Source: Clostridiales bacterium DTU086
Lineage (GTDB): Bacteria > Bacillota > DTU086
Length of the DNA: 38,563 nucleotides
Direction: 5' to 3'
Assembly: GCA_001513335.1 (NCBI GenBank)
Contig: LFTO01000109.1
Location: 1-38,563, forward strand
How positions within the stretch are numbered: the stretch's first letter is position 1; the number at the start of each line of letters is the position of its first letter. This document shows positions 1-38,563 of this stretch, in pieces. The position numbers and the translations under genes were made by a program. The notes under the pieces are model-generated. The model searched no databases, was not told the origin of the DNA, and saw only the letters and a list, made by a program, of their open reading frames with translations.

Positions 1-429
1 CTGACAAAAAGAAAACGCTACCTCCAGGAAATTAGGACACTTGCCCAGCGGCAGAAGATGGCTATTGCCAGGAAAAACCAGGAGGAACTGCTGCAGCTGC
101 TGGAGGAACGTAAGCAGATAATTTCCCAGGTAAATGCCTTGGATGCAGCGGATAACAGGGCTTTGGAATTTATTCGATCCAGTGGAGGATCCTCGCAGAG
201 GACTGCCCCCGACGGTGCGCCGGAGGAGGCCCTTGCTGTTGCAAGGGAGATCAAAAGTATTGCCAGTGAAATTCTTTCCCTGGATGAAGAAAACATTGCT
301 TCCGCCCGGCATCTGCAGAACGACCTGAGGATGCACCTGGACGGGATTAATAAACACCGCAGGAGCAAGAAACTGTACCAGGGAGATGGGAAAAAAATCA
401 CTGGAGCCTTGATTAATAAGGTCAGGTGA
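1..429 (+). CDS. FlgN/FliT-like flagellar export chaperone, 5'-truncated by window edge
   Basis: Frame 1 is open from base 1 (LTKRKRYLQEIRTLAQRQKMAIARKNQEELLQLLEERKQIISQV...LD); helical, LL..RQ-type FlgN-like pattern; adjacent to flaG/fliS. Confidence 0.55.
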   Translation: MTKRKRYLQEIRTLAQRQKMAIARKNQEELLQLLEERKQIISQVNALDAADNRALEFIRSSGGSSQRTAPDGAPEEALAVAREIKSIASEILSLDEENIASARHLQNDLRMHLDGINKHRRSKKLYQGDGKKITGALINKVR

Positions 430-492
430 GCTGGTTCTTAAATTAAGGGCGTTAAAAAAAGTTAGGCACAGAAGCCTAAAGAGGTGAGACGT

Positions 493-861
493 ATGCGTTT
501 ACATGGTGTTGATCCTAATGTGGTGGAGCGTGTAAGGGAGCAGGTTACACAACCTGTAGTTCGGGAACTTAAGGGGACCAGAAAAATCAATGAGGATTAC
601 AGGGAGCAGGGGCAGGCGCAGCAAGAAGAAGCCGGTCTCTCAGAAAGCCTGGGGCGTGCTCTTGACCGGCTGAACCAGGTATGCAGGACCATGGGTAATC
701 CCGTAAGTTTCAGGCTTGTGGAAAGAGATTCCGAAGCCAAGGTAGAGGTGTATGACGGGCAGGAGAACCGGGTCATCAGAGAGGTAAACCCGGAGGAAGT
801 TGTTCACGTTGTTACACAGGTGGAAAAGCTATTGGGCTTGTTAATTGATGCCCATGTCTAG
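493..861 (+). CDS. flaG: FlaG family flagellar protein
   Basis: C-terminal NPVSFRLVERDSEAKVEVYDGQENRVIREVNPEEVVHVV is the FlaG domain pattern (FxxxE...VxVxDxxTxEVIRxIPPE). Confidence 0.85.
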   Translation: MRLHGVDPNVVERVREQVTQPVVRELKGTRKINEDYREQGQAQQEEAGLSESLGRALDRLNQVCRTMGNPVSFRLVERDSEAKVEVYDGQENRVIREVNPEEVVHVVTQVEKLLGLLIDAHV

Positions 862-873
862 GAGGGGAAGACT

Positions 874-1275
874 TTGGAGAGGTTGTACCAGAAGTACCAG
901 AAAAACCAGGTAATGACTGTTTCCAATGAAAAACTGCTGCTGATGCTTTTTGAGGGATTAGTCAGGTTTATCAAGAGTGCTCAGTCCGCATTAGTTAAAG
1001 GGGATATTGCCGAGGTCAGCAATAATTTGATAAAGGCTCAAAGTATTTTATGTGAATTGATGGCCAGCCTGGACAGGAGTACCGGGAAATTGGCTGATGA
1101 TCTTTTTGGAATATATGAATTTATGTACCGCAGCCTTGTGGAGGCCAATGTAAAAAAGGATGAAGACAAAATCCAGCAGGTTTTGGAAATGGCCGTAGAT
1201 CTTCAGGAAACGTGGACTGAGGTAGCAAGAATTCTGAGCTTAGAAAAAGAAGGGGCTGCTTCTGCTGCATGGTAG
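874..1275 (+). CDS. fliS: Flagellar export chaperone FliS
   Basis: YQKYQKNQVMTVSNEKLLLMLFEGLVRFIKSAQSALVKGD...KAQSILCELMASLD; TTG start with AGGAGGGG upstream. Confidence 0.93.
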   Translation: MERLYQKYQKNQVMTVSNEKLLLMLFEGLVRFIKSAQSALVKGDIAEVSNNLIKAQSILCELMASLDRSTGKLADDLFGIYEFMYRSLVEANVKKDEDKIQQVLEMAVDLQETWTEVARILSLEKEGAASAAW

Positions 1276-1293
1276 GTCAACAAGTAATAGGGA

Positions 1294-1317
1294 GAGCGGG
1301 TGGGCCGCTCTTTTTTT
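1294..1317 (+). terminator. Intrinsic terminator after fliS
   Basis: Stem GAGCGG (1294-1299)/CCGCTC (1305-1310), 5-nt loop, followed by TTTTTTT. Confidence 0.85.
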
Positions 1318-1343
1318 GTCTTTGCGAATTGATGCCAGCCTAA

Positions 1344-1600
1344 AATCCGGCAACCCTGCGGATAAGCCATGGCAAATGATCCGTTGCTGGGCTTTCTGAT
1401 GAAAACTGCCAACCCAGCGGACGATGCCGGGCGGTTCGCTCTAAAGAGGCCCAGCCAACGAAAAGTCTTGATGTATTTCGCCAGCGTAAGATCCTTCGGA
1501 AACCATTGCTGACAACTCTGGCGCGAGATCCTTCGCCAGCCCCTGCTGATAACACCCTAACGTAAGGTCCTTTGCTTGCGCTCAGGGTTTACAGGAGAAG
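1344..1600. repeat. Degenerate tandem repeat array, ~37-39 bp period
   Basis: GATCC-type unit starts at about 1344, 1378, 1490, 1527 and 1566; 1490/1527/1566 are 37 and 39 bp apart and 1378-1490 is about three periods. Shared core approx. GATCCTTCGC..CC.TGCTGATAAC. Confidence 0.5.
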
Positions 1601-1819
1601 GGGATGTCACGATGATATGCCAGCAGGCGACAATATGTGAGAAAACTTTGGTATTTTGTGAAATTTTATGCAAGTTCGCAGGAATTGTAAAAAATTTGTT
1701 GAATAGGTGAAAAAGACCTACTTGCGGATAATTCCCTTGAGGCTGAAAGGGTTGACGGTAGTATAACACAGGAAATCTTATTTTGTAATAGAGGCTTGTT
1801 GAATTCGGAGGTGGTGCGA

Positions 1820-2230
1820 ATGTTTCTTGGGGGAGACAAAACATCGGTTTTATTGGAAAAGTCTCTTAATGTGTCGGCACTGCGTTATGAAGTTATTGCT
1901 AACAATCTGGCCAATATTGACACTCCGGGGTTCAAGAAGTCTTATGTCGTTTTTGAGGAGATTTTACAGGATGCCCTTGAAAATAAAAAGTCGATTTCAA
2001 TACGTAGGACTCACCCCGGACATTTCGGTATTTCCGACAGGATTGAAGAAATACAGCCCAGGGTAGAAAAAGATACCCAGACATCCCTACGGCTTGAGGG
2101 AAATAATGTCGATATAGAAGATGAAATGATTCAGCTGGTTATGAACAGTGTCAACCACAATTTTGCCGTACAGCGGTTGAACAGCAAACTGGCGGCAATG
2201 CGTTACGTTATTTCTGATGGAAGGGGATAA
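1820..2230 (+). CDS. flgB: Flagellar basal-body rod protein FlgB
   Basis: LLEKSLNVSALRYEVIANNLANIDTPGFKKSYVVFEE; ATG at 1820 with GGAGGTGG RBS. Confidence 0.96.
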   Translation: MFLGGDKTSVLLEKSLNVSALRYEVIANNLANIDTPGFKKSYVVFEEILQDALENKKSISIRRTHPGHFGISDRIEEIQPRVEKDTQTSLRLEGNNVDIEDEMIQLVMNSVNHNFAVQRLNSKLAAMRYVISDGRG

Positions 2231-2233
2231 AAG

Positions 2234-2653
2234 ATGGAATTAATACCTGGATTTGCAATCAGCGGTTCGGCTCTCTCCGCGCAGAAGCTGCGCCTGGACC
2301 TTATTGCCAACAATATTGCCAATATCAACAGTACCCGTACCCAGGAAGGGGGGCCGTATAAGCGGCTTATGCCTGTTTTTGAGGAAAGGCTTCGTGAGGC
2401 GGCAGCCGGGGAATTTAAAGGGTATGGTGTCAAAGTGAGTAAAATTGTGAAGGACCCTTCCTCCCCGCGCCTGGAGTATAACCCTGAACATCCTGATGCC
2501 AATGCCGAAGGCTTTGTTGAAATGCCTAATATTAATATTGTCAATGAAATGGTGGATATGATTACAGCTACCCGTGCTTATGAGGCTAACGTTACTGCTT
2601 TTAATACGGCAAAGTCCATGGCCTTAAAGGCTCTTGAAATTGGGAACAGATAG
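2234..2653 (+). CDS. flgC: Flagellar basal-body rod protein FlgC
   Basis: GFAISGSALSAQKLRLDLIANNIANINSTRTQEGGPYKR...VNEMVDMITATRAYEANVTAFNTAKSM. Confidence 0.97.
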   Translation: MELIPGFAISGSALSAQKLRLDLIANNIANINSTRTQEGGPYKRLMPVFEERLREAAAGEFKGYGVKVSKIVKDPSSPRLEYNPEHPDANAEGFVEMPNINIVNEMVDMITATRAYEANVTAFNTAKSMALKALEIGNR

Positions 2654-2663
2654 GGGGGATAAC

Positions 2664-2960
2664 ATGGAAATCACACCGGTTGCTGCTCCATTATCTAACG
2701 TTACCCGTGCAGCAAGTGCACAAAAAAAGGAACAGCCCCAGGAGACTTTTGCCAGCGTAATTTCCAAGGCATTAAATGAGGTAAATGAACTGCAGGTTAA
2801 CGCTGATAAATTGACCCAGCAGTATATTACCGGGGAGACTACCGACATTGCGGAAGTGCTTCTGGCGGCGGAAAAGGCAAGCCTGGCACTGCAGTTGACA
2901 GTTCAAATCAGGAACAAAATCGTAGAAGCATACCAGGAAATTTCCAATATGCAGATTTAA
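2664..2960 (+). CDS. fliE: Flagellar hook-basal body complex protein FliE
   Basis: C-terminal DIAEVLLAAEKASLALQLTVQIRNKIVEAYQEISNMQI is FliE; position between flgC and fliF. Confidence 0.95.
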   Translation: MEITPVAAPLSNVTRAASAQKKEQPQETFASVISKALNEVNELQVNADKLTQQYITGETTDIAEVLLAAEKASLALQLTVQIRNKIVEAYQEISNMQI

Positions 2961-2983
2961 CACTATTACGAGGTGCATGAGGC

Positions 2984-4582
2984 GTGAATATTAACCAGGC
3001 CATTGGTAAGGTAGGAGAACGGTGGAATTCTTTGTCCAAGCGGCACAAGATAATCATTGGGGGTATAGGTGCCGCCTTGGTTCTTGGACTCGTTTTTTTC
3101 GGCCAGTGGATCGCTGGTTCCAAGTATGCACCCCTCTTTACCGACCTCTCTCCCGAACAGGGCAGCGCTGTAATGAAGCAGCTCGACGAGATGAAAATCT
3201 CCTACAAAGTTTCCGGTGAGGGGGATACCATTCTCGTGCCTGAAGATGTACTCTACAAGACAAGGCTGCAGTTGGCTGGTTCCGGAATTCTGGAAGGGGC
3301 TGATAAAGGTTTTGAGCTCTTTGATGAGACCAAGCTTGGGTCTACCGATTTTGAACGGAGGTTGAATTACCAGAGGGCACTCCAGGAGGAACTGCGCCGT
3401 ACTATAACTTACCTGGAGGAAGTGGAAATGGCCAGGGTGCACCTGGTGCTGCCGGAAGAGAGCCTCTTTATTGAAGAAGAGCTGCCTTCGTCTGCTTCTA
3501 TCGTTTTAGACTTGAAACCCCTTGCCGAGCTTAAACCTGAGCAGGTTAAAGGGATTATTTATTTAGTTTCCACCAGTGTAGAGAATCTTCCCCCTGAAAA
3601 TGTCAATATTATTGACACTTCAGGGAGAATCCTCAGTGAAGGTGTGCTGGAAAACCAGGAAGCTGCTGCGGGAGTGGCGGACAGCCGCCAGTCAGAAATG
3701 AAGAGGGACTTTGAGAACAACCTGGAAGACCGGGTCGGCAAAATGCTGGAAAAAATAATGGGGCCGGGCAAAGCAGTTGTAATGATAACGGCAGACTTGA
3801 ATTTTGACCAGCGGCAAGTGACCCGGATCGATTACGGAGAAGATGGCGTAGTCAGGGGAGAGGAATTAGTTGAAAAAAGCAGTGTTTCCGCAGGAGGTGC
3901 AGGGGGTGTCCCAGGGGCGGCCACCAATATTGGTGAATACGGTACAGCCATGGATGGTGCCCAGGTCAGCCAAACGGAGACTCATCAAACGCGAAACTAT
4001 GAAATTGACGAGATCACGGAAACCACTGTTTATGCTCCCGGTCAGTTGGAGAGGTTGTCTACCTCAGTAGCCGTGGACGGTGACCTGGGAGAGGATGATA
4101 TTGAACAAATACGTTCCATTGTAACTGCCGCTGTTGGTTACCAGCCCGAGCGGGGTGATCAGATAAATGTTGTCAGCAGGACATTTGATAAGTCCATGGT
4201 GGAACAGGCTCAGGCTGAAATGCAGGAAGAGCAGGATCGGCTTGTCCAGCAAGAACGCCTGAAGCAGTATATCTTATGGGGAGCCGCAGCCCTTGCAGCC
4301 GCGGCTTTAGGGGTGACAGCACTGGTGATCTGGCGCAGGAGGAGACGTGAAGCCCGGATTGTTGAAGAGGATGAGATCTATCCCATCCCGGTTTCGGAGA
4401 TGGAAGCTGTAGAGGAACCGGAAGAAGAGATTGAAGAACAGGAGCGGGAGAAGGAAGTTGAACAGGTGATGACGGAGGAAGAGAAAAAACGGAAAGGCAG
4501 ATTTGAGAAAGTAAAGGATATTGCAGCGGCCCAGCCTGATGAAGCGGCAGCCCTTGTAAGAGCCTGGCTGTCTGAAGAATGA
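2984..4582 (+). CDS. fliF: Flagellar MS-ring protein FliF
   Basis: YAPLFTDLSPEQGSAVMKQLDEMKISYKV... YQRALQEELRRTI, two TM segments; GTG start. Confidence 0.97.
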   Translation: MNINQAIGKVGERWNSLSKRHKIIIGGIGAALVLGLVFFGQWIAGSKYAPLFTDLSPEQGSAVMKQLDEMKISYKVSGEGDTILVPEDVLYKTRLQLAGSGILEGADKGFELFDETKLGSTDFERRLNYQRALQEELRRTITYLEEVEMARVHLVLPEESLFIEEELPSSASIVLDLKPLAELKPEQVKGIIYLVSTSVENLPPENVNIIDTSGRILSEGVLENQEAAAGVADSRQSEMKRDFENNLEDRVGKMLEKIMGPGKAVVMITADLNFDQRQVTRIDYGEDGVVRGEELVEKSSVSAGGAGGVPGAATNIGEYGTAMDGAQVSQTETHQTRNYEIDEITETTVYAPGQLERLSTSVAVDGDLGEDDIEQIRSIVTAAVGYQPERGDQINVVSRTFDKSMVEQAQAEMQEEQDRLVQQERLKQYILWGAAALAAAALGVTALVIWRRRRREARIVEEDEIYPIPVSEMEAVEEPEEEIEEQEREKEVEQVMTEEEKKRKGRFEKVKDIAAAQPDEAAALVRAWLSEE

Positions 4583-4593
4583 GGTGAAATTAC

Positions 4594-5604
4594 TTGGCCC
4601 AGGAGAAAAAGCTAACAGGCAGAAAAAAAGCAGCGGTCTTGTTTATTGCTTTGGGTCCGGAGCTGTCTTCTTCTATCATGAAGCAGCTTCCGGAGGAAGA
4701 AATCGAAAGAATCAGCTTTGAAATTGCCAATATGGATGTAGTGGACTCAAAAACTCAGGCTGAGGTCATTACGGAATTTCTTGAGCTGCACCAGGCGCAG
4801 TATTATCTGCTTAAGGGCGGTGTGGAATATGCAAAGCAGGTTCTGGAAAAGACAGTGGGGCCGGCAAAGGCCAATGATTACCTGCGCAAGCTGTCTATGG
4901 CCTCCAAAAAACAGCCTTTTTCCAGCCTGCGAAAAACTGATCCAAAGCATCTGGTGAATTTCATCGCTAATGAACACCCTCAGACTATTGCTCTTATCCT
5001 GTGTTATCTTGATCCGGAACAAGCAGCTATGGTGCTGGGAGCGCTTCCTCAGGAAAAACAGGCGGATATTGCCAAGAGAGTTGCAACTATGGAAACTACT
5101 TCCCCCGAAATTGTAAAGGAAGTGGAGGCTGTTCTGGACCAGAAACTGTCAACTGTAGCGGAGGAAAAGTTTACTTCTGCCGGAGGGGTTCAATCGATAG
5201 TAGACATTCTAAACCGGGTAGACAGGAGTACGGAAAGGCTGATAATTGAGACTCTGGAACAGGAAAATCCGGAATTGGCAGACGACATTCGCAACCGGAT
5301 GTTTGTGTTTGAAGATATTAATCTCCTTGATGATACGGCAGTTCGCAGAATTTTGCGTGAAATTGAATCAAAAGAACTGGCCAAGGCTCTAAAAGGTTCC
5401 AGCGAGGAACTCCTTAACCGAATATTCAGCAATATGTCCCAGAGGGCAGGGGAAATGCTCAAGGAAGAAATGGAATTCCTTGGTCCTATCAGGCTGCGTG
5501 AGGTTGAGGAGGCTCAGCAGAATATTGTGCGTGTTATCCGCAGGCTGGACGAAGCTGGGGAAATTATTATTTCCCGCGGTGGGGAGGATGAAGTAGTTGT
5601 CTAG
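4594..5604 (+). CDS. fliG: Flagellar motor switch protein FliG
   Basis: LTGRKKAAVLFIALGPELSSSIMKQLPEEEIERIS...NEHPQTIALILCYLDPEQAA...MFVFEDINLLDD. Confidence 0.98.
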   Translation: MAQEKKLTGRKKAAVLFIALGPELSSSIMKQLPEEEIERISFEIANMDVVDSKTQAEVITEFLELHQAQYYLLKGGVEYAKQVLEKTVGPAKANDYLRKLSMASKKQPFSSLRKTDPKHLVNFIANEHPQTIALILCYLDPEQAAMVLGALPQEKQADIAKRVATMETTSPEIVKEVEAVLDQKLSTVAEEKFTSAGGVQSIVDILNRVDRSTERLIIETLEQENPELADDIRNRMFVFEDINLLDDTAVRRILREIESKELAKALKGSSEELLNRIFSNMSQRAGEMLKEEMEFLGPIRLREVEEAQQNIVRVIRRLDEAGEIIISRGGEDEVVV

Positions 5605-6391
5605 GGTGATACGTTCCTCAAAAATAGACAAAAACTATTTCTCCTTAATAGTAGATTTCGTGGAACAAGAGGAAATTCCGGACGAACCTGCCAAAGATGA
5701 GCAGGTTTTACTTCCCGAGGAAATTGAGAATTTGAGAGCAGCTGCAGCGGAGGAAGCTGATCAGGTAATAGAGGATGCCAGGAAACGGGCCAAGGAGATA
5801 GTTTCCGCTGCCAGGCAGCAGGAACAGAAAATCATGGAGCAGGCCAGAAGCAAGGGGTATCAGGAAGGTTTTGCCGAAGGACGGGAGGCGGGCATTGCTC
5901 AGGCACGGGCTGAAACTGAGAAGGAAACCCGCAAGGCTCAATTGGAGGCCTACAGGACGATATCCCAGGCGGAACAGATCCGGTTACAGCTCCTTGATGG
6001 AGCAGAGGAGGAAGTTGTGGAACTGGCCATGACCATTGCCTCAAAAGTAATTCGTTCCCACGTGGAAGTAAAAAGGGATACGGTAGTGCTGCTGGCCCGG
6101 GAAGCCCTGGAACGTGCTATTTCTGCAAGCTATTATTCCATATTTGTTAACCCTGAGGATGTTGAACTGCTTCGGGAATACATATCGGAACTTCGCCTCA
6201 GCGCCTCCGGAGGGGCAAGGATTCATATTGTTGCTGATAGTAGCATCAGCCTGGGCGGATGTAAAGTGGAGACGGAGCACGGCCTGGTTGATATGACCCT
6301 GGAAAGCCAACTGGAAGAAATCAGGAAAGCCTTGCGTGAGGAATTGGAGGGGAACAAACAGCAAATGGTGGGAGCGGCAGGGGAAGTATGA
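5597..6391 (+). CDS. fliH: Flagellar assembly protein FliH
   Basis: Coiled-coil region followed by the FliH C-terminal domain; position fliG-fliH-fliI; overlaps fliG. Confidence 0.92.
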   Translation: MSRVIRSSKIDKNYFSLIVDFVEQEEIPDEPAKDEQVLLPEEIENLRAAAAEEADQVIEDARKRAKEIVSAARQQEQKIMEQARSKGYQEGFAEGREAGIAQARAETEKETRKAQLEAYRTISQAEQIRLQLLDGAEEEVVELAMTIASKVIRSHVEVKRDTVVLLAREALERAISASYYSIFVNPEDVELLREYISELRLSASGGARIHIVADSSISLGGCKVETEHGLVDMTLESQLEEIRKALREELEGNKQQMVGAAGEV

Positions 6392-7707
6392 ACGGCCTGG
6401 ACCTTTCCCATTACAGGAGAATAGTGAGGGAGACCGATCCGGTACGGTGTACCGGAAAGGTGACCCGTGTCGTTGGATTGACCATAGAGGTTAGTGGTAT
6501 TGCACCCTCTGTGGGTGAAATCTGTTCTATTCTCTCCAAAGGTAGTACCGATTCAATTGCGGCGGAAGTGGTGGGTTTTAAAGACGATAATACCCTACTT
6601 ATGCCTTTAGGTGAACTGGAAGGGATTGCCCCTGGCTGCAGGGTTGTGCCCACAGGCAGTCCTCACAGGATATCCATTGGAAAGGGTATGCTGGGGCAGG
6701 TACTGGACGGCCTGGGACGGCCAATGGACCCCGATGCAGCCTTTTTGGGGGAAAAGCTGTTTCCTGTACAGAACGCTGCACCCAACCCATTAAAGAGGGC
6801 AAGGATAGATGAGACCCTAGAAACAGGAATTAAGGTTATAGATCTTTTTGCTACCTGCGGAAAGGGTCAGAGACTGGGGATTTTTTCAGGCAGCGGGGTA
6901 GGTAAGAGTACGCTGCTGGGGATGATTGCCCGTTACTGTAAAGCTGATGTGAATGTCATCGGTTTGATTGGAGAAAGGGGACGTGAAGTAAAGGATTTTT
7001 TGGAGAAAGACCTTGGCCCTGAGGGGATCAAGAGGTCTGTTGTAGTCGTGGCAACCTCCGACCAGCCTCCCCTGGTGAGGATAAAAGGGGCATTCGTGAC
7101 CACTGCAATTGCTGAATATTTCAGGGACAAGGGGCTGGACGTAATGCTGATGATGGACTCGGTAACCCGGTTTGCCGCTGCCCAGAGGGAGGTGGGGCTG
7201 GCCATAGGGGAACCGCCGGCGACAAGGGGGTATACTCCCTCAGTATATGCCATCCTTCCTCGTTTGCTGGAAAGGGCAGGGCGGTCCGAAAGGGGTTCCA
7301 TTACAGGTCTTTATTCTGTCCTTGTGGAGGCCGATGATATGAATGAGCCTGTTGCAGATACGGTGAGAGGAATTTTAGACGGGCACATTGTCCTCTCCCG
7401 GGACTTGGCTGCAAAAAACCATTTTCCTGCTGTGGATGTATTGCATAGTATCAGCCGTTTAATGCCGGACATTACTGAGGATTACCACAGAGAACTGGCA
7501 GGGAAGGCGAGAGAAATTATTGCCGTTTATGAAGATGCGAGAGACCTTATCAGTGTAGGGGCTTATGAAAAAGGGACCAATCCGGAGGTGGATGCAGCCA
7601 TTGAGGTTTACCCCAGGTTGATGGAATTCCTGCGCCAGCAGGTGGATGCTCATTGCCTCCTTGAGGAGGCACTCCGGGAACTTGAAGATATTATTTGCGG
7701 TGAATAG
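6388..7707 (+). CDS. fliI: Flagellum-specific ATPase FliI
   Basis: Walker A GIFSGSGVGKSTLLG, VIGLIGERGREVKDFLEKDLG, type III secretion ATPase. Confidence 0.98.
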   Translation: MNGLDLSHYRRIVRETDPVRCTGKVTRVVGLTIEVSGIAPSVGEICSILSKGSTDSIAAEVVGFKDDNTLLMPLGELEGIAPGCRVVPTGSPHRISIGKGMLGQVLDGLGRPMDPDAAFLGEKLFPVQNAAPNPLKRARIDETLETGIKVIDLFATCGKGQRLGIFSGSGVGKSTLLGMIARYCKADVNVIGLIGERGREVKDFLEKDLGPEGIKRSVVVVATSDQPPLVRIKGAFVTTAIAEYFRDKGLDVMLMMDSVTRFAAAQREVGLAIGEPPATRGYTPSVYAILPRLLERAGRSERGSITGLYSVLVEADDMNEPVADTVRGILDGHIVLSRDLAAKNHFPAVDVLHSISRLMPDITEDYHRELAGKAREIIAVYEDARDLISVGAYEKGTNPEVDAAIEVYPRLMEFLRQQVDAHCLLEEALRELEDIICGE

Positions 7708-7720
7708 GGTGTGAAGGCAG

Positions 7721-8155
7721 ATGAAAAAGTTCCGCTTTTCCCTGGAAAAGGTGCTCCGTTATAAAAGGCTGTTAAAGGAACAAAAGGAAGCTGCCCTGGC
7801 TAAAGCCCATAAGGAGTACTTGGCACACAAAAGGGAAATGGACCGTCTGGATTCGCTCCTGGAGGAAGGCAAAAAAAGGATGCTCAAAGGAAGGCTGAGC
7901 ACGGCGATGATGGTCCATAGAACGGCTTATGTTGAGTCGGTGGCCAAGTGTTTGTCAGCACAAATAAGGGTGACCCAAGCTGCACGTGAGAAGGTGACAG
8001 AGTGCAGAAAGCTGCTGGTTCAGGCTGAAAAGGAGTATCGGATACTGGAGAAGCTAAAAGAGCATCAGTATGAAGATTACCGGCAGTATGTGGAAAAAGA
8101 AGTACAGAAAGAGCTGGACGAGGTGGCAGCCTCGGCCTTTGCAAGGCGGGGTTAG
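7721..8155 (+). CDS. fliJ: Flagellar export protein FliJ
   Basis: KKFRFSLEKVLRYKRLLKEQKEAALAKAHKEY coiled-coil; position after fliI. Confidence 0.9.
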   Translation: MKKFRFSLEKVLRYKRLLKEQKEAALAKAHKEYLAHKREMDRLDSLLEEGKKRMLKGRLSTAMMVHRTAYVESVAKCLSAQIRVTQAAREKVTECRKLLVQAEKEYRILEKLKEHQYEDYRQYVEKEVQKELDEVAASAFARRG

Positions 8156-8179
8156 ATACACAATTACCAATGAAGGGAG

Positions 8180-9520
8180 GTGAATAAATTGCAGGCAATA
8201 ATGAACGCAACTGCTGGGTCAGTTTTGGATCTGGTTCGCAGTCCAGGCAGTGTTACCGGGCAGGACAAGGGAGGAAAGAGGTTTCAGGATTACCTGACTT
8301 TCCAGAACTCAGACAGGGAGAAATACGGAAAGTCGCCCGTTGAGAGGCAGCGTTATTCTTATAGCAGGGATAAAAAGAAAACGGTTTTTCCCCATGAGCC
8401 TAAATGTGAGATTGAACCTGAGGAAGAAAACCAAAAAGTAACCTCCGATGGTACCCGTATGATTTCCCTTTTGCTCCAGGGACAGGTTTTTCAGACTGAA
8501 AGTAATTCAACTGTTGGAGGAAAAGGGAGTGGGGAAACCCCTCTCATGGAGGCTTTCCGGTCAAGCCTGGCAGAAACGGGCATTAAAGGAAGTAGTGTAA
8601 ATCCCGGTGCAGGCGGTGAAAGGGGTTTAAACCTTTTAACGGAGCCGGAACCTGACCTTTCCAGGGATTTGGCTGCTCAGTTCCATCCTCGTGATGACAA
8701 CGGGATTCCGTCAAAACTTCAAAACCCATTCCTATTGGAAGGAGAAGGAGACACCCCGGGGGTTTCAGGTAAAGATGGCTGCAGAGGCATGTCCTTCAGG
8801 TTCCAGGGTGAGGCTCACCTGGAAGGGGCCCCCGGCAGTTCAGGTGAAAATGCTTTGAATAATGCACTTCAGGATGCAAAACCGGCGCACCATGTTCACC
8901 AGGAAAGAGCATCCCAGGTTTTAGCTGAAAATGCCGGTACTTTCAACAGCTCAAAGCTGATTGAGCGGGCTGCTGCAGGCAGTTCCGGGGGCGAAACTGA
9001 TCCCGGGCTGGGACAGCCTGGCAGTGCTGCCCACATGGGAATGCAGAGTGCGCCCGTGAAGGGTTTGCCGGCTCAGAACCAGGATGCTTTTATTGGACGG
9101 CTTGCCCAGGTTTTGCAGGACCAGATGCTGGCTAAGAGTGAACTGCTCGTGCGGGACGGGAGAGCAGAAATCAAATTGGAGTTGAAACCGGAGTACCTGG
9201 GACGGCTCTTTGTACGCTTGTCTGTTGAGAATGGGGCTGTTAATGCAAGGTTTGTTGTAGAGAATCACCAGGTAAGGAACCTCATAGAAAACAATATGAG
9301 CCAGCTGAAACAGTGCCTTTCCGAACAGGGCATTTCCTGGCAGGATGCCAGTGTGGATGTAGGAGGTTCAGGAAGTGGCCAGGCCTATGAGGATGGCAGT
9401 TTCTTTTCCGGAGATTGGAGAAGGCAGGACGGCAGTGACACAAGGAAAATGATGGAACCCGATTTTCCGCCTGGTGCCGAAGTGCAGTATCGAGAATCCC
9501 TGATCAGTTTTCTGGCTTGA
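8180..9520 (+). CDS. fliK: Flagellar hook-length control protein FliK
   Basis: Low-complexity N-terminal region plus C-terminal AEIKLELKPEYLGRLFVRLSVENGAVNARFVVENHQVRNLIENNMSQLKQCLSEQGI (Flg_hook domain). Confidence 0.93.
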   Translation: MNKLQAIMNATAGSVLDLVRSPGSVTGQDKGGKRFQDYLTFQNSDREKYGKSPVERQRYSYSRDKKKTVFPHEPKCEIEPEEENQKVTSDGTRMISLLLQGQVFQTESNSTVGGKGSGETPLMEAFRSSLAETGIKGSSVNPGAGGERGLNLLTEPEPDLSRDLAAQFHPRDDNGIPSKLQNPFLLEGEGDTPGVSGKDGCRGMSFRFQGEAHLEGAPGSSGENALNNALQDAKPAHHVHQERASQVLAENAGTFNSSKLIERAAAGSSGGETDPGLGQPGSAAHMGMQSAPVKGLPAQNQDAFIGRLAQVLQDQMLAKSELLVRDGRAEIKLELKPEYLGRLFVRLSVENGAVNARFVVENHQVRNLIENNMSQLKQCLSEQGISWQDASVDVGGSGSGQAYEDGSFFSGDWRRQDGSDTRKMMEPDFPPGAEVQYRESLISFLA

Positions 9521-9538
9521 GGTTGGAGAGAAAGGAGG

Positions 9539-10033
9539 GTGAGTATGGCAGTTACAGGTGTTACGGGTGTACAAACAGCTGCGGCAGGTACCGCAGGCAC
9601 CACTTCAACGGAGAAGAGCAATGTCCTGGGGCAGGATGCATTCCTGAAGCTTTTGATTACTCAGTTGCAGAACCAAAACCCCCTGGAGCCAATGAAGGAC
9701 ACGGAATTCATCGCTCAAATGGCTCAATTCAGCGCCCTGGAGCAGATGACCCAGGTTAAAGAGGAGATCCGGGGTTTAAGGGAAGACCTGGCAGCAGGAC
9801 TGGAAAAGATTAACGAAACCCTTTCCGGCTTCCAGGGAGGGGATGTTGACAAAGGAGAGCTAAAAGCCGCTGTAGATGCTGTAAACCTTCTGGGGAAAAA
9901 AGTTATGGCACAGGCCGAGGATAAGGTGATTGAAGGGATAGTGGAGTCGGTGAGAAATTTGACAACCGTTCCCATACTGTTAGTTGCTGGAAGAGAATTT
10001 AATTTAAGCAGTATTATAAAAGTTTTGACCTAA
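9539..10033 (+). CDS. flgD: Flagellar hook capping protein FlgD
   Basis: [41 protein letters not shown] is a FlgD hallmark. Confidence 0.97.
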
Positions 10034-10053
10034 CTATCAAGGTGGTGCTTTAG

Positions 10054-10440
10054 TTGACTGGCTTTGACCCCAGGCTGACCACAATTCCACAAAGTGTACC
10101 TCAAAAAGGGACGGAAGTAAAGCCTAAAAGCGGCAGTAAGGCAGGTCCCCGTTTCGAAAGTTTGCTTGACCAGGCACTGAAGGAACAGTCTTTGAAGTTT
10201 TCCCAGCACGCGCAGAAGAGGCTTCAAAGCAGGGGTATCGAGATAGACAAGAAAATGATTACTGAACTTGAAGGTGCCCTGGAAAAAGCCCGTTCCAAGT
10301 CCGCGAGGGAATCGCTGATTTTAATGCAGGACTGTGCCTTTGTGGTAAGCGTCCCCAACAAGACCGTAATTACGGTGATCGACGGGGAGAACATTAAAGA
10401 CAATGTATTTACGAATATTGACAGTGCGGTGATTATATAG
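10054..10440 (+). CDS. TIGR02530-family flagellar operon protein (function unknown)
   Basis: LKFSQHAQKRLQSRGIEIDKKMITELEGALEKARSKSARESLILMQDCAFVVSVPNKTVITVIDGENIKDNVFTNIDSAVII; located flgD-X-flgE. Confidence 0.85.
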   Translation: MTGFDPRLTTIPQSVPQKGTEVKPKSGSKAGPRFESLLDQALKEQSLKFSQHAQKRLQSRGIEIDKKMITELEGALEKARSKSARESLILMQDCAFVVSVPNKTVITVIDGENIKDNVFTNIDSAVII

Positions 10441-10514
10441 GGCTGGACCTCCAGGAGGAAGCCCTGACCGTGGAATGACGGAAGCGGTCGAAAATCACGA
10501 CTTAAAGGGAGGTC
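10439..10514 (+). promoter_or_regulatory. Candidate structured leader upstream of flgE
   Basis: AGGGCT (10439-10444)/AGCCCT (10460-10465) and GACCG (10466-10470)/CGGTC (10485-10489) hairpins; GACCTCC (10446-10452) is the perfect complement of GGAGGTC (10508-10514), which contains the flgE RBS. Confidence 0.4.
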
Positions 10515-10521
10515 ATTTATT

Positions 10522-11343
10522 ATGATGCGTTGTATGTATTCGGCTGTGGGTGCCCTCCGTGCCCACCAGACCCGTATGGATGTAATTGGGAACAACATTG
10601 CTAACGTAAATACTGTCGGTTTCAAAAGCAGCCGGGTAACGTTTCAGGACGTCTTTTACCAGACTATGAGTTCCGGTTCTGCTGCCACTGAAACCCGCGG
10701 GGGTACAAACCCGAAACAGGTTGGAATTGGCATGACCACCAGTACCATTGATACGGTCCAGACCCAGGGGAACGTCCAGCCTACAGGGATAGGCACAGAT
10801 TTGATGATCCAGGGTGACGGTTTTTTTGTCCTGGGGACTGAGGGTGATGCTGAAGAGACTTATTACACCCGTGCAGGTGTCTTTGGCTTTGACAATGAGG
10901 GAAACCTGGTAAATAAAAGCAACGGTCTCTATGTTCAAGACGTAGAGGGGAATATAATTAACGTTCCTACTGACGCCCAGAGCTACAGTATCGATACTAA
11001 TGGCTATGTAAGATATGTGCAAGCTGACGGCACTATGGTTGAGAATCCACAGCAAATTGCTCTGGCAAAGTTTGCTAACCCTGAGGGGCTCATCAAGGAA
11101 GGGGAGAACCTGTATCGCTATGATGTGAATGCCGGTGCTGAAGCAGGAGGAAACTTGAATGGTGGAGCCCCAGGTGAAAACGGCCGCGGCACTATTGTAT
11201 CCAGTGCCCTGGAAATGTCCAACGTGGAATTGGCACAGGAGCTGACGGACCTGGTTACCACTCAGAGGGGATACCAGGCCAATGCCAGGATCATCACTAC
11301 TGCAGACGAAATGCTCCAGGAACTGGTAAACATGAAACGTTAA
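10522..11343 (+). CDS. flgE: Flagellar hook protein FlgE (short Firmicute type)
   Basis: MYSAVGALRAHQTRMDVIGNNIANVNTVGFKSSRVTFQDVFYQT...SNVELAQELTDLVTTQRGYQANARIITTADEMLQELVNMKR; downstream of flgD. Confidence 0.92.
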   Translation: MMRCMYSAVGALRAHQTRMDVIGNNIANVNTVGFKSSRVTFQDVFYQTMSSGSAATETRGGTNPKQVGIGMTTSTIDTVQTQGNVQPTGIGTDLMIQGDGFFVLGTEGDAEETYYTRAGVFGFDNEGNLVNKSNGLYVQDVEGNIINVPTDAQSYSIDTNGYVRYVQADGTMVENPQQIALAKFANPEGLIKEGENLYRYDVNAGAEAGGNLNGGAPGENGRGTIVSSALEMSNVELAQELTDLVTTQRGYQANARIITTADEMLQELVNMKR

Positions 11344-11379
11344 TAGAGGCTTCGTATATTTTTAGGGGAGGCTGGCAGG

Positions 11380-11580
11380 GTGATTGACGTAACTACATTT
11401 GACGGAAGGCAGATTACTCTGAATGCGGAATTGATTGAGACTGTTGAGAGTGTTCCGGAAACCCTAATTTCCCTGACAACGGGGAAACGGCTGCTGGTCC
11501 AGGAATCGCGAAGCGAAATCAAAGAATTGGTCCTTGCCTACCGGCGGTTCATACACGAACCGCCGGAAGACAGGGATTAA
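11380..11580 (+). CDS. swrD: FlbD/SwrD family flagellar protein
   Basis: 67-aa MIDVTTFDGRQITLNAELIETVESVPETLISLTTGKRLLVQES; between flgE and motA. Confidence 0.88.
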   Translation: MIDVTTFDGRQITLNAELIETVESVPETLISLTTGKRLLVQESRSEIKELVLAYRRFIHEPPEDRD

Positions 11581-11596
11581 CCTGAGGTGAGCGGCA

Positions 11597-12397
11597 GTGT
11601 TATACAGATTGGATTTTATGACAATTATCGGCCTTTCCGCGGCTGCTGTTGTAGTGGTTTCCGCTGTAATATCAGGGAGCAGGCTGGATCTCTACTGGAA
11701 TATCCCTGCAGTAATGATTACAATCCTCGGTTCTTTCTTTACGGTGGTTGTGCAGCATGACTACCAGCAGGTTAAGGATGTTTTTAAAGTTGCCAAAAAG
11801 GCTTTTTCCACGGAGACTGCCGAACCTCAGGAACTAATTCCTGTATTTGTAAAACTTGCCAGGAAAGCCCGTAGAGAGGGTCTTCTTGCCCTGGAGGAAG
11901 ACATGGATTTGATTCCTGATCCCTTTTTTGCCAAGGGGATCCAGCTTATGGTTGACGCTGTTGACCCGGATACCATCAGGGACATTCTGGAGACAGAGAT
12001 TTACAGTATGGAAGAGCGGCATGAAAAGGGACAGAGTATATTCAGGCGCTGGGCTTCCATGGCACCGGCTTTTGGGATGATCGGTACCCTTGTGGGACTA
12101 GTACAAATGCTTTCTGTACTGGATGATCCCTCTGCTCTTGGGCCGGGAATGTCTATAGCCCTGTTAACTACACTTTACGGTGTTCTTCTTGCCAATCTCA
12201 TACTTACTCCCATTGCCGGCAAGTTGGAACTCCGGAGCAGCGAGGAGGTAAAATTCAAGACACTGATCCTGGAGGGCGTTATTTCTATACAATCGGGAGT
12301 AAACCCCAGGATACTTGAAGAAAAACTTAACGCTCTAATTCCGCCTTCTCACCGGTATGGCAACGGTATAGAGGTGAGTGTCCATGTACCGTCTTAA
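11597..12397 (+). CDS. motA: Flagellar stator protein MotA/MotP
   Basis: SRLDLYWNIPAVMITILGSFFTVVVQ...FRRWASMAPAFGMIGTLVGLVQML..DDPSALGPGMSIALLTTLYGVLLANL. Confidence 0.95.
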   Translation: MLYRLDFMTIIGLSAAAVVVVSAVISGSRLDLYWNIPAVMITILGSFFTVVVQHDYQQVKDVFKVAKKAFSTETAEPQELIPVFVKLARKARREGLLALEEDMDLIPDPFFAKGIQLMVDAVDPDTIRDILETEIYSMEERHEKGQSIFRRWASMAPAFGMIGTLVGLVQMLSVLDDPSALGPGMSIALLTTLYGVLLANLILTPIAGKLELRSSEEVKFKTLILEGVISIQSGVNPRILEEKLNALIPPSHRYGNGIEVSVHVPS

Positions 12398-13109
12398 GAA
12401 GAAGCCTGCCGCCGGGGGAAATGAATGGCTGATTACATATTCTGACCTTGTTACACTCCTTCTGGTTTTCTTTGTCCTTTTGTATGCTTTCTCCAAGGTG
12501 GATCTGGAGAAATTTCAAGGTTTTGTAGAATCATTCCAGGGACAGGGAGTCCTCATGGAGGGATCCGGAGTACTGGAAGAAAGCCTTATCGGTGGACAAG
12601 AAGATAAGGACCCCATGGAGGCGTTTTCTCGGGGGAATGTGGAAGGTATGTACCAAGTGACAATACAGTTTTTGAGAAAAGAAGGCCTCCTGGACCTGGT
12701 TGAAGTGAGTTATCAGGAAGTGGGTGTTGCTCTTAACATTAAGGAAGCTATTCTCTTTGATTCTGGTAATGCAGTATTGAAACCCGGTGCAAGAGAGCTG
12801 TTGAACAGGTTAGCCAGGTTTTTGGATGAAATTCCTAACGAAATTGTAGTTGAGGGGCATACCGACAACCGCCCCATCAGTACTCTGCGGTACCCCAGCA
12901 ACTGGGAGCTGTCTGTTGACCGAGCAGTCAAGGTGGTGCGCTACCTAACTGAGGAGGAGGGGCTTGAACCTGGGAAGTTTGTTGCGTTGGGGTATGGAGA
13001 ACATCGCCCTGAAATTCCTAACACCACTGTAGAAAACCGGGCAAAAAACAGGAGGGTGATGATTATTATTAAGGCAAACGAGGTGCCAAGTGAGGTGTCA
13101 GGTAAGTGA
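12378..13109 (+). CDS. motB: Flagellar stator protein MotB/MotS (OmpA-like C-terminus)
   Basis: NEWLITYSDLVTLLLVFFVLLYAFSKVD plus OmpA peptidoglycan-binding domain VEGHTDNRPI...NWELSVDRAVKVVRYL. Confidence 0.95.
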   Translation: MSMYRLKKKPAAGGNEWLITYSDLVTLLLVFFVLLYAFSKVDLEKFQGFVESFQGQGVLMEGSGVLEESLIGGQEDKDPMEAFSRGNVEGMYQVTIQFLRKEGLLDLVEVSYQEVGVALNIKEAILFDSGNAVLKPGARELLNRLARFLDEIPNEIVVEGHTDNRPISTLRYPSNWELSVDRAVKVVRYLTEEEGLEPGKFVALGYGEHRPEIPNTTVENRAKNRRVMIIIKANEVPSEVSGK

Positions 13110-13570
13110 GTAAAAGCGTGGAAAATCTGGAAGAAGTCAAGAAAATGGGGAATCTCAAACTGATTATTATCGTCCTTTTGGCTGTCATTTTTGTGGGGGG
13201 TACTGCCTTTGGCTATGTCGTTTTCTTTGGATCAAATTCTTCCTCCCAGGCGAAAGAGAGCCCCGAAATTTTCAAAATGACCCTGGATACTTTTACTGTT
13301 AACCTTTCAGATATGGAATACCGAAGGTACCTGCGTACTGATATTACCCTGGAATTTTTTAATGAAAAAGCAATTGAAGAAGCAGAACTAAAAAAACACC
13401 GGGTGAGGGATAAAATTATTTCCATTCTCAGCCACAAATCAGTAAGTGATTTTGATAGTAATCAAAAGTTAGAGAAGAGCAGGGTAGAGCTGTTGGGTGC
13501 TGTCAATGAGATTCTTGGGGAGAACAGTCAAATAAAGGCTCTGTATTTTGAAAACTTTATTATTCAGTAA
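13106..13570 (+). CDS. fliL: Flagellar basal body-associated protein FliL
   Basis: N-terminal TM, FKMTLDTFTVNLSDMEYRRYLRTDITLEF...HRVRDKIISILSHKS. Confidence 0.94.
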   Translation: MSKSVENLEEVKKMGNLKLIIIVLLAVIFVGGTAFGYVVFFGSNSSSQAKESPEIFKMTLDTFTVNLSDMEYRRYLRTDITLEFFNEKAIEEAELKKHRVRDKIISILSHKSVSDFDSNQKLEKSRVELLGAVNEILGENSQIKALYFENFIIQ

Positions 13571-13582
13571 TTGGGGGGCATT

Positions 13583-13954
13583 ATGAACATCACTCGAATG
13601 ACGGAGGAACAAATTCAGAGTATGCTGGGGGACTTACTGGAAAATTCTGAACCCAGGATCCGCAAAGTCCAGTTTCAAAATTTGGAACAGACTGTTGACT
13701 GTGAACAAGAACTGGATATTTCCCTGCTCAGCGATGTTACCACTAATATGAGTGTGGAACTGGGGAGGACCGAACTTTCAGTCCGCGAAATTCTGGAACT
13801 GGAGGTTGGGACGGTAATTGAACTTGACAAGGTAGCAGGGGAAGAAGTAGAAGTATTTATCAACGACCAGCCTTTCGTTTCTGCAGAAGTAGTAATTATC
13901 AACGATGCCTTTGGAATAAGGGTAAATTCATTTTTGGAGACTGTGGAGGAATAG
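13583..13954 (+). CDS. fliN: Standalone FliN-like (SpoA domain) motor switch protein
   Basis: NMSVELGRTELSVREILELEVGTVIELDKVAGEEVEVFINDQPFVSAEVVIINDAFGIRV, SpoA/FliN C-terminal domain. Confidence 0.88.
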   Translation: MNITRMTEEQIQSMLGDLLENSEPRIRKVQFQNLEQTVDCEQELDISLLSDVTTNMSVELGRTELSVREILELEVGTVIELDKVAGEEVEVFINDQPFVSAEVVIINDAFGIRVNSFLETVEE

Positions 13955-13956
13955 CA

Positions 13957-14319
13957 TTGGGTTGGGATTTTTTCATCGCCCTAGTCAAATTAATCTTCCT
14001 CTTGCCCCTGGTCCTTCTTTTGGCTTATGTGGTTATCCGTTACGGACTTCCGCGACTGGGTGCGGCAGGATCTGTTCATGGTTCCCATTTGCGAATTGTT
14101 GACCGTCTTGTTTTGAATTCCAAAAGCAGCATTATCGTTATTGAAGCTGCGGGGAAATATTTTCTCCTGGCTCATAACGATGGGGTCACCAGTTTGATTA
14201 AAGAAATGGACGATTACCCCCCGGTTGAAATACAGGAGGATGGGGTTTTGGGGCTTGCGGAAATGGTTCAAAAAACCAAAAGAAAGTTTGCAGATCGTAA
14301 ACCACGGCAGAGGGACTGA
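13957..14319 (+). CDS. fliO: Flagellar biosynthetic protein FliO/FliZ
   Basis: One TM helix then HLRIVDRLVLNSKSSIIVIEAAGKYFLLAHNDGVTSLI; directly upstream of fliP. Confidence 0.85.
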   Translation: MGWDFFIALVKLIFLLPLVLLLAYVVIRYGLPRLGAAGSVHGSHLRIVDRLVLNSKSSIIVIEAAGKYFLLAHNDGVTSLIKEMDDYPPVEIQEDGVLGLAEMVQKTKRKFADRKPRQRD

Positions 14320-14325
14320 ACACTG

Positions 14326-15093
14326 GTGACTTCAAAAAGATTATCCAAGACAGTAATTATTATTTTAATAGTTGTAGTTGTGGTGGGGTGGTTTGTCCCG
14401 GAGGCAGGAGCTCAGCCAATAACTGTTCCGGACATTAATCTTGATGTAGGGCAGTCAGATGAACCCGAGCAGGTTGTAGGGACTCTGCAGATTCTTTTTT
14501 TGCTTACTATTCTTACTCTTGCTCCTGCTTTTCTGGTAATGATGACCTCCTTTACGAGGATTGTTGTGGTGCTTTCTTTTCTCCGGAATGCTTTGGCAAC
14601 ACAGCAGACTCCGCCTAACCAGGTTTTAATTGGGTTAGCGTTGTTTCTCACGTTTTTTACTATGGCCCCTATATTCCAGGACATTAAGACCGAAGCCATT
14701 GACCCCTATTTAGCCCAGCAGATAACACAGGAAGAGGCTTTCGAGGCCGGTTCTGCTCCCTTGAAGGATTTTATGCTGAGACAGACTAGGGAAAAAGATT
14801 TGGCTCTCTTTGTTAGGATGTCAGATACGCCCAGGCCGCAAACCGAAGCAGATGTGCCCATGCACGTTCTTATTCCTGCATTTGCAATCAGTGAGCTCCG
14901 GGTCGCTTTTGAAATGGGCTTCCTTATATATGTACCTTTTTTAATTATTGATATGGTAGTTGCCAGCACCTTGATGTCTATGGGTATGTTTATGGTGCCG
15001 CCGATTATGATTTCCCTGCCCTTTAAAATACTGTTGTTTGTCATGGTGGATGGGTGGCACTTAATAGTAAAATCGCTGCTGGAGAGTTTTTAG
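14326..15093 (+). CDS. fliP: Flagellar type III secretion protein FliP
   Basis: LQILFLLTILTLAPAFLVMMTSFTRIVVVLSFLRNALATQQTPPNQVLIGLALFLTFF. Confidence 0.98.
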   Translation: MTSKRLSKTVIIILIVVVVVGWFVPEAGAQPITVPDINLDVGQSDEPEQVVGTLQILFLLTILTLAPAFLVMMTSFTRIVVVLSFLRNALATQQTPPNQVLIGLALFLTFFTMAPIFQDIKTEAIDPYLAQQITQEEAFEAGSAPLKDFMLRQTREKDLALFVRMSDTPRPQTEADVPMHVLIPAFAISELRVAFEMGFLIYVPFLIIDMVVASTLMSMGMFMVPPIMISLPFKILLFVMVDGWHLIVKSLLESF

Positions 15094-15116
15094 TGCAATG
15101 AAAGGGGCATAACGCA

Positions 15117-15386
15117 ATGTCGCAGGACTTTATAATTCACTTAGCCAGGGAAGCAATGGTAGTAGCCCTGTCACTTGCAGGGCCGCCGCTGGCTTTAGGA
15201 TTGTTGGTTGGTTTGACGGTTAGTGTTCTCCAGGCAACCACACAAATCCAGGAGCAGACACTGACCTTTGTCCCCAAAATCGTTGCTGTTTTTGTCGCTA
15301 TTCTTCTTTTTGGATCTTGGATGCTGGACAATATTGTGCGGTTTACCGAAAACCTTTTTGCCAGCCTCCCGTCTCTTATAAGATAG
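15117..15386 (+). CDS. fliQ: Flagellar type III secretion protein FliQ
   Basis: 89-aa two-TM protein; GLLVGLTVSVLQATTQIQEQTLTFVPKIVAV. Confidence 0.98.
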   Translation: MSQDFIIHLAREAMVVALSLAGPPLALGLLVGLTVSVLQATTQIQEQTLTFVPKIVAVFVAILLFGSWMLDNIVRFTENLFASLPSLIR

Positions 15387-15453
15387 TGCGAAGCATTCCT
15401 GCGTAATTTGGGGGGCAGCTGAAAAAATTTGGTCTGTTGGGTGGCAGGTTAGA

Positions 15454-16218
15454 ATGGATAGGTTTATCTTGGAGGAATTTCTTTTGATTTTTGTTCGGAC
15501 AACCGCATTTATGTTTGCTGCTCCGTTTTTCTCTATTAGGAATGTTCCTGTTTATATTAAGGTTAGCTTTGGTTTGATTCTGGCGGCTTTGTTGTATCCT
15601 GTTCTTAACCTTAACCAGGTGGCACCTGATGCAGGCAGCAGTCTCTACTGGTTGTCAGTAATACAGGAAACTTTGGTAGGGCTGATTCTGGGTTTTACTG
15701 CAACACTGGCTTTTTCCGCTATCAGAATGGCGGGGCAGTTTATAGATCTGCACATAGGGTTTGCAATGGCCGGCCTCTTTGACCCGGTTAGCGGGGTGCA
15801 TACAACCCTTATCGGAGAGTTTCTCTACATCATGGCCATGCTCCTGTTCTTTGTCCTGGATGGACACCATACCCTGCTGATTTTGCTGAGCAGAAGCTAT
15901 GAGGCGGTTCCCCTGATGGGGGCTGTCTTTGAGCCTGCACTGGCAGGGGAGGTAGCTGCAATTTTTTATTCGGCATTTGCGCTGGGGTTCAAGATTGCGG
16001 CACCTATTATTACGGTTATGTTTATTAGCGATATTTCTTTAAGCCTTATCAGCAGGACTGTGCCTCAGTTGAACGTTTTTATTACAGGATTTCCTTTGAA
16101 AGTTGGTTTTGGTTTCCTTGCACTTATTGTATTTATTCCTCTGTTTGCCAATTTAGTTGGAGGAGTCGTATCGGAAATGCAGAGGGCTCTGCTGAAAGTA
16201 ATGGGGGCTTTTCCATGA
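15454..16218 (+). CDS. fliR: Flagellar type III secretion protein FliR
   Basis: LLIFVRTTAFMFAAPFFSIRNVPVYIKVSFGLILAALLYP; position after fliQ. Confidence 0.96.
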   Translation: MDRFILEEFLLIFVRTTAFMFAAPFFSIRNVPVYIKVSFGLILAALLYPVLNLNQVAPDAGSSLYWLSVIQETLVGLILGFTATLAFSAIRMAGQFIDLHIGFAMAGLFDPVSGVHTTLIGEFLYIMAMLLFFVLDGHHTLLILLSRSYEAVPLMGAVFEPALAGEVAAIFYSAFALGFKIAAPIITVMFISDISLSLISRTVPQLNVFITGFPLKVGFGFLALIVFIPLFANLVGGVVSEMQRALLKVMGAFP

Positions 16219-17339
16219 CCTGTGTAAAGGAGAAAAACAACTTATTTGAGGTTTGTGAGACTGATTTTATCCAAATAAATTTGCAGCTTTTTGCTGAGGA
16301 AAAGACTGAAGAAGCTACTCCTCACAAGAAGCAGGAGGTACGGAAAGAGGGTCAGGTATGTAAGAGCAGCGACCTCAACGCTGTTGCAGTGTTGGTGGCT
16401 TTTTACACTCTAATGTGGCTTTTTTATGAAGGATTCATTGAGAACCTGTGCAGGTACATTACTTTTTCCCTGAATGACGGAGTCCTGATGCCTTTGTCTC
16501 AGGGAAACCTGGGACATATTTTACTGGGCTCATCCCTGTTTTTGTTCAAGTTTATGGCACCGGTCTTTGCTGTTTGTATGGCAGCAGGATTCCTGGTTAA
16601 TTTTGGCCAGGTGGGGCTTGTGTTTGCCCCCAAAGCAATCCAGCCCAAGCTGAGCAACATCAACCCTATTTCTGGCTTTAAGCGGATGTTTTCCAAACGT
16701 TCTCTTGTGGAGTTGGCAAAAGCCCTACTGAAGGTTGTTGTTGTAGGCTGGGTTGCGTTCTACCTGGTGAGCAGGGATTTTGAAAATTTGCTCCTTATTG
16801 CGGACAGGGACGCTGTTGGAATTTTTATGGCTGTTGCGGCAGTACTTGGCAAAGTAGGGGCAGGGTGTATCGGAGTTTTCCTGGTTATAGCCGTCTTTGA
16901 TTATATGTTTCAGCGTCGTGAGTTTAAAGAGCGCATCAAGATGACAAAAAAGGAAGTGCGGGACGAGTACAAGCAGACTGAAGGGGATCCCCTTGTACGG
17001 AGTAGAATTCGCGAACAGCAGAGAGAAATGGCCCGGCGCAGGATGATGCAGAGTGTTCCCGAGGCAACTGTTGTAATTACAAACCCTACCCACTTGGCAG
17101 TGGCTCTTAAATATGAAATTGGCGAGCAGGAAGCCCCCCAGGTGGTAGCCAAGGGCGCCGGCTATGTAGCCCAAAAGATTATTGAGATTGCCAGGGAGTA
17201 CGATGTCCCTATTGTTGAAAACAAGCCTGTAGCCCGGATGCTCTACAAGGATGTGGACATCGGGGAAGATATCCCTAGCGAATTATATAAAGCCGTGGCA
17301 GAGATTCTGGCAATGATTTTCCGTTTACGAAAGAGTTAG
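16215..17339 (+). CDS. flhB: Flagellar type III secretion protein FlhB
   Basis: EKTEEATPHKKQEVRKEGQV and autocleavage motif NPTH (VVITNPTHLAVALKYE). Confidence 0.97.
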   Translation: MTCVKEKNNLFEVCETDFIQINLQLFAEEKTEEATPHKKQEVRKEGQVCKSSDLNAVAVLVAFYTLMWLFYEGFIENLCRYITFSLNDGVLMPLSQGNLGHILLGSSLFLFKFMAPVFAVCMAAGFLVNFGQVGLVFAPKAIQPKLSNINPISGFKRMFSKRSLVELAKALLKVVVVGWVAFYLVSRDFENLLLIADRDAVGIFMAVAAVLGKVGAGCIGVFLVIAVFDYMFQRREFKERIKMTKKEVRDEYKQTEGDPLVRSRIREQQREMARRRMMQSVPEATVVITNPTHLAVALKYEIGEQEAPQVVAKGAGYVAQKIIEIAREYDVPIVENKPVARMLYKDVDIGEDIPSELYKAVAEILAMIFRLRKS

Positions 17340-17354
17340 GGGGAGGAAAAAGTT

Positions 17355-19430
17355 TTGGCTTCTTCCACTATTCCTGTTTCCAGGAGACTGTTTAAATATA
17401 GCGATTTAATAATTGCGGCACTGGTTGTTTGTATTGTCCTGATTATTGTCATTCCTATCAGGCCGGGGCTTCTGGATGTCCTTTTAACTATCAGTATTGC
17501 TATCAGTATACTGGTTCTTTTGACAACGATGTTTACTACACAGCCCTTGCAGTTTTCTGTTTTTCCATCCCTATTGCTGGTGGTTACTCTGTACAGGTTA
17601 TCTCTGAATATTGCTTCTACCAGGCTGATTCTCAGTGAGGCTGCTGCCGGGCAGATTATTTCAGCCTTTGGTGATTTTGTGATTGGTGGCAACTATATTG
17701 TGGGTATGATTATTTTCATCATTATTACCGTTGTCCAGTTTATTGTGATTACCAACGGAGCAGGAAGGGTTGCCGAAGTTGCTGCCCGGTTTACACTGGA
17801 TGCCATGCCTGGAAAGCAAATGAGTATAGATGCAGACCTTAACGCGGGAATTATTAACGAAAATGAAGCCCGGGAAAGGCGAAGGAATTTGCAGAAGGAA
17901 GCGGATTTTTTTGGGGCAATGGACGGTGCCAGCAAGTTCGTTAAAGGGGATGCCATCGCCGGGATTATTATTACCCTGGTAAATATTTTAGGGGGATTTT
18001 TGATTGGGATTTTTCAAATGGGGATGCCCCTTTCAGAAGCCCTCCAAACGTATACGATATTGTCCGTTGGTGACGGGCTTGTCACCCAGATCCCCGCTCT
18101 CCTGATATCTACCGGCACCGGTATTTTGGTCACAAGGGCAGGATCCTCAGAAAATTTGGGTACCGATATTTCCCGTCAGCTGACTCGTTTCCCAAAAGTG
18201 ATTGGCTTATGCAGCGGCGTTCTCATGGCCGTTGCTTTAGTGCCCAGCATTCCAACTCTCCCTTTCCTTGCCTTGTCCCTTCTTACCGGTTTATTGGCTT
18301 ACATGGTTGCCAGGGAAGACCGGAGAGCCGCAAGTCTGGAACGGGAGTCTACGGCTAAGGAATTAAAAGCTAGGGAGCGCCAGCCGGAAAATGTTTTGGG
18401 TGTGCTGAGACTTGACCCTTTGGAGATTGAAATTGGTTATAACCTTGTGCACCTGACTGACGAAGAGCATGGAGGAGACTTATTGGAGCGTCTGGCTGCT
18501 GTACGCAGGCAATGTGCCGCTGAACTGGGTGTGTATGTACGCCCCATCAGGATACGGGACAATTTGGAGCTGGATAGGAATTCCTACATGTTCAAAATTC
18601 GGGGGGTTGATATTGCAGGGGGGGAAATTATTCCCGAACGTTACCTGGCCATGAATCCTTTGGAGAGCAGCATAAAGGTGGATGGAATCCCTACCCGGGA
18701 GCCCACCTTTGGGCTTCCAGCCTGGTGGGTTTTGCCGGTAGTCAAGGAAGAGCTGGAAGCTAAGGGCTTTACGGTTGTAGATGCTTCCACAGTGTTAATT
18801 ACCCACCTTACCGAATTTATTAAAGCCCATGCCCATGAACTCCTGGGCAGGCAGGAGACCAAAGAGTTGGTTGATACTGTTAAAGAGTCCAGTCCCGCTG
18901 TCGTGGAAGAGCTTGTGCCTGATTTATTGACCTACGGCCAGGTACAGAAGGTGCTGCAGAACCTGCTTCGGGAACAGGTCCCAATTAAGGATATGACCAC
19001 TATTTTGGAGGTCCTGGCAGACAATGCACCCTTGACTACAGATATAGATTTTCTCACAGAAGCGGTCCGCCAGGCACTGTTCCGCACAATCAGCGGGCTC
19101 TACAGTGAAAAAAATGTGCTCCGGGTAATCACTGTTGACCCTCAGGTTGAGGACTTGATCAATTCTTCCCTGCAGAAGACCAACTTCGGGGCATATCCGG
19201 CCCTTGAAGAGGAGAAAGCTAAAGGACTGCTGGAACAAATACGGAAGTTTTCAGACAAAGCTGTTGAATTGGGCGTTCAGCCTGTTATCCTCTGCTCTTC
19301 CAGAATAAGGCTGCCCTTCAGGCGTTTTTTGGAGCGGTTTGCTCCCAGTACAGCGGTTCTCTCGTTTAATGAGTTGACACCTGAGTTGGAAATTGAAGCC
19401 TTGGGGACGGTGACGGCTGATGCGGATTAA
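17355..19430 (+). CDS. flhA: Flagellar type III secretion protein FlhA
   Basis: PSLLLVVTLYRLSLNIASTRLIL...RFTLDAMPGKQMSIDADLNAGIINENEARERR...FFGAMDGASKFVKGDAIAG. Confidence 0.98.
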   Translation: MASSTIPVSRRLFKYSDLIIAALVVCIVLIIVIPIRPGLLDVLLTISIAISILVLLTTMFTTQPLQFSVFPSLLLVVTLYRLSLNIASTRLILSEAAAGQIISAFGDFVIGGNYIVGMIIFIIITVVQFIVITNGAGRVAEVAARFTLDAMPGKQMSIDADLNAGIINENEARERRRNLQKEADFFGAMDGASKFVKGDAIAGIIITLVNILGGFLIGIFQMGMPLSEALQTYTILSVGDGLVTQIPALLISTGTGILVTRAGSSENLGTDISRQLTRFPKVIGLCSGVLMAVALVPSIPTLPFLALSLLTGLLAYMVAREDRRAASLERESTAKELKARERQPENVLGVLRLDPLEIEIGYNLVHLTDEEHGGDLLERLAAVRRQCAAELGVYVRPIRIRDNLELDRNSYMFKIRGVDIAGGEIIPERYLAMNPLESSIKVDGIPTREPTFGLPAWWVLPVVKEELEAKGFTVVDASTVLITHLTEFIKAHAHELLGRQETKELVDTVKESSPAVVEELVPDLLTYGQVQKVLQNLLREQVPIKDMTTILEVLADNAPLTTDIDFLTEAVRQALFRTISGLYSEKNVLRVITVDPQVEDLINSSLQKTNFGAYPALEEEKAKGLLEQIRKFSDKAVELGVQPVILCSSRIRLPFRRFLERFAPSTAVLSFNELTPELEIEALGTVTADAD

Positions 19431-20514
19431 GAGATATGTTGTCAACGATATGCACGAGGCCTTCCAGAGTATTAAGGAAGACCTGGGGAAAGATGCAATA
19501 ATTCTCAGCAGCAGTAAAGTGCGGGCAAAAGGTGTCCGTGGCTTTTTGGGGGGTACGGTTCTTGAGGTTACTGCTGCTCTGGACAGGGGGGAGGATAGAC
19601 AGGCTGCTTTTCTGCCAACCGCCCAGGTTTCCCAGCTGGTAGATGATAACCACAGGATTGAGAAAGAGCTGGGTGAAGTGAAAGTAATGCTGAAAAGAAT
19701 CCTGAACAGCACCAGCCAAAACGACAGTCCTTTCGTCAGGTGGAAAGATGTCCTTGAATCTCTGGAAATCAATTCGGAAATTGCGGATGAAATAATTTAC
19801 GGTTTGGCTGAAGGGGCTGGAGAAGAGGTCGTTAACGATAACCTGATGAAAGAAGCCTTAAAGGGACATTTGACCAGGCTGTTTCAGGAAATTGAACCAA
19901 GAGCTTCTAACTACAAGCTTCACGCATTTGTAGGGCCAACAGGGGTAGGTAAGACCACGACATTGGCCAAGCTGGCGGCCCAGAATGCATTTTCAATGGG
20001 AAAAAAAGTGGGGATGATTACCATTGATACCTATCGCATTGGTGCGGTGGAACAGCTGCGTACCTACGGAAACATTTTGGGAGTGGATGTGGATGTAGTT
20101 ATGACCCCGGAACAGCTTCACGAAGCGGTTAGACGAAATGCTGATAAAGATGTTGTTTTTATTGATACCGCAGGGCGTTCTCCTTCAGACAGTATGAAAC
20201 TCTCTGAAGTAAGGACATTTTTGGATGCAGTGAAGCCCTTGGAGGTCTATTTGGTGCTGAGTTTAACCACCAAGAAACATGATTTAGACAGAATTGCTGA
20301 GGATTACAGAGTCCTGGATTATACCAGCTTAATTTTTACAAAAGTTGACGAAACGGAGACTTACGGCTCCATTCTCAATGTAGCTTACAGCAACAAAATT
20401 CCTGTTGCTTATCTTACCAACGGTCAGGACGTGCCGGAGGATATTGAAACTGCTGAGCCTTGGAAATTGGCAGAATTGATTCTTGGGGAAGTGGTGAAGG
20501 ATGGATCAAGCTGA
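19420..20514 (+). CDS. flhF: SRP-type GTPase FlhF
   Basis: MRIKRYVVNDMHEAFQSIKEDLGKDAIILSS and VGPTGVGKTTTLAKLAA...IDTYRIGAVEQLRTYG...DTAGRS. Confidence 0.97.
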   Translation: MRIKRYVVNDMHEAFQSIKEDLGKDAIILSSSKVRAKGVRGFLGGTVLEVTAALDRGEDRQAAFLPTAQVSQLVDDNHRIEKELGEVKVMLKRILNSTSQNDSPFVRWKDVLESLEINSEIADEIIYGLAEGAGEEVVNDNLMKEALKGHLTRLFQEIEPRASNYKLHAFVGPTGVGKTTTLAKLAAQNAFSMGKKVGMITIDTYRIGAVEQLRTYGNILGVDVDVVMTPEQLHEAVRRNADKDVVFIDTAGRSPSDSMKLSEVRTFLDAVKPLEVYLVLSLTTKKHDLDRIAEDYRVLDYTSLIFTKVDETETYGSILNVAYSNKIPVAYLTNGQDVPEDIETAEPWKLAELILGEVVKDGSS

Positions 20515-21352
20515 AAAGTTGAGACAAATTAGTCAGAACCTTGAGTTTTGTCCTCAGCCGCGTGTAATAGCGGTTACCAGCGGCAAGGGCGGTGTAGGTA
20601 AAACCAATTTAGTGGCCAACCTGGGCATCTGCCTCGCCGAGGGAGGCTACAGGGTACTGCTTCTCGATGCTGATTTAGGCACAGCTAATTTGGACGTACT
20701 TTTAGGCATGTTCACTGAGTATTCACTCTATGAAGTAATCAGGGGATACCGATCTCTGGATGAGGTGATTGTAACGGGTCCCGGAGGGATTAAGCTTATT
20801 CCTGGTGCTGCCGGATTTCGGGAAATGTCGTACCTGGACGGGATAAGGAAAGAACAGTTGGAGAAAAGGTTAGGGGAATATACCCAGAAGTGCGATTTCC
20901 TGCTTATCGATACAGGTGCCGGGATATCTAAAAATGTGCTTTCCTTCATCAGTATTGCCAGCGAAGTAATTGTTGTAGTAACACCTGAGCCTACCTCTCT
21001 GGCTGATGCCTATTGTTTAATAAAAGTGATCTGTCGTTTTAACCTGAGTCGGAAAATACATATCGTTGTAAACATGGCATCGAGTATTTTTGAGGCTAAC
21101 CAGACTGCAGAAAAAATAACACATGTTTGCAATCATTTTCTTCTAAAAAATATCGACACCTTGGGGTATGTTCTGGACAACAACTGTGTTGGGCAGGCAG
21201 TAAGGGAACAGGTTCCTTTTGTACAAAGGTATCCCAAGTCGGGGGCTGCCCTCCAGGTGCGGGCTGTTGCCAGGGCTCTGGAGACAGGATCTGTTTCCAA
21301 TGAACCTTTTAGAGAAGGGTTTGTGTCGAAGTTAATGCGGATTTTCGGTTAA
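20501..21352 (+). CDS. flhG: MinD-like ATPase FlhG (YlxH)
   Basis: N-terminal DQAEKLR plus VIAVTSGKGGVGKTNLVANLGICLAEGGYRVLLLDADLGTANLDVLLG. Confidence 0.96.
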   Translation: MDQAEKLRQISQNLEFCPQPRVIAVTSGKGGVGKTNLVANLGICLAEGGYRVLLLDADLGTANLDVLLGMFTEYSLYEVIRGYRSLDEVIVTGPGGIKLIPGAAGFREMSYLDGIRKEQLEKRLGEYTQKCDFLLIDTGAGISKNVLSFISIASEVIVVVTPEPTSLADAYCLIKVICRFNLSRKIHIVVNMASSIFEANQTAEKITHVCNHFLLKNIDTLGYVLDNNCVGQAVREQVPFVQRYPKSGAALQVRAVARALETGSVSNEPFREGFVSKLMRIFG

Positions 21353-21377
21353 TTTTTCTATAAAGGGGAAGGTTTTC

Positions 21378-22049
21378 GTGGAAGTTGCCGATATAATTAC
21401 TATCAACAGTAAAATCGATATTCAAATCAACGGCGAAGGTATTTTCTACAAGAGTTCAGTTCAGGAAATAAACAGTGATTATATTGCCATCCATATCCCT
21501 TCCCACCGGGGCAGTGTTGTTTATCTGATGCCCGGAGACAGCGTCAAGGGGAGGGTTTACTCAAAAGATGCGCAGTACCTGTTTGACAGTACTGTTCTGG
21601 GCAAAAAACTGGATAGAGTGGTCCTGTTTTTACTTGCTGTCCCGTCAAAGCTGAAGCGTGTACAAATGCGTGACTATGTCCGTGTCCAGACAATGGTGCC
21701 CGTGAAATACCGGATACTTAAGGAAGACTTTCCCGAACAGGACAGTGTTGAGCCCTTTAAGGAGTCCTATACGTTGGATATCAGCGGGGGAGGCCTGCAT
21801 TTTAATGTACAGGGTCCGGTGGCGTTAAATTCCCTGATTGAGTTGGAATTAACCATTACCGACCAAAAACAAAAGGATGTAAAGATTAGGGCTCTGGCCA
21901 GGGTCAAACGCAAGGAGCCCGGAAGGAATAAAGGGCAGGTATCCTTAGGTGTGTTTTTTGAGGAGATTTGGGAGAAGGACAGGGACATTCTGATTGGTTT
22001 TCTGTTTCGAAAGCTTCTGGAACAGAGACGGTTAGGAGTGAAGAAGTGA
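21378..22049 (+). CDS. YcgR-type PilZ-domain c-di-GMP-responsive flagellar brake protein
   Basis: N-terminal YcgR-like domain; PilZ motifs RxxxR (RVQMRDYVR) and D-x-S-x-x-G (LDISGGGL). Confidence 0.9.
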   Translation: MEVADIITINSKIDIQINGEGIFYKSSVQEINSDYIAIHIPSHRGSVVYLMPGDSVKGRVYSKDAQYLFDSTVLGKKLDRVVLFLLAVPSKLKRVQMRDYVRVQTMVPVKYRILKEDFPEQDSVEPFKESYTLDISGGGLHFNVQGPVALNSLIELELTITDQKQKDVKIRALARVKRKEPGRNKGQVSLGVFFEEIWEKDRDILIGFLFRKLLEQRRLGVKK

Positions 22050-22834
22050 TGGGACTGCAGGATAAACGGGAGAAGCTTTGGAGCGCTTATGCCGGAGAAA
22101 ACTGTGAGGCAGCCTACAATGAACTGGTAAACTCCTACCTGCCGCTTGTGCGTTTTATAGTCAGCAGGTTGAACTTTAAGCTGCCTAACCACCTTGAACA
22201 GGAAGACCTTGTAAGCTACGGAATATTTGGGCTCATGGAAGCGATAAAAAAGTTTGACTGGACGAGAGGGGTTAAGTTTGAAACTTATGCTTCTCAGAGG
22301 ATCAGAGGTGCCGTGGTAGATGCGCTGCGGCGGGAGCAGTGGGCTCCCCGTTCCGTTGCCGATAAGCTGAAGGCAGTACAGCGAGCCTATCAGAAGTTTG
22401 AAAACGAAGGCATTACTGATGTGTCTGAAGAGCAGCTGGCAGAGGAAATGGGGATAAGCCTTGAGGCTCTTAGGGACACAATGACGGAAATCAGCCAGCT
22501 TTCAGTTGTATCCCTGGATGAGTTTCTTCACGGGCAGGAAGTAGACAGCATATCCCGGGCTGATACCATATCTGATCCTAAGAGCCCGAACCCGGCAGCC
22601 CGTGTCCTGGAGGAGGAATTCAGGGATTACCTTGCGGCTGCGATAGAGGAACTCCCGGAAAAGGATAGAGTTGTAATTTCCCTTTATTACTATGAGGAAC
22701 TGACTCTCCGGGAAATTGGAATGATCTTGGAAGTCTCAGAATCCAGGGTCAGTCAACTTCATGCCAGGGCCTTAATGAGGCTCCGGGAGAAACTGAATAA
22801 ATATATGGGGACATCTTCCGTAAATGGGGAGTGA
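22049..22834 (+). CDS. sigD: RNA polymerase sigma factor for flagellar operon, FliA/SigD/WhiG family
   Basis: LEQEDLVSYGIFGLMEAIKKFDWTRGVKFETYASQRIRGAVVDALRREQWAPRSV; ATG at 22049 overlaps the PilZ stop codon. Confidence 0.97.
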   Translation: MGLQDKREKLWSAYAGENCEAAYNELVNSYLPLVRFIVSRLNFKLPNHLEQEDLVSYGIFGLMEAIKKFDWTRGVKFETYASQRIRGAVVDALRREQWAPRSVADKLKAVQRAYQKFENEGITDVSEEQLAEEMGISLEALRDTMTEISQLSVVSLDEFLHGQEVDSISRADTISDPKSPNPAARVLEEEFRDYLAAAIEELPEKDRVVISLYYYEELTLREIGMILEVSESRVSQLHARALMRLREKLNKYMGTSSVNGE

Positions 22835-22840
22835 AAGAGA

Positions 22841-23317
22841 ATGGGTGTATTGCTGCTTCTTCTTGGAGCAGTGCTGATAGGGCTCACCTGGAAACAAGCC
22901 TGGCGGCAGGCTCTAAATGAAGAAAAAGATGCTTATTATCTGCAGTCTGTAGAGGGCCTGGAACAGCGGGTTGCTGATCTTGAGGCAAAAATTTCTGAGT
23001 TTGAATTATTTCCCCAGGAACAACCGGCACCTGAGTCTGAGTTTTCAGGAAAGCTTGACTATAAATTGGAGCTCTTGACCCAGGCTGTTTCAGGTTTGGG
23101 AAACCAAATTGAGACACTCCTTAGGAAAAATGAAGGTGACAGTCACGGGGACAGGGATTTCTCCGAATACATAAAAGAAGCCGGCCACGAGGCCGAGTTT
23201 AGGGATATAAGAGATGCTTACCTCTCGGGAAAAAGTGTTACTGAAATAGCCCAGCAGTTCGGAAAGGGAAAGGGGGAAGTAGAATTAATTCTAAACCTGC
23301 AAAAATCAAGCAGATGA
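22841..23317 (+). CDS. SwrB-like membrane-anchored coiled-coil protein (DUF6115-like C-terminus)
   Basis: N-terminal TM, coiled-coil, C-terminal IRDAYLSGKSVTEIAQQFGKGKGEVELILNLQ; immediately downstream of sigD as swrB is in B. subtilis. Confidence 0.65.
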   Translation: MGVLLLLLGAVLIGLTWKQAWRQALNEEKDAYYLQSVEGLEQRVADLEAKISEFELFPQEQPAPESEFSGKLDYKLELLTQAVSGLGNQIETLLRKNEGDSHGDRDFSEYIKEAGHEAEFRDIRDAYLSGKSVTEIAQQFGKGKGEVELILNLQKSSR

Positions 23318-23832
23318 TTAACGTGCATGCACAGTTTTTCTTCGGCCTGGGAGTCGGATTGTTTCTTGCCGGCTTGGTATTCGTTGCAACTCCCACAACT
23401 ATGTCCAACAGCGAATTGGAACGCAGGGCCAGGGATATGGGCATGGTTTACAGGGAGGAAGCCTTTCTTTTCGATACTGAAGAGGAAGGGCAGGATGAGG
23501 GTTCGAAGGCGGCTGCAGAGGATATACAGTCTCCTACCCAAGGCCAGGAGACGGAACAAGGGAGTGATGCCCCTGCTGCTGAGCAGGAATCACAAGAGGA
23601 GAAGAAGCCTTCTCCCCGGTCCGTAACCCTGATCATTGCTCCCGGAAGCACATTGAATGACATCGGGGAGCAGCTGGAGGCCCTTCAAGTAATTGAAAAT
23701 AAAGCGGACTTTTTGGCCGAAGTAACCAGGCAGGGGGTAAGTGAAAAGATTGTTGCCGATACGTATGAAATTCTTACCGACAGCAGTCCGGCGGATGTGG
23801 TTAGGATTTTGACTGAGCGGTACCGGCAGTAG
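23314..23832 (+). CDS. Membrane-anchored protein with MltG/YceG-like LysM subdomain, no catalytic domain
   Basis: N-terminal TM (FFGLGVGLFLAGLVFVA), acidic/Gln-rich linker, C-terminal RSVTLIIAPGSTLNDIGEQLEALQVIENKADFLAEVTRQG; ATGA overlap with the previous CDS. Confidence 0.6.
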   Translation: MINVHAQFFFGLGVGLFLAGLVFVATPTTMSNSELERRARDMGMVYREEAFLFDTEEEGQDEGSKAAAEDIQSPTQGQETEQGSDAPAAEQESQEEKKPSPRSVTLIIAPGSTLNDIGEQLEALQVIENKADFLAEVTRQGVSEKIVADTYEILTDSSPADVVRILTERYRQ

Positions 23833-23891
23833 ATATATTTTTCCAGAAATTTTTAGAGTTTCGTAGGTTTTGGAAAAGGGGTGGTAATTTA

Positions 23892-24644
23892 ATGCTTAGA
23901 GGTATTTATACTGCGGCAGGCGGTATGGTCTCCCAGCAGATTGCAATTAACAGCATTACCAACAACATGGCCAACAGCGAGACCTCCGGTTATAAAAAGG
24001 ATACTGCTGTAATGAGCCCATTTAAGGAACATCTGATGTATTACCTGGATTCTTCCCAGTCACCGAAAGCTGTTCCCATCGGGGGAATGCCTTACGGAGT
24101 TGAGGTGTACCGTACGGATATTTCATATAAACAGGGCAATCTGGAGCCTACAGGCAGGGCCTTGGATCTGGCCATTGAAGGGGATGGATTCTTTGTGGTA
24201 CAAGCCCCGGATGGTATCAGGCTCACCAGAAACGGTTCTTTTAAGATAGATGCGGAAAACTATTTGGTAACCGGACAGGGGTACAGGGTTCTTGGTCAGG
24301 ACGGGTTTATTGTTGTCAATGGAGATAATCTTTCCATCAAAGAGGATGGCAGGGTTATAGATAACGGGGTTGAGATTGAGCAAGTCATGGTGCTGGATTT
24401 TACGGACAGGAGTGCCATTCAAAAGGACAGGGACGGTCTTTTTTCGGCTCCTGATGATTTAGATGCTGTTGTTCCTCAGTATAAAATCAGGCAGGGGTAT
24501 CTGGAAAGATCCAATGTGGAAATGAACCAGGAAATGAGCAGTTTACTGGTTGCCTATCGTGCCTATGAAGCCAACAGCAGAGTTTTTCAGGCTTACGACC
24601 AAATAATGCAGCAGGCTGTGCGCGATATCGGCAGTCTGAGATAA
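23892..24644 (+). CDS. flgF: Flagellar rod/hook-basal body protein FlgF/FlgG type (FlhO-like)
   Basis: MLRGIYTAAGGMVSQQIAINSITNNMANSETSGYKKD...LAIEGDGFFVV...GYLERSNVEMNQEMSSLLVAYRAYEANSRVFQAYDQIMQQAV. Confidence 0.88.
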   Translation: MLRGIYTAAGGMVSQQIAINSITNNMANSETSGYKKDTAVMSPFKEHLMYYLDSSQSPKAVPIGGMPYGVEVYRTDISYKQGNLEPTGRALDLAIEGDGFFVVQAPDGIRLTRNGSFKIDAENYLVTGQGYRVLGQDGFIVVNGDNLSIKEDGRVIDNGVEIEQVMVLDFTDRSAIQKDRDGLFSAPDDLDAVVPQYKIRQGYLERSNVEMNQEMSSLLVAYRAYEANSRVFQAYDQIMQQAVRDIGSLR

Positions 24645-24658
24645 AGGGGGCGTTAGTA

Positions 24659-25426
24659 ATGCTGGGTAATATTTCGGGTATGGTCAATTCCCTGAATGCA
24701 CAGCAGACAAAAATAGATATTATCGCAAACAATATTGCCAACATAAATTCCACGGCTTACAAGAAAAACCGGGTAGCCTTTGGAGATGTCCTTTATCACA
24801 CTGTATATGGTCCGGGTATGCCGGTGTCTGACAGTGTCAGGTGCGGCAGCGGGGCAATGGTGTCGGGTACGGAAAAGGATTTTTCCTCAGGCCAGCTTTA
24901 TGAGACCGGGAGAAAGTTGGATTTGGCTGTGGACGGGGACGGTTTTTTCGGTGTTATGCTCCCTGATGGCTCACTGGGTTATACACGTGAAGGCAACTTT
25001 TACCTGGATGGAGAGCAATTCCTGGTAAATGGTCAGGGGGCGCCAATATATACCGATATGCTCCTTCCTGAGGGATATACCGAATTAAAGATTGCCGGTA
25101 ACGGTGAGATTACGGCTAAGCTTTCTGACGGGCAGTGGATCACTGCCGGCAGCATTCCTCTCTTTCATGTTCCAAATCCAGCAGGCCTTGAAGCTGTTGG
25201 GAGAGGTATGTACAGGGAAACTGAGGCCAGCGGCACCATATTACAGGGTGAGCCTGGCAACCCAGGTTTTGGTACTCTAAAACAGGGGTATTTGGAGAGA
25301 TCAAATGTGGATCTGGGTGAAGAAATGGTTAATTTAATTGTTGCGCAAAAGTCCTTTCAGTTTTCCTGTCAGGCTCTTCGAACATTAGATGACATGTGGG
25401 GCGTAGCTAATAATTTGCAGAGGTGA
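24659..25426 (+). CDS. flgG: Flagellar rod/hook-basal body protein FlgG type (FlhP-like)
   Basis: NSLNAQQTKIDIIANNIANINSTAYKKNRVAFGDVLYHTV...LDLAVDGDGFFGV...GYLERSNVDLGEEMVNLIVAQKSFQF. Confidence 0.87.
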   Translation: MLGNISGMVNSLNAQQTKIDIIANNIANINSTAYKKNRVAFGDVLYHTVYGPGMPVSDSVRCGSGAMVSGTEKDFSSGQLYETGRKLDLAVDGDGFFGVMLPDGSLGYTREGNFYLDGEQFLVNGQGAPIYTDMLLPEGYTELKIAGNGEITAKLSDGQWITAGSIPLFHVPNPAGLEAVGRGMYRETEASGTILQGEPGNPGFGTLKQGYLERSNVDLGEEMVNLIVAQKSFQFSCQALRTLDDMWGVANNLQR

Positions 25427-25454
25427 CTGTACCCTATAGGAAGGTTTGAGAACA

Positions 25455-25961
25455 ATGATTAACCAGCACCAGATTATTGTTGAAGATATTAAAGTAGGAA
25501 TTTCCGAATGGAAAGCTTCAACCGCGCCTCACAGGCTGATTACTCTCGGCTTAGGCTCATGTGTCGGTATAGTATTGTTTGACAGTTTTAACCGTGTGGG
25601 GGGGTTAAGCCATATAATGCTTCCCAACAGCAACCAGTTTAAGAACAACGGGAAAAAAGGGAAATTTCCCGATACAGCCATTCCCCTACTGGTAGAAGAT
25701 ATGGTAAAACTGGGTGCTCGGAGGTCGGCAATTAAGGCTAAAATTGCCGGTGGAGCAAAGATGTTTTCTTCTGTTGGTACGAGTTTTACAAACAATATTG
25801 GGGAGCGCAACGTTGAGCAAACCCGTAAGGTTCTTAGCGATATGGGGATTCCCCTTTTGGCCGCTGATGTAGGGGGCAATAAGGGTAGAACCATTATCTT
25901 TGATACACAGGAAGGTATAGTTTGGATCCGTACTTTAGGAAACCATACCTACGAATTATAG
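25455..25961 (+). CDS. cheD: Chemoreceptor glutamine deamidase CheD
   Basis: ITLGLGSCVGIVLFDSFNRVGGLSHIMLP; catalytic Cys and His context present. Confidence 0.96.
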   Translation: MINQHQIIVEDIKVGISEWKASTAPHRLITLGLGSCVGIVLFDSFNRVGGLSHIMLPNSNQFKNNGKKGKFPDTAIPLLVEDMVKLGARRSAIKAKIAGGAKMFSSVGTSFTNNIGERNVEQTRKVLSDMGIPLLAADVGGNKGRTIIFDTQEGIVWIRTLGNHTYEL

Positions 25962-25982
25962 CTCCTGAAAGGGTGAAAGGTT

Positions 25983-26789
25983 ATGGACTTCAGTGATTTT
26001 ATCGCTGTGGTACATAAACAGTTTGGCTTGAATTTAGGTGCATACAAAGAGAAACAGCTGAAGAGAAGGATTGATAACCTGCGCTGTTCAGTGGGAGTAG
26101 ACAATTATAAGGAGTACTTTGCCCTGCTGTGTACTGACCCGGTTCAAAGGGCAAAGTTTTTTGATAAAATAACCATTAACGTATCGGAGTTTTTCAGAAA
26201 CAGTGATATTTTTCAAGCTTTGGAGAAAATCATTCTGCCGGAATTGTGTTCTTCAAGGCGAAAACTTAAAATATGGAGTGCTGCCTGTTCCAACGGAGCG
26301 GAACCATATTCTATTGCAATTATTCTAAACGATGGTTTCCCCGGTATCTCCTATAAAATTGATGCTACAGATATTGACAGCAACATCCTTGCTGCTGCCC
26401 GGGTTGGTGTCTATGACGAAAAAGCGGTGAAGGGCGTATCAAAGGCGCGTCTTCAGAAGTACTTCGTCAGGGATAATAAAGGCTTTTACCGGGTTACTCC
26501 TGAGGTGAAGCGGCATGTAGTGTTCAGCAGGCATGACCTTTTGGGGGACAAATTTAAAAAGGGTTATGACCTAATAGTCTGCCGGAATGTGATGATCTAT
26601 TTCACCCGTCAAACCCAGGAAATCTTGTATAGAAAAATGTATGACAGTTTAGTTAATGGCGGTGTTTTGTTCATTGGTGCTACAGAGAACATAATCCAGT
26701 ACAAGGACTATGGATTTGAAAAAGTTTCCCACTGGTTCTACAGGAAAAGCTGTCCCCAGCAGGAGGTGCGCCATCTTGAAGTTAGATGA
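25983..26789 (+). CDS. cheR: Chemotaxis protein methyltransferase CheR
   Basis: ITINVSEFFRNSDIF...LKIWSAACSNGAEPYSIAIIL...YDLIVCRNVMIYF. Confidence 0.97.
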   Translation: MDFSDFIAVVHKQFGLNLGAYKEKQLKRRIDNLRCSVGVDNYKEYFALLCTDPVQRAKFFDKITINVSEFFRNSDIFQALEKIILPELCSSRRKLKIWSAACSNGAEPYSIAIILNDGFPGISYKIDATDIDSNILAAARVGVYDEKAVKGVSKARLQKYFVRDNKGFYRVTPEVKRHVVFSRHDLLGDKFKKGYDLIVCRNVMIYFTRQTQEILYRKMYDSLVNGGVLFIGATENIIQYKDYGFEKVSHWFYRKSCPQQEVRHLEVR

Positions 26790-27390
26790 TTTGAATACCT
26801 TTCACCTTGATGTTTTTAAGGAGATAGGAAACATTGGAGCGGGGAATGCGGCAACGGCTTTGGCTAATTTAATTGGGAAAAAAATCGGGATGGATGTCCC
26901 CCAGGCAGGGGTAGTTGCTCTTGAGGATTTAATAACCCTGGTGGGGAATGAAGAGGATGAGATAATTTGTATTCACCAGGCAGTAAGCGGTCCGGCTCCT
27001 TGCGGAATAATGTTTATCCTTGCCGAAAAGAGCGCTGTTTATCTGGCAGATATACTGCTGACAAACCAGTCGGTAGCGGATTCCCAATTTGACGAATTGG
27101 AGGAGTCTCTTTTTTTGGAAGTCGGAAATATTTTGAGCGGGTCTTTTCTTAGTGCTTTTTCACAGGTGACAAATCTTGTTTTTAACTTGTCTGTCCCCGT
27201 TCTTGCCCGGGATATGCTGGGAGCAGTTCTCAGCAGTGCCCTTCTGGAATCCGGCTATTATGCTGATAAGGTGTTGGTTGTGGAAACCAGATTTTTTGAT
27301 GCGACGCGGTCAATCAAGAGTCACTTTTTCATTCTTCCGGAATTGGAGGCCCTTGATAAAATATTAAATGGCTTAGGAATCAATATTTAG
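26776..27390 (+). CDS. cheC: Chemotaxis protein CheC (CheY-P phosphatase)
   Basis: FKEIGNIGAGNAATALANLIGKKIGMDVPQ and second LFLEVGNILSGSFLSAFS motif; likely TTG start 26776 with AGGAGGTG at 26761. Confidence 0.95.
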   Translation: MKLDDLNTFHLDVFKEIGNIGAGNAATALANLIGKKIGMDVPQAGVVALEDLITLVGNEEDEIICIHQAVSGPAPCGIMFILAEKSAVYLADILLTNQSVADSQFDELEESLFLEVGNILSGSFLSAFSQVTNLVFNLSVPVLARDMLGAVLSSALLESGYYADKVLVVETRFFDATRSIKSHFFILPELEALDKILNGLGINI

Positions 27391-27404
27391 CAGGAGGGAT
27401 ATTG

Positions 27405-27767
27405 ATGGGAAAAAGAGTATTAATTGTAGATGATGCCGCCTTTATGAGAATGATGATTAAGGACATTTTGGTGAAAAATGGTTTCGAAATTGCCGGAGAA
27501 GCGGCCAACGGCTATGAAGCTGTTGAGAAATACAAGGAAGTGAGGCCGGATGTAGTTACAATGGATATTACCATGCCTGAAAAAGATGGGATTGCTGCTG
27601 TGAAAGAGATTATGGCCATTGACAAGCAGGCAGTGATTATCATGTGCAGTGCCATGGGGCAGCAGGCTATGGTAATGGAGGCTATTCAAGCAGGTGCCCG
27701 GGATTTTATTGTTAAACCTTTTCAGCAGGAGAGGGTAATCCAGGCACTGCAGAAAGCTGTTGGTTAA
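27405..27767 (+). CDS. cheY: Chemotaxis response regulator CheY
   Basis: RVLIVDDAAFMRMMIKDIL...VTMDITMPEKDGIAAV...KPF; single receiver domain. Confidence 0.95.
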   Translation: MGKRVLIVDDAAFMRMMIKDILVKNGFEIAGEAANGYEAVEKYKEVRPDVVTMDITMPEKDGIAAVKEIMAIDKQAVIIMCSAMGQQAMVMEAIQAGARDFIVKPFQQERVIQALQKAVG

Positions 27768-27815
27768 TGGCAATTTCAACTGCTGGAATATGGATTCTTA
27801 GGCGGGTGTTTTTGT

Positions 27816-28850
27816 ATGGTAGATGAAGTACTGTCTCAATCAGAAATAGATTCGCTGTTAAAAGCGCTGTCAGCGGGAGAAATTGACACTGAGCAGATTA
27901 GGATTGGGGAACCTGCAGAAAAAACGGTAACCAAGTATGATTTCAAGCGTCCCAATAAGTATTCCAAAGAACACCTTAGAACTCTCTACATGATCCACGA
28001 TAATTACGCCCGTATTCTCTCGAATTTTTTGTCGGCATATCTTAGAAGCGGCGTTCAAATTAAAATTGCCACTGTAGACCAGACTACATATGAAGATTTC
28101 GTTGTCTCTATTTCCAGTCCTGTACTTATGACCATGTTCAATATCAAACCTTCAGACAAAGCTGTGTTTATGGTAATGAACTCCGGTTTTTTGTTTCCGA
28201 TTATTGATCTGCTGTTTGGCGGCCCAGGTACTTCGGGACCCAGCAACAGAGATCTAACGGAAATAGAAATTAACGTTATGCGCAAGCTCAATGAAAGACT
28301 GCTGCAGAATTTAACCTATGCCTGGGAAGGTGTTTATAATATTGCCCCCCAGATAGTGGCGCTGGAAACGAATACCCAGTTTAGCCAGTTATATTCACCC
28401 TCTGAAACATCAGCGGTAGTAACACTGACTTCCGACATTTCCGGGCAGGAAAGCTTAATACATATCTGCTTGCCTTATATCGCCCTGGAACCCATTATTT
28501 CTAAACTTTCTGCCCAGACGTGGTTTGCCAACGCTGGGGCAAAAAAGAGCACTGATATCCGCCCACGTATTGTGGACCACCTGAATAATACCCCTTTGGA
28601 TTTAACTGCTGTACTGGGCAGTACCGAGATTAGCGTCCGGGAGTTTCTCTGTCTTAGGGAGAAAGATGTTATTCCCCTGGATAATGTTGTCAGTGAAAAT
28701 ATTGAGTTGTGGGTCGGCCAGAGGAAAAAGTTTGAGGTACAGCCGGGAATAATTGGTTCCAAAAAGGGTGTATATATTAAATCTGTCCATACAAACGGGA
28801 GCGGTCACCCTTATATTCCCCATCTTGAAGGAGGTGAGGGCAGTGAGTGA
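27816..28850 (+). CDS. fliM: Flagellar motor switch protein FliM
   Basis: VLSQSEIDSLLKAL CheY-binding-type N-terminus; YDFKRPNKYSKEHLRTLYMIHDNYARILSNFLSAYLR; C-terminal SpoA domain. Confidence 0.97.
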   Translation: MVDEVLSQSEIDSLLKALSAGEIDTEQIRIGEPAEKTVTKYDFKRPNKYSKEHLRTLYMIHDNYARILSNFLSAYLRSGVQIKIATVDQTTYEDFVVSISSPVLMTMFNIKPSDKAVFMVMNSGFLFPIIDLLFGGPGTSGPSNRDLTEIEINVMRKLNERLLQNLTYAWEGVYNIAPQIVALETNTQFSQLYSPSETSAVVTLTSDISGQESLIHICLPYIALEPIISKLSAQTWFANAGAKKSTDIRPRIVDHLNNTPLDLTAVLGSTEISVREFLCLREKDVIPLDNVVSENIELWVGQRKKFEVQPGIIGSKKGVYIKSVHTNGSGHPYIPHLEGGEGSE

Positions 28851-29997
28851 AAACTTTTTATCTCAGGAAGAAATCGATGCGCTGCTTAAGTCACAGGTTG
28901 TACCAGAGCAGGAAACTGAGTCGAAACAGGAACATCAAACTTCTACTTCCGCTGGAGAAGAGGAAGACCTTACCAGGGAAGAGAGAGATGTCATTGGTGA
29001 GATAGGAAACATTTCTATGGGTTCTGCCGCCACCACACTATCTGACATAGTGCGACACAGGGTTTCCATTACTACTCCTCATGTGACGCTGTCCAACCAA
29101 AAGGAACTTTTCAGCTCCTTTGTCAAGCCTTATGTCGTTATTGATATTAATTATATAGAGGGTTTAACAGGGTCTAATCTGTTGTTGGTAGGTCTTACCG
29201 ATGCTGCCATAATTGCTGACCTGATGATGGGAGGCACCGGGGAAAATGTAGGAGAAGAACTGTCCGAGATGGGGCTAAGTGCTGTCAGTGAAGCCATGAA
29301 CCAGATGATCGGTACTGCCGCTACTGCAATGTCAAATATGTTTGGTTTTCCTGTTGTAATTTCCCCACCCAGGGCAACAGTAGTGGAGTTTGATAAACAG
29401 GAGTTAGAGTTTGACCTGAACGGAAATACGATTGCTGTTGTTTCATTCAAGCTGGTTGTAGGGGATTTAATTGACAGCCAAATTATGCAGTTAATACCTG
29501 TTAAAGCTGCCAGAGAAATTGTAAAGTACCTGCTTGCACCTTCTGCCGGGGACAACGGCAGCCGGGACGCAACTGCGGGGGACGGTGATGTGGAAGAGGA
29601 TAACGGTCTTGGGGATTTTGTTCCCGGAACCCCGTCAGACCGGGAAATACAGCCAAAAGAAGAAATAAAAGATGATACTTTTCCAACACGGATGGGGTCT
29701 TATGCACCGGATGCAGGTGAGGAAGTTGAAAGGGGAAAAAATTTGGATCTAATTCTTGATGTTCCCTTAAAAGTATCAGTTGTGTTAGGGCGCTGCAAGA
29801 AGCCCATTGGAGAAGTTTTGAAGTTGGTTCCTGGGACGATAGTGGAGTTGGATTCTCTTGCTGATGAACCTGTTGATATCCTTGTTAACGGTACTCTGAT
29901 TGCCCAGGGGGAAGTTGTTGTGGTTAATGAAAACTTTGGAGTTCAGGTCAACAATATTATCAGTCCTGAGGAAAGACTCCGTAGGCTGAGGGATTAA
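28843..29997 (+). CDS. fliY: Flagellar motor switch phosphatase FliY (CheC-like + FliN domains)
   Basis: FLSQEEIDALLKSQ; EIGNISMGSAATTLSDI and SEAMNQMIGTAATAMSNMFG; C-terminal SpoA domain; GTG start with GGAGGTGAG. Confidence 0.95.
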   Translation: MSENFLSQEEIDALLKSQVVPEQETESKQEHQTSTSAGEEEDLTREERDVIGEIGNISMGSAATTLSDIVRHRVSITTPHVTLSNQKELFSSFVKPYVVIDINYIEGLTGSNLLLVGLTDAAIIADLMMGGTGENVGEELSEMGLSAVSEAMNQMIGTAATAMSNMFGFPVVISPPRATVVEFDKQELEFDLNGNTIAVVSFKLVVGDLIDSQIMQLIPVKAAREIVKYLLAPSAGDNGSRDATAGDGDVEEDNGLGDFVPGTPSDREIQPKEEIKDDTFPTRMGSYAPDAGEEVERGKNLDLILDVPLKVSVVLGRCKKPIGEVLKLVPGTIVELDSLADEPVDILVNGTLIAQGEVVVVNENFGVQVNNIISPEERLRRLRD

Positions 29998-30058
29998 AGG
30001 TAACTGCATAAATTGGGTTCTAATGTGGGAAACTGTGAGAGAATTATTGTTTCCCCAG

Positions 30059-30106
30059 CGGTGTGCAAAATTCCACACTTTGGGAATATTTTACACACCG
30101 TTTTTT
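30059..30106 (+). terminator. Intrinsic terminator of the fla/che operon
   Basis: CGGTGTG-CAAAATTCC ... GGAATATTTTA-CACACCG hairpin followed by TTTTTT. Confidence 0.85.
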
Positions 30107-30247
30107 GTTGCCTTCCGGTTTTGTGCCTTGGCCTAAAAAAAAGCTGTATTCCTCAAGCTAAGTTATTCGCAAAAGGTACGGAAGCACATTGCATAATCTG
30201 GGACAGCCTGAGATAGTTTGATATCTTTCTATGAAGGAGAGAGAAAG

Positions 30248-31072
30248 ATGCGGCCTTTGTGGAAGGGTGCAATTTCCTTTGGTCTGGTAAGCATTCCTGT
30301 AAAAATGTATGCTGCCACTGAACAGAAAAACGTTAAGTTCAACTATCTGCACCGGGAGTGCAAAACTCCGATAAAATACCAAAAAGTGTGCCCTGCCTGC
30401 GGGAGAGAGGTTTCAGCCGATGAAATTGTCAGGGGTTATGAATACCAAAAAGGCAGGTATGTGGTCATCGAGGACGAGGATATGGAGAACCTTCCGTTAA
30501 ACACCATGAGGACGATAGATATTTTGGATTTCGTGGAATTGGAAGACATTGATCCAATTTATTTTGTTAAATCCTATTTTCTTTCCCCCGAGGAATATGG
30601 AAAAAAACCTTATAAACTCCTGTTTGAGGCTCTAGGGAAAACAGGGAAAGTTGCTGTTGCCAAGGTTTTTATCAGGTCTCGGGAGAACCTGGTAACCTTG
30701 AGGAGGTACCGCAACTGTCTGCTGATGGAGACTATGCTTTACCCTGATGAAATCCGCCAGCCTGAGTCTATTCCCGAACTTCAGGAGGAAGTGGAAATAC
30801 ATGAAAATGAGTTAATAATGGCTGAAAGCCTGATTACCAATCTTTCCTCGGAGTTTAAGCCGGAAAAATACAAAAGTGATTACCGGGAAGCTCTATTAAA
30901 GGTAATTCACGCCAAGATAGAGAACGATGAAGTAGAGATTCCCAAAGCACCCCATGAGGAAAAGGTTATTGACCTGATGGAGGCTCTTAAAGCCAGTCTG
31001 GCGGCTACGGAAGGGAAAAAAGAGGAACCCAAAAAGAGAAAAAGGAAAACTGCCAAACAGAAGGAAGCATAA
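30248..31072 (+). CDS. ku: Bacterial Ku protein (NHEJ DNA end-binding)
   Basis: MRPLWKGAISFGLVSIPVKMYAATEQKNVKFNYLHRECKTPIKYQKVCPACGREVSADEIVRGYEYQKGRYVVIEDED. Confidence 0.97.
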   Translation: MRPLWKGAISFGLVSIPVKMYAATEQKNVKFNYLHRECKTPIKYQKVCPACGREVSADEIVRGYEYQKGRYVVIEDEDMENLPLNTMRTIDILDFVELEDIDPIYFVKSYFLSPEEYGKKPYKLLFEALGKTGKVAVAKVFIRSRENLVTLRRYRNCLLMETMLYPDEIRQPESIPELQEEVEIHENELIMAESLITNLSSEFKPEKYKSDYREALLKVIHAKIENDEVEIPKAPHEEKVIDLMEALKASLAATEGKKEEPKKRKRKTAKQKEA

Positions 31073-31193
31073 GACTAAAGGGAAACCTGACGGTGGTTGC
31101 TGGGAGAATGTCCTGCTTCCGCTGACGAGAGCTTAAGAAGGATTTTTATTAAGGCTCAAACAGCCTGTAAAAAATTGAAAAGCATATTTTGTA

Positions 31194-31230
31194 ACAAGGA
31201 CTGTCCGGTCTATGACCAGACAGTCCTTGT
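31194..31230. terminator. Candidate bidirectional terminator between convergent genes
   Basis: Perfect 12-bp arms ACAAGGACTGTC (31194-31205)/GACAGTCCTTGT (31219-31230) with inner GGTC/GACC pairing; between ku (+) and the stress gene (-). Confidence 0.6.
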
Positions 31231-31237
31231 AATTAGA

Positions 31238-31729
31238 CTATTTTTCGTGAACCTTAATATTTTCTCCACCATGGTCCCGGAGAATTTTTTCTGCCCGGTC
31301 AACCTTATCCTGTGAAGAACTTACCGCAACCAATACCTTGCCCTGTTTAACTTCGGATTCAATTTGTCTGCTTTCTTCTTCGGGAATACCCCAGTCCAGA
31401 AGACCGCCGGCTATACCACCGGAGGCAGCTCCTGCAAGGATTCCGCTAATGGGCCCTGCAGCTACAATGGGTCCGATACCAGGGATGGCGAGTGCTCCTG
31501 CTCCCGCTGCAAGTCCGGCTAATCCGCCAAGAATACCGCCTGTGGTGGTACCATCAGCAATGGAATCACTGGTTTCAAAGGTGGCATCCCTTACACCTTC
31601 GCGGCCGCCTTCTTTTCTATCTTTTGCCAGAATGGAAATCTCTTTTTCGAAGCCTTCACCACGCAGGTCGCGAACGGCTTCTTCAGCAACTCTTTCGTTT
31701 TTGAATAAACCCACAACTGTTTTACCCAT
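31238..31729 (-). CDS. General stress protein 17M-like (YflT N-terminus plus glycine zipper)
   Basis: TVVGLFKNERVAEEAVRDLRGEGFEKEISILAKD then GGILGGLAGLAAGAGALAIPGIGPIVAAGP; C-terminal VLVAVSS. Confidence 0.85.
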   Translation of the reverse strand: MGKTVVGLFKNERVAEEAVRDLRGEGFEKEISILAKDRKEGGREGVRDATFETSDSIADGTTTGGILGGLAGLAAGAGALAIPGIGPIVAAGPISGILAGAASGGIAGGLLDWGIPEEESRQIESEVKQGKVLVAVSSSQDKVDRAEKILRDHGGENIKVHEK

Positions 31730-31820
31730 ACAGCAACAACCTCCTAGAATGTTGTATTGTGGTCTAGGGCTAGGATTACCATTAGGGGTCAGAAATATGC
31801 GTAATTCCCATGAAGGCTGA

Positions 31821-32780
31821 TCAGCGCTGCCTCTTATCGGGGCAGATTAATTTAACCAGTACGGTAAACTGACTGGCAAAGGGAAGGACAGCCAAGGAGG
31901 ACAGAACGTTGAAAATAGTATGGGCGTTGGCAATCTGCAATCCGGGAGAATCGGCAGTACGGCTTACCAGAGCGGCGAAAGGGTCCATGAGAGGCAAGGC
32001 TGCTATTATGCCCAGGAAGTTTAACAACAGGTGAGAAACGGCAACCTGCTGGGCTCCCCGGCTGCTCCCGATGCTTCCCAGGAGTGCCGTGACGCATGTG
32101 CCCAGGTTTAATCCCAATATCAGGGGAATGGCTGCTTTCAAGCCTATAGTCTCATGCTGGGACAGAGCAATCAGAATGCCCATTACGATGCTGCTGTATT
32201 GAATTATGGCTGTGCTGACGGCTCCTGCCATAACTCCCGCAATTGGCTGTTCTTCTGCGGCTGCAACCGCCTGGAGAAAGAAATCTGAATATACTATGGG
32301 GCTGGAAGCACGGGTAATCAGGGATAAACCAATAAACGCACAGCCAAAGCCTGACAGAACTGCACCGGTATTTTTTTTACCCAGAAAAAGGAGGATAATT
32401 CCTGCGGCAAGACAGGGCAGGGCAAAATTCTGCAGGTTAAGTCCAAGGAGCTGCACAGTAACACAAGTTCCAACATTTGTCCCCAGGATAATCCCCACCG
32501 CCTGGGGAAATCTGAGCATCCCTGCATCTACCAGACCGATGGTAATTAAAGTGATTGCACTGCTGCTTTGAACTGCGGCAGTAAAGACTGCCCCAAAGAT
32601 AGTCCCCCGCAGGGGAGTTGTGGTCATTTGTCTTAAATACTTAGACAGGCGCTCATGGGGAATTGCTGCCAGATTGCTGCGGAATACACTTAGGCCGAAG
32701 AAAAAAAGCAGGAAACCAAGAAGAAAAAGCAAAATATGAAATAATGAAAAGATCCCCATAAGTCTCGCTCCGGTTTGCAT
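31821..32780 (-). CDS. Na/Pi cotransporter family protein without PhoU-like tail
   Basis: TAAVQSSSAITLITIGLVDAG...GIILGTNVGTCVTVQ and second repeat STAIIQYSSIVMGILIAL...GLNLGTCVTALLGS. Confidence 0.9.
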   Translation of the reverse strand: MQTGARLMGIFSLFHILLFLLGFLLFFFGLSVFRSNLAAIPHERLSKYLRQMTTTPLRGTIFGAVFTAAVQSSSAITLITIGLVDAGMLRFPQAVGIILGTNVGTCVTVQLLGLNLQNFALPCLAAGIILLFLGKKNTGAVLSGFGCAFIGLSLITRASSPIVYSDFFLQAVAAAEEQPIAGVMAGAVSTAIIQYSSIVMGILIALSQHETIGLKAAIPLILGLNLGTCVTALLGSIGSSRGAQQVAVSHLLLNFLGIIAALPLMDPFAALVSRTADSPGLQIANAHTIFNVLSSLAVLPFASQFTVLVKLICPDKRQR

Positions 32781-32830
32781 TTTGTGCGGCGGTAATGCAA
32801 TAATATGTTTATCTTTTCAGAGACAGAAAA

Positions 32831-33613
32831 ATGCATTTTACCTGGGAAAAGAGGGATAAAGTGCTGGCAGACCTTCATGTTCACGGCATGGCACATGGTG
32901 AGTTTAACCACAGTAAAGAGGCAATTAGGCCATTTATTGAGTATGCTGAGTCCCGGGGGCTGGAAGTTCTGGGGTTTGCCGAGCATGACTGGTTCCTGGA
33001 GGAAATTAAATTTGAACTGATTCGAAGTTTGCAGGTTGAGACACCTGTTTCCCTTAGAGTCGGCCTGGAAGTGGACCACAGGCCCGGTTTGGATTGCGCC
33101 GGCCTAACAAAAGAGTACCCTTTTGATTACTTAATCGGCTCGGTACATGAGATTGACGGGTTTTTGTTTGACCACCCGGACTATATTGAAGTATACGAAC
33201 AGTGGGACAGTGACTTGCTTTATGCCGCGTATTTTGAACGGTTGGAAGATTTGATTGAGTCTGACTGCTATGATATTGTCGGTCACTTTGACCTGATCAA
33301 GGTTTTTGGCTGCAGGCCTAAAAAGAGCATTCTTCCTGCAGTTACCGATTTACTTCAGCTTATTAAACAGAAGCACCTTGTAGTAGAAGTCAACACCAGC
33401 GGCAGATATAAGCCTGCAGGTGAGAAATATCCCAGTGATGACATACTTTTGCTGTGCAGGTCCCTTGACATCCCCATTACTCTGGGGTCGGATGCCCACA
33501 TGCCCCGTCATGTAGGCAGGGATTTGGCAGACCAGGTTGAAGCCTTGACAAGAATGGGTTTTAGGGAAATCGTTACTTTTAAGGGGCGGAAACCGGAGTT
33601 TCACAGCCTTTAA
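32831..33613 (+). CDS. PHP-domain phosphatase (histidinol-phosphatase type)
   Basis: ADLHVHGMAHGEFN...VLGFAEHDWF...LRVGLEVDH...GSVHEIDGF...DIVGHFDL...TLGSDAHMP metal-binding motifs. Confidence 0.87.
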   Translation: MHFTWEKRDKVLADLHVHGMAHGEFNHSKEAIRPFIEYAESRGLEVLGFAEHDWFLEEIKFELIRSLQVETPVSLRVGLEVDHRPGLDCAGLTKEYPFDYLIGSVHEIDGFLFDHPDYIEVYEQWDSDLLYAAYFERLEDLIESDCYDIVGHFDLIKVFGCRPKKSILPAVTDLLQLIKQKHLVVEVNTSGRYKPAGEKYPSDDILLLCRSLDIPITLGSDAHMPRHVGRDLADQVEALTRMGFREIVTFKGRKPEFHSL

Positions 33614-33626
33614 GGGAGGGGCACCA

Positions 33627-34286
33627 ATGGACCTGGCTGCTTTGTTTACAAGTTCATTTATTATAGCTTTCTCTGGAGCTCTTGTTCCCGGGCCTCTGCT
33701 TGCAATCACCGCTGCCAAGGTTGTTGAGAAAGGAGCCGGTGCCGGGCCGCTGGTTGTGCTGGGCCATGCTGTTTCCGAAATGGCAGTTATGGCAGGAATT
33801 GTATTTGGCCTGGGCTATTACCTGCAGCTTCCCCCGGTTGCTTCTGCTATTGCAGTGATAGGGGGTTGTGTTTTGCTCTGGATGGGATGGGGTATGATCA
33901 GGGACTTCAGGGCTGCCGGTTCAATAAATGTGGAGGTTGCTGCGGCAGGTCCCCGGAAGTTCCTATCCGGTCCTGTTGTTTCAGGATTTATTGGCAGTGT
34001 ATCTAATCCCTACTGGATTTTATGGTGGGCGACTGTAGGTGCCGCTTTACTGGCCAGTGCTATGAAACAGGGCTCCCTGGGTGTGGGCGTTTTCTTTACC
34101 GGGCATATACTTGCTGACCTGGTGTGGTATTCCCTCGTTGCCTTTTCTCTTGCGGCAGGCCGCAGGTGGTTTTCGGAAAAACTATACCAGTGGCTGTTTT
34201 TGGGTTGCGGAATCGCTATGGTTTTCCTTGCTTTTTACTTTATCTGGTCTGGAACTGCCGGTCAAAACAGTTTGGGGGGATTTTAG
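33627..34286 (+). CDS. LysE family amino-acid exporter/translocator
   Basis: FSGALVPGPLLAITAAKVVEKGAGAGPLVVLGHAVSEMAVM; multi-TM. Confidence 0.9.
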   Translation: MDLAALFTSSFIIAFSGALVPGPLLAITAAKVVEKGAGAGPLVVLGHAVSEMAVMAGIVFGLGYYLQLPPVASAIAVIGGCVLLWMGWGMIRDFRAAGSINVEVAAAGPRKFLSGPVVSGFIGSVSNPYWILWWATVGAALLASAMKQGSLGVGVFFTGHILADLVWYSLVAFSLAAGRRWFSEKLYQWLFLGCGIAMVFLAFYFIWSGTAGQNSLGGF

Positions 34287-34663
34287 TGAGCATTAATGAA
34301 TATGTTGTAAAACTGGCTGAAGTTTTGGCACAATCGGAGGAGTATAAGGCTTTTGTTGCTGCTAAAGAGAATCTTAAGAAAAACAAGGCCAACGAGGAAA
34401 TGCTGGATTCCTTCCGCAAGAGACAGTTTGAACTCCAGATGGCAGAGCTGGCGGGCTATGAAGTAAATGAAGAGGAAAGGGATCAGCTGGAAAAAGAGTA
34501 CCAGCTGTTGTCTTTAAATCCCGAAATAAATGAATACCTAAATGCCGAATACAGATTTTCCCTGATAATGTCAGATATCCAGGGGGCTATTACGGGAGCC
34601 GTGCCGGAATGGTTTGATTTTACTCCGACAATTCCCGGTCAGGGAGCGCCATGCCTGCAGTAA
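34286..34663 (+). CDS. YlbF/YmcA family regulator
   Basis: LAEVLAQSEEYKAFVAAKENLKKNKANEEMLDSFRKRQFELQ; GTG at 34286 overlaps the lysE stop. Confidence 0.85.
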   Translation: MSINEYVVKLAEVLAQSEEYKAFVAAKENLKKNKANEEMLDSFRKRQFELQMAELAGYEVNEEERDQLEKEYQLLSLNPEINEYLNAEYRFSLIMSDIQGAITGAVPEWFDFTPTIPGQGAPCLQ

Positions 34664-35367
34664 AAGGCGGAAATGAGGAGGTCAAAGTGGCCAATACTAC
34701 CGTTTATCTGCGAAAAATTCCTTTATTTGCCCATTTAACCCAGGAAGAACTGGAGCTTATTGATAGGATTGTTAAAGTAAAAAAGTATTCCAAGGACAGC
34801 CTTATCTTTGTGGAAGGCGAGTATGGCAACGAACTGTACTTTGTAAAATCAGGTAAAGTTAAAGTGTCCAAGATGCTTGAGGATGGCAGTGAGAAAATTC
34901 TTCATTTCTTAAAAGAGGGGGATATTTTTGCCGAAGTATTAATTTTTAAGGGAGGGGAATACCCTGCTACTGCCCAGGTAATGGAGGAAAGTGAGATTGG
35001 CATCATTGCCAACGAAGATTTGGAAAGGCTGTTGAAAGAAAGAGGGGATATAACCTTTAAAATAATGGAGGTTATGGCTGAGCGCCTTCGGAATGCCCAG
35101 TACCATATTCGTGATTTGGCTCTGAGGGATGTGGACGGTCGCCTGGCAATTTCCCTGTTGAGCCTGGCTGAAGAACACGGGACCGAATCCGAACGGGGGA
35201 AGCCTGTTAATATAAGCATCAGTCAACAGCAGTTGGCCAATTTAGTAGGTGCTTCCCGGGAAACAGTTGCCCGAATATTAAGCTCCTGGAAGAAAAAGGG
35301 TTTTGTTCAGGTTCGAAAGAATGTTATCAGCATTAAAGATGTTGAAGGGTTAAAGTCCCTTTTTTAG
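34651..35367 (+). CDS. Crp/Fnr family transcriptional regulator
   Basis: cNMP-binding fold plus HTH VNISISQQQLANLVGASRETVARILSSWKKKGFV. Confidence 0.93.
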   Translation: MPAVKGGNEEVKVANTTVYLRKIPLFAHLTQEELELIDRIVKVKKYSKDSLIFVEGEYGNELYFVKSGKVKVSKMLEDGSEKILHFLKEGDIFAEVLIFKGGEYPATAQVMEESEIGIIANEDLERLLKERGDITFKIMEVMAERLRNAQYHIRDLALRDVDGRLAISLLSLAEEHGTESERGKPVNISISQQQLANLVGASRETVARILSSWKKKGFVQVRKNVISIKDVEGLKSLF

Positions 35368-35396
35368 GATAAATAAAAAGGGAGGTCTATTGTCTG

Positions 35397-35425
35397 TTGA
35401 CATGAAATTATGGCTGTAATATGAT
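35397..35425 (+). promoter_or_regulatory. Sigma-A-type promoter
   Basis: TTGACA (35397-35402), 17-bp spacer, TATGAT (35420-35425). Confidence 0.75.
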
Positions 35426-35560
35426 GTTTTCATGCAATATACTGATTAACATGGAGCAATTTTGTGCTTTTTTCTTTCATGTTACGACTATTCTATCAGG
35501 CAAGTATAAACCCGCTTCTATATCGTTTTGTTGTATTAAAATATTAGGAGAGATTAGACA

Positions 35561-36250
35561 ATGCTTCAGTGGCTTCGCAGGGTAAAGTCAAAAAGGAGTT
35601 TTAGGATTTTAGCAATGATTGGTGTTGCAATTTTGAGTGTTGGTTTGATAGGCTCTTTTGCTATTTGGTCCATACCTCAATTTTCCACATCCTCTCAAGC
35701 CAACAACCAGACACCGGTTGATCCTTCTGTCCAGTATGAGGAAATGGAGAATAGAATCTCCGAATTGGAGGCATCTCTTTCCGAGAATAAAGAGGACCCG
35801 AAGGTTTTGGAAAAGCTGGGGAACGCTTACTATGATTTGGGTTTTCAAATGTTTATGGATGGAGCAGATTCGGCTCTCGCTTTGGCAAAGCTGAATTCTG
35901 CCCTGGAAAATTATGAGGCCGCGTTGGAACTGGATCCGGAAAATGTCCCTCTCATGCTTCAGGCCGCCTCTACTGCGGCGAGTATAGGTAATACGGAAAA
36001 GGGAGAGGAGCTTTACAAGCAGGCGGTAGAACTTGAACCGGATTCTGCGGAAGCAAAGATGTATTACGGTAATTTCCTCCTTTACGCTAAAAGTGATTTC
36101 CAGGGAGCAAGGGAACAGCTTGAGAAAGCGCTGGAGCTTAACCCTGAGGAAGATATTAAATCGAGTATTGATGCCTTGTTAGAACAGGCTGACCAGCTGG
36201 AAGCGGCCCAAAAGGAAGCCGACAGCGAAAAGGATAAAGGAGAAGAGTGA
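35561..36250 (+). CDS. Membrane-anchored TPR protein
   Basis: N-terminal TM (RILAMIGVAILSVGLIGSFAIW) and TPR repeats (LEKLGNAYYDLGF; NYEAALELDPENV; LYKQAVELEPDSAEAKMYYGNFL; QLEKALELNPEE). Confidence 0.85.
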   Translation: MLQWLRRVKSKRSFRILAMIGVAILSVGLIGSFAIWSIPQFSTSSQANNQTPVDPSVQYEEMENRISELEASLSENKEDPKVLEKLGNAYYDLGFQMFMDGADSALALAKLNSALENYEAALELDPENVPLMLQAASTAASIGNTEKGEELYKQAVELEPDSAEAKMYYGNFLLYAKSDFQGAREQLEKALELNPEEDIKSSIDALLEQADQLEAAQKEADSEKDKGEE

Positions 36251-36265
36251 TTGAGCTGTAAAGCC

Positions 36266-36287
36266 CCCGGGTTGCCCGGGTTTTTTT
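36266..36287 (+). terminator. Intrinsic terminator after TPR gene
   Basis: CCCGGG-TTG-CCCGGG followed by TTTTTTT. Confidence 0.8.
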
Positions 36288-36408
36288 ATGCCCTTGGCCT
36301 CTTCCCATCTTGCGTGCATTTTTTATGCCTTTGGGGGGCAGGGTAACATAGTGAGGGAGTGTACCCATCATATACGGGAAGCTTCGTCAGGCACAAATTA
36401 AACAGGAG

Positions 36409-37278
36409 ATGTGCATTATGAACGCTGAATATGATATGGTGATAATTGGGTGCGGTCCGGCCGGCCTTTCCGCGGCAATAAATGCCAAAGCACGAAACAA
36501 GCATGTTATTGTGCTCGGGGGTAATTTTTGCAGCCCCAAGCTGCACCGTTCACCGCGAATAGACAATTACCTGGGACTGCCCGGGATTTCCGGGGAAGAG
36601 TTAAGGCAACGGTTTTTAGAGCATGTAGAAAAGGCAGGTGTATCCATAAGAAAATGTAAAGTAATTTCTGTGTTTCCCCAGGATGGCAGTTTTCTAATAC
36701 AAACTGAGGAAGAAGAACCCTACTCCGCCAGGGCAGTTATCCTGGCTCTGGGAGTAACTGCCAGGACAGCTCTCCCCGGGGAGAAAGAATTTTTGGGGAG
36801 GGGGGTAAGCTACTGTGCCACATGTGATGCCCTCCTTTACAAGGGCAAAACCACTGCTGTGTTAGCTTACGAAAAAGAGGCTGAAGAGGAAGCCAAAGTC
36901 CTTGCCGGAGTATGCCAAAAGGTGTATTACCTTCCGCAATATAAAGACCGCCCGGGGAATAGCCTGGGAGATAATGTGGAAATAATTGAGGCTGAGCCAA
37001 CAGTTATTGAAGGGGAAAAATTAGTTGAATTTCTAAATCTGGGGCAGGAACGGCTCCAGGTTGATGGTATCTTTATAGTAAGAGAATCTGTCCCCGTTGA
37101 ACAGCTGGTCCCGGGCATAAAGATGTCAGGAAAATTTATTCAGGTAGATTCTGATATGGCTGCAAACGTTCCCGGCATTTTTGCTGCAGGGGACTGTGTC
37201 GGTGAACCTTTTCAGCTGGCTAAAGCTGTTGGGCAGGGGCAGATAGCAGCATTAAGTGCTGCTAAATATTTGTCGTAA
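36409..37278 (+). CDS. Thioredoxin reductase-like flavoprotein lacking NADPH motif (FFTR-like)
   Basis: FAD motif VIIGCGPAGLSAA, redox CATC (SYCATCDALL), C-terminal GIFAAGDCVGEPFQLAKAVGQGQIAALSAAKYL; usual GxGxxA segment reads AVLAYEKEAEEEA. Confidence 0.8.
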   Translation: MCIMNAEYDMVIIGCGPAGLSAAINAKARNKHVIVLGGNFCSPKLHRSPRIDNYLGLPGISGEELRQRFLEHVEKAGVSIRKCKVISVFPQDGSFLIQTEEEEPYSARAVILALGVTARTALPGEKEFLGRGVSYCATCDALLYKGKTTAVLAYEKEAEEEAKVLAGVCQKVYYLPQYKDRPGNSLGDNVEIIEAEPTVIEGEKLVEFLNLGQERLQVDGIFIVRESVPVEQLVPGIKMSGKFIQVDSDMAANVPGIFAAGDCVGEPFQLAKAVGQGQIAALSAAKYLS

Positions 37279-37300
37279 AATCATGCGGGAGGAAGCATCA

Positions 37301-38452
37301 TTGGCAGAAATTTATCTGGATAACAGTGCTACTACTAAAATAATCCCCCAGGCGGCAGATGCCATGGCCGAAGCCGGCAGCCTGGTATACGGGAACCCTT
37401 CGTCCCTTCACGGGAAGGGCCTTGAAGCTGAAAAGCTGCTGAAGGGGACCAGGGAAATCCTGGCTGGAAACCTCTCATGCACTCCGGAGGAAATTTTTTT
37501 TACGTCCGGCGGTACGGAGTCCAATAACTGGGCGATATTGGGCAGTCTTCACAGGCGGCGCCGGCGCAGGGGGAAGCATGTAATTACAACAAAAATTGAG
37601 CACCCTTCTGTCCTTAAGGTTTGTCAATACCTGGAGGAGGAAGGGTATCAGGTTACCTACCTTGGTACTGACAGCACGGGAATTATTGACCTGGAAGAGC
37701 TGAAGGAGAACCTTCGTGAAGATACGGTGCTGGTCAGTGTTATGTATGTGAATAATGAGACAGGTGCCATCCAGCCAGTGGAGGAAATTGGGCGGTTTTT
37801 GAAGGAGGCAAGGAGGGATATAGTATTCCATGTTGACGCTGTCCAGGCTTTTGGTAAAATCCCCTTAAATCCGGCAAAAGCAGGGATAGATCTTCTCTCC
37901 TTAAGTGCTCATAAAATTCATGGTCCAAAGGGGGTAGGCGCCCTTTTTATCCGTAAAGGTGTTGCTGTTGATTCTCTCCTGAGGGGAGGAGAACAGGAAA
38001 ACGGGATGCGTCCAGGTACTGAAAACGTTCCGGGAATTGCTGCTTTTGGCGCAGCGGTAAAATTTATTCCCAAATGGCTTGAGGAAAGCAGCCGGGTTTA
38101 CTCTCTCAAGGAGCAGTTGATCAAACTCCTCCGGAAGAGAGTGCCTGAGATGGTTGTTAACGGCAGTCCGGACAGGGCAATTCCCTATATAGTAAACCTG
38201 TCTTTTCCGGGAATAAAGGGGGAGGTGCTGGTTCACTATTTGGAGCAGTATGGAATTTATGTTTCTACCGGGTCTGCCTGTCATTCCCGCAGCGGTGGCA
38301 GCAGTCACGTTCTCACAGCCCTTGGGTTGGATAAAGAAAGGCTGGAAGGGGCAATCCGGGTAAGTTTTTCTTATTTTAACAGGCCTGAGGAAATAGAACA
38401 GGCTGCTGGCAAGATAGCAGATGCCGTTATTGATTTGCAAAGTCTGAGATAG
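37301..38452 (+). CDS. Cysteine desulfurase, NifS/IscS class V (NifZ-like by thiI adjacency)
   Basis: IYLDNSATTKI; ITTKIEHPSVL; PLP-Lys SLSAHKIHGPKGVGAL; GGEQENGMRPGTENV; active-site STGSACHSRSG. TTG start 37301 with GGGAGGA; ATG 37283 is an alternative. Confidence 0.94.
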   Translation: MAEIYLDNSATTKIIPQAADAMAEAGSLVYGNPSSLHGKGLEAEKLLKGTREILAGNLSCTPEEIFFTSGGTESNNWAILGSLHRRRRRRGKHVITTKIEHPSVLKVCQYLEEEGYQVTYLGTDSTGIIDLEELKENLREDTVLVSVMYVNNETGAIQPVEEIGRFLKEARRDIVFHVDAVQAFGKIPLNPAKAGIDLLSLSAHKIHGPKGVGALFIRKGVAVDSLLRGGEQENGMRPGTENVPGIAAFGAAVKFIPKWLEESSRVYSLKEQLIKLLRKRVPEMVVNGSPDRAIPYIVNLSFPGIKGEVLVHYLEQYGIYVSTGSACHSRSGGSSHVLTALGLDKERLEGAIRVSFSYFNRPEEIEQAAGKIADAVIDLQSLR

Positions 38453-38456
38453 GGTG

Positions 38457-38563
38457 ATGTTTGTGAATGATCAGAGAAAAACTATTCTTGTCAGATATGG
38501 CGAGATTGGTCTAAAGGGGAAAAACCGTTCATCTTTTGAATCTGCACTAATACGTAATATGCG
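38457..38563 (+). CDS. thiI: tRNA 4-thiouridine synthetase ThiI, 3'-truncated by window edge
   Basis: MFVNDQRKTILVRYGEIGLKGKNRSSFESALIRNM matches the ThiI N-terminus; ATG overlaps no listed ORF because it runs off the end. Confidence 0.9.
   Translation, partial: MFVNDQRKTILVRYGEIGLKGKNRSSFESALIRNM

Follow-up and report, generated by a model that had tools for sequence, protein, structure and literature searches.

A predicted ferredoxin-dependent flavin thioredoxin reductase of the clostridial type, encoded at the head of a cysteine desulfurase-thiI operon in a Clostridiales bacterium

The reductase gene and its neighbours

The window analysed here, a stretch of 38,563 nucleotides from Clostridiales bacterium DTU086, carries near its 3' end a gene (36409-37278) which we assign, from its open reading frame, its matches in the PDB and its place in phylogenetic trees, to the clostridial type of ferredoxin-dependent flavin thioredoxin reductases (FFTRs) without a C-terminal tail. 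This gene and all of the neighbours described below lie on the forward strand. The reading frame opens with an ATG and encodes 289 aa; translation probably starts at the ATG at 36418, giving a protein of 286 aa (MNAEYDMVIIG...), because the Shine-Dalgarno-like AGGAG at 36404-36408 precedes this codon by 9 nt, whereas the ATG at 36409 follows it with no gap.

Upstream of the FFTR gene are a conserved neighbour encoding a Crp/Fnr-type regulator (34651-35367) and a gene for a TPR protein (35561-36250), which adjoins upstream in all three family members seen. A hairpin resembling an intrinsic terminator, CCCGGGTTGCCCGGG followed by TTTTTTT, lies between the TPR and FFTR genes (36266-36287). The stop codon of the FFTR gene is followed after 22 nt by a gene with a probable TTG start for a cysteine desulfurase of the IscS/NifS type (37301-38452), which scores above the cut-off of NF002806 and matches TIGR03402 (3e-130) and Aminotran_5. 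Only 4 nt further on lies the 5' end of thiI, the gene for tRNA 4-thiouridine synthase (38457-38563), which runs off the contig; the fragment matches the ThiI of a second genome of the family (G001) at 73% in tblastn. The remainder of a ThiI gene is found at the end of contig C189 (G000:C189:4629-5756), and the gene has probably been split by an assembly break between two neighbouring contigs. Elsewhere in the window, an ORF at 30218-31072, identified by eye, resembles bacterial Ku of non-homologous end joining and comes right after a long flagellar and chemotaxis cluster.

The motif strings quoted in an earlier note on this DNA (GCGPAGLSAA, GIFAAGDC, CATC, TAVLAYEKEAEEEAKVL and YYLPQYKDRPG) are all found in the FFTR reading frame. 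Both FAD motifs, the dinucleotide-binding GCGPAGLSAA (36448-36477), which contains Cys15, and GIFAAGDC (37174-37197), are intact, as is the redox-active CATC (Cys136 and Cys139; 36814-36825). When the protein is aligned to its relatives and to reference enzymes, the segment xVAVIGGGxxAxEEA of the NADPH dinucleotide motif is replaced by the degenerate TTAVLAYEKEAEEEA (36850-36894), with AVLAYEKEAEEEA at the position of VIGGGxxAxEEA, and the segment QKVYYLPQYKDRP (36916-36954), with YYLPQYKDRPG at the position of HRRxxxR, is devoid of this 2'-phosphate motif; neither GGGxxAxEEA nor HRRxxxR is matched. The canonical NTR encoded in the same genome displays VIGGGDTAVEEA and HRRDRLR in the corresponding columns, and thus the loss is no artefact of the alignment. 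The earlier statement that the protein "has lost" its NADPH motif is accurate as to the absence, with GxGxxA and HRRxxxR both missing, but not as to any oddity, since this is the normal state of the published family. The surroundings of CATC, GRGVSYCATCDA, are as in FFTRs that reduce thioredoxin, and the C-terminus (...SAAKYLS) does not extend into the flavin-stacking Trp tail of the cyanobacterial enzymes.

Placement among the thioredoxin reductases

The best PDB matches of the window protein are the solved FFTRs 6gna, 6gnb, 6gnc and 6gnd, with E values of 8e-82 to 3e-83, while the best NTR reaches 2.5e-40; the top match (E = 3.3e-83) covers residues 7-287 of 289, a similarity in sequence that is far beyond chance. 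A profile of the family compared with the structures gives 2.9e-114 for FFTR and 2.7e-71 for NTR, and the protein scores 198.1 bits with the NCBIfam NTR model TIGR01292, below the curated cut-off of 343.45. An alignment-based scan of genome contigs yielded 80 loci, while a scan with the single protein yielded none. In searches for relatives, the scores are split into FFTR-like matches of at least 220 bits and all others of at most 159 bits. Two genes bear mention for their own sake: a second FFTR copy (G008:C12:19086-19922) has one in-frame TAG and may be a pseudogene or subject to stop read-through, and at L007:542-1264 (genome G054) a peroxiredoxin-like gene lies immediately 5' of the FFTR gene.

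Three maximum-likelihood trees, a quick one of 81 rows and careful ones of 57 and 48 rows, are mutually consistent. The quick tree supports the NTR branch and the clostridial FFTR branch at 99 each. In the 57-row tree the window protein shares a branch (100/100) with 6GNA, 6GNC and other Bacillota FFTRs, and the TRi enzyme 5NII forms a separate branch (100/94) with sulfate-reducer and archaeal proteins, although 5NII is a long branch and its placement is unsure. Row L145 of this tree was the NTR that neighbours the FFTR at its locus, and was corrected in the 48-row tree; at that locus (L145:305-2340, genome G125) an NTR-like gene adjoins the FFTR gene. In the 48-row tree the NTR branch has support of 100/99 and the window protein falls outside it, beside 6GNA and 6GNC; forcing it among the NTRs, the grouping that would have contradicted the earlier note, is rejected by the AU test (p-AU 0.0185). 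The full pair of NADPH motifs occurs in no row of the FFTR clade in this set, and in the NTR rows except L028, which has an altered HPRE. On the tree and the AU test we reject both an origin among the NTRs and a mere drift of the NADPH motifs.

A template-free AlphaFold2 model of the monomer from 44 sequences is confident (pLDDT 92.6, pTM 0.83), retains a Rossmann-like second domain, and is arranged like the open FFTRs. In Foldseek it superimposes on 6gna with a TM of 0.81 (rmsd 3.3 Å), on 6gnc with 0.85 (2.9 Å), and on the open Gloeobacter FFTR with 0.74; NTRs reach a TM of about 0.5-0.57 at 11-16 Å, the difference being a rotation of the domains. A second template-free model, from 10 sequences, has a pLDDT of 80.5 and an orientation nearest to the closed NTR structures. 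As the shallower alignment gives a closed model and the deeper one an open model, the predicted orientation depends on the alignment, and we take the open model as evidence, but not proof, that the protein adopts the open FFTR arrangement. In the published open state the CxxC is distant from the flavin (PMC8469568, PMC12796991), and a closed form is also to be expected transiently during the catalytic cycle.

The genome, 98.8% complete and 4.1% contaminated, encodes one FFTR and, on another contig, one canonical NTR. The presence of an NTR together with a non-NTR enzyme is usual in most Clostridia and Negativicutes (PMC10880999). Potential redox partners comprise a single canonical WCGPCK thioredoxin (TrxA, contig C227) plus one weak thioredoxin-fold match, a Fer4_15 ferredoxin with weaker ferredoxin-like matches, and four POR-gamma-type matches above cut-off; no FTR beta subunit was found in this 98.8% complete assembly.

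The sulfur-transfer operon and an extra cysteine pair

The order Crp-TPR-FFTR-desulfurase-ThiI is also found in G001 and G003, and thus in three of the three family genomes where it can be checked; a further genome, G002, stands outside this count, as its contig C126 starts inside the desulfurase gene and the position of the FFTR is unassembled. The ThiI of G001 has ThiI_fer, THUMP and ThiI domains, and the domain search found no rhodanese domain in it. Among 150 Bacillota genomes (thresholds of E <= 1e-55 for FFTR and E <= 1e-40 for ThiI), none of the 13 others with both genes has them adjacent; they lie far apart or on other contigs. The array looks lineage-specific, and its absence from all 13 of these genomes implies that a link to sulfur transfer is not general to FFTRs. 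In Thermosulfurimonas dismutans (L122:4690-6790), the gene for a TRi-branch reductase and one that encodes a ThiI domain (PF02568, 1e-34; TIGR00342 below cut-off) overlap, sharing 11 nt. This is a suggestive but single parallel, as the other TRi-branch loci that were read hold no further association with ThiI.

The window protein has an extra pair of cysteines in its FAD domain, which it shares with a subgroup of the clostridial FFTRs. Cys15 (36451-36453) lies within the FAD dinucleotide motif, in GCGPAG, and Cys41 (36529-36531, in FCSPKL) just past the second strand of the FAD domain. In a sample of 38 clostridial FFTRs that was not selected by pattern, and which includes two C. acetobutylicum FFTRs and leaves out the biased rows fetched with GCGPAG, both cysteines occur together in 25 proteins and neither in 12, with Cys15 alone in one; the solved C. 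acetobutylicum enzymes have neither. On the tree this pattern comes down to just two to four independent changes, fewer than a test of linkage would need.

When ThiI transfers sulfur, a disulfide or persulfide remains and has to be reduced, and a thioredoxin reductase in this operon would therefore make sense. In the lineage of the window protein, part of the thiol-reducing power may, as a weaker proposition than the identity of the enzyme, be spent on resetting the disulfide or persulfide with which each transfer of sulfur leaves ThiI or the desulfurase. A fuller version, in which a chain from ferredoxin through the FFTR to thioredoxin drives the reduction step of the pair formed by desulfurase and rhodanese-less ThiI, and Cys15/Cys41 are the hallmark of a subgroup that has a second dithiol of regulatory or structural role, is speculative and we consider it rather unlikely. 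Should the link prove functional, the operon would offer a direct test of how electrons are supplied to tRNA thiolation in anaerobes.

Proposed function and comparison with known systems

Taken together, sequence, tree and predicted domain arrangement place the window protein in the clostridial FFTR family, as the earlier note had proposed, and it is very probably such an enzyme, its dependence on ferredoxin being judged from this kinship. In the proposed mechanism, 2-oxoacid:ferredoxin oxidoreductases would produce reduced low-potential ferredoxin, which would pass two electrons, singly, to the solvent-facing FAD of an open homodimer. The degenerate NADPH domain, which carries the disulfide and would have given up NADPH binding, would then swing Cys136-Cys139 to the flavin and back, and so deliver the electrons to thioredoxin. 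The electron donor, the partner thioredoxin, the domain swing and the dimer are transferred by analogy from the published FFTRs (PMC12796991, PMC8469568), and the distribution of the family and its motif criterion, the lack of GxGxxA and HRRxxxR, from PMC10880999.

We consider it very improbable that the protein is instead a divergent thioredoxin reductase that still depends on NADPH or NADH, with mere drift in its pyridine-nucleotide site: the common ancestry and fold and the Rossmann-like domain that is still predicted would fit such an enzyme, but both binding motifs are gone, just as in the solved FFTRs, grouping with the NTRs is rejected by the tree, and the genome encodes a separate, intact NTR. 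The open structures 5nii and 5j60/6xtf, which are likewise relatives without NADPH motifs, raise the thought of an enzyme like the Desulfovibrio TRi or the cyanobacterial FFTRs, which would reduce disulfides independently of pyridine nucleotides and have a different donor or a flavin gated by the tail. This seems highly unlikely given an identity of 49% to 6gna against about 31% to 5nii and 5j60, the position of 5nii (itself a long branch, and so unsure in its placement) in a different supported branch, and a C-terminus that ends short of the cyanobacterial Trp tail (described in PMC8469568).

The tight FFTR-desulfurase-ThiI operon in three family members, together with the gene overlap in T. 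dismutans, could also be read as the mark of a thioredoxin-independent reductase that serves the desulfurase-ThiI pathway by reducing ThiI or the desulfurase directly. The CATC surroundings match those of thioredoxin-reducing FFTRs, however, the genome encodes a WCGPC thioredoxin, and at other loci trxA is often found beside or close to an FFTR-like gene (L018, L062, L076, L111, L118, L120 and L121); we regard direct reduction as highly unlikely. An FFTR acting through thioredoxin is an enzyme kind already known, of which the window protein is a mostly ordinary clostridial member; it extends the family to a further Bacillota lineage and agrees with the idea that thioredoxin in many anaerobes is fed in parallel from NADPH and from ferredoxin. 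What is new is modest: an FFTR gene that heads a tRNA sulfur-transfer operon in this bacterial family, and a subgroup with an extra cysteine pair.

The closest known systems are the C. acetobutylicum FFTRs (6GNA/6GNB, 6GNC and 6GND), which are 48-49% identical over the full length, of equal length, and share CATC, the loss of the NADPH motifs, the absence of a C-terminal tail and the open arrangement of our model; 6GNA and 6GNC have Ser and Leu in place of Cys15 and Cys41, and the window gene differs in heading a desulfurase-thiI operon. Clostridioides difficile TrxB1 and TrxB4 are likewise FFTRs without GxGxxA or HRRxxxR that occur beside an NTR in one anaerobe, but their genes share operons with trxA1 or trxA2 (PMC10880999), while in the window genome trxA lies elsewhere. 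The Gloeobacter violaceus FFTR (5J60, 6XTF) is ferredoxin-driven, makes no use of NADPH and is open like our model, but is about 31% identical and ends in a C-terminal tail with a Trp that stacks against the flavin of the partner subunit, a feature absent from the window protein. Desulfovibrio vulgaris TRi (5NII), an atypical low-molecular-weight reductase, is also without NADPH motifs, but is about 31-32% identical and belongs to another branch of the tree. Finally, the genome's own canonical NTR (TrxB, contig C100) shares the FAD motifs, the CxxC and the two-domain fold with the window protein, but retains GGGDTAVEEA and HRRDRLR and lies across a fully supported branch from it.
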